Source of the DNA: a virus | Direction: 5' to 3' (one strand) | DNA length: 32,183 nucleotides | Virus record (IMG/VR): IMGVR_UViG_3300043436_002413 | Coordinates: 1 to 32,183 of that record | Shown: positions 1 through 32,183 of the stretch, in pieces | How positions within the stretch are numbered: the first letter of the stretch is position 1 | Layout of the letters: the number at the start of each line of letters is the position of its first letter | The notes under the pieces: model-generated | Seen by the model: the letters and a program-made list of their open reading frames with translations, nothing else | Databases searched by the model: none | What the model was told of the DNA's origin: nothing | Made by a program: the position numbers and the translations under genes

Positions 1-1
1 G

Positions 2-175
2 CCAATCGTGGATGAACTCGTTGGATTCCCCGCAGGGGAGCATGATGACACCGTGGATGCCGTGGTGGATTTGCTAGAGCATGCACGAACCCGCCGTTAT
101 GATCCACGGGCAAAGCCAGCCACAATCAAAAGCACCAAGCCGCAACTGTGGCGACTCTACGGAAACAACCCATGA
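2..175 (+). CDS. Terminase large subunit, C-terminal end (5' partial)
   Basis: The last 57 codons of a gene that begins before the window. The segment GFPAGEHDDTVDA is the typical end of the nuclease domain of phage large terminases, where paired acidic residues help bind the catalytic metal. The family packages DNA into proheads by ATP-driven translocation and cuts the concatemer. The ATPase domain lies outside the window, so the subtype cannot be judged. The stop TGA overlaps the portal start (ATGA), which suggests translational coupling. Identification rests on this one motif plus the position directly before the portal gene; confidence is good but not absolute. Confidence 0.85.
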   Translation, partial: PIVDELVGFPAGEHDDTVDAVVDLLEHARTRRYDPRAKPATIKSTKPQLWRLYGNNP

Positions 176-2760
176 TGCCAAGCGACGCAAATAAGACCCA
201 AGGCGGCGACCAAATCCGAGTTGCTCCCGTGTTCCAAGCACTTGTCACCCCGGTCGAGATGCAGAGGTCGTACTACCTCTCCGTCAACAAGATCCTTCGG
301 CAAGGCTCTCTTGCGTTCCGCAAGGATCGAAACCTTCAGAGGCAGATGCGATACGACCCCGACATCATGGGGCCGCTCGTCATGCTGCAACTCTCGGTCG
401 CGTGCGCCGAGTGGGCGGTTCAGGTTCCCGCCGACATGCAGGGCGACGAGCAGGCCACGGAGCAGGCCGCGTTCGTGGAGAAACTGCTGAAAAACACCCC
501 ACGCTTCACGGACATGATGCGCCATCTGCTCGACGCGCTCTGGTACGGGCGGTCGGCGGTCAACATGGTGTTCGGCAAGCAGGGCGAGACGATCTACATC
601 CGAGACTGGATGCCGATTCACGGCGACAGCCTGACCATGACGGAACTCGGCCAGTTGGGCCTGAAGGTCGGCCCGCGCTACTACACGCAGACCATCGGCG
701 GCGCAGCCCCGGATACGGACAAGATCAATGGCACGGTAATCGGCTGGGACTCTCGCGTTCTGCCGCTGGACGATCAGCAGCGAGCCACCATCGCGCTGCA
801 CACCTACCAGCCACAGGGCGTGGATTTCGATGATCCATACGAAGCCGAGAACGCCTACCTCGGTCGCGGCATGCGCGATCTGGTCTGGTACTACTGGTCG
901 CTGAAGCAGGCCGCGCTACAGAACTGGGCGACCTACATTGAGCGATACAGCATGGGCATCCGCGTGGGCAACTACCCCGTGGGCAACGAGGCTGCGAAGG
1001 CTGACATGGAGTCGGCCATGCAGAACCTGCTTGGCGATGTCTCGGTGCTGATTCCCAAGAACGCAGACGGCAGCGATGCAGGCTTCGGCATCGACATCAA
1101 GGAGCCGAACGGCGGCAACGCAGAAGCGTTCGCCAAGATGGTTGAGTACCTGACGGAGAACATCAAGGAAGTCATCCTTGGGCAGACTGGCACTTCGCAG
1201 GCTGTGTCGAGCGGTCTTGGCTCAAGCATCGGCGACCAGCACGCGCAGACGCTCAACCGCCAAGTCACCTACATTGCCAACGCGCTGGCCGAAACCATCA
1301 CGCGCGAAATCGTCACGCCGCTGTTCCGCATGAACTTCGGCGACGATGCCGTGCCGCCGTCCTTCTCATTCAGCGTGAGCAAGCCGAACCCGGACGAGTA
1401 CATGAAGGCGATTGAGGCGTTCACCAAGTTGGGTGGTCGCGTCAGCGAGCGCGAGGCACGCAAGGTGTTGGGCCTTGCCGAGCCAGAGGACGACGAGATG
1501 GTGCTTCAGGCTCCATCCGAGGGCGGCATGGGTGGTGGCGGCATGCCTCCGCTTGATGTCCGCCCGATGGGCGACGAGCCGGGAGACGCAGGCTTGGAGG
1601 GCGATGCAGAGCCATTCAGCAAGGATCGCTTTGCGCTTTCCGATGTTGACCTGACCCCGCCCAAGGGCGCAGCCGAGGCCGCTGCCCGTGGGCTGGAACT
1701 GCGCCGCAAGCACGGCAGGGGCGGCACGGAAGTCGGCGTGGCTCGCGCACGCGACTTGTCGAACCGCAAGACGCTTTCGCCGTCAACGGTGCGCCGCATG
1801 AACTCGTACTTCGCACGGCACGAAGTGGACAAGCAAGGCGAGGGCTGGGGCGAGGACAGCGCGGGCTACATCGCGTGGCTGCTCTGGGGCGGCGACGCGG
1901 GCAAGTCGTGGGCGAAGAAGAAGTCTGCCGAACTGGATCGCGCCGAGGGCAAGGACGAGAGCGAGAAGCGCGGCAGCAAGGATCGCTTCGACGGTGCGAA
2001 CTGTGGCATCGGCGAGGGCGGCTTCCAGCCGGGGAACAAGTGCGCCGAGGGCGGTGGTGGCGGTGGCGAGCAGCCAAAAGCAGGCGAGGGCCGCGAACGG
2101 GCCGCGCCGAGGAAGGAACGCCGACGCGACCGGATCGAAGGCACGGACGAGGAAGTGAAGGATGAGATTCGCAAGTCCGAGCGACAAGTGAAGCGCATCC
2201 GAGCCAAGATTGCGGAGATCAATGACAAGTGGGAGCAGGCGCAAAAGCCCATTCCCGCAGATCAATGGAAAAAGATGGTTGATGCGGAAGTGCAGAAGCG
2301 CATGAGCGAACGCGCGAAGGAAATCACCGCAGACATCATCGCTAGAGGCCAAAAGGAACGCGACGCATCTGCGAAGGAGAGAACTGAATCTTTCCTGCGA
2401 GAAGCCGCAGCAAGGGCAAAGGCATCCGAAGAGCGCATTGCAGCATCGCAGAAGAAGGTCGATGAAATCTCCGACAACCTGCGCCAAATGATCCTTGCCT
2501 ACCGGAAGAAGTGGGGCAGAGATTGGAAGCCGAAGAAAGCCGCAGAACTTGGACTGCCTCCCTTCAAGGAAGAGAACTCCAAGCGACGCATGATGTTTGA
2601 CATGGCCGAGCAGAAGATGCGAGCCAAGATTTCCGCGATGTTCAATCGGTATTCAGCGCAGAGTTCTTCTATGTCAAATGCCATGAATGATCTTGATGAG
2701 GCCGAAGCAACCCTTGAGGCCATCGGCGCAATCTTGACCGTGGCTAGCCGCCGCAAGTGA
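172..2760 (+). CDS. Portal protein (DUF935/Mu gp29-like) with long C-terminal extension
   Basis: About 862 residues from ATG 172, which overlaps the terminase stop; a GTG at 148 is in frame but lies inside the terminase gene, and ATG 175 is equally possible. Residues 15-470 look like a DUF935-type portal: RYDPDIMGPLVMLQLS, then DALWYGRSAVNMVF, then a long helical stem (IKEVILGQTGTSQAV). Portals form the dodecameric ring through which DNA enters and leaves the head. Residues 483-606 hold a separate domain (LTPPKGAAEAAARGLELRRKHGRGG ending WGGDAGKSWAKKK in pieces), flanked on both sides by SKDRF. After the second SKDRF comes a CGIGEGGFQPGNKC segment, a Gly-rich linker and about 200 residues of charged coiled coil. 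Ordinary portals of this family are near 450-550 residues, so the extension is unusual; it could be cleaved off or sit inside the head. Confidence 0.88.
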   Translation: MMPSDANKTQGGDQIRVAPVFQALVTPVEMQRSYYLSVNKILRQGSLAFRKDRNLQRQMRYDPDIMGPLVMLQLSVACAEWAVQVPADMQGDEQATEQAAFVEKLLKNTPRFTDMMRHLLDALWYGRSAVNMVFGKQGETIYIRDWMPIHGDSLTMTELGQLGLKVGPRYYTQTIGGAAPDTDKINGTVIGWDSRVLPLDDQQRATIALHTYQPQGVDFDDPYEAENAYLGRGMRDLVWYYWSLKQAALQNWATYIERYSMGIRVGNYPVGNEAAKADMESAMQNLLGDVSVLIPKNADGSDAGFGIDIKEPNGGNAEAFAKMVEYLTENIKEVILGQTGTSQAVSSGLGSSIGDQHAQTLNRQVTYIANALAETITREIVTPLFRMNFGDDAVPPSFSFSVSKPNPDEYMKAIEAFTKLGGRVSEREARKVLGLAEPEDDEMVLQAPSEGGMGGGGMPPLDVRPMGDEPGDAGLEGDAEPFSKDRFALSDVDLTPPKGAAEAAARGLELRRKHGRGGTEVGVARARDLSNRKTLSPSTVRRMNSYFARHEVDKQGEGWGEDSAGYIAWLLWGGDAGKSWAKKKSAELDRAEGKDESEKRGSKDRFDGANCGIGEGGFQPGNKCAEGGGGGGEQPKAGEGRERAAPRKERRRDRIEGTDEEVKDEIRKSERQVKRIRAKIAEINDKWEQAQKPIPADQWKKMVDAEVQKRMSERAKEITADIIARGQKERDASAKERTESFLREAAARAKASEERIAASQKKVDEISDNLRQMILAYRKKWGRDWKPKKAAELGLPPFKEENSKRRMMFDMAEQKMRAKISAMFNRYSAQSSSMSNAMNDLDEAEATLEAIGAILTVASRRK

Positions 2761-3809
2761 CGGAGTTTGAGCGCATCTACAGGCGCGGACTCGCCGATGT
2801 CCGGCGGTGGTATCTCGCGGCCCTAGCCGCGCAGGTACGCGACGAGCCAGAGGATGCCGCCGAAGCGTGGGAGCGGTACGGCGAGGTTCTAGGGCAGGTG
2901 ATGACCCTAACGGCCCTAGCGGGCGCGGCGCAGGCCCACGCGGCCACCAAGGAGCAGGGAGCCGATTGGGAGGCCGGAGAATGGCCGGAGGAGCGTCCGG
3001 ACACCTTTGCGGCTGCGGAGGCGGGCTTCGGCCCCGGCGCGTACTGGAAGGCCATCCAAGCCTTTAGGAACCGAACTCCACTTGCATGGACGGAGATTCT
3101 GCGAATCAAAGCGGAAATGCGATCTATTGCAAACCGCGTAGCAATCACCGAGAACAAGCGGGCATTGAAAGACATGGCAACGCGCTTGGATGCGTTGAAA
3201 GCCGTTCTCTCCGGCGCATTCAAAATCAAGGGTGCAACCTATCAGCAAGTGCAGCGCATCCGTGACTTGATCGCGCAAAGCATGGTGAACCAGTCCATCC
3301 CGAAGGGGCTGAAGACCGGGAGCCTCTCGGCATTCATCCGGCGGGCGCAAGTCGAGGGCATCATCGGCATGACCTCCGCGCGGCTGGAGACGGTCTACCG
3401 CACGAACACGGCCACGGCCTACAACGAAGCGACCGCAGAAACGATGGACAGCCCAGCGGTTGCGCGATGGGCTCCGCTGGTGCGTCTAGTCGAGATTCAC
3501 GACAGCCGGACGCGCGGCGCACCCGGCGGCGTGTACCGTCCCAAGGGCAAGACCAAGAACCCCGGATCGCATTGGCAGATGGATGGCTACATAGCCACGG
3601 CTGCTGACATGCGCTCGCAGGGGCTTGTGCCGCCGAACGGCTTCAACTGTCGAGGCTCGCTAGAGCCTGTGACCTTTGACGAGGCCAAGGACATGGGATT
3701 CATCCGCAAGGACGAAACTCTAGATCGTGCTGCGTTGGCACGGTATAACGCAATCCGGCAACGCATCATCGACAGAGGCGACTACCCTGACCCCGGATTC
3801 AAACGATGA
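2757..3809 (+). CDS. MuF/SPP1 gp7-like minor head protein
   Basis: 350 residues, GTG start at 2757 inside the portal stop (GTGA). The C-terminal half carries the MuF signature: ARLETVYRTNTATAYNEA, then VRLVEIHDSRTR, and finally the PPNGFNCRGS end that is nearly invariant in the family. MuF proteins bind the portal, are packaged in the prohead and in some phages travel with the DNA. The N-terminal half (to about residue 190) is helical. The usual H...DG pair in the middle reads HWQMDG here. Gene order portal, MuF, protease, capsid is the Mu/SPP1 order. The stretch around 3070-3300 uses more A/T-ending codons than its flanks. Confidence 0.88.
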   Translation: MTEFERIYRRGLADVRRWYLAALAAQVRDEPEDAAEAWERYGEVLGQVMTLTALAGAAQAHAATKEQGADWEAGEWPEERPDTFAAAEAGFGPGAYWKAIQAFRNRTPLAWTEILRIKAEMRSIANRVAITENKRALKDMATRLDALKAVLSGAFKIKGATYQQVQRIRDLIAQSMVNQSIPKGLKTGSLSAFIRRAQVEGIIGMTSARLETVYRTNTATAYNEATAETMDSPAVARWAPLVRLVEIHDSRTRGAPGGVYRPKGKTKNPGSHWQMDGYIATAADMRSQGLVPPNGFNCRGSLEPVTFDEAKDMGFIRKDETLDRAALARYNAIRQRIIDRGDYPDPGFKR

Positions 3810-4756
3810 ACACAGAAGACAAGTTTTACTTCGGCAAGCACGGCCAGCCCGAGCGGTTTGGCCTCATGCGAGTTGAACTTTTAGACGCGGGCCGATCTTC
3901 AATGGTGTCTACTGACGAGTTCAAGCGATACGCAATCGCCAATATCCCCGGCGTGAGCCGATCCGACTTTCTGGAAACCATGATTGAAAAAGTCAATGCG
4001 TGGGCGAAGCAGAACGGAAAAGGTGTTCGCGCCAAGGTGGCTGTGAAGGGCATGGATTTCTCTCGCCCCGGCCAGCCCGAGCGGTTCGAGGCCGCAGCGT
4101 GGATGCCAAGTATTCGTGCGTTTTTGGCGGATATGACTTCTCAAAGGCAGAAGGTGCGAGTTTGGATTAGTGGTCGTGACACCGTAAATGTTTCAGGAGC
4201 GTGGCAACAGGTTTGGAAATCGGGCAAGGGTGCTGCGATTGCGGGCCGACTTGTTTTGCGATTGAGGGAAGCGGCCAAGATGGCGGGATATGCCGTTAGT
4301 GGAAGTAGCGAAGATCGAAAAGACGATCCGAAAAGGGGAATCACCACTACGGTTTACACCGTAACAAATATGCCGCCCGATGCTGTTGCATACCTGAAGA
4401 ACTGGGGCATAAGCACTACTCCGCAATCGTTTTCGGGATTCACGGGAACCTCGGCGGTTGCATATTCCCGCCCCGGCCAGCCCGAGCGGTTCGATGCGTC
4501 GAGCCTTGACCGCAAGGGGTTTGCGGCGGCTTCGTCATCGCCCATGCTTGGCAAGTTGCTCTCCGAGAAGCAGATGCCCGAGGGCGGATGGCGTGCCGTA
4601 GAGACTGGCGGCGGTGCGTTGGTCATTTCGTTTGAGGACGGCGATGTGGCTGGGAACTTCGCTCGCCGCGTGGCGAGCAACGGCTACAGCGCGACGGCTC
4701 CGGTGCAGTCCATCGGACGCTACTGGAATGTGGAGGTGAAGAATGGCAAGGTCTGA
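3806..4756 (+). CDS. Modular head-region protein with three RPGQPERF-type linkers
   Basis: 316 residues, ATG overlapping the MuF stop (ATGA). No family recognised. It is built of three small globular segments, each preceded by the same linker: FGKHGQPERF at residues 9-18, SRPGQPERF at 86-94 and SRPGQPERF at 221-229. The segments of roughly 67, 126 and 87 residues look like compact alpha/beta domains unrelated to one another. The linkers are also repeated in the DNA: 18 bases shared by all three and 26 bases by the last two. The middle segment has clearly lower GC (about 51% by hand count over 4141-4440) than the last (about 64% over 4501-4680). It sits between MuF and the protease, where internal head proteins are often encoded, so cleavage of the linkers into separate peptides is a reasonable but untested idea. 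Confidence 0.7.
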   Translation: MNTEDKFYFGKHGQPERFGLMRVELLDAGRSSMVSTDEFKRYAIANIPGVSRSDFLETMIEKVNAWAKQNGKGVRAKVAVKGMDFSRPGQPERFEAAAWMPSIRAFLADMTSQRQKVRVWISGRDTVNVSGAWQQVWKSGKGAAIAGRLVLRLREAAKMAGYAVSGSSEDRKDDPKRGITTTVYTVTNMPPDAVAYLKNWGISTTPQSFSGFTGTSAVAYSRPGQPERFDASSLDRKGFAAASSSPMLGKLLSEKQMPEGGWRAVETGGGALVISFEDGDVAGNFARRVASNGYSATAPVQSIGRYWNVEVKNGKV

Positions 4757-5436
4757 CGGGAACTACTTCGTCATCCGTGGCTACATGGACGGAATGATCA
4801 TGGGCGAGCGTTCGTTTGATACGCAGCAGGAGGCCGAGTTCTACGGCAAGCGAATGTTGGATCACATGAAGAGCCAGTATCCAAAGGCAAAGAAGATTGC
4901 CGTGGACATTGATTCAACCGTGAAGCATGCTCCCGGCCCGAAGATCAAGACGCTTGCCTCCCGCCCCGGCAAGAAGGACATGATGGCAAGTGAGAACGAA
5001 GTGCGTCTGCAACTCAAGGGCGGTCGCTCAATCAAGATCGTCCGCACCGAAACGCCGACGGGCGGCATGTGGAGCATTCCAGAAATGCCCGAGATTGCGG
5101 CGCATCAGAACATCTCCGTGATTCGTGATCGCCTGCGTGGCAAGGGCTTGATTGCCTGCCGCCCCGGCGAGAAGGACATGATGGCTACGCGAAAGCCAAA
5201 GGTGCGCGAGAAGTGGGAAACCGTGTTCTATGAGTATTTCCACGGTGTACCCGTGAGCATCATGGATTCGGGAAAAATCAAGAACGACATCAACGCCATT
5301 CTTGCAAGCGGAGCGGACTTGAAGGTGGAGATGCCAAAACTTGTGAAGAAGTATGGTCGCTTCTCCCGCCCCGGCGCGAAGGCGACCTTCAAGGTCGAGG
5401 ATCGCTTCTACTTCGGCAAGGGCCGCAAGGAGCGGT
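3841..5436 (+). repeat. Dispersed linker repeats in the modular head genes
   Basis: CGGCCAGCCCGAGCGGTT occurs at 3841-3858, 4069-4086 and 4474-4491; the last two copies extend to 26 identical bases (4064-4089, 4469-4494). A related pair of 27 bases with one mismatch lies at 4961-4987 and 5159-5185, and a further SRPG copy at 5364-5375. All five SRPG/CRPG copies share the core CGCCCCGGC. All copies are in frame and encode linkers between domains, so the repeat is constrained at protein level; the DNA identity is nevertheless higher than needed for the amino acids. Confidence 0.85.
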
Positions 5437-5627
5437 TTGCGATCACGCGACAGCCCGGATCGTGTCTCTATGCAAACAACACCGGAACCGATGTCAGCGG
5501 ATATCACTCGGCAATTGCAAAGGCGATAGAAAAGGGTGGTAAGTTTGATAGCGACTTCTCGGATGTGTTCAAGTTGACTCGCTCGCCAGCCGGAAGCGTT
5601 TGCCTTTGGAGTCTCACTTGGGCATAA
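4743..5627 (+). CDS. Second modular head-region protein with RPG linkers
   Basis: 294 residues, starting 14 bases inside the previous gene. No family recognised. It continues the modular design: SRPGKKDMMAS at residues 73-83, CRPGEKDMMAT at 139-149, SRPGAKATF at 208-216, then DRFYFGKGRKERF at 220-232, which mirrors the N-terminus of the preceding protein (DKFYFGKHGQPERF). The four segments between linkers are short (about 50-72 residues). The first (YFVIRGYMDGMIMGERSF...) resembles a small alpha/beta fold. The KKDMMA/EKDMMA linkers are near-identical over 27 DNA bases (4961-4987 and 5159-5185). With no enzyme motifs, a structural or injected-protein role is inferred only from position and from the linkers. 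Confidence 0.68.
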   Translation: MARSDGNYFVIRGYMDGMIMGERSFDTQQEAEFYGKRMLDHMKSQYPKAKKIAVDIDSTVKHAPGPKIKTLASRPGKKDMMASENEVRLQLKGGRSIKIVRTETPTGGMWSIPEMPEIAAHQNISVIRDRLRGKGLIACRPGEKDMMATRKPKVREKWETVFYEYFHGVPVSIMDSGKIKNDINAILASGADLKVEMPKLVKKYGRFSRPGAKATFKVEDRFYFGKGRKERFAITRQPGSCLYANNTGTDVSGYHSAIAKAIEKGGKFDSDFSDVFKLTRSPAGSVCLWSLTWA

Positions 5628-5629
5628 CC

Positions 5630-6889
5630 ATGCCAGCATCCCACACCGTCGAAAAGACCGAAGAAGGAAAGGTTCGCATCAAGAACCTTGAGTTGTTCAT
5701 GGGCTTCGATCCGTCCATCGACTCGGACGATGACGAAGCCATGCAGGGGTACGACAATCGCAAGGTGCGCGACATCGTTTCACGCACCGGGAAGTTCATC
5801 CAGCGCGGCTCGCGTCCCAAACTGGTCATCGAACACGAGAAGGACGGCAAGCCCACCCGGCCCGAGGCGGTCGGCGACATCACCAGCGTCCGCTACGAGG
5901 AGCGAAACGGCGTTGCCTATGTGGTCGGCGATGTGGAGATGCCAAAGGAGGCGTTCGATTCGCTGCTGGCGACCAACGCATTCCCGCGCCGCAGCGCGGA
6001 GATTTGGAAGGACAATCATCTGTCGGAGGTGGCTCTGCTCGGGCGCGATACGCCGCGCAGGCCGCTGCCTGACACTCGGTTCACGAAGCACGGCTCAAAG
6101 GTGGTCTTTGAGCGTCCTCTTGGAGTGGTGCGCGTTTCTATTGACTCCAAGGAAAAGTTTGATGAAATTGGCGTCGGCGGAGGACTCAACACCTTCGTCC
6201 CGTCCGCAGGAACCAAAGGAAAGAACATGCCCAGCAAGATGAAGAAGAAGATGGAAGCCGACGAGGAGGCCAAGAAGGCTCTGGAGGCTGCTGCCGCTAT
6301 GGAGTGCGCGGTTGACGAGGACGAGGACAAGATGGCCGAGGAGGCTGATGCCGAGGCGATGGCTGCCGAGGGCATGGAGTTCGCTGGCCCCATGGACGGC
6401 GACGAGGACGAAGAGAACTTCGCCGACGGCGTGCATGTCGATATCGGCTCGCATCAGGGCGAGGAAGAGGAAGAGGACGAGGAGATGGAAGCCGCCTACG
6501 GCGGAAAGGCCAAGATGAGCAAGGGTGACAAGTCCACGAAGGCTCTGTTCGCACGCGTGCAGGAACTTGAGAAGCAACTGAAACTGGAGCGGTTCGGCAA
6601 GGAAGTCGATTCCATGATCCGCGACGGCTACCGCTGTGGCAAGTTCCGCAACAGCATGGTGGAGGAACTGTCGGACGCTGCCAACCCCGGCGCGAAGATC
6701 GCGTTCTGGAAGGCCACGATGGCCCGCCTGCCGCTGAATGTTCCGACCGTGGCGCAGCACACCGTGACCGATGAGGGTGGTTCGATCCTTGATCCCAAGG
6801 AAGCGACTGCCCGAGCCGTGCGTGAAGCGGCTGGCGATCTCGCCAAGTTCAAGCAACTGTTCGCAAAGTACACGGGCCAGAAGGCCTAA
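5630..6889 (+). CDS. Prohead protease-scaffold fusion (Mu gpI type)
   Basis: 419 residues from ATG 5630; a TTG at 5600 is in frame but lies within the previous gene. Residues 1-165 are the protease: RPKLVIEHEKDGKP places the likely catalytic His at 69, and FPRRSAEIW places the likely Ser at 122, followed by LSEVALLGRDTPR, a segment typical of Mu gpI-like proteases. After a junction (SKEKFD at 173-178, GVGGGLNTFVP at 181-191) comes the scaffold: a very acidic stretch (about residues 205-300), a coiled coil (LFARVQELEKQLKLERF) and a helical C-terminus. In this family the protease matures the prohead by cutting itself, the scaffold and sometimes other head proteins. The junction motif resembles the SKDRF sites in the portal, so it is a candidate autocleavage site. 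Confidence 0.85.
   Translation: MPASHTVEKTEEGKVRIKNLELFMGFDPSIDSDDDEAMQGYDNRKVRDIVSRTGKFIQRGSRPKLVIEHEKDGKPTRPEAVGDITSVRYEERNGVAYVVGDVEMPKEAFDSLLATNAFPRRSAEIWKDNHLSEVALLGRDTPRRPLPDTRFTKHGSKVVFERPLGVVRVSIDSKEKFDEIGVGGGLNTFVPSAGTKGKNMPSKMKKKMEADEEAKKALEAAAAMECAVDEDEDKMAEEADAEAMAAEGMEFAGPMDGDEDEENFADGVHVDIGSHQGEEEEEDEEMEAAYGGKAKMSKGDKSTKALFARVQELEKQLKLERFGKEVDSMIRDGYRCGKFRNSMVEELSDAANPGAKIAFWKATMARLPLNVPTVAQHTVTDEGGSILDPKEATARAVREAAGDLAKFKQLFAKYTGQKA
6227..6889 (+). CDS. Scaffold protein from an internal in-frame start
   Basis: An ATG at 6227 (Met200 of the protease-scaffold) is preceded by AAAGGA at 6215-6220, a good ribosome binding site with six bases between. Translation from here gives a 220-residue protein made only of the acidic and coiled-coil scaffold part, without the protease. 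The same arrangement is established for lambda C/Nu3 and Mu I/Z, where the short product is the main scaffold and is needed in excess. The start lies just after the protease-scaffold junction, which is where such a start should be. The site is seen directly; use of the start is inferred. Confidence 0.7.
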   Translation: MPSKMKKKMEADEEAKKALEAAAAMECAVDEDEDKMAEEADAEAMAAEGMEFAGPMDGDEDEENFADGVHVDIGSHQGEEEEEDEEMEAAYGGKAKMSKGDKSTKALFARVQELEKQLKLERFGKEVDSMIRDGYRCGKFRNSMVEELSDAANPGAKIAFWKATMARLPLNVPTVAQHTVTDEGGSILDPKEATARAVREAAGDLAKFKQLFAKYTGQKA

Positions 6890-6907
6890 TCGAAAGGACA
6901 CAAGACA

Positions 6908-7348
6908 ATGGGATCTTTCTCTGACACTCCGGCACTTATCGCAGGCGGCACGGTCTATGCGTACCGCTTCATCAAGGTCGATGCGACTGGCCCGACTGCC
7001 AACACCGATGACAACACGGGCGTGCAGGTTGACAGCGCGGCTGACAATGTGGTCGGCGTGACCGATGGCAGCACCCGTCGCTTTGATACGAGCGACGGCA
7101 CGCACGCGCTTGATGGCGAGCCGATCACCCTTCAGGGTGGCGATGTGGTTCTTGTGGAATGCGGCGGTGCAGTTGCTCGCGGCAGTCGCGTGCAGGCTGA
7201 CTCAAACGGCAAGGCGATCACGGCGGTCGTGACTGCTGGCCCCGTATTCCGCTATCAGGGCTATGTGGCTCTGGAAGCAGGCGCGTCCGGCCGAATCATT
7301 CGCATCGTGAAGAATGGTGGAATGGTTTACTACCCCACCAGTCTCTAA
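6908..7348 (+). CDS. DUF2190-type capsid decoration protein
   Basis: 146 residues, ribosome site GAAAGGA about nine bases upstream. Gly/Val/Asp-rich beta protein with the pattern of DUF2190: VVGVTDGST, then GEPITLQGGDVVLVECGGAVARGSRV, QADSNGKA and a closing strand GRIIRIVKNGG (given in pieces). Members are found beside capsid genes and, where studied, decorate the outside of the head or form trimers on it. Its place directly before the major capsid gene, with 25 bases between, fits this. The function is taken from family and position. Confidence 0.78.
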   Translation: MGSFSDTPALIAGGTVYAYRFIKVDATGPTANTDDNTGVQVDSAADNVVGVTDGSTRRFDTSDGTHALDGEPITLQGGDVVLVECGGAVARGSRVQADSNGKAITAVVTAGPVFRYQGYVALEAGASGRIIRIVKNGGMVYYPTSL

Positions 7349-7373
7349 AACAACTAACAAGGAGCATTGACCA

Positions 7374-8435
7374 ATGACTGAAGTTGCACCCGGCGGCGGA
7401 CTGAATACATTCATCCCCACCTTCTCGCCCGCTACGGGCCAGATCCAGATCGAGTTCACCCGTTCGGTGAACAAGTTCCCCCTGACCCGCTACAGCCAGA
7501 TCGTGCCTGTGCAGGCAATGGCGGGTTACTACCTCGCCATCGACGAGGAGGAGACTGCTCGCGTCGTGCAGACGCAGGATCAGTTGTGGCCGCTCGGCGA
7601 AGATCGTCCGACTGGCATCAACAGCGACTTCGACTTCAAGTCGTTCGCTTGCGCCCGCTACCAGTCGTCCTTCCACATCCCGCAGGAGACTGCTCGTCAG
7701 GCTCAATGGGACATCGTGGCTAGCCATGCTCGTATCGCTGCTGCGAAGATGATGACTCATCGCGGCGTGCGACTGGCAACCACGATCACGACCATTGGCA
7801 ATTACGCTGCCGACTACAGCGGCGGCTCCTACAGCGCATCTTCGGGCGTTGGCTACTACAACAACGCAACGAAGTTGATGAACAGCGACCTTGCGGATTC
7901 TGGCGATCAGGTGCAGAAGTTGTTCCGCACCGCTGCCGAGAAGATCGTGCAGGCGACCAACGCTGCCGTCAGCCCGAGCGACATCTGCGCGGTGATGAAT
8001 CCCACCACCGCCCGAATCATCGCATCGACTGAAGGCGTGCGCGACTATGTGAAGAACTACCCCGCCGCGTTCAATTTCCTTCAGGGTGACGCGCAGTTCG
8101 CCACCTATGGCCTGCCCAGCCAGTTGTTCGGCGTGCAGGTGGTGGTCGATGACACCGTGCGCGTTACGAATCGCAAGGGTTCGACCAAGGCGACCAGTTT
8201 CTTCTACGGCGATGCCTCGGCTCCCGCGATTGCGTTCGTCAGCCGTCCCGGCGGTCTGGTGGGCAATGAAGGCCCGTCCTTCAGCAGCCTCACGATCTTC
8301 GCATACGAGGACATGACCGTGGAGACTCTGGACGATCCGTGGAACCGCCGCGTCAAGGGCAGCGTGACCGACAACAGCGCAACGGTGATGACCTCGCCGC
8401 TGTCGAGCCTGTATGTCGCCGACATCCTCACCTGA
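7374..8435 (+). CDS. Major capsid protein
   Basis: 353 residues, strong ribosome site AAGGAG at 7359-7364. Length, order after protease, scaffold and decoration genes, and the following terminator all mark it as the major capsid protein; it should have the HK97 fold. Features seen: RSVNKFPLTRYSQIVPVQ near the start, a long helix (QETARQAQWDIVASHARIAA), ICAVMNPTTARII and a late GGLVGNEGPSFSSLTIFAYEDM segment. The N-terminus carries APGGGLNTFIP, almost the same as GVGGGLNTFVP at the protease-scaffold junction. There is no long N-terminal delta domain of the HK97 kind, in keeping with a separate scaffold. I cannot assign it to a named capsid family by eye. Confidence 0.85.
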   Translation: MTEVAPGGGLNTFIPTFSPATGQIQIEFTRSVNKFPLTRYSQIVPVQAMAGYYLAIDEEETARVVQTQDQLWPLGEDRPTGINSDFDFKSFACARYQSSFHIPQETARQAQWDIVASHARIAAAKMMTHRGVRLATTITTIGNYAADYSGGSYSASSGVGYYNNATKLMNSDLADSGDQVQKLFRTAAEKIVQATNAAVSPSDICAVMNPTTARIIASTEGVRDYVKNYPAAFNFLQGDAQFATYGLPSQLFGVQVVVDDTVRVTNRKGSTKATSFFYGDASAPAIAFVSRPGGLVGNEGPSFSSLTIFAYEDMTVETLDDPWNRRVKGSVTDNSATVMTSPLSSLYVADILT

Positions 8436-8457
8436 TCGGCTCTGACTCTGCAACTTC

Positions 8458-8488
8458 AGGGCCGCTCCGCTAACCCCGGGGCGGCCCT
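8458..8488 (+). terminator. Hairpin terminator after the capsid gene
   Basis: A 12-base-pair stem with one G-T pair (8458-8469 with 8477-8488), a seven-base loop, then ATTTC. It lies 22 bases after the capsid stop. The T tract is short, so termination is probably partial, which would lower transcription of the downstream head-completion and tail genes relative to the capsid. The hairpin at 25534-25565 ends in the same CTATTTC. Confidence 0.75.
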
Positions 8489-8508
8489 ATTTCATGGAGG
8501 ACTGAACT

Positions 8509-9000
8509 ATGCCAATGGCGCAACTGCTATCGAACACGCTCTTCGTCCGATACGCCGACGAGCGATTGCTGAAGGAACTAGCGACCGACACCAACGCGGA
8601 TGGCACGATTTCTTCGTCCGACATCATCACGGAAGCCCTGCTTCGTGGCGGCGAGGAGGTGGCGAGCGCGGCTACCCGGTCGAACGCCTACACCGTCAGC
8701 GAACTAGAGGCTCTGGCTACGGACGGCAACGCGCTAGTGCGCGGGCTGGTGGCCGATCTGGCTCTGTGCTTCCTGTTTGAGCGGCGCGGCGGGGATGTGC
8801 CGGAGTCCGTCAAGGCCAAAGCCAATAGGGCGCAGGAGGCTCTAGGATCGCTCCGGGACGGCAAGAGGGTGTTTGCCGTGGATGCCAACCGAGGGGCTGG
8901 GACGGCCTCTGTGGCTGTTATAACGGCCTCCACGCGGGGAAGCCTGCACATGGCCTCGGATGACTCGTTCTACCCGCCCCGGCGCACGCAGGCGTACTGA
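8509..9000 (+). CDS. DUF1320/Mu gp36-like head completion protein
   Basis: 163 residues; ribosome site GGAGG at 8496-8500. A helical protein with the layout of DUF1320: YADERLLKELATDTNADG, SSSDIITEALLRGGEEVASA, LVRGLVADLALCFLFERR and a final AQEALGSLRDGKRVF. Family members sit after the capsid gene and act as adaptors joining the portal ring to the tail. The start at 8509 has the best ribosome site; ATG 8515 is possible. The stop overlaps the next start (TGATG). Confidence 0.72.
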   Translation: MPMAQLLSNTLFVRYADERLLKELATDTNADGTISSSDIITEALLRGGEEVASAATRSNAYTVSELEALATDGNALVRGLVADLALCFLFERRGGDVPESVKAKANRAQEALGSLRDGKRVFAVDANRGAGTASVAVITASTRGSLHMASDDSFYPPRRTQAY

Positions 9001-9530
9001 TGGATCTAGGGCGCGAACTAGTCCGGCGGCTGGGCAGCAAGGGGGCCAATGTGGCTCTTGTGCTGGTCAAGCAGGCCAAGCAGCGCATCCGCACGCGAGG
9101 CGCGGATGTGGGCGGCTACGCCCGCCTGTGGGCCGACACGGCCACCATCAAGGTTTGGAAGGGCCGGGGCAAGAACCGTAAGCAGGTCGATCTGCCCCAC
9201 TACCGGGCTGGTGGCGTGCCGCTGGCCGACACGGGCAATCTCCTCCAGAGCCTGAACGGGACGATTCAGGAGATCCCGAACGGCGTGCGTCTGTTCCTGC
9301 GCGGCCCGCTCTATGCGGTGTTCCAGCATCACGGCTTCAAGACGAGCGGCGGCAACTTCATCCCGTTCACCCGTGGTGCTGTCCGGCGCGATCCCAAGGC
9401 ACTCAAGGCTAGAGAGTATGTGTACGCGAAGAGCGGCGTAACCGTCCCGCCTCGCCCCATCTTCGCCATGCCATCGACTGCGAAGGCCGAGTTGGCTCGC
9501 GCTATCGCTCGCGCTCTGGGTGCGCGTTAG
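9000..9530 (+). CDS. Tail completion / virion morphogenesis protein (Mu gpG/HK97 gp10-like)
   Basis: 176 residues, start overlapping the previous stop. The N-terminal helix (RRLGSKGANVALVLVKQAKQ) is followed by a beta-rich core with PLADTGNLLQSLNG, GPLYAVFQHHGFKT and VPPRPIFAMPS; the last resembles the PxRPF segment shared by gpG and HK97 gp10-like proteins, followed by a C-terminal helix. These proteins close the head-to-tail joint. Position between DUF1320 and the tail tube fits exactly. Which of the related families it belongs to is uncertain. Confidence 0.7.
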   Translation: MDLGRELVRRLGSKGANVALVLVKQAKQRIRTRGADVGGYARLWADTATIKVWKGRGKNRKQVDLPHYRAGGVPLADTGNLLQSLNGTIQEIPNGVRLFLRGPLYAVFQHHGFKTSGGNFIPFTRGAVRRDPKALKAREYVYAKSGVTVPPRPIFAMPSTAKAELARAIARALGAR

Positions 9531-9551
9531 AATCAAACAGGAGGAATCCCA

Positions 9552-10070
9552 ATGGCAACAGCATTCGAAGTCACAGGCCCGCACACCATCCAGATGAAGG
9601 CCGCAGGCGGCTCATACGCCACGGTCGGTCGCGGCGATAACGACGACCTGTTCCGTATTGAGAGCGAATATCAGTATGTGGACATCTTCACGAATGAGTT
9701 TGGCACGATGCCAGCGGAAGTCATCCGCACGGGCGCAAAGGCGACCGTTTCGTTCTCGCTGGTGCTGATTGATCGCACCAACTTTGAGACTGTGATTGCT
9801 GCCATCGACGGCGGACAGACCAGCGGAACCTACGCATACCCCAAGGTTGGTTCGGTTCTGAAGCCCGGTATCACGGGCGACACTACCTTCAGCGTCAAAC
9901 TGCTGCCAGACAGCACGGCGGCGGGACAGAAGACCGTGGAGGTGTTCCGTTGCCGCCTGCTGGCTCTCAACCATACCGACTTCGGCAACAAGGCCAACCG
10001 GATCGTGGTTCGTGCAGAAGCCCTGCCGGACGCAGACGCGGCTGACAGCACGGTGTATACAATCACCTGA
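9552..10070 (+). CDS. Major tail tube protein (putative)
   Basis: 172 residues with a strong ribosome site (AGGAGGAA, nine bases upstream). A beta-rich sequence with a central KATVSFSLVLIDRTNFE and a C-terminal RIVVRAEALPDADA segment, consistent with the tail tube fold. Tube proteins polymerise into the channel for DNA. The evidence is mainly positional: it directly precedes the frameshifted chaperone pair, as in lambda-like phages, and the strong ribosome site suits an abundant protein. No sheath gene is present, so the tail is probably non-contractile. Confidence 0.65.
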   Translation: MATAFEVTGPHTIQMKAAGGSYATVGRGDNDDLFRIESEYQYVDIFTNEFGTMPAEVIRTGAKATVSFSLVLIDRTNFETVIAAIDGGQTSGTYAYPKVGSVLKPGITGDTTFSVKLLPDSTAAGQKTVEVFRCRLLALNHTDFGNKANRIVVRAEALPDADAADSTVYTIT

Positions 10071-10324
10071 TGACCGAAAACCAGTTCATTCAGGAATACC
10101 CCGTCGGCGACAAGGTGGTGAAGATCGACGCGCTATTGGTTCTCTCTGAACTCACCATGATGGGAGCCGAGGAGAATCCGACGCGCGAGAACTTGATTCA
10201 AGCCACGCGCAACGCCATTCGTCCGCAGTCCGAGGCCGAGGCTTTGACTCCCACCGAAACGCTTGCTCTTGCGCTTCGCGTGACGATGAGCCTCAAGTCC
10301 TTGGGAAACGCTGGCGCACCGTAG
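10070..10324 (+). CDS. Tail assembly chaperone, short product (gpG-like)
   Basis: 84 residues, starting at the last base of the tube gene stop. Acidic and helical (VVKIDALLVLSELTMMGAEE, SLKSLGNAGAP). Two bases before the end of the Leu-Gly-Asn codons lies the slippery sequence GGGAAAC at 10303-10309, so most ribosomes should stop at TAG 10322-10324 and some shift into the next frame. In lambda the short form binds the tape measure during assembly. Identification rests on position and on the frameshift signal rather than on sequence similarity. Confidence 0.75.
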   Translation: MTENQFIQEYPVGDKVVKIDALLVLSELTMMGAEENPTRENLIQATRNAIRPQSEAEALTPTETLALALRVTMSLKSLGNAGAP

Positions 10325-10578
10325 CGATATTCGCCGCTGTCTACGGTGTTACTCCTTGGCAACTGCCTGCCGATGTTGCCTTGGGAATGATGGCGAACCT
10401 TGGAGTTGCAAACGCATGGAAGGCTGTGCCAATCATGCAGGGCGTTGGAATCGTGATGAGCGGCAAGGATGCGCTCACGAACTTTGCGCCGTCGCTGGTG
10501 GGCAAGAAACCTAGCGTCAAGGCGCAGATTGCGGCATCATTGGACGCATTGAGGACTAACCAATGGCAATCTCGCTGA
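10070..10578 (+). CDS. Tail assembly chaperone, -1 frameshift fusion (gpGT-like)
   Basis: Predicted product of joining 10070-10309 to 10309-10578: 80 residues of the short form, then 89 residues read in the -1 frame (RWRTVAIFAAVYGVTPWQLP ... SLDALRTNQWQSR). The -1 frame is open from upstream of the slip site to 10578 and has no sensible start of its own; its TTG/ATG codons begin well inside the domain. The segment YGVTPWQLPADVALGMM is helical and resembles the second domain of other chaperone pairs. Lambda makes its fusion at G GGA AAG in a small percentage of passes. The end overlaps the next gene by 16 bases. Confidence 0.78.
10303..10348 (+). promoter_or_regulatory. -1 programmed frameshift site with downstream hairpin
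   Basis: The heptamer G GGA AAC (10303-10309) is in the right phase for both tRNAs to slip back one base. Seven bases further on, a perfect eight-base-pair stem (CACCGTAG 10317-10324 with CTACGGTG 10341-10348, 16-base loop) can form and contains the zero-frame stop codon. Heptamer, spacing and stem all match known stimulators of frameshifting. Confidence 0.85.
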
Positions 10579-11843
10579 CCACGCTCTACAACCGAATTGG
10601 CAAACTGATGGGGATGGCGAAGGCGCAGATTGACGCGCGCAATACGCTCCTCGACCGGGTGAAGGGTACAGGCTCCTTCACCTCCTCCGGTCTTGACGCG
10701 CAGTACGACGCATCGACGCGCTACATGATCTCGCAGGTTCTTGACTACTTCCTGAACCTGACCGCGACCACAGATTCTTCCGTGCAGCGCGTCATCGACT
10801 CGGGAGCAAAGACGCTGATCGAAATGATCTACGCGGACAATGCCAACATCTACAAGGCGGTCACGCCTTCGATGGTGGAACTGAATCGCCAGATGCGAGC
10901 GGCTAGTCAGACCATCTATCAGAATGTCATCACGCAGGGCAGCGTGTCCTATGCGGCTGCAAATGTCGGCACGGGCAAGATCATTCTCCACGGCACGCCG
11001 TCGCAGATGTCTCCAACCGAGACGATTCGGATTCAATGCGTCAGCGACACCACGACGGGCGCAACTCTGGGCCGCGAGGTGTTTCAGATCACGGGCGGCA
11101 CGCGGGTGACGGATGTGACCTCCTACGACTGGCCGGGTGGTAGTGGCGCAGCCCTGACGCTTGCGAGCAGCGACTACAACGATTCGCAGAACACGCTGAC
11201 CAACGGCGGCTTTGATTCCTTCACGGGTGGCGTGCCGGATAGTTGGACGGTTGTGACTGGTGCTGCATCTCTATCTCAACTGTCTACAGGAACATTCCGC
11301 AACGGTTCTGCGCTTCAGCACAGCGGATCTGTTACTGGAACAATCTCGCAGACGAGCGCACAAGTTGTGCTTGGCCCCGGAAAAAGAATTATCTATGGGT
11401 TTTGGGCCAAGAAAGTGAGCGGAACGCAGACTCGCGATTTGGCAATGGCATTGACAACTCCCAACGGAGATTTGGTTGAGTCAGATGCAGCGTTGCTCAC
11501 AACATCGTGGGCATTGAATGTGTTCTCGTATCAAATGCCATTCGATGCACCTGCAACAACAGTCACGATGGAGTTCCGCTTTGATCAGGATGTGGGCTGC
11601 GTCAAGGCCATCGACTGCGCGTTCGTGTTTGTGCCTCCGCAGGCTGGCACGAACGGCCAGTTCATCCAGATCATCGGAGGAGATGTTGACTGGCGCATCG
11701 GCGACTACGCGACGGTGGCGATCTCCAACAACTACCAGTCGAATGTCCTGACCTACACCGAGCGGTTCTTCGCTCCGTTTGCCAACGGAATTGAACTTCC
11801 AACGGGTTCGACTGGCACGATCACAAACAGCGTCATCCCGTGA
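10563..11843 (+). CDS. Structural protein with CBM4/9-like domain (paralogue 1)
   Basis: 426 residues. N-terminal half helical (residues 1-135), then a beta domain (ETIRIQCVSDT, YDWPGGSG), then an inserted jelly-roll-like segment at about 215-355 that starts LTNGGFDSFTGGVPDSWTVV, the typical opening of CBM4/9 carbohydrate-binding domains, and a C-terminal beta region (DVDWRIGDYATVAI). The whole layout matches the protein at 18919-20283. The carbohydrate-binding part is lower in GC (about 51% by hand over 11281-11520) than the preceding part (about 68% over 11041-11160), so it may have been acquired separately. A tail or head surface role in glycan binding is inferred. Its place between chaperone and tape measure is unusual. 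Confidence 0.62.
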   Translation: MAISLTTLYNRIGKLMGMAKAQIDARNTLLDRVKGTGSFTSSGLDAQYDASTRYMISQVLDYFLNLTATTDSSVQRVIDSGAKTLIEMIYADNANIYKAVTPSMVELNRQMRAASQTIYQNVITQGSVSYAAANVGTGKIILHGTPSQMSPTETIRIQCVSDTTTGATLGREVFQITGGTRVTDVTSYDWPGGSGAALTLASSDYNDSQNTLTNGGFDSFTGGVPDSWTVVTGAASLSQLSTGTFRNGSALQHSGSVTGTISQTSAQVVLGPGKRIIYGFWAKKVSGTQTRDLAMALTTPNGDLVESDAALLTTSWALNVFSYQMPFDAPATTVTMEFRFDQDVGCVKAIDCAFVFVPPQAGTNGQFIQIIGGDVDWRIGDYATVAISNNYQSNVLTYTERFFAPFANGIELPTGSTGTITNSVIP

Positions 11844-12301
11844 GCAGCATTACCACCAGCACGACGCTCGGTGCGTTCTTCTCCGCCATCGCGGGACGGA
11901 TTGCAACGCAACTCTCCTACGCATCCAATCGCGTGTTCGTCGTGGACAAGTTGCGATTGCAGGATTCGGCTGTTCCGAACATTCAGATCGAACCCATCAG
12001 CCTGTCGGCTGCTGGCGACATGTCGGGCTTGAATGTGTCGCTCATCGACTACCGAGTGCATGCCGTGGTGAAGGTTGAGTACGACTTCGCCAAGCGCATG
12101 ACCGAAAGCCTTGTAGACAACAAGAGCGCGTTCTTGACCGCCAACGCTGCTGCCGAAGCCTTGATCGGCTATGTGCCGAACACGGGTAGCAGCGGTCAGG
12201 TATGGATGAAGATCGACGCAGGCACGCACGATGACACGACCGGGATGGTGAGTGCATCGGCGACCATGCGTTCATTTGTGAGGATCATGGCCGATGGCTG
12301 A
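11840..12301 (+). CDS. Small tail protein, possibly tail terminator
   Basis: 153 residues, GTG start within the previous stop (GTGA). Begins with a helix (LGAFFSAIAGRIATQL), followed by alternating strands (RVFVVDKLRLQD, IQIEPISL, YRVHAVVKVEYDF) and a helix (AFLTANAAAEALIGY). This helix-sheet-helix layout and the length suit a gpU-type tail terminator, which is otherwise missing from the window. No signature motif is visible, so the proposal rests on size, predicted fold and position. Confidence 0.4.
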   Translation: MSSITTSTTLGAFFSAIAGRIATQLSYASNRVFVVDKLRLQDSAVPNIQIEPISLSAAGDMSGLNVSLIDYRVHAVVKVEYDFAKRMTESLVDNKSAFLTANAAAEALIGYVPNTGSSGQVWMKIDAGTHDDTTGMVSASATMRSFVRIMADG

Positions 12302-13268
12302 CGAATCCCTTGGACACATTGACCTTCGCGTGATCTCGTCCGCTATCACGGGCGGCGCAGGCGGCGGTGCGGGCGCAGAGTCTCCAATCAAGAAGGCGGA
12401 GAAATTTGCGCTTGAGCCGTTGAAGGGCGTTGAGGAAGCCTTCAAGAAGTTTGGAACGCTCAAGGATGTGTTCACTTCCATCACGCAGGGAGGCGGCATT
12501 CGCGGAACATTGAGCGCGGCTGGCGGTGCTGCCGAAGCCATCGGAGCGGCTGGTGCGGGTGGCGTTGGTACGGCTGCGCTCGTCGGCGGTGTCGCGGCAA
12601 TCGGAATCGCTGTGGCGGGCGTGACCGCGATTGTGGCTGGCATCAGTTCTCTGGTCAGCAATGTCCTGTCGCGTGTTTCCGAACTCGCGCGAGTCAATGC
12701 AGCGATGGCGAATGAGAATGCCCTGAACAAGTTGGGCGAACTCCAGCGCGACATGAAAGAGGCCAAGATTCTTGGCCCGCTGTACACGACCGTTTCGACC
12801 ATCTGGCGCAGCATCATGAACGGCGTTCAGCCCATCATGCTGTTCATCAAGACGGCTCTGATGGCTATCGTCATTCCGATTCTCAAACTGGTTGAACTAG
12901 GCGTGTCGATCATCGCCACGGTCATCCAATGGATTGCCGGAATCCTTGGCAGCATCCTGTCCGTGATTGGGCAGGGACTCCAGACGCTCGGCTCCATGCT
13001 GTCCGCGCTTTCGACCAACATTCCGTCATGGATGGATCCGGGCGGCATCCTCGCGGGTATGGCGAACGCTATCGGTACTGGCTTCTCGTCTGTTGGTGCT
13101 GGTGTCTCACAGGTTGGCGGCACGCTGCTCAACATCTCGCAGATGGTCAAGCAGGCAACGCAGAAGCAGAATGTCAACGCATGGGCGACGGACACGCTTG
13201 ATGCGCTTGCGGCTGGTATCGGTGCGAGCGCATCGCATGGATACAGGACAAGGAGTGCCGTACCTTGA
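12294..13268 (+). CDS. Tape measure protein (short)
   Basis: 324 residues, start eight bases inside the previous gene. Ala/Gly-rich helix (TAALVGGVAAIGIAVAGVTAIVAGI, in pieces) and several further hydrophobic helices (IMLFIKTALMAIVIPILKLV, IIATVIQWIAGILGSILSV) are typical of tape measure proteins, which set tail length and help form the DNA channel in the host membrane. At roughly 1.5 angstrom per residue the tail would be about 50 nm or less, short for a siphovirus. It is followed by large tail-tip genes, as expected. The assignment would fail only if a longer tape measure existed elsewhere, and none is visible. Confidence 0.7.
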   Translation: MADESLGHIDLRVISSAITGGAGGGAGAESPIKKAEKFALEPLKGVEEAFKKFGTLKDVFTSITQGGGIRGTLSAAGGAAEAIGAAGAGGVGTAALVGGVAAIGIAVAGVTAIVAGISSLVSNVLSRVSELARVNAAMANENALNKLGELQRDMKEAKILGPLYTTVSTIWRSIMNGVQPIMLFIKTALMAIVIPILKLVELGVSIIATVIQWIAGILGSILSVIGQGLQTLGSMLSALSTNIPSWMDPGGILAGMANAIGTGFSSVGAGVSQVGGTLLNISQMVKQATQKQNVNAWATDTLDALAAGIGASASHGYRTRSAVP

Positions 13269-15112
13269 AACTTCGCTACACCCCTCCGGCTGCTTCTGGC
13301 GGTACTGCGACTGCTTACACGCTGACTGGCGTGAAGGTGACGCGGTTCAATGTGGAAAATCTCTACGAGGGCGACGGATTCAATCGAACCGGGCGCAAGC
13401 AGACGATTGAGGGAACCGGATACATCGAAGGCAACCCGTTCTCAAGCGGCAGCGGTGCGATTGACCTCATCCGCAACCAGTTCAACGCGCCGCGCGGCAA
13501 GTTGGAGTTCCAGTTCGATGACGCGACCGGGACTTGGTACACGCTGGCAAACGGATCGGATGACACCACGGTTGGTGACACACGAAACGGCCCAATTCCA
13601 TCTGTGAACATCACAGACATCCACGGCGGTTCTGGCGCGACCGTTTCGCTTGTGTCGTTCACCTACTCATTCTTTGGTTGTGGTGGCACGCGCATTCAGC
13701 GGTTCGACATGAGCGTGTCGCAGTCGATTGATGAGGCTGGCTTCATCACGATGACGCGCAGCGGCACGCTGACGGTATCGAACCGCAAGCCAACCAGCAC
13801 TAGCGGAACCACCGCGCCATACAAGAACAGCAACCCGGAAGTCCTTCCGAGCGTGCCGACCAACGGTGCAGTAACGCCCGATGCAGGCAACTCGCCGGAC
13901 ATGTATCGCGCTCTCATCTCCGGCAAGCCATTCGATGGCTTCCGGCGAATGCGGCAGGACTACACGCTGTCTGCGGATTTGCGAACGCTGACATTCAGCA
14001 TTGAAGATCGGCTTGTGTTCCGCGAACTGAAGTTCCCGGTGCTGATGGGCGATGCTTCGTTCTCTTACGAGCGCAGTTTAGACAGCCCGCTAGGCACGAA
14101 GAACTTCACCGCCACCTTTGAAGGCGATGTCAAGACGGAGCCGCGCGATCTGCTGAAGGTCGCAATCGAAGCGGCCGCATCTCGCATCGACTTCAAGAAT
14201 GATCTTGTGCAGTCGATGTCGATTACGGAACCGAACATCTTCACGCGCAACAAGATCGAACTCAAGGTGACGGCGCAAGGCCAGTCCTCCGAGACTCTAG
14301 ATCCTTCCATCGTCAAGCAAGCCTTTGCAGATCCGCACACGGCTGGAGCAAGCAAATATGTTGCCGCGTATCCCAACGGCGGCACATTCGTTTCGGACAC
14401 ATCGGGCCTTGTGTTCGATCCTTGCATTCTGCCGGACATCATTCAGACAGTCGTGTATGGGAACGCAGAGGACAAGGACACCAAGACTCTTGTTGTTGCC
14501 ACGAAGCAGCCTGACGCAGAAGTGAAGAAGGCGGATGGATCTTCAGTCACCAAGCCCGTTGTAACAGATGGCAAGATCAAGAACACAAACAACGCCATCA
14601 AGCATCTGGAGACGGAGACGATCTACAACCACGCAGACTCCGGCCTAGACATGCTTGAGACTTGCGGCGGCATCGTGCAGTTCCCGTTCCAGACCCGCCT
14701 ACCCGTGGTCATCGTGAAGCAGACCATCAAGATGGTGTCTACCGAACGAAACCCACCGATCCCGTGGGAAGACATCAGGGAAGAGGGCGTGGTCATCACG
14801 CAACAGATCAGCATCAAGAATACGACTGTCGATGCTTCCGGCAAACCCACCTTCGCAATCGTGGCTGTGCGCGAGATCCGATTGAATGTGGCATCTAGCA
14901 CAAGCACGCGCCGCTATGTGGACACGGACGGGTCGGGCAGGCCCAACCAGCGCAAGGTGTTTGCGCCAGCGTCGGTCAATTCGCCGCGCAGCCTGTACGC
15001 TAGCGGCAACACCTACGATGCCCAGTCTGACTACACGGGCACGGCAAGCGTGATGGACTACTTCGTGAAGAAGAATGCTGGTAGCAGCGGATCAGGCGGA
15101 ACAACTGCATGA
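13265..15112 (+). CDS. Large beta-rich tail protein (possible distal tail protein)
   Basis: 615 residues, TTG start overlapping the tape measure stop (TTGA), with ribosome site AAGGAG at 13250-13255. Almost entirely beta-strand and Gly/Thr/Ser-rich, with no transmembrane or enzyme motif. The N-terminal part (LTGVKVTRFNVENLYEGDGF) and middle (YTLSADLRTLTFSIEDRLVF) suggest stacked beta domains. The gene after the tape measure usually encodes the distal tail ring that opens the baseplate; the length here is about twice that of a simple distal tail protein, so extra domains are present. No family recognised. Confidence 0.5.
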   Translation: MKLRYTPPAASGGTATAYTLTGVKVTRFNVENLYEGDGFNRTGRKQTIEGTGYIEGNPFSSGSGAIDLIRNQFNAPRGKLEFQFDDATGTWYTLANGSDDTTVGDTRNGPIPSVNITDIHGGSGATVSLVSFTYSFFGCGGTRIQRFDMSVSQSIDEAGFITMTRSGTLTVSNRKPTSTSGTTAPYKNSNPEVLPSVPTNGAVTPDAGNSPDMYRALISGKPFDGFRRMRQDYTLSADLRTLTFSIEDRLVFRELKFPVLMGDASFSYERSLDSPLGTKNFTATFEGDVKTEPRDLLKVAIEAAASRIDFKNDLVQSMSITEPNIFTRNKIELKVTAQGQSSETLDPSIVKQAFADPHTAGASKYVAAYPNGGTFVSDTSGLVFDPCILPDIIQTVVYGNAEDKDTKTLVVATKQPDAEVKKADGSSVTKPVVTDGKIKNTNNAIKHLETETIYNHADSGLDMLETCGGIVQFPFQTRLPVVIVKQTIKMVSTERNPPIPWEDIREEGVVITQQISIKNTTVDASGKPTFAIVAVREIRLNVASSTSTRRYVDTDGSGRPNQRKVFAPASVNSPRSLYASGNTYDAQSDYTGTASVMDYFVKKNAGSSGSGGTTA

Positions 15113-17553
15113 GCAACCTTGGAGCCACGCTGAAGAACGAAACGCTCGGGTACTTCGTGCAGATCGTTCGGCGCGGCCCCGAGATTGACGAGATCCTGTC
15201 CGGTGTGGGCTACGATGTGACATCGATCAATCGCGTGACTACTCCGCTCTTTGGAGCGAGCCGTTACGCGAGAGCAAAGGTTCTCGTGGCGTACCCGGCT
15301 CCGGCAGCGGAATACGGAACCACTCCGTACCAGACGCTCGACGCTGCGCGACGAGATGACAAGTGGACGCTGAATCTGTTTGAGGCGTTCGCCAACTTGC
15401 CGAACACGGACACTCCCAAGCCAGACGGATCTGCTTCTAGCGAATACTCAAAGCCGGAAACCAACACGACTGGAACGATCATCCCATCGGGCGGGTCTGT
15501 CGTCCCAACAGTCACCATCGCATCTGGCCGAGCGATGCAATGGAACAACATGCTCTGCGTCGGCATTCAGGAAGTCATGCTGTCCGCTGGCGCGTTGAAC
15601 CAATTGGTCAACTACATCCCCGGCGATCCGAATCAGCCTGCCCTGTATGTCATGGAGTTTGTCGATGGTCGGTTCTATCTGCAAGACCAGCAGATGCTCG
15701 ACCTGCAAGCAGCATCTTCTCTCGACGGCTTTGCGTTCGATCAATGGAACATGCTCGCGGATAATCCGCTGCACTTCGTCGCCAACACGGTCAAGGAAAG
15801 CACGACGATCCCGCCGGACAATACGCAGCCGTGGGTGTCGCCTGACCTTGAGACTAGATGGGGTGACTGGATTGCTCGCCTGAATGGCATTCCGATGCCC
15901 GAGCCGTGGTACACACAGAAGACCTTCACGCCGAAGGAAATCATCGACACGATCATCGAAACCGTGACGAGCAGCAAGAATGTATGGCTTGATCGAACCC
16001 GCGTGGGCATCACCACCAAGCGCGTGTCATTCGACGCGCAGGGCAACGCCAAGACCATCGACACGGCAGCGACCTACACGCCAAACTCCAAGTGGGACAT
16101 GGCAAACCTAGACTTGCGCGGCAAGACCGTGGGACAGGCTCTAGACGAGATCGCGGGCCGCATGGGCTGCATCTGGCAATGGGATCGCCGCTCGTCCACG
16201 CTGATTCTGCGCGAGGCCAAGCCCACAGACTTTGAAGCCGAACTGGTGTCGTGGCTCTATGTGAACCAGCCCTATCGCACGGCTGGCGGTCTGGATCTGT
16301 TGAGCCTGCATTGCCCACAGTCGGTCATCTCGCTGCATCCAAGCGTGTATTGCAGCACCTACGGCATCACAACCACGACTGACAGGCTCTCCAAGACCAT
16401 CGTGGACTTCAGGCGATTCCGCGCAGCGGATGGCGTGGAGGCTCCGCCGCTCGACCCTATCAGCGCAACTTCGCCGCTGTTCTACATGAACACGCAATCG
16501 CGTTTCAATGACCAGAGAGCGCGAACGGCCTACATCGGCGATCACATGCCAGCCTTCTTTGGCGTTGTATCGAATGCTACAACTGATTGGGGGTTCTTCA
16601 CTCCGTCCACGGACAGTACCGAACTTGAGTACCCGTGGAACTACGACTATGAGCAGATCGAACATGCTAACTGGCTGCTCATGCCGCATGGCGAAACGCT
16701 GTCGGAGCGCAACCAGACGCTTGTGGATCGCTACACGCGCTTGCTTGAGTGCATTTCCGGCACGATGCACATGGCTCGCCTGCCTGACGCGGGACGCGGC
16801 AAGGGGATCATTGGATGGCCGATGGATCGCAGCCCGTCGCCGGGTCTGGCTTGGGACGAAGTGACATTCGGCGCACCCTTCAAGGATCAAGTGCGGTACA
16901 AGATTTGGGGTGACAAGCAGGACGAACTGCTGTTCCCGAATCTCATCAAGCATCCATCCGTGTCTGCGTTCGGCTTGAGCCGCTGCCGCAAGGCTGCGGG
17001 AAGCCTGAACATCGAGGCCATGCTGCCCCGTCAGGGCATCGTGCGAACCTTCCTAGCCTCCTTTGCCGCATCTGGCGATCCGCTAGTGACGCGAGATGGC
17101 AGCGGAGTCATCTGGCTGTATCAGATCACCGAGGTGGGATTGGCGAACGACCGCTTCCCAACCTTTCAGCCGATGAACGAGTTCAACGAGACGCTGTTTG
17201 GTGTGTCGGGGTTCGCCTTGAACCTGTGCGAGATGCAGGTGATGCGCGGCATTTCGTCGGATGACACCACAACGGCTCCACAGACCAACTTCGACGGCGG
17301 CGTGCTGAAATACAACCCGCCAGCGGGACAGGCAAAGGTGACGATGACTCCTCCGCGCGGGATTGCTCCGTGCTATGAGATCATCGGAGAGGGTGGTGCG
17401 CGTTTCTTCTGGCTGTACGCGCCGAACGGCGTGAGCGTCACATGCTCCACCACCGTTCCGTTCACGGCTCCCAACCCGGCGTGGCAGAAGTCTGGCGCGA
17501 GCGGCATCGCAGACATCGGAAGCGCAAGCATCGCTAGTATGATCCAGCAATGA
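15109..17553 (+). CDS. Large tail-tip protein (possible tail hub)
   Basis: 814 residues, ATGA overlap with the previous gene. The segment TVGQALDEIAGRMGCIWQWD followed by RRSSTLILREA (residues about 345-375) resembles the small alpha/beta domain found in tail hub proteins of the gp27 type. Elsewhere the sequence is beta-rich with many aromatic residues and no peptidase motif. Position after the putative distal tail gene suits the tail-associated hub that plugs the tube. Host range could be partly set here. The role is inferred from position and that one domain. Confidence 0.45.
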   Translation: MSNLGATLKNETLGYFVQIVRRGPEIDEILSGVGYDVTSINRVTTPLFGASRYARAKVLVAYPAPAAEYGTTPYQTLDAARRDDKWTLNLFEAFANLPNTDTPKPDGSASSEYSKPETNTTGTIIPSGGSVVPTVTIASGRAMQWNNMLCVGIQEVMLSAGALNQLVNYIPGDPNQPALYVMEFVDGRFYLQDQQMLDLQAASSLDGFAFDQWNMLADNPLHFVANTVKESTTIPPDNTQPWVSPDLETRWGDWIARLNGIPMPEPWYTQKTFTPKEIIDTIIETVTSSKNVWLDRTRVGITTKRVSFDAQGNAKTIDTAATYTPNSKWDMANLDLRGKTVGQALDEIAGRMGCIWQWDRRSSTLILREAKPTDFEAELVSWLYVNQPYRTAGGLDLLSLHCPQSVISLHPSVYCSTYGITTTTDRLSKTIVDFRRFRAADGVEAPPLDPISATSPLFYMNTQSRFNDQRARTAYIGDHMPAFFGVVSNATTDWGFFTPSTDSTELEYPWNYDYEQIEHANWLLMPHGETLSERNQTLVDRYTRLLECISGTMHMARLPDAGRGKGIIGWPMDRSPSPGLAWDEVTFGAPFKDQVRYKIWGDKQDELLFPNLIKHPSVSAFGLSRCRKAAGSLNIEAMLPRQGIVRTFLASFAASGDPLVTRDGSGVIWLYQITEVGLANDRFPTFQPMNEFNETLFGVSGFALNLCEMQVMRGISSDDTTTAPQTNFDGGVLKYNPPAGQAKVTMTPPRGIAPCYEIIGEGGARFFWLYAPNGVSVTCSTTVPFTAPNPAWQKSGASGIADIGSASIASMIQQ

Positions 17554-17864
17554 GTACGCCCTTCCTCCTGCGAAAGATGATGACCGATACGGAGTCTCCG
17601 CTGCTGATCGCATCGGGCGGCTCGTATTACTTCAAGAGCATCACGGTCAGCAACAGCCTCAACAGCACGGCGCACTTCTGGCTTGCCGTGACGGCGGGCC
17701 GAGCCTTCGCACAGGTAGGCGACTACATCGTTTATCACTACGACATCACCGGGTACAACTTCCTCACGCTGAATGACATCCTCATTCCGGACGGTCACGA
17801 ACTGCGAGGATGGGCGGGAACGGGTGGCGTGCTTTCGGTGGTCGGCTCTGGAGTGTTTGAGTGA
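17550..17864 (+). CDS. Small beta protein of the tail tip
   Basis: 104 residues, ATGA overlap. The pattern SGGSYYFKSITVSNSLNSTA, FWLAVTAGRAFAQVGDY, FLTLNDILIPDGHELRGWAG and a closing VLSVVGSGVFE is that of the short beta-sandwich proteins often encoded among tail-fibre genes, where they form caps or adaptors. No named family can be given with certainty. It ends in an overlap (GTGA) with the Cys-rich gene that follows. Confidence 0.5.
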   Translation: MSTPFLLRKMMTDTESPLLIASGGSYYFKSITVSNSLNSTAHFWLAVTAGRAFAQVGDYIVYHYDITGYNFLTLNDILIPDGHELRGWAGTGGVLSVVGSGVFE

Positions 17865-18577
17865 GCCAGAGGCTCGCCGAGTGCTGCTGTGTGACTCAAA
17901 CAGGGGCATGCAACAAATGCACTAGCCTGCCGTCAGCGTTCAACTGTTCCGTGTCGATGTCGGGACTGCTGAACTACTACGGAACTAGCAGACTTGTTTC
18001 CGGATCATTTTCCGTGCGACTAGAGGCTGCGTCGGATTGCGCGGGCTGTGTCTATAGCAGCAGCATTTTTGCAAATCAAGATCATCGAACCGTATGGACG
18101 GGTTGTTCTAGTTCAACGCCATACAAGGCAGCACATCCATTGCATCGGTTTTCTGCTGGGCAAGTGAATGTGTCCGGATCACTTGTTGAACTGTTCCTAG
18201 TCGTGTTTGGTGCAGTTCTGATTCCAGACGCAGCGGATGAATCGGGCATCTTCAATTACGGATCGCAGAAGGGTGTATTTGTTTGTTGGGGCGTTGACAC
18301 CACGGTGTCAGTTGGAGTCTCACGCAGGCAAGTAGCCATTCCTCCAGATCCGTCATTCAATAACACAAGCAAGCCGCTCTATTGCTTTGTTGGTATCACG
18401 GAAGAACAACTTGGAAACGGACTTCCATGCTGGGCGCAATTTGGTTCTCCGACATTTACGCAGGGCAGTTGGTCTGACAGATTGATTGCAAGCGGTTGCA
18501 ACAGCCCGATGGGAACCTATTCGCATCGCAACCCATCCGGGCAACTCGGGGTATCTTGGACTGCGGTGATTTCGTGA
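17861..18577 (+). CDS. Cys-rich protein of unknown function
   Basis: 238 residues, GTG start within the previous stop. It has about 13 cysteines, six of them in the first 30 residues (ECCCVTQTGACNKC ... FNC), then DCAGC and single cysteines to the end. No transmembrane helix or signal peptide is visible. Codons are more A/T-rich than in the neighbouring tail genes, suggesting a separate origin. The cysteines could bind metal or form disulphides on the tail tip. The next gene is also Cys-rich and overlaps this one, so the two may work together. No family recognised. Confidence 0.55.
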   Translation: MSQRLAECCCVTQTGACNKCTSLPSAFNCSVSMSGLLNYYGTSRLVSGSFSVRLEAASDCAGCVYSSSIFANQDHRTVWTGCSSSTPYKAAHPLHRFSAGQVNVSGSLVELFLVVFGAVLIPDAADESGIFNYGSQKGVFVCWGVDTTVSVGVSRRQVAIPPDPSFNNTSKPLYCFVGITEEQLGNGLPCWAQFGSPTFTQGSWSDRLIASGCNSPMGTYSHRNPSGQLGVSWTAVIS

Positions 18578-18909
18578 ACTGCAAGCATTGGAGCGACTGT
18601 GGCGTGCCGTCTGGCGGATGCTGCGCTGTGGGGCATTTTGGCGGCAAACCTTCGGTTGGGGTGTGCGCGTCCTGCCCACATGCAAGCAATAGCCGCCCGG
18701 GCATCGTGGACTACATCAAAGCCGTCCCGTCCGTGCTTGTGGCCTCCGTGACCGCCGACAGCCCAATGTCCGAGCGGCGGCTAGCGATCTGCAAGGGCTG
18801 CGACCAATGGGACGGCTCGCGCTGCAAGCAATGCGGCTGCTTCACCGGGCTGAAGGTGCGGTTGCCAGCCGAGGCATGTCCTATCGGAAAGTGGGCTGCC
18901 GAAGGCTAA
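18574..18909 (+). CDS. Small zinc-ribbon-like Cys protein
   Basis: 111 residues from GTG 18574, which overlaps the preceding stop (GTGA) like its neighbours; an in-frame TTG at 18496 would give a longer form. N-terminal cysteines at 3, 9, 16, 17, 31 and 34 are followed after a spacer by CKGCDQWDG (73 and 76), CKQCGC (84, 87, 89) and a final ACPIGKW. The C-terminal part matches a pattern I know from small phage proteins encoded near tail genes (CxxC ... CxxCGC ... CPxGKW), probably binding zinc. The biochemical role of that group is not known to me. Confidence 0.6.
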   Translation: MNCKHWSDCGVPSGGCCAVGHFGGKPSVGVCASCPHASNSRPGIVDYIKAVPSVLVASVTADSPMSERRLAICKGCDQWDGSRCKQCGCFTGLKVRLPAEACPIGKWAAEG

Positions 18910-18918
18910 ACTGCCCGC

Positions 18919-20283
18919 ATGCCTAGCCAACTTCCAGACTTCGGTGCGCGCCTCGGATCGCTGTTCGGATATGCGAACAATGTCTATACCGTCACGCAGC
19001 CGCTGTGGGACATCGGAAACAACATTGATACGGTCTTGTCGTTGTACGAAGGCACGCAGTTCCGTCAGGACACGGCAAACCTCGCGCCGTTGACAAACTA
19101 TTCGACTGGCCTTTCTTCCACGCTCGGCGTGCCCGTGTACGCGGCGATTCAACAGAGCATCACGGCCACGATCATCAACGACATGCGCGACCTCTATGGC
19201 GCATACGACGGCACGCTAGCGACGGCTCTCCGCAAGTTGCGCGACCAGATGATTTCGGAGTCCTACAAGTTTGAGGCTGTCGGTACGAGCAGCGTTACCT
19301 ACACCGCGACGAGCGGCAATCAAGGCACGGGCACGGTTCTGGTTCGCGCCTACCGTCCGGCCTCATCTAGCCTGTACTTGCAGGAGATGTACAACGAAAC
19401 CATCCGCATGAACTGCACGGTGGGCGGCGACATCGGCAACTTCGGCGAGGCCACCTTTGCCTTCACAGGATTTGCGTCCTACGCAGCGAACAACATCGCG
19501 TGGCCGGGTGGCTCGGGCCTGAACACCACGGTGCAGGCGACGAGCGCGAGCATTACGGCTAGCGTCGGCGCACCCGGCGTGAGCATCCTTGCCAACGGCG
19601 ACTTTGAGAGTTGGAGCAGCAACACGCCGCGTGCGTGGACGATTGTGACGGGATCGGCTGGTACGCAGGTGACGCAGGGCAGCACGCCATGCCGTGGAAC
19701 CTACGCGCTCCAGTTCGTCGGCAACGGCTCGACTCTCACGCGCATTCGGCAGCAGATTGCGTCCGGCTCCGGCGCACCTACGAGCGTGCAGGCCGAGACT
19801 GATTACGCGCTCACCTTCTACGCTCGCGTGGCTGCATCGACTACCGGAACGGTCGGCGTTGCGCTGCGTGATGCGTCGGGCACGGTGGTCGGAACTGCGA
19901 TCACCTTGAACCTCGCTAGCCTGACCACGACCTACGCCCTGCAAAGCGTCACCTTCAGCATCGCCAAGTCTGCGCTGCCGACCACGCTGTACCTCGACAT
20001 CTACAGCACCACGGCCATCGCATCTAGCGGCACGCTGATGATTGATGAACTAGTGCTGGCCCCCATGACCCGGCTCTATGCGGCTGGCCCTTCCGTCCTC
20101 ATCACCTGTGGCACGACCGATTGGGCGGCGGGCGACTCGGGAACCATCGCGGCTGTGAGCGATCCAAGCACGACGGGCTTGTTTATGAAGGGCTTCGCAC
20201 GGTGGGTGGGTGCAGAGCGTCAAGGCATCTACCTGCCGCTGACCGGAACCAACACGCTCGCCGACACGCTAGTGACCGTCTAA
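18919..20283 (+). CDS. Structural protein with CBM4/9-like domain (paralogue 2)
   Basis: 454 residues. Same order as the protein at 10563-11843: helical N-terminus, beta domain (NETIRMNCTVGGD, IAWPGGSG), CBM4/9-like jelly roll beginning ILANGDFESWSSNTPRAWTI and ending LMIDELVLAP, then a C-terminal beta region (TTDWAAGDSGTIAAVSDP, QGIYLPLTG). Matching signposts in the two proteins show common descent, although overall identity looks modest. As the last gene of the tail operon it is a good candidate for a receptor-binding or fibre protein. Its stop overlaps the stop of the convergent gene on the other strand by four bases. Confidence 0.62.
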   Translation: MPSQLPDFGARLGSLFGYANNVYTVTQPLWDIGNNIDTVLSLYEGTQFRQDTANLAPLTNYSTGLSSTLGVPVYAAIQQSITATIINDMRDLYGAYDGTLATALRKLRDQMISESYKFEAVGTSSVTYTATSGNQGTGTVLVRAYRPASSSLYLQEMYNETIRMNCTVGGDIGNFGEATFAFTGFASYAANNIAWPGGSGLNTTVQATSASITASVGAPGVSILANGDFESWSSNTPRAWTIVTGSAGTQVTQGSTPCRGTYALQFVGNGSTLTRIRQQIASGSGAPTSVQAETDYALTFYARVAASTTGTVGVALRDASGTVVGTAITLNLASLTTTYALQSVTFSIAKSALPTTLYLDIYSTTAIASSGTLMIDELVLAPMTRLYAAGPSVLITCGTTDWAAGDSGTIAAVSDPSTTGLFMKGFARWVGAERQGIYLPLTGTNTLADTLVTV

Positions 20284-20567
20284 CGCATCGGACGGCGTGC
20301 GCGGCGATCTTTGCGCTGCCCGTGCATCGGGTCGATTGCCGTGCCTCTCCGTGGCCGGAGCGCGTGCCGGATGTTCAGGATGTTGCGTATCTCATCCCCG
20401 AACAGGCAGTCGCCAAACTTGGTCAGGTCGAGCATGGTGCGGAGCGATTCGCTAGCGGCCTCGACATCCCCGGCGAGTCCGTGCGCGTTCATGTCGCGCA
20501 GAGTGTCCGCTACATCGCGCAGCATGTCTGTGATTGATGGTGGGCGTGGTGGTGGCTTCCTTGCCAT
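20280..20567 (-). CDS. Hypothetical basic protein
   Basis: 95 residues from ATG 20567. Starts MARKPPPRPP, continues with two helices (ITDMLRDVADTLRDMNA, DVEAASESLRTMLDLTKF) and ends in a strongly basic tail (KDRRARRPMR). It lies beyond the leftward terminator at 20618-20581 and has no clear ribosome site, so its expression is unclear. Function unknown; the helical middle looks like a real protein, but the gene call is moderate. Confidence 0.5.
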   Translation of the reverse strand: MARKPPPRPPSITDMLRDVADTLRDMNAHGLAGDVEAASESLRTMLDLTKFGDCLFGDEIRNILNIRHALRPRRGTAIDPMHGQRKDRRARRPMR

Positions 20568-20580
20568 GCGGGAAGCGTAC

Positions 20581-20618
20581 AAAGAAAAGCCCCCGTCGCA
20601 CGGAAGTACGACGAGGGC
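20581..20618 (-). terminator. Rho-independent terminator of the leftward operon
   Basis: Read on the minus strand: a ten-base-pair stem with one mismatch (20618-20609 with 20598-20589), ten-base loop, then TTTTCTTT (20588-20581). It lies about 60 bases after the stop of the 166-residue membrane gene and is the clearest intrinsic terminator in the window. Confidence 0.85.
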
Positions 20619-20679
20619 GAGACACCCGCATGCGCGGTGTAGTGATGGGGGCGACCGCGCAGCAGAATGATTGTAGCGG

Positions 20680-21180
20680 CTAGCGGTGCGAGTCCGCGCC
20701 GAATACATCGTAGATCGACGCATCGGCTGACCAGCGGTTTACCCAGTCGCCGCGCTTGCCTAGCCAGTACTCGTTGCCGTCGCCGTCGATTCGGGCGACG
20801 GCGTACAGCAGTTCGCCGTCTGGCGTGCAGCCCCGGTCGCGGATATCGCATTCAAGTTCGATGGAGTGCGTGATAATCGGCCCCCACGGGGACTTGCTGG
20901 CGGCCACCTCGTGCTTCAGGCTCTCAAGCGTCTGCACATACAGCGTGTGAACCCGTCCAATCTCGCCATGCCCGTGCATAATCCAAGCAATGTGCGTGGC
21001 ATCGCGTGGGAGTCGATTGGAGTGCCACGGGATCGGTGCTTCCTGCGAGGTATTGTGCATCGGATCACCCGGCAGCACGATCCGCATCTCTGGGATACGG
21101 CCTCGCGTCAGCAAGATGTACACCACGGCTCCGGCCATAATCAGCGAGCAGACGGCCACGATTTGCATTGGTTCAATCAT
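20680..21180 (-). CDS. Hypothetical protein with N-terminal membrane helix
   Basis: 166 residues, start eight bases inside the upstream gene. Residues 5-25 (MQIVAVCSLIMAGAVVYILL) form one membrane helix, with a positive residue pair after it, so the remaining 140 residues should face the cytoplasm or the periplasm depending on orientation. The soluble part has no recognised motif (WIMHGHGEIGRVHTLYVQTL, RIDGDGNEYWLG). It is the last gene before the leftward terminator. Function unknown. Confidence 0.65.
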   Translation of the reverse strand: MIEPMQIVAVCSLIMAGAVVYILLTRGRIPEMRIVLPGDPMHNTSQEAPIPWHSNRLPRDATHIAWIMHGHGEIGRVHTLYVQTLESLKHEVAASKSPWGPIITHSIELECDIRDRGCTPDGELLYAVARIDGDGNEYWLGKRGDWVNRWSADASIYDVFGADSHR

Positions 21181-21508
21181 TGGTGACTCCTAGACGGGCC
21201 TCGACGGCAAGCAGCAGTTCACGCGCCTGCCGTAGCCATTCCTCGCTAGTGCCGTTTGGCGTGCCGCCGTTGGCGACGGCATCCCCATCGGCCTGCGCCT
21301 GCATGCGGATCACATTGGCACGCAGGACAGGCAGCGTCCGGGCGAGGATGCGGGTCTGAATCTCTTCCTCGTCGGCTGCATTCGCTACGGCCTCGCGAAG
21401 CGCACCTAGCGCGTTGCAGTTGACTGGCTGCGTAGCGGCTGGGCTACAACAGGCTGCGACCTGCGGGATCGTGGATAGGATGTCGGCAGCGGTCTGAATG
21501 GGAGTCAT
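21173..21508 (-). CDS. Hypothetical small helical protein
   Basis: 111 residues, ATGA overlap with the 39-residue gene upstream. Mostly helical: ALREAVANAADEEEIQTRIL, ARTLPVLRANVIRMQAQ and SEEWLRQARELLLAVEARL, with two adjacent cysteines near residue 20. Looks like a small soluble helical-bundle protein. No family recognised; part of the leftward operon of small phage-specific genes. Confidence 0.6.
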   Translation of the reverse strand: MTPIQTAADILSTIPQVAACCSPAATQPVNCNALGALREAVANAADEEEIQTRILARTLPVLRANVIRMQAQADGDAVANGGTPNGTSEEWLRQARELLLAVEARLGVTND

Positions 21509-21624
21509 GGGATGAACTCCAAGAGTACTCCGTTAGCCCAAGTTCCCGCGAGGAACGCGGCGACGGACAGGGAGCCGAACGCAAACCCCAGCCAGAAGTC
21601 AAGGTAGGACTCGCTGCGCTTCAT
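21505..21624 (-). CDS. 39-residue membrane protein
   Basis: Short gene MKRSESYL ... EFIP with one hydrophobic helix over residues 10-28 (FWLGFAFGSLSVAAFLAGT), positive N-terminus. Both ends overlap neighbours by ATGA, the normal spacing of this operon, which supports it as a real gene despite its size. The topology rule suggests the N-terminus is cytoplasmic. It could be an inner-membrane effector against the host or a superinfection factor; nothing in the sequence decides this. Too short to be a classical holin. Confidence 0.65.
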   Translation of the reverse strand: MKRSESYLDFWLGFAFGSLSVAAFLAGTWANGVLLEFIP

Positions 21625-21821
21625 TCGCGGCCTCCCGCCGGGTACAGGTCGGCGAACATCTCCGTAATGTGGTCAGTCGCGCTTCGCAGTCGGCGCGAGT
21701 CGGTGAGCGCGTCGAGGATGCGCTCGGCGTGCAAACTGTCTTGGCCGCGCTCGTTCATCACCGTCAAGCGCAGGCGTGTCTCCAAAAACTTCGCTTCATC
21801 TTCGGTCAGGTGCAGTCTCAT
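21621..21821 (-). CDS. Hypothetical 66-residue protein
   Basis: Ribosome site GGAG in the leader AGGAGACACCCC just before ATG 21821. Helical throughout (LTEDEAKFLETRLRLTVMNE, HAERILDALTDSRRL, ATDHITEMFADLYP), charged and soluble. The leader matches the GAGACACCC box seen before several early genes on both strands. No family recognised; possibly a small protein-binding factor. Confidence 0.6.
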   Translation of the reverse strand: MRLHLTEDEAKFLETRLRLTVMNERGQDSLHAERILDALTDSRRLRSATDHITEMFADLYPAGGRE

Positions 21822-21831
21822 GGGGTGTCTC

Positions 21832-22245
21832 CTAGTTCAGTCTCTTGCGCTCGGCGGCAGGCAACGCGCCCACCGCATCATCGAACGCTGTCCAGTCGCC
21901 CGATGCTCGCGCAGCAATCGCTGCACGAATCGCGGCTCGTAGTCCATCGGCTCGCCCTGTCCGTGGACTTGAAAACAGAGTCCCGGGTTCTGTGTAGATG
22001 TAGACGGCTGCCGCGCTGCCCGTTCCGGTCGTCCGGCGGCGGTCGGTTCGCAGGAGCCAGCCCTTGCGCTCTAGCGTGGTGAACGCCGGGGAAGCAGACT
22101 GGTGCTGCATCCCAAGCGTGCGGATGGCCTCGTCGCAGGTAGCCCCGTGGCTGCCCGAGGATTTCACGAACGACAGAACGCGCTCCTCGTTCTCGCCGAT
22201 CTGCGCGGTCGCGTAGGCGGCTCGGCTGGTGTCGCGGTAGGTCAT
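21832..22245 (-). CDS. Winged-helix DNA-binding protein
   Basis: 137 residues, ribosome site GGGAGGAG upstream of ATG 22245. Residues 15-85 have the winged-helix pattern seen in small phage proteins: GENEERVLSFVKSSGSHGAT, CDEAIRTLGMQHQSASPAFT, then LERKGWLLRTDRRRTTGTG with a final AVYIY wing strand. The C-terminal 50 residues are helical and Ala/Arg-rich. Such proteins probably bind DNA as regulators or as modifiers of host transcription. Its place in the leftward early operon would suit a regulator of the divergent promoters, but that is inference. Confidence 0.68.
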   Translation of the reverse strand: MTYRDTSRAAYATAQIGENEERVLSFVKSSGSHGATCDEAIRTLGMQHQSASPAFTTLERKGWLLRTDRRRTTGTGSAAAVYIYTEPGTLFSSPRTGRADGLRAAIRAAIAARASGDWTAFDDAVGALPAAERKRLN

Positions 22246-22379
22246 GGCTCCTCCCGTGGGAATGCGTCAGGCTCCGGTTCGTCTAGCGGCTCTGGCTCGC
22301 CGTCCACCTCTTCAGGCTCCGGCGCGGGCCGATCATCAAACCAGTCATCGTGATTGAATCCAGCCGGGTAATTGCTCAT
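22242..22379 (-). CDS. 45-residue acidic protein
   Basis: MSNYPAGFNHDDWFDDRP followed by a Pro/Glu/Asp-rich tail with repeated PEPEE, EPEP and DEPEPD. Strong ribosome site AAAGGAG in front of ATG 22379, and ATGA overlaps at both ends. Small, highly acidic early phage proteins are often inhibitors or DNA mimics, but nothing here proves it. Too short to appear in usual gene-length cut-offs. Confidence 0.65.
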   Translation of the reverse strand: MSNYPAGFNHDDWFDDRPAPEPEEVDGEPEPLDEPEPDAFPREEP

Positions 22380-22579
22380 CGGTTCTCCTTTCGGTCATAG
22401 CCGTAGACGGTCAACGCCTCGCGTAGTTTCAGCAGCAACTTCTGCTCGGCGTGCCGGAGTTGATGCGATGTCATGCCCAACGCCTTCGCGGCTTCTAGAT
22501 GCGAGCGGATCGGGGTGAAGCCGCACAACGGCTTGCGGTCGCCCGTTCCCGGCACGCTCGGCTTGCGGTCACACCGCAT
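22376..22579 (-). CDS. Sigma-region-4-like helix-turn-helix protein
   Basis: 67 residues from ATG 22579, overlapping the upstream gene by 11 bases. Residues 30-57 (HLEAAKALGMTSHQLRHAEQ then KLLLKLREAL) follow the sigma70 region 4.2 pattern (LG-S/T--RVRQIE--AL-KLR), where the second helix reads the -35 box. The protein has none of the other sigma regions, and its N-terminus is a short basic stretch with two cysteines. It could redirect the host polymerase or block region 4; a simple DNA-binding role is also possible. An in-frame upstream ATG (22636) lies deep in the previous gene and is less likely. Confidence 0.6.
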   Translation of the reverse strand: MRCDRKPSVPGTGDRKPLCGFTPIRSHLEAAKALGMTSHQLRHAEQKLLLKLREALTVYGYDRKENR

Positions 22580-22904
22580 GAGCGACCTCCACTTCCACAT
22601 TGGCGCACAGGCGCAGCAGGTGCGACTCCGCTTCAATCCACGCGCTATGGGCGCGGTCTAGCGCGGCCTCGGCCTGAAGTTCCGGCATGCCGTCGCCTGC
22701 GCGGTTGAACTCGGCTCGCCGCTGCTCAAGGATGCGGCAGGCTGCGAGGTACACATGCACGGCTTCCAGTTGCGCGGGGCCGACCCCGGCGCGGCTCTGG
22801 ATCGCCTCCGCGCATTGGCGCATGCGCTGATCCTCTGTCGGCCCGTTGAGCCGGGTGTGATGGTTGATGATCTCTTCCACCGTGGCCTTGATCGTGTTCT
22901 TCAT
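22569..22904 (-). CDS. Hypothetical helical protein (MKNT leader type)
   Basis: 111 residues. Start ATG 22904 was chosen because it follows GAGGAG in a leader that is repeated exactly before the next upstream gene; the longer reading frame to 22961 crosses that leader. Helical and charged (TVEEIINHHTRLNG, LEAVHVYLAACRILEQRRAE, ALDRAHSAWIEAESHLLRLC). No family recognised. It begins MKNT, as does the neighbouring protein, but the two differ after that point. Confidence 0.62.
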   Translation of the reverse strand: MKNTIKATVEEIINHHTRLNGPTEDQRMRQCAEAIQSRAGVGPAQLEAVHVYLAACRILEQRRAEFNRAGDGMPELQAEAALDRAHSAWIEAESHLLRLCANVEVEVAHAV

Positions 22905-22918
22905 CGTGTGTCTCCTCG
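22892..22918. repeat. 27-base leader repeat, copy 1 (copy 2 at 23112-23138)
   Basis: An exact 27-base direct repeat covers the ribosome site, the start codon and the first codons (MKNT) of the two first genes of the leftward operon. The genes differ afterwards. This looks like duplication or recombination at a gene boundary. Confidence 0.9.
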
Positions 22919-22926
22919 TTTTGGAG

Positions 22927-23124
22927 TTAGAAGTTGTCTCGCTGGAACTGACGACCATCAAGCAGCGTGACGGTCAATTCCGCAAGCACTCCACGCGCAG
23001 TCAAAACATTCAAAGCGGCACGAAGCGCATCATTCAAAGCGGCGTTCAATGCAGTTGCGCGTGCTTCGGCTGCTGCTTCGTTCGCAGCCTGATCGACGGT
23101 CAATTCGGTGTTCGTGTTCTTCAT
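22927..23124 (-). CDS. Hypothetical Ala-rich protein, first gene of the leftward operon
   Basis: 65 residues from ATG 23124, preceded by GAGGAGACACACG. An Ala-rich amphipathic helix (QAANEAAAEARATALNAALN) is followed by LRAALNVLTARGVLAELTVTL and DGRQFQRDNF. It is the first gene after the leftward promoter, so probably the most expressed of the operon. Function unknown. Confidence 0.6.
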   Translation of the reverse strand: MKNTNTELTVDQAANEAAAEARATALNAALNDALRAALNVLTARGVLAELTVTLLDGRQFQRDNF

Positions 23125-23158
23125 CGTGTGTCTCCTCGGCCAGTCCGGGCCGCGCGGT

Positions 23159-23175
23159 GTGGTCGCCCCGACCAC
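23159..23175 (-). promoter_or_regulatory. 5' leader hairpin with GGGGC loop (leftward transcript)
   Basis: Read leftward: GTGGTC, loop GGGGC, GACCAC, a perfect six-base-pair stem beginning six bases after the -10 box, so at or next to the expected transcription start. The loop is the same as in the two rightward leaders (23352-23370 and 24141-24157), while the stems differ. Confidence 0.7.
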
Positions 23176-23181
23176 GCCCAC

Positions 23182-23209
23182 ATCCTACCCCATCCCGGCC
23201 CAATGTCAA
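23182..23209 (-). promoter_or_regulatory. Leftward early promoter
   Basis: On the minus strand TTGACA (23209-23204), 16 bases, TAGGAT (23187-23182). The -35 box is perfect and the -10 box matches four of six. It is the only good promoter before the leftward operon and has the same 16-base spacer as the rightward promoters. Confidence 0.75.
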
Positions 23210-23218
23210 GCCCCTATA

Positions 23219-23251
23219 GGAACATTTCCGAAAGATTTGTGAAATAGTACC
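23219..23251. promoter_or_regulatory. Operator-like inverted repeat between divergent promoters
   Basis: GGAACATTTCC (23219-23229) faces GTGAAATAGTACC (23239-23251); read as arms these are GGAAC-ATTTC-C and GGTACTATTTCAC, an imperfect inverted repeat around a nine-base centre. It begins 10 bases upstream of the leftward -35 box. The palindromic CTATATAG lies nearby at about 23263-23270. A regulator could act here on both operons. Confidence 0.45.
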
Positions 23252-23284
23252 GGCGCATCTATCTATATAGTAGACGGCAACCCT

Positions 23285-23304
23285 GTAGAAATATCTGAAG
23301 AAAT
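23285..23304 (+). promoter_or_regulatory. Shared upstream element, copy 1
   Basis: GTAGAAATATCTGAAGAAAT, repeated exactly at 24071-24090. In both places 13 bases separate it from the -35 box. A/T-rich with A-tract character: an UP element or an activator site. Confidence 0.75.
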
Positions 23305-23317
23305 ACTGTCAAAGGGC

Positions 23318-23345
23318 TTGACAGCCTGCCGATATGTGGTACAGT
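23318..23345 (+). promoter_or_regulatory. Rightward early promoter 1
   Basis: TTGACA (23318-23323), 16 bases, TACAGT (23340-23345). The same boxes and spacer recur at 24104-24131. It should drive the zinc-finger gene and what follows. Confidence 0.8.
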
Positions 23346-23351
23346 TCACCT

Positions 23352-23370
23352 GTCAGCCGGGGCGGCTGAC
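23352..23370 (+). promoter_or_regulatory. 5' leader hairpin with GGGGC loop (promoter 1)
   Basis: GTCAGCC, loop GGGGC, GGCTGAC: seven base pairs starting six bases after the -10 box. It is followed directly by the GAGACACCC box and the ribosome site GAAAGGA. Compared with the copy at 24141-24157, T-A at 23353/23369 is C-G there, so pairing is kept while the bases change. Confidence 0.75.
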
Positions 23371-23397
23371 GAGACACCCAAACGAAAGGACACCACA

Positions 23398-23700
23398 ATG
23401 TGCAACAGCAACAACAACCGATTCCGCAGCACCCGTAACGGCTCGACCTACACCTGCGAATGCTGCGGCAAGCGCACTCGCGAGAGCGGCAACGACGAGT
23501 CGAGCCTTGGAATGTGCCTTGCCTGCAATCTGGAAGGCGAGATTCAGAACATGATGTCCGACCACGGCCACAATTTCACCAAGGAGCAGGCCGATGCGTT
23601 TCAGGATCGACTGACAGCAGCAAACGCAAACACCGCCGAGGCAAACACCAAGTCGATCCGAAAGATTCACGAAGAAGTTATGGCAATTGCCTACGCCTAA
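23398..23700 (+). CDS. Small zinc-finger protein
   Basis: 100 residues; ribosome site AAAGGA about ten bases upstream. A four-Cys zinc site is formed by C20/C23 (TCECCGKRTRE) and C40/C43 (MCLACNLEGE), followed by SDHGHNFTKEQADAF and a helical C-terminus. This CGKRTRET-type zinc ribbon with a following SDHG segment is a pattern I know from many small phage and plasmid proteins; its biochemical role is not known to me. As the first gene of the rightward early operon it may adapt host functions. Confidence 0.68.
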   Translation: MCNSNNNRFRSTRNGSTYTCECCGKRTRESGNDESSLGMCLACNLEGEIQNMMSDHGHNFTKEQADAFQDRLTAANANTAEANTKSIRKIHEEVMAIAYA

Positions 23701-23723
23701 ACCTCGCAGAAAGGAACACGACC

Positions 23724-24026
23724 ATGAAGCAGATCAAGTCTGAAACCTACGAACGCAGCCTGCGCGACGACACCACGGGCAAGGAGTTCAGGGTTGACAT
23801 CATCAAGACCCTTGAAGAAGGCGACGAGCCGACTGAAGGCTGGCGTGAGACTCACACGATCTATGGCAACCTGACGGAGATGATCCGCGAGGACATTATG
23901 AATGCGCTCGCCCGACAGGAGCGCAGTTCCCAGTACGGTGGGCAGCGATATGTGAGCGCACCCCGCATCCTGACCTGCAACCCGATCACAACGATCATGG
24001 TGCAGAGCGGCGGTCTGGATATCTGA
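23724..24026 (+). CDS. Hypothetical early protein
   Basis: 100 residues from ATG 23724, ribosome site AAAGGAA. Charged first half with strands (KEFRVDIIKTLEEGDEPTEG, RETHTIYGNL), a helix (MIREDIMNALARQER) and a final strand TTIMVQSGG. No family recognised. The longer reading frame upstream overlaps the zinc-finger gene and is not the real start. The gene ends just before a 3' hairpin that is repeated after the gene at 24188-24562. Confidence 0.62.
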   Translation: MKQIKSETYERSLRDDTTGKEFRVDIIKTLEEGDEPTEGWRETHTIYGNLTEMIREDIMNALARQERSSQYGGQRYVSAPRILTCNPITTIMVQSGGLDI

Positions 24027-24040
24027 ACGGATCAAGGCTC

Positions 24041-24058
24041 GCCACCTCACGGGGTGGC
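24041..24058 (+). other. 3' hairpin of early cassette 1
   Basis: GCCACC (24041-24046) pairs with GGTGGC (24053-24058). The surrounding CAAGGCTCGCCACC ... GGGGTGGCCTGCCCTG is repeated after the gene at 24188-24562. No T tract follows, so it is more likely an RNA-stability or processing element than a terminator. Confidence 0.6.
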
Positions 24059-24070
24059 CTGCCCTGACCC

Positions 24071-24090
24071 GTAGAAATATCTGAAGAAAT
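24071..24090 (+). promoter_or_regulatory. Shared upstream element, copy 2
   Basis: Exact copy of 23285-23304, again 13 bases before the -35 box. Confidence 0.75.
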
Positions 24091-24103
24091 CTAGAAGAAC
24101 CCC

Positions 24104-24131
24104 TTGACATGGGGCCGATGTGTGCTACAGT
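24104..24131 (+). promoter_or_regulatory. Rightward early promoter 2
   Basis: TTGACA (24104-24109), 16 bases, TACAGT (24126-24131), identical in boxes and spacing to promoter 1. It lies between two genes on the same strand and so makes the next gene a separate transcription unit. Confidence 0.8.
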
Positions 24132-24140
24132 ACGCATGTG

Positions 24141-24157
24141 CCAGCCGGGGCGGCTGG
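24141..24157 (+). promoter_or_regulatory. 5' leader hairpin with GGGGC loop (promoter 2)
   Basis: CCAGCC, loop GGGGC, GGCTGG: six base pairs starting nine bases after the -10 box, followed by ACGAGACACCC and the ribosome site GAAAGGAA, as in promoter 1. Confidence 0.72.
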
Positions 24158-24187
24158 ACGAGACACCCAACCGAAAGGAAATTGACC

Positions 24188-24562
24188 ATGCTTCAGAAGA
24201 TCGAACCAAAGACGGCAATCGTGTGTGCTGGAATCGACGGTGCAAATGCTTTGGGCGCAGCGTTGATTCAGCAGTTGGATGGAATCGACCTGTTCTTCTT
24301 GGATGGAGATATCAAGATTTCGGATCGCATTCGCAAGTCCCTGAAGGCGGTGGATCGCGCATGGACTAGCGGCGCAATCACAGAGTCTTGCTGGTCTGCT
24401 CTCGACGCGCTTCTGCGCGACCTTCAGACTTGGACGGTCAAGGAGTGGGATGCGCGGACTAGGTGGTGGTTCGATGACGCAGCCAACCACAGGACGCAGA
24501 TGCAAAGCATCGTTGATTCAATCGGCCTCACTATCAAGAGCGGAAACGCGGTTCAAGTCTGA
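24188..24562 (+). CDS. Hypothetical early protein of cassette 2
   Basis: 124 residues from ATG 24188 (ribosome site AAAGGAAA). Begins with a small alpha/beta-like part (TAIVCAGIDGANALGAALIQ, IDLFFLDGDIKISDR), then helices with several Trp residues (RAWTSGAITESCWSALDALL, DLQTWTVKEWDARTRWWFDD). No family recognised. The reading frame upstream runs through the promoter and is not coding. Having its own promoter, leader and 3' hairpin, it behaves as a one-gene cassette. Confidence 0.62.
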   Translation: MLQKIEPKTAIVCAGIDGANALGAALIQQLDGIDLFFLDGDIKISDRIRKSLKAVDRAWTSGAITESCWSALDALLRDLQTWTVKEWDARTRWWFDDAANHRTQMQSIVDSIGLTIKSGNAVQV

Positions 24563-24576
24563 ACGGCGCAAGGCTC

Positions 24577-24594
24577 GCCACCCTCCGGGGTGGC
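24577..24594 (+). other. 3' hairpin of early cassette 2
   Basis: GCCACCC (24577-24583), loop TCCG, GGGTGGC (24588-24594): seven base pairs. Sequence around it matches 24036-24066. No T tract follows, and the ERF gene starts 36 bases later. Confidence 0.65.
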
Positions 24595-24629
24595 CTGCCC
24601 TGCTCCGTGCAGGAGAAACGAGACACCCC

Positions 24630-25523
24630 ATGACAGACATCAAGACACTCGCCAGCGCGTTGCTGGCGGCACAGAAAGCCCTGCCGAGCGTCGGCAAGGA
24701 TGCGAAGAACTCATTTCACCACTACTCGTATGTGAGCGCGGAAGCGATGATCGGCGCGTGCCGAGACGCGCTCCACGGCGCGAACCTGACCGTGCGCCGG
24801 GCTGGCTGGAAGTTTGACGGATCGCCGGAGGGCGGCATCGTGAACAGCACCTTCGTCCTCACCCACGGCCCAACGGGAGAATCCGTCAGCGACGAGATCG
24901 CGTGGATCTGCGTCCCCGAGAAGGGTCGCCCGATTGACAAGGCGATGGCTGGCGCGTTGACCAGTTCGCTTGGCTACTACCTCCGCGACCTCCTGCTGGT
25001 TCCCCGCGAGGACGAGAGCGAGATGGATCGCCGCGATGACACCAAGTACGAGCCGCGCAAGGGAGCAGCCCCGGCCCCGGCGCGTCCGGCCCCGCGTCTG
25101 GCGCAGCAGGATGCCCCACAAGCCGCCCCGGCTCCAAAGGCTACCCCGACCCCACCCAAGGCCAAGGAACCCGCCACGGCGGCTCCTAGCGCGTTTGGCG
25201 AGGTGCTGGCTTCCCGGCCCGCCAAGGATTGTGTGTGGCACGATGGTCTGACCGTCAAGCGCGTTGGACAGGGCAAGCCCACGGCCAAGGGCAGCATGCG
25301 CTACCCCATCCTGCTGGAAGTTGGCGGGTCGGAGCAATGGGCATCGTGCTTCGATGACAAGGTGATGCAGGCGGCACAGGATGCGATGGGCGGGCAGATC
25401 GTTGCGGGCTTCGTGCAGGAGGGCCAGTACGGATGGACTCTCTACGGAATCCGCACCACGCTAGAATCCGCCGAGCAGCAGGCCGCGCCCGTCGCGGTCG
25501 AGGCCGACGAGATCCCGTTCTGA
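24630..25523 (+). CDS. ERF-family ssDNA annealing protein with C-terminal OB-like domain and SSB-type tip
   Basis: 297 residues from ATG 24630 in the leader GAGACACCCC. Residues 5-150 follow the ERF pattern: ALLAAQKALPSVGKDAKNSF, YVSAEAMIGACRDAL, then KAMAGALTSSLGYYLRDLLL. ERF proteins anneal single strands in phage recombination. A Pro/Ala-rich linker (residues 160-200) leads to a beta-rich part (VWHDGLTVKRVGQGKP, RYPILLEVGGSEQWASC, WTLYGIRTT) that could be an OB fold. The last residues, ADEIPF, resemble the acidic DDIPF tip by which bacterial SSB proteins recruit partners. The protein may thus combine annealing with SSB-type recruitment. Confidence 0.78.
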   Translation: MTDIKTLASALLAAQKALPSVGKDAKNSFHHYSYVSAEAMIGACRDALHGANLTVRRAGWKFDGSPEGGIVNSTFVLTHGPTGESVSDEIAWICVPEKGRPIDKAMAGALTSSLGYYLRDLLLVPREDESEMDRRDDTKYEPRKGAAPAPARPAPRLAQQDAPQAAPAPKATPTPPKAKEPATAAPSAFGEVLASRPAKDCVWHDGLTVKRVGQGKPTAKGSMRYPILLEVGGSEQWASCFDDKVMQAAQDAMGGQIVAGFVQEGQYGWTLYGIRTTLESAEQQAAPVAVEADEIPF

Positions 25524-25533
25524 TCCCCCGGAA

Positions 25534-25565
25534 GGCTCCGGCGTTGACGAAAGTCCGCCGGGGCT
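25534..25565 (+). terminator. Hairpin terminator after the ERF gene
   Basis: GGCTCCGGCG (25534-25543) pairs with CGCCGGGGCT (25556-25565), ten pairs including two G-T, 12-base loop, then ATTTC. It ends in the same CTATTTC as the terminator after the capsid gene. Probably partial, since no strong promoter is seen before the next gene. Confidence 0.7.
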
Positions 25566-25592
25566 ATTTCACCCCATACCCAAGGAGACAAC

Positions 25593-26012
25593 ATGAGCGG
25601 GCCATACGAGTTCTGGAAATGCTTTGATTCTGACAGGCACGAAGTTTCGGTTGAGATGAAAGCACCGATTGAAATGGTGCTAGATGATCGAGCGCACACA
25701 ATTTTTGCGGACATCAAGCCGTGGGGGAAAAAAGGCGATTACTACCGATGCCTTGTTGCCTTTGAAGCAGCGATGCTAGTGCGTGATATTGAGGCGCGAT
25801 TCGTCATCGTGCGATGGTTCAATTCAAAGCGACACAGCAAGAAAGCATTTGAAGAAATCAGAACTACGGAAAAGCGACTTGTTGAGAAGGCACGCGGTGC
25901 AATGGTGTCTCTAACTGGGTTGCCAGAAGTATCAAGCGAACTTGGACGATCATGGTGCTGGGTCAGTGATGACATCATGCGATTCGGATTTCAACCAAAG
26001 GACAAGCGATGA
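25593..26012 (+). CDS. Hypothetical protein with atypical codon use
   Basis: 139 residues, ribosome site AAGGAG. Alpha/beta sequence with strands (HEVSVEMKAP, ARFVIVRWFN) and helices (KKAFEEIRTTEKRLVEKARG), aromatic-rich (WKCF, WCWVSDD). Codons are richer in A/T than in the neighbouring genes, which suggests later arrival. It sits between the terminator and the Gp157-like gene, whose start overlaps its stop. No family recognised. Confidence 0.58.
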   Translation: MSGPYEFWKCFDSDRHEVSVEMKAPIEMVLDDRAHTIFADIKPWGKKGDYYRCLVAFEAAMLVRDIEARFVIVRWFNSKRHSKKAFEEIRTTEKRLVEKARGAMVSLTGLPEVSSELGRSWCWVSDDIMRFGFQPKDKR

Positions 26013-26524
26013 GCGCACTCACAAGACTGTACGAAGCGTCCGGCGCAGCCCGCGAACTGGAGGCGATGCTGACCGAGGCCGAAGGCGAACTAACCGCCGA
26101 CATGGACGGCCACTTCGACATCCTCGCCAAGCAGGCCGAAAGCCTGCCAGCAGCGATTGACGATGTGCTTTCTCTCGTCCGCGACATCGAAGCACGAGCA
26201 GAAGCACGCAAGGCCGAGGCCGACAGGCTCAAGCAGCGAGCGAAGCGCGATGAAGCCGTCGCGGCGTGGTTCAAGAGTCAGGTGCTTCGCACGATGCAGG
26301 CCGAGGGTCTGAAGAAAATTGAGACGGCCCGCTGGCGTGCAACCGTGGCGCAGCCGGGTGGGAAGGCCGCGATGGAGATCGTCGGCGAGATCCCGCCAGA
26401 GTTCATCACCGAGAAGATTGAAATCGTGCCGGACAAGGAGGCGATTCGCGCCGCGCTTGAATCCGGCCAGTCACTATCGTTCGCAATGTTCGTACCCAAG
26501 CAACCCTATCTGAAGGTGTCCTGA
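26009..26524 (+). CDS. Siphovirus Gp157-like protein
   Basis: 171 residues, ATGA overlap. Long coiled coil over residues 10-105 (LEAMLTEAEGELTADMDG, LSLVRDIEARAEARKAEAD), then the family's beta-rich end: KIETARWRATVAQPGGK, VGEIPPEFITEKIEIVPDKE, ESGQSLSFAMFVPKQPYLKV. This matches the Gp157 family of siphoviruses, encoded beside annealing proteins and linked to phage resistance or recombination in some hosts; the exact action is not established. Its position next to ERF is typical. Confidence 0.8.
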   Translation: MSALTRLYEASGAARELEAMLTEAEGELTADMDGHFDILAKQAESLPAAIDDVLSLVRDIEARAEARKAEADRLKQRAKRDEAVAAWFKSQVLRTMQAEGLKKIETARWRATVAQPGGKAAMEIVGEIPPEFITEKIEIVPDKEAIRAALESGQSLSFAMFVPKQPYLKVS

Positions 26525-26850
26525 TGTATTCCGCAACCATCGTCATTCCAGCCGTCGAAGCAGCCCTGTCGCGTCGAGGCTTCGCGTTCCCCAAGCCCGG
26601 TAGCGGCATCGGCAAGGATGCCGTTGCGGCACGCAGGCTCGCCTACGACGCGCTGCACAGCCTCACGAACGGAACGCCAAGTGGTATCTCCAAACTGATC
26701 GGATGCACGGCCACGACCGCGCTGGTGATGCAGCAGGCAGCGGCGGGGTTCTACCGCTCGCCGGAGGAGCGGCAGGCGTGGTTGGACGAGGTGCGCGGGC
26801 TTGTGGAGCGCAGCACGCAGGGCTTGCAATCCGCACCGGATCAGGGATGA
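26524..26850 (+). CDS. Hypothetical protein, distantly DnaA domain IV-like
   Basis: 108 residues, start overlapping the previous stop. Residues 35-98 are helical: AARRLAYDALHSLTNGTPSG, ISKLIGCTATTALVMQQAA, then SPEERQAWLDEVRGLVE. The order of helices and the CTATTALVMQ turn recall the DNA-binding end of DnaA, used by several phage replication proteins. The similarity is weak and found by eye. It would fit the location just before the replication gene. Confidence 0.45.
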   Translation: MYSATIVIPAVEAALSRRGFAFPKPGSGIGKDAVAARRLAYDALHSLTNGTPSGISKLIGCTATTALVMQQAAAGFYRSPEERQAWLDEVRGLVERSTQGLQSAPDQG

Positions 26851-26862
26851 TGCAAAGCGAAA

Positions 26863-26887
26863 CGGCCCCCGTATGTAGCGGGAGCCG
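26863..26887. other. Intergenic hairpin before the replication gene
   Basis: CGGCCCCCG (26863-26871) faces CGGGAGCCG (26879-26887), nine positions with one mismatch. Neither side has a clear T tract, so it is not a convincing terminator; it may affect translation or read-through. Confidence 0.4.
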
Positions 26888-26931
26888 CTTCTAAACCATA
26901 CGCGGCGCGAAGAGCCGCAGAGAGGTCTGGC

Positions 26932-27744
26932 ATGATTCTACAACCCGAACGGAGCGAGGGCGCACCGCTTGCGTTCCTGAAGTTCTACGGCAGCGACTTC
27001 CTAAACGCAACTGCCGCATGGACGATGGAGGAGCGCGGCGTGTACATCACGCTGCTCTGGTACTCGTGGGTGAACGGCGGGTTGCCCGGAGAGATCGAAC
27101 GCATTGACCGCATGGCTCCCGGCGCGAAGGCTTGCTGGTCGGTTCTGGATTCCAAGTTTCCCATCAGCCCGGACGGCATGCGCCGCAACGCACGACAGGA
27201 GCGCGACCGCGAAGCGATGCGAGCCAAGAGCCTGTCAGCAGCCGAGCGCGGCAAGCGAGGAGCGGAGCAGCGATGGGGTAGCCATAGCAACGGAATGGCT
27301 ATAGCCATCCAGCAGTCATCGCTAAACGATGGCAACGGTATGGCGAGTCAGAGATCAGAGTTCAGAGATCAGAGTTCAGAGTTCAGAGATCAAACACCAG
27401 AACAAACAAATACGCTCAACGGCGTTGCCGTAGAGCCTGTTTCATCCGTAAATGATCCGAAGGCGAACCGACGAGCCACGATCCCACAGGCCGCGCTAGA
27501 CGCGCTCTGGCAGCGGTTCCCGCGCAAGGTGGGCAGGAAGAAGGCCATGACCCTGCTGGACAGGGCCGTGCGCGAGGTGATGGAGGACTTTGAGCATGAC
27601 GAGCCGACCGATGCCCTGATCTGGATGGAGGAGCGGATCGACGCGCTCGCCAAGCAGCACAAGACGACTGACCCGAAGTTTGTACCGCACCCGGCGACTT
27701 GGCTCGGCCAAGGCCGCTACCTTGACCCCGTGGAGACACCATGA
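26932..27744 (+). CDS. Replication protein (DUF1376 N-terminus, initiator-like C-terminus)
   Basis: 270 residues. Residues 12-60 are DUF1376: LAFLKFYGSDFLNATAAWTM, EERGVYITLLWYSWVNGG. The C-terminus (190-265) carries FPRKVGRKKAMTLLDRAV, DALIWMEERIDALA, DPKFVPHPATWLGQGRYLD, the segment shared by phage replication initiators that precede helicase loaders. Between them lies a low-complexity linker (SEFRDQSSEFRDQ) encoded by a tandem heptamer repeat. As with gene O of lambda, an initiator with repeats inside its gene suggests the origin is here. A ribosome site GAGAGG lies about seven bases upstream. The following gene, in ATGA overlap, is a candidate loader. Confidence 0.78.
   Translation: MILQPERSEGAPLAFLKFYGSDFLNATAAWTMEERGVYITLLWYSWVNGGLPGEIERIDRMAPGAKACWSVLDSKFPISPDGMRRNARQERDREAMRAKSLSAAERGKRGAEQRWGSHSNGMAIAIQQSSLNDGNGMASQRSEFRDQSSEFRDQTPEQTNTLNGVAVEPVSSVNDPKANRRATIPQAALDALWQRFPRKVGRKKAMTLLDRAVREVMEDFEHDEPTDALIWMEERIDALAKQHKTTDPKFVPHPATWLGQGRYLDPVETP
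27349..27390 (+). repeat. Tandem heptamer CAGAGWT x6, putative origin iterons
   Basis: Six uninterrupted copies of CAGAG(A/T)T in the order A, T, A, T, T, A, followed by an A-rich stretch (27391-27412). The layout of iterons next to an A/T-rich region within an initiator gene recalls the lambda origin. Slippage of a simple repeat in a disordered linker is the alternative. Confidence 0.6.
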
Positions 27745-28193
27745 GAACCGAAACCGCAGCGACGATCCTTGAACACTTCGGAGGCAGCACATGGGCCAAG
27801 CCGGACTCCAAGCGGCACGCCGAAGCCGCCAAGGTGCTGGACGAGTTCAGCCACGAGGACATCGTGCAGGCGTGCAAGACGATGCGCCTGACACTCTCGC
27901 GCTCCAGCGTCAAGCCGGAGGAACTGGCCGGGGAGATCCGGCGCAACACCAAGCGGGCCAAGGTTCACTCACAGGCGTGGAAGGACGGCATCAACCCGGA
28001 CGAGATCGAACGCGAGCGCAAGCAGGCACGCAACGCCGTACTCCTCGCGCCGCGCGAAGTCATAGCAGCAGCCGTCTCACGATGCCGGAAGGTAGGTGCG
28101 CTCGACGGCACGCCGCTGTCGCCGAAAATTGAGGAGTGGAGCGCGTACACGGTCGGAATGGTTTATGCAGCGATTGAGGAGGCACACGGATGA
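27741..28193 (+). CDS. Hypothetical replication-operon protein
   Basis: 150 residues, ATGA overlap with the replication gene. Helical: TAATILEHFGGSTWAKPDSK, HAEAAKVLDEFSHEDIVQAC, then a basic middle (RRNTKRAKVHSQAW) and NAVLLAPREVIAAAVSRCR. The position just after an initiator suggests a helicase loader or accessory factor, but there is no Walker motif, so it is not a DnaC-type ATPase. No family recognised. Confidence 0.58.
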   Translation: MRTETAATILEHFGGSTWAKPDSKRHAEAAKVLDEFSHEDIVQACKTMRLTLSRSSVKPEELAGEIRRNTKRAKVHSQAWKDGINPDEIERERKQARNAVLLAPREVIAAAVSRCRKVGALDGTPLSPKIEEWSAYTVGMVYAAIEEAHG

Positions 28194-28489
28194 GAAACGC
28201 ATGGCGACAAGCACCCGTTACCATGAGTCGCAAGGCTCCAAGCGAAACCGTAAGCCTCGCCAAGACGGTGCAAAAACTGTTTAGTCAGGCCGCGTATCAG
28301 GATGCCGCACTACGCCACACCGGGCCGCGTGCGATTGAGCAGGCCAAGCGTGGCCGGAGCCTGCGAGAACTATCTAGATCAACTGGGTTGAGTCCAGCGT
28401 ATCTCTCGCTGGTCGCCCGTGGAGAACAGCGAATCAGCCTCGCCGCTCTTCAACTCCTACTGGCTGAATGCGAAGGAATCGAAGCATGA
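28190..28489 (+). CDS. XRE-type helix-turn-helix regulator
   Basis: 99 residues, ATGA overlap. Residues 50-92 have a Cro/C1-type helix-turn-helix: AIEQAKRGRSLRELSRSTGL, SPAYLSLVARGEQRISLAAL, QLLLAEC. The recognition helix is SPAYLSLVARGE. The first 45 residues are basic and extended. No integrase or partner repressor is in the window, so it is more likely a lytic regulator, for example of the divergent early promoters, than part of a lysogeny switch. Confidence 0.7.
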   Translation: MRNAWRQAPVTMSRKAPSETVSLAKTVQKLFSQAAYQDAALRHTGPRAIEQAKRGRSLRELSRSTGLSPAYLSLVARGEQRISLAALQLLLAECEGIEA

Positions 28490-28734
28490 CCGAAGAAATC
28501 GAAATCACTAAAGCCGGAGTCGGAGAGTCTGATGGATGCTGGATCTGGCACGGCAATGCGTTGCATCAGATTCAGATTCAAGATGGTTCAGTTGGTGAAA
28601 TCCACTCGCTGCGTCTGACATGTCACAAGGGCGATTGGAGTCTGATTCCAGAAACTACGCGCGACCCGGTTTTGTGGAACACTCTTGCCTCAAAGGTTGC
28701 CAACAAACTCAATGCATGTCAGGTAGTGGCATGA
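28486..28734 (+). CDS. Hypothetical 82-residue protein
   Basis: Start ATG 28486 overlaps the previous stop. Acidic N-terminus (MTEEIEITKAGVGESDG) followed by a beta-rich, Trp-containing part (CWIWHGNALHQIQIQDGSVG, HSLRLTCHKGDWSLI) and a helix (LWNTLASKVANKLNA). Codon use is somewhat A/T-rich. No family recognised. Confidence 0.55.
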   Translation: MTEEIEITKAGVGESDGCWIWHGNALHQIQIQDGSVGEIHSLRLTCHKGDWSLIPETTRDPVLWNTLASKVANKLNACQVVA

Positions 28735-29126
28735 CCGACATCGTTGAACGGCTGCGAGTGAAGTGGGACAGCATGGGAGACATGGCGAACGCCGAGCGCG
28801 ACGAAGCCGCGTATGCGATCATCTGCCTACGCAACGAATGCGCGATGGAGGTAGCACACACCAAGGAGATTCGTCAGCAGGTGACGGATTTGCAGGCCAA
28901 ACTTGGCCGGATCATGGAGGGGCTGGAGGGCACTTGCATGACCTGTGAGCCTGTCGGGGTTCGCAATCAGCAGATGGAGCAACACATCAAGACTCTGCAA
29001 GCCGAGCGCGACGAGGCGAGGCGGGAAGTCTGCAAGTGCAACTCCACTTCATACCCCCATGACATGAAGGAATCCCATGAAATTGCAGAGTCCCGTGGCT
29101 GGTGCTGTTTCAAGGAGAAGCCATGA
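28731..29126 (+). CDS. Hypothetical coiled-coil protein with C-terminal cysteines
   Basis: 131 residues from ATG 28731 in ATGA overlap; a longer upstream frame overlaps the preceding gene. Two coiled-coil stretches (AHTKEIRQQVTDLQAKLGRI, NQQMEQHIKTLQAERDEARR) flank a CMTC pair, and the C-terminus has CKCNS and WCCFKEK. The cysteines could bind a metal. The end overlaps the next gene, also a coiled coil. Confidence 0.55.
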   Translation: MTDIVERLRVKWDSMGDMANAERDEAAYAIICLRNECAMEVAHTKEIRQQVTDLQAKLGRIMEGLEGTCMTCEPVGVRNQQMEQHIKTLQAERDEARREVCKCNSTSYPHDMKESHEIAESRGWCCFKEKP

Positions 29127-29365
29127 AGCATCCAAGCGAACTGGCCGAGCGTTTGCTAGAGCATTGGCGTAGCACAGGCATGACCCTGTGCGTCGAGGCC
29201 GCAGCCCAGATTGAAGCGCAGCGCGAACGCATCGCGCAACTGGACGATGAAGCCTTGCGCGTGGCTCGCAGGAACTCGCTGCTCGTCATCGAATGCGATG
29301 ACCTGAAGGCACGATGCAACCGACTCACGCACCAGTTGCAGGAACTTGAAGCGAGGGAACAATGA
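29123..29365 (+). CDS. Hypothetical coiled-coil protein
   Basis: 80 residues from ATG 29123 (ATGA overlap; ribosome site AAGGAG at 29112-29117). Almost wholly coiled coil: AAAQIEAQRERIAQLDDEAL, RNSLLVIECDDLKARCN, LTHQLQELEAREQ. Possibly partners the coiled-coil protein encoded just before. Function unknown. Confidence 0.58.
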   Translation: MKHPSELAERLLEHWRSTGMTLCVEAAAQIEAQRERIAQLDDEALRVARRNSLLVIECDDLKARCNRLTHQLQELEAREQ

Positions 29366-29913
29366 GCAGGCCAGCCAAAAACGAGGACAAGCAAGCGTGG
29401 TGCGACGAATATGGCCCCAAGACCGAACGAAAGTTCTGCGATTGGGCAACGCAAGTCTTGGGTGTTGATGTCATGCCGAACCCGGCCAAAGATCAAGACC
29501 CGTACACATTTGACTTGCTCTATGACGGCAAGCCAGCAGACCTCAAGACCGTCCGTACGCCATTCTTCATGGCCGAGCATCTGTACGGCATCGACCCACA
29601 GTTCGCCGTGACTTTCAATCACAAGGACGGACAGCGTTACAGGGAACACTACCCCAGCATCCGCATTGTGTTCGATGTGAAGTTCGATGGCGGATCGCTG
29701 GCATCTAGCGCAATGCCTGAACCCGTACATGTACAGCCGATGCACCTCGTTGCCATCGGAACGCTAGATGAGGTAAGCAGAGCCATCACAGATAGCGGAT
29801 TCCATCGGCACGACTACCAAGCCAGAGTCAATGACACCGAGGGGAACGCCAAAGCATCTTGGCTTCTTGATGTTCGGAAGTTGACCGTGCTGCATCATGT
29901 TGATCCTCGTTAG
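29362..29913 (+). CDS. PD-(D/E)XK nuclease-like protein
   Basis: 183 residues, ATGA overlap. The N-terminal half fits a PD-(D/E)XK nuclease: an acidic helix (KTERKFCDWATQVLG, Glu22), then DPYTFDLLYDGKPADLK with Asp51 and the D60-L-K62 pair, spaced as in that fold. This is followed by strands (FAVTFNHKDG, IRIVFDVKF) and a helix (DEVSRAITDSG). Related phage proteins act as recombination or host-DNA nucleases. The match is by motif only and a non-catalytic member is possible. Confidence 0.5.
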   Translation: MSRPAKNEDKQAWCDEYGPKTERKFCDWATQVLGVDVMPNPAKDQDPYTFDLLYDGKPADLKTVRTPFFMAEHLYGIDPQFAVTFNHKDGQRYREHYPSIRIVFDVKFDGGSLASSAMPEPVHVQPMHLVAIGTLDEVSRAITDSGFHRHDYQARVNDTEGNAKASWLLDVRKLTVLHHVDPR

Positions 29914-29961
29914 AATGACCATTGCAAGCCCTTTGAAATAAGGGGTAGGGGTAAAACTGCC

Positions 29962-30204
29962 ATGACCTTGCCACGCGAGCGATTCCGAGCCATCTCCAAG
30001 ACCCGCTACCTGCTGGGCGCGTTGTGCGATGCCAAGCGCACGCCGGGAATACCGAAGCCGATCAGGGACGAGGCCGCAGCGTGTCTCAAGCACTACCCCA
30101 GCCCGATGGACATGGACGAGGCCATCACCGGGCTGCGACTGGCTGCACAAGTGTTCGCAGCAGTTGAACCGATCCCACGCAGGAAGCGGCGACCGCCGGA
30201 GTAG
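29962..30204 (+). CDS. BPSL0761-like small protein
   Basis: 80 residues. The pattern RAISKTRYLLGALCDAKRTP, GIPKPIRDEAAACLKHYPSP resembles the small BPSL0761-type proteins of phages and bacteria (helix with RFL-L, then IP--IR--A--LL-HYP). Their function is not established. The 48 bases before it hold only GGGGTAGGGGT, a poor ribosome site, and nothing else notable. Confidence 0.6.
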   Translation: MTLPRERFRAISKTRYLLGALCDAKRTPGIPKPIRDEAAACLKHYPSPMDMDEAITGLRLAAQVFAAVEPIPRRKRRPPE

Positions 30205-30237
30205 GATTCCCAGCGCAGGACGCGCCGGGAGCCAAGG

Positions 30238-30663
30238 ATGGCTCTTCCCCTTCCATCTCGCGACTCGGCGTGGCACGCTACGCGCATGCCCGAGAGCCTC
30301 ACCGTTACGGTTGGCATCCCCCCTCGGGTGTTGAGTCCGAACGCGCGTTGCCATTGGGCCGTCAAGGCCAAGGCAGTCAAGCGTGCGCGTGTCGAGTCGT
30401 GGGCGCAAGCCCAGATAGCCATGCACGAAACGAACTGCAAGGGGGGCTGGAAGGCCGCGTCATGCGTCGTGCATTGGTACGCACGCGACTCGCGCAGGCG
30501 CGACCGTGACAACTGCCTGTCGAGCCTGAAGGCCACCTTCGACGGTCTGACGGACTCCGGGCTGCTCGTCGATGACAGCGGCATCACGCACCTTCCGCTT
30601 GTGCTGGCGGTCGATCCCAAGAACCCGCGCGTAGAACTTCATCTCACACAGGAGGCCGCGTGA
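30238..30663 (+). CDS. RusA-type Holliday junction resolvase
   Basis: 141 residues from ATG 30238, which has GGGAG eight bases upstream; ATG 30286 is an alternative giving a length closer to the usual RusA (about 120). Key features: LSPNARCHWAVKAKAV near the start, the RRRDRDNCLSSLKATFDGLT core with Asp89, Asp91 and Asp102, and GLLVDDSGI with Asp112 and Asp113. These acids bind the metal in RusA, which cuts four-way junctions symmetrically before packaging. The next gene starts at GTGA overlapping the stop. Confidence 0.85.
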   Translation: MALPLPSRDSAWHATRMPESLTVTVGIPPRVLSPNARCHWAVKAKAVKRARVESWAQAQIAMHETNCKGGWKAASCVVHWYARDSRRRDRDNCLSSLKATFDGLTDSGLLVDDSGITHLPLVLAVDPKNPRVELHLTQEAA

Positions 30664-31661
30664 AGCGCAAGCCCAAGCCCAAGACCAAGACGAGCAAGAT
30701 CGGCGAGATCGTTGTGCCGCCACCCCAGATTCCCGTGGGCATCCAGCCACCGTGGACGGTGACGCACCACGGACGGAATGTGCATGTGGTCGATGTGCCG
30801 TTCGGACAGACCAGCGGCAAGAGCCAATGGATTCTGCTCCTAGCCGACAATCACACAGACAATCCATCGGCTGACCGGAAGATGGAGGAGCGTCTGCTAC
30901 GCGAGGCAGTCGAGAAGAAAGCCATCATTTGCAGCATCGGCGACACGCTCGACTTGATGGGCGGGAAGGCGGACAAGCGGCAAAACAAGGCGGCCATGCG
31001 CTCTAGCCTGCTGGCTTCCAACTACTTCGATGCGGTCATCGAAGATGCGGCGAACTTCTACTCGTCGATCCCCGGCGCGGTCGAGCATTGGGCGGTTCTC
31101 GGCGAGGGCAACCATGAAAGCGCGTACCGGAACAAGTCCGAGGTTTGCCCGGTGCAGAACCTTGCGCGTGCCATGAAGTCGCGTGTGCAGAGCCAGTTGC
31201 AGGCAGGCGGCTACACGGGCTGGATCGTCGTTCGACTGAACATCAACAAGACCATCCTGCCATTCACCCTGTACTACGCGCACGGCGCATCCTCTGGCGG
31301 TCAGCAGTCCATGGGCATCCTCGACGCGAAGCGCACGCTCGCGTATGTCGAGGGCTGCGACATGATCTGCATGAGCCACACCCATGACTCCAATGTGGCC
31401 GGGACGGCTCGCCTGAAACTCGACTCCCACAACGGCCTGTATCAAGTCAAGCAACGCCATGTTGACTTCTGCCGCATCGGTTCCACGAAAAACGAGTGGA
31501 AGGCAGGCGAAGGATCTTGGATCGTAGAGAAGGGCGTTGGCCCCAAGCCCATCCGTCAGAAGTGGGTGCGGCTCTGGGTTCAATGGGAGACACACAAGCC
31601 GAACAACGGGCATCACCGGGGCCGTCCCCGGCTCTGCTGGGATGTGATCGATGCACAATGA
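30660..31661 (+). CDS. Calcineurin-like metallophosphoesterase
   Basis: 333 residues, GTG start within the previous stop, very basic N-terminus (MKRKPKPKTKTSK). The metal-site motifs are in order: DNH at 63-65, GDTLD from 94, GNHE at 150-153, YYAHG (His208) and SHTH at 239-242. The fold hydrolyses phosphodiesters; phage members may act on nucleic acid ends or nucleotides. A GHTH motif is usual and reads SHTH here. Position next to RusA suggests DNA processing, but the substrate cannot be deduced. Confidence 0.85.
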   Translation: MKRKPKPKTKTSKIGEIVVPPPQIPVGIQPPWTVTHHGRNVHVVDVPFGQTSGKSQWILLLADNHTDNPSADRKMEERLLREAVEKKAIICSIGDTLDLMGGKADKRQNKAAMRSSLLASNYFDAVIEDAANFYSSIPGAVEHWAVLGEGNHESAYRNKSEVCPVQNLARAMKSRVQSQLQAGGYTGWIVVRLNINKTILPFTLYYAHGASSGGQQSMGILDAKRTLAYVEGCDMICMSHTHDSNVAGTARLKLDSHNGLYQVKQRHVDFCRIGSTKNEWKAGEGSWIVEKGVGPKPIRQKWVRLWVQWETHKPNNGHHRGRPRLCWDVIDAQ

Positions 31662-31953
31662 GGCGCGACTGAAGATCAACGGGCGCAAGTGGCGCGTGCG
31701 ACTGGTCAAGGCCAGCGAACTACCCCGCGACCGCTTCGGCGATTGCGACCATCCGCCGGGGCCGCATCCGACCATTCGCGTGCGCCGCGACCTGCCGCAG
31801 CAGCGTCTGGCCGAGATCGTCTGCCACGAACTCCTGCACGCTGCGCTACCTTCGCTTTCCGAGGAGGCCACAACCGACGCGGCAGCCGTTCTCGGTCGTG
31901 CGCTTTTCTCTTTAGGCTGGCGACGGAAGCCGCTACCATCCCAAAAGCCATGA
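31651..31953 (+). CDS. Small HExxH zinc metallopeptidase-like protein
   Basis: 100 residues, start 11 bases inside the previous gene. HELLH at residues 59-63 with a downstream acidic pair (SEEATTD, Glu71/72) gives the zinc-binding site of SprT/ImmA-like metallopeptidases in a minimal form. The N-terminus has strands (ARLKINGRKWRVRLVKAS, IRVRRDL). ImmA-type proteins cleave repressors and SprT-type proteins act at DNA-protein crosslinks; which, if either, applies is unknown. Confidence 0.72.
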   Translation: MHNEARLKINGRKWRVRLVKASELPRDRFGDCDHPPGPHPTIRVRRDLPQQRLAEIVCHELLHAALPSLSEEATTDAAAVLGRALFSLGWRRKPLPSQKP

Positions 31954-32183
31954 GCGAGCAATCGGAAGTTAGGATCGGCAAGCAGGTGAGCCTCCAGACC
32001 TTGATGCAGGGCGTGCAGACCATCGTGCTGCTCGGCAGCATTGCAGGCGCGTTCTTGATGGTCGGTCGCCGCGATGCGGCCATCGACAATCAGGCCGAAC
32101 GCATGAAGGAACTCGCAGCCATCACCGCTGACCTCGCACGCACCGTATCGACCCTCTCCGCCACCGACCGCGAGTACGCGGCC
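31950..32183 (+). CDS. Membrane-anchored coiled-coil protein (3' partial)
   Basis: 78 codons are in the window; the gene runs past its end. ATGA overlap with the previous gene. One membrane helix at about residues 20-38 (VQTIVLLGSIAGAFLMVG) is followed by RRDAAIDNQAERMKELAAI and further coiled coil. This shape is seen in inner-membrane spanin subunits and in some holin-associated proteins, which would fit the start of a lysis module between the replication genes and the terminase of a circular map. The rest of the gene is needed to decide. Confidence 0.6.
   Translation, partial: MSEQSEVRIGKQVSLQTLMQGVQTIVLLGSIAGAFLMVGRRDAAIDNQAERMKELAAITADLARTVSTLSATDREYAA

Follow-up and report, generated by a model that had tools for sequence, protein, structure and literature searches.

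Why does a phage keep copies of one promoter and leader in front of early genes that are unrelated to each other? The question arises from the early region of a virus record that was analysed over its whole length of 32,183 bases, here called the window. The record carries Mu-like portal and head genes together with ERF, Gp157-like and primosome-like proteins, and it represents a freshwater-type phage whose exchangeable early genes lie behind copies of one promoter and leader. Neither DNA searches nor protein searches with ERF, capsid, Mu-F-like head protein and a 95-aa protein introduced below matched any isolated phage record. The relatives compared here are IMG/VR contigs, which may be incomplete; contigs and not loci were counted, with several locus identifiers denoting one contig twice. 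The answer that we favour, and hold to be moderately probable, is a phage-encoded small RNA (sRNA) that acts in trans, probably as a repressor of early translation, and that recognises a tag carried along by the exchangeable cassettes.

The repeated promoter and leader

A first-pass annotation had described two tandem units, A and B, each consisting of a 20-mer, 13 nt, TTGACA, 16 nt, TACAGT, a 5' hairpin and GAGACACCC, and this repeated architecture was borne out at both sites. The 20-mer is found exactly at 23285-23304 and 24071-24090 and at no other site of the window with up to three mismatches, at a chance expectation of 0 (100 shuffles). Unit A contains two genes and unit B one, and blastp of the coding parts agreed with the annotation that the genes of the two units are mutually unrelated. 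The features are:

23285-23304, plus strand: 20-mer of unit A, an A-tract element approximately 48-67 nt upstream of the predicted start site
23318-23345, plus strand: promoter of unit A, TTGACA (23318), 16 nt, TACAGT (23340), kept in relatives
23353-23369, plus strand: 5' leader hairpin of unit A, TCAGCC-GGGGC-GGCTGA, with stem covariation across leaders
23371-23379, plus strand: tag GAGACACCC of unit A, complementary to the linker of the candidate sRNA (10 bp including the preceding C)
23398-23700, plus strand: first gene of unit A (orf100a), 100 aa, Cys-rich (CxxC), no family
23724-24026, plus strand: second gene of unit A (orf100b), 100 aa, homologues in L008, L014 and L076
24036-24063, plus strand: hairpin closing unit A, no U-run, within a 53-bp direct repeat shared with the pre-ERF hairpin
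24071-24090, plus strand: 20-mer of unit B
24104-24131, plus strand: promoter of unit B, TTGACA (24104), 16 nt, TACAGT (24126)
24141-24157, plus strand: 5' leader hairpin of unit B, CCAGCC-GGGGC-GGCTGG, from folding and stem covariation
24160-24168, plus strand: tag GAGACACCC of unit B
24188-24562, plus strand: gene of unit B (orf124), 124 aa, no family, missing in L008
24572-24599, plus strand: pre-ERF hairpin, position kept in relatives, no U-run
24620-24628, plus strand: tag GAGACACCC at the ERF translation start
24630-25523, plus strand: ERF single-strand annealing protein, the fixed gene downstream of the exchangeable slot

Judged solely by its position and A-tracts, the 20-mer may act as an UP-element. 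The leader hairpins gave a covariation of 0.775 compared to 0.230 in shuffles (0/500 reach 0.775) with 100% paired cells, computed on a nearly ungapped alignment, and their loop GGGGC is kept while the stem sequence varies. The tag of units A and B occupies positions 19-27 nt before the start codon, and a separate Shine-Dalgarno sequence (SD, AAAGGA) follows it. The proposal that the units close with terminators did not hold; the hairpins at 24036-24063 and 24572-24599 were not called by the terminator scan and are not canonical terminators, because they have no U-run. Both unit promoters (23318-23345 and 24104-24131) also contain a CCGATA-like motif between -35 and -10, which is likewise present in relatives, including those of clade 2 (clades are listed below).

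A sigma-70 promoter scan of 20500-24700 returned three sites only, each with 10/12 matches and a 16-nt spacer. The third promoter, overlooked by the first-pass annotation, is divergent and lies on the minus strand (TTGACA at 23209, TAGGAT ending at 23182); the hairpin-leader design is common to three early leaders, not two. Also missed were copies of GAGACAC(C) that stand apart from any hairpin-promoter unit, at 24620 and 27733 on the plus strand and at 23134, 22914 and 21831 on the minus strand. Besides the ERF tag listed above, these features are:

23159-23209, minus strand: divergent promoter and 5' hairpin GTGGTC-GGGGC-GACCAC (23175-23159)
23128-23134, minus strand: tag GAGACAC in the ribosome-binding site (RBS) of the first leftward gene (23124-22927)
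22908-22914, minus strand: tag GAGACAC in the RBS of the second leftward gene (22904-22569)
21823-21831, minus strand: tag GAGACACCC in the RBS of the leftward gene 21821-21621
27733-27740, plus strand: tag GAGACACC at the start of the gene 27741-28193

Overall, GAGACACC was counted 8 times in the window at an expectation of approximately 1.6, mostly at early gene starts and on both strands. It is also found once at 20619 inside an intergenic element, where the minus strand reads GGTGTCTC.

Gene exchange upstream of ERF

In approximately 13 relatives the gene order is promoter, 5' hairpin, tag, gene(s), hairpin, tag and ERF. Across these phages the slot between leader and ERF holds about nine unrelated gene families or is empty:

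L008: orf100a and orf100b (unit A only)
L007: 128 aa
L009/L010: 104 aa, DUF2958
L011/L017: 75 aa
L012: 91 aa
L014: 98 aa (orf98), homologue of orf100b
L015: 128 aa, different from that of L007
L016: 108 aa
L018: 73 aa
L033 and the L029/L030 group: empty, promoter directly before ERF

A family search of the cargo proteins gave nothing above the cut-off except DUF2958, and offers no backing for the role in host takeover that the first-pass annotation had suggested. Among the relatives compared, two full units are present only in the window and in IMGVR_UViG_3300044641_003169. The comparison with L008 is the most direct one: 23121-24074 of the window aligns at 96% and 24558-25570 at 87%, and 53 bp of L008, comprising the hairpin, are matched twice in the window. 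Compared to L008, the window carries a 536-bp insertion with unit B (24075-24610, plus strand), and the 53-bp direct repeats lie at 24022-24074 and 24558-24610. Similarly, L076 has a second cargo ORF between two copies of a 140-nt segment made of hairpin, RBS and ERF start. By their sequences, the repeats of the unit B insertion and the duplication in L076 are read as recombination footprints at conserved borders. The interchangeability claimed for the cassettes is upheld by the unrelated or missing slot genes and by the clean 536-bp insertion. A single conserved operon without exchange was looked for and is not what the relatives have, because their slot genes differ and recombination footprints are present.

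Following the 20-mer itself through the relatives succeeded in part: at this locus, only the two nearest IMG/VR contigs have exact copies. It is the least conserved part of the unit, and hairpin and tag are present in all clade 1 relatives. Exact 20-mer matches in L003 and L006 were set aside as unrelated AT-rich DNA.

Morons and early cargo cassettes are known in temperate and lytic phages. The units resemble them as self-contained promoter-gene units between conserved genes that are exchanged among relatives, and unit B is indeed inserted between genes that are adjacent in L008. However, of an own promoter and terminator only the promoter was found, and the closing hairpin was not called as a terminator. 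In contrast to morons, the window units have no canonical terminator, their promoter and leader are those that the phage also uses for its own early operons, and they bear the sRNA tag.

Several further observations were made in the relatives. In L007, L011 and L017 the rightward promoter differs (TTGCGC...TAGAGT) and is followed by the same hairpin and tag; TGAATATGCAAGCCTGTATTCA, which precedes it, is a possible operator. In L055 of clade 2 (2185-3261, minus strand) the first rightward early gene belongs to the RecT family, not ERF, yet the tag of its clade is present; here the recombinase was swapped and the leader design stayed. The primosome-like gene of the window contains 14-bp direct repeats (TCAGAGATCAGAGT) at 27348-27396. 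Concerning the host, a search of bacterial genomes found none carrying the 95-aa protein, and ERF was found in one 3.9-kb contig of a Nitrospiraceae metagenome-assembled genome (MAG) and in no other of 296 genomes in the phylum. This contig, OMJK01000026.1 with 3,910 bases, is L076, a relative of the early region of the window, and the same MAG has a capsid-gene fragment on another contig. Nitrospiraceae are thereby hinted at as host, too weakly to name one.

A candidate small RNA and its match to the tag

The intergenic copy at 20619 belongs to an element with the following features and neighbours:

20585-20675, minus strand: candidate sRNA, intergenic, with a -10 hexamer TACAAT at 20675-20670
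20663-20628, minus strand: stem-loop 1 with CGCCCC loop
20627-20619, minus strand: unpaired linker GGGUGUCUC, complementary to the tag
20618-20589, minus strand: terminator with a 13-bp stem and TTTTCTTT, then a U-rich tail
20280-20567, minus strand: p95, conserved 95-aa protein directly downstream of the terminator, anchor for distant clades
20680-21180, minus strand: p166, conserved 166-aa protein upstream of the sRNA, second anchor

The element folds as a stem-loop, a 9-nt unpaired linker and a terminator (fold z = -4.4), and its terminator is the best in the region according to the terminator scan. It lies approximately 2.7 kb from the repeated leader tag of the units. In every relative examined that reaches the region the element is upstream of the p95 gene, and in all clades except clade 2 it is located between p166 and p95. 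A -10-like hexamer precedes it in most clades and a T-rich terminator follows; the -35 region of the predicted promoter is poor in clade 1. In clade 1 the sequences of stem 1 differ among phages and pairing is always kept, with double-sided changes at 7/7 positions; as the arms were aligned by hand, the 56/56 paired cells are partly given by construction, which is not true for the double-sided changes. An Rfam cmscan of the whole window gave no match at E <= 1, including c4-type RNA, and within a partial coverage of the literature the candidate small RNA looks not to have been described before.

For p95 we found no family, no RNA-binding family and no fold match, and its predicted structure (pLDDT 78, pTM 0.53) had no match in the PDB; L074 and L075 turned out to be false matches of the search with this protein. 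In the window (20567-20585, minus strand) and in relatives, the stretch before the p95 gene is without an SD, and in most clades a -10-like hexamer (TACGCT, TATGAT, TACCCT) precedes the ATG by 6-8 nt. The missing SD and the close hexamer suggest that the p95 mRNA is leaderless.

Evidence for a function of the linker in pairing comes from phages in which the position of the element is kept and the seed is different. Such clades were gathered via the anchors p95, ERF and p166:

Clade 1 (window, L007-L017, L049-L051): seed GGTGTCTC, early RBS GAGACACC
Clade 2 (L052, L054, L055, L064, L065-L071): seed CCTAGTGG with pairing part CCTAGT, early RBS ACTAGG at 13/13 starts
Clade 3 (L029, L030, L053, L058-L060): seed TGGTCTCC with pairing part GGTCTCC, early RBS GGAGAC or GGAGAT
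Clade 4 (L097-L101): seed TGTTCTCC, early RBS GGAGAACA on both strands
Clade 5 (L092): seed GTGTCTCT, early RBS AGAGACAC

When 12-nt seeds were compared with 35-nt start regions, the true assignment of seeds to RBSs was the best of the 120 clade permutations, both by duplex energy and by the longest perfect helix. With so few clades, 1 in 120 is the floor of this test, and the targets were already known when the seeds of clades 4 and 5 were delimited. The clade 4 seed, picked after seeing its target, sits in loop and stem rather than in the linker. None of 2000 sets of shuffled seeds reached the true assignment. Moreover, the k-mer shared most widely among early RBSs has its complement in the linker, both in clade 1 (an 8-mer, reached by 1/20000 random linkers) and in clade 2 (a 6-mer, 31/20000), and cofolding complete RNAs with complete leaders gave block-diagonal binding by clade for clades 1-3. 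Compared to shuffled linkers, the duplex energy was significant in most clade 1 phages, in 1/3 clade 2 phages and, taken singly, in no clade 3 phage. Hence, the argument rests on the joint test over five clades. Pairing is weak in clade 3 (6 bp) and modest by energy in clade 2, and the ninth tag base in L014 and L017 does not co-vary with the linker. An exact CCACTAGG in clade 2 leaders, which had been predicted first, failed; the motif shared there is ACTAGG, with 6 bp and a wobble extension.

Every clade 1 genome has 4-8 copies of GAGACACC; 0 were found in the three clade 2 genomes searched. In the window, a perfect helix of at least 7 nt is predicted at seven starts (23398, 24188, 24630 and 27741 on the plus strand; 21821, 22904 and 23124 on the minus strand), and all of these early starts carry the tag, which was found at 0/18 late starts tested. 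The predicted targets are on both strands, 1.2 to 7 kb from the element. It must be mentioned that complementarity at SD sites is partly unspecific, because any anti-SD matches any SD. The accessible and co-varying seed that is generally expected of a trans-acting sRNA was found, the clade 1 seed being unpaired and the co-variation spanning five clades (1/120).

Much of this could be read in a simpler way, namely as an ordinary early promoter with a stabilising 5' hairpin and a favourable RBS context (GGAGACACC) that were copied by recombination. In that case the 20.6-kb element would do no more than terminate the leftward operon, and would match the tag by coincidence. Phage early regions commonly share promoters and leaders, the leftward operon should close with a terminator and the one in the element is the best of the region, and some early RBSs of clade 2 contain GGAGACAC, which is unmatched by the clade 2 RNA. 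However, the element has far more structure than a terminator and covaries in its first stem, its seed and the early RBS change jointly in five clades, and the shared tag reaches past the SD and is absent from late genes, all of which makes this explanation unlikely. The match between tag and candidate sRNA, which the first-pass annotation had not noticed, gives a more specific reason for the repetition of the leader.

At the level of sequence, the comparison gives an exchangeable slot, a conserved leader, a conserved structured intergenic element and co-varying complementarity. From these we infer a separate transcript of the element, its pairing inside the cell and a resulting drop in translation. 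Units A and B are cassettes in an exchangeable slot between the divergent early promoter region and ERF, and the comparison shows that cassettes are gained and swapped by recombination in conserved leader and hairpin sequences. Their leader consists of the promoter, the 5' hairpin and the 9-nt tag, which would be the pairing target of an sRNA of about 80 nt; complementarity, structure and co-variation point to its synthesis leftward from 20675-20585 and to its action in trans. The unpaired linker is predicted to pair over 7-10 bp with the tags of units A and B, ERF, the leftward early genes and the gene at 27741. At ERF and the leftward genes, where the tag is on or right beside the SD, pairing would most likely stop translation and perhaps expose the mRNA to decay in the course of infection. 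In the cofold prediction, the duplex formed by the linker is stacked immediately on the leader hairpin and on the RNA's own stems, which would explain the position of the hairpin beside the tag. Any cargo gene entering behind the leader would fall under control of the same RNA.

We favour repression, since the pairing in every clade falls on or right beside an SD, either that of the genes opening the early operons or that of ERF. Simple SD occlusion is inapplicable to units A and B, because their tag lies upstream and the separate SD downstream, and in these leaders the effect of pairing could be on decay or stability. The same arrangement would also suit an sRNA that pairs with the tags but activates, either protecting early mRNAs of the cassettes from decay or opening the RBS: the tag of units A and B is immediately next to the 5' hairpin, so that pairing would extend the 5' structure. 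We consider activation quite improbable, because the bases that pair at ERF, in front of the leftward genes and also in clades 2, 4 and 5 adjoin or overlap the SD itself. It is very unlikely that leader hairpin and tag instead serve as a binding site for an RNA-binding protein of the phage, or as a put/nut-like antitermination site acting on RNA polymerase, with the 20.6-kb RNA as decoy or another copy. In favour of such a site, the leader hairpin begins at the predicted transcription start like the hairpin of HK022 put sites, its GGGGC loop is conserved on a variable stem, the unit-closing hairpins are intercistronic, and p95, encoded beside the RNA, is basic at its C-terminus. Against it, p95 matched no RNA-binding family or fold, leader stems vary freely in sequence, and what the RNA carries is the tag's reverse complement rather than another tag.

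The favoured pairing between sRNA and tag could include a second contact. Leader-hairpin loops are GGGGC or GGGC in clades 1 and 2, in which the first loop of the sRNA is CGCCC(CC), and clade 3 has neither. A kissing contact between leader loop and sRNA loop is therefore possible from the sequences, and it would be limited to the loops because of the parallel order along the molecules.

Known systems and biological meaning

Small phage antisense RNAs such as c4 (P1/P7), sar (P22) and OOP (lambda) block translation at or near the RBS (PMC12197685). The window RNA resembles c4 in its complementarity, found in silico, to the RBS region of phage mRNAs. However, c4, sar and OOP act on one phage mRNA each (ant, cII), whereas the window RNA is predicted to reach at least seven early starts including exchangeable cargo; c4 is encoded next to its single target, and those predicted for the window RNA are spread over both strands at distances of 1.2 to 7 kb. 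c4 displays its complementary sequences in loops and accounts for the heteroimmunity of P1 and P7 (PMC12197685). Of the other phage sRNAs, PreS is described as acting on a host mRNA, and VpdS on RNAs of both host and phage (PMC12197685). Like these and the multi-target bacterial sRNAs, the candidate is a short RNA with a terminator and a short seed for several mRNAs; in contrast to PreS and VpdS, it is predicted to act on early genes of its own phage that bear matching copies of a repeated tag. The put sites of HK022 differ in having two hairpins at the start of the early transcript and no phage factor, compared to one stable hairpin in leaders A and B.

Another likeness is found in the Cluster K mycobacteriophages, in which a short SD-containing sequence (SAS/ESAS) is repeated at the starts of many non-structural genes, often after an inverted repeat, and K1 phages have one copy on the opposite strand (PMC3203893). 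The role of SAS was still termed ill-defined in 2024 (PMC11373665). The tag is likewise located at early gene starts, but SAS is the 13-bp GGGATAGGAGCCC with no regulator known, the tag has a different sequence, and Cluster K phages and the window phage are unrelated at the DNA level, with no phage record matched. In Adephagia (JF704105, L102:38695, record position approximately 58694) the opposite-strand SAS corresponds to a 10-nt apical loop CCTCCTATCC on the plus strand, complementary to SAS and carried by a long intergenic hairpin between genes 92 and 93. The loop is retained in Anaya, Niklas and Amelie, Ekdilam has a normal SAS but CCTCCTTCC in place of CCTCCTATCC, and no match to CCTCCTATCC was found in Phrank, Yuna, Pixie and SirPhilip. 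An antisense RNA for SAS in subcluster K1 is thus possible, and this mixed result is a lead rather than support.

Phage antisense RNAs are mostly known as one RNA directed against one switch gene. As a tentative wider idea, the early region could be a plug-in regulon, in which one sRNA with two contacts (CGCCCC loop with GGGGCG leader loop, linker with tag) would control all early mRNAs and domesticate foreign genes that arrive with the leader. Seed and all tags would have been switched together several times, resulting in incompatible dialects, and other start-associated repeats such as the Cluster K SAS may work alike. The clade-specific pairs of seed and tag are ready orthogonal pairs for reporter tests. 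If the idea is true, start-site tags of other phages would permit the prediction of a matching antisense RNA, and the portable tag would show how phages swap early genes without rewiring their regulation.
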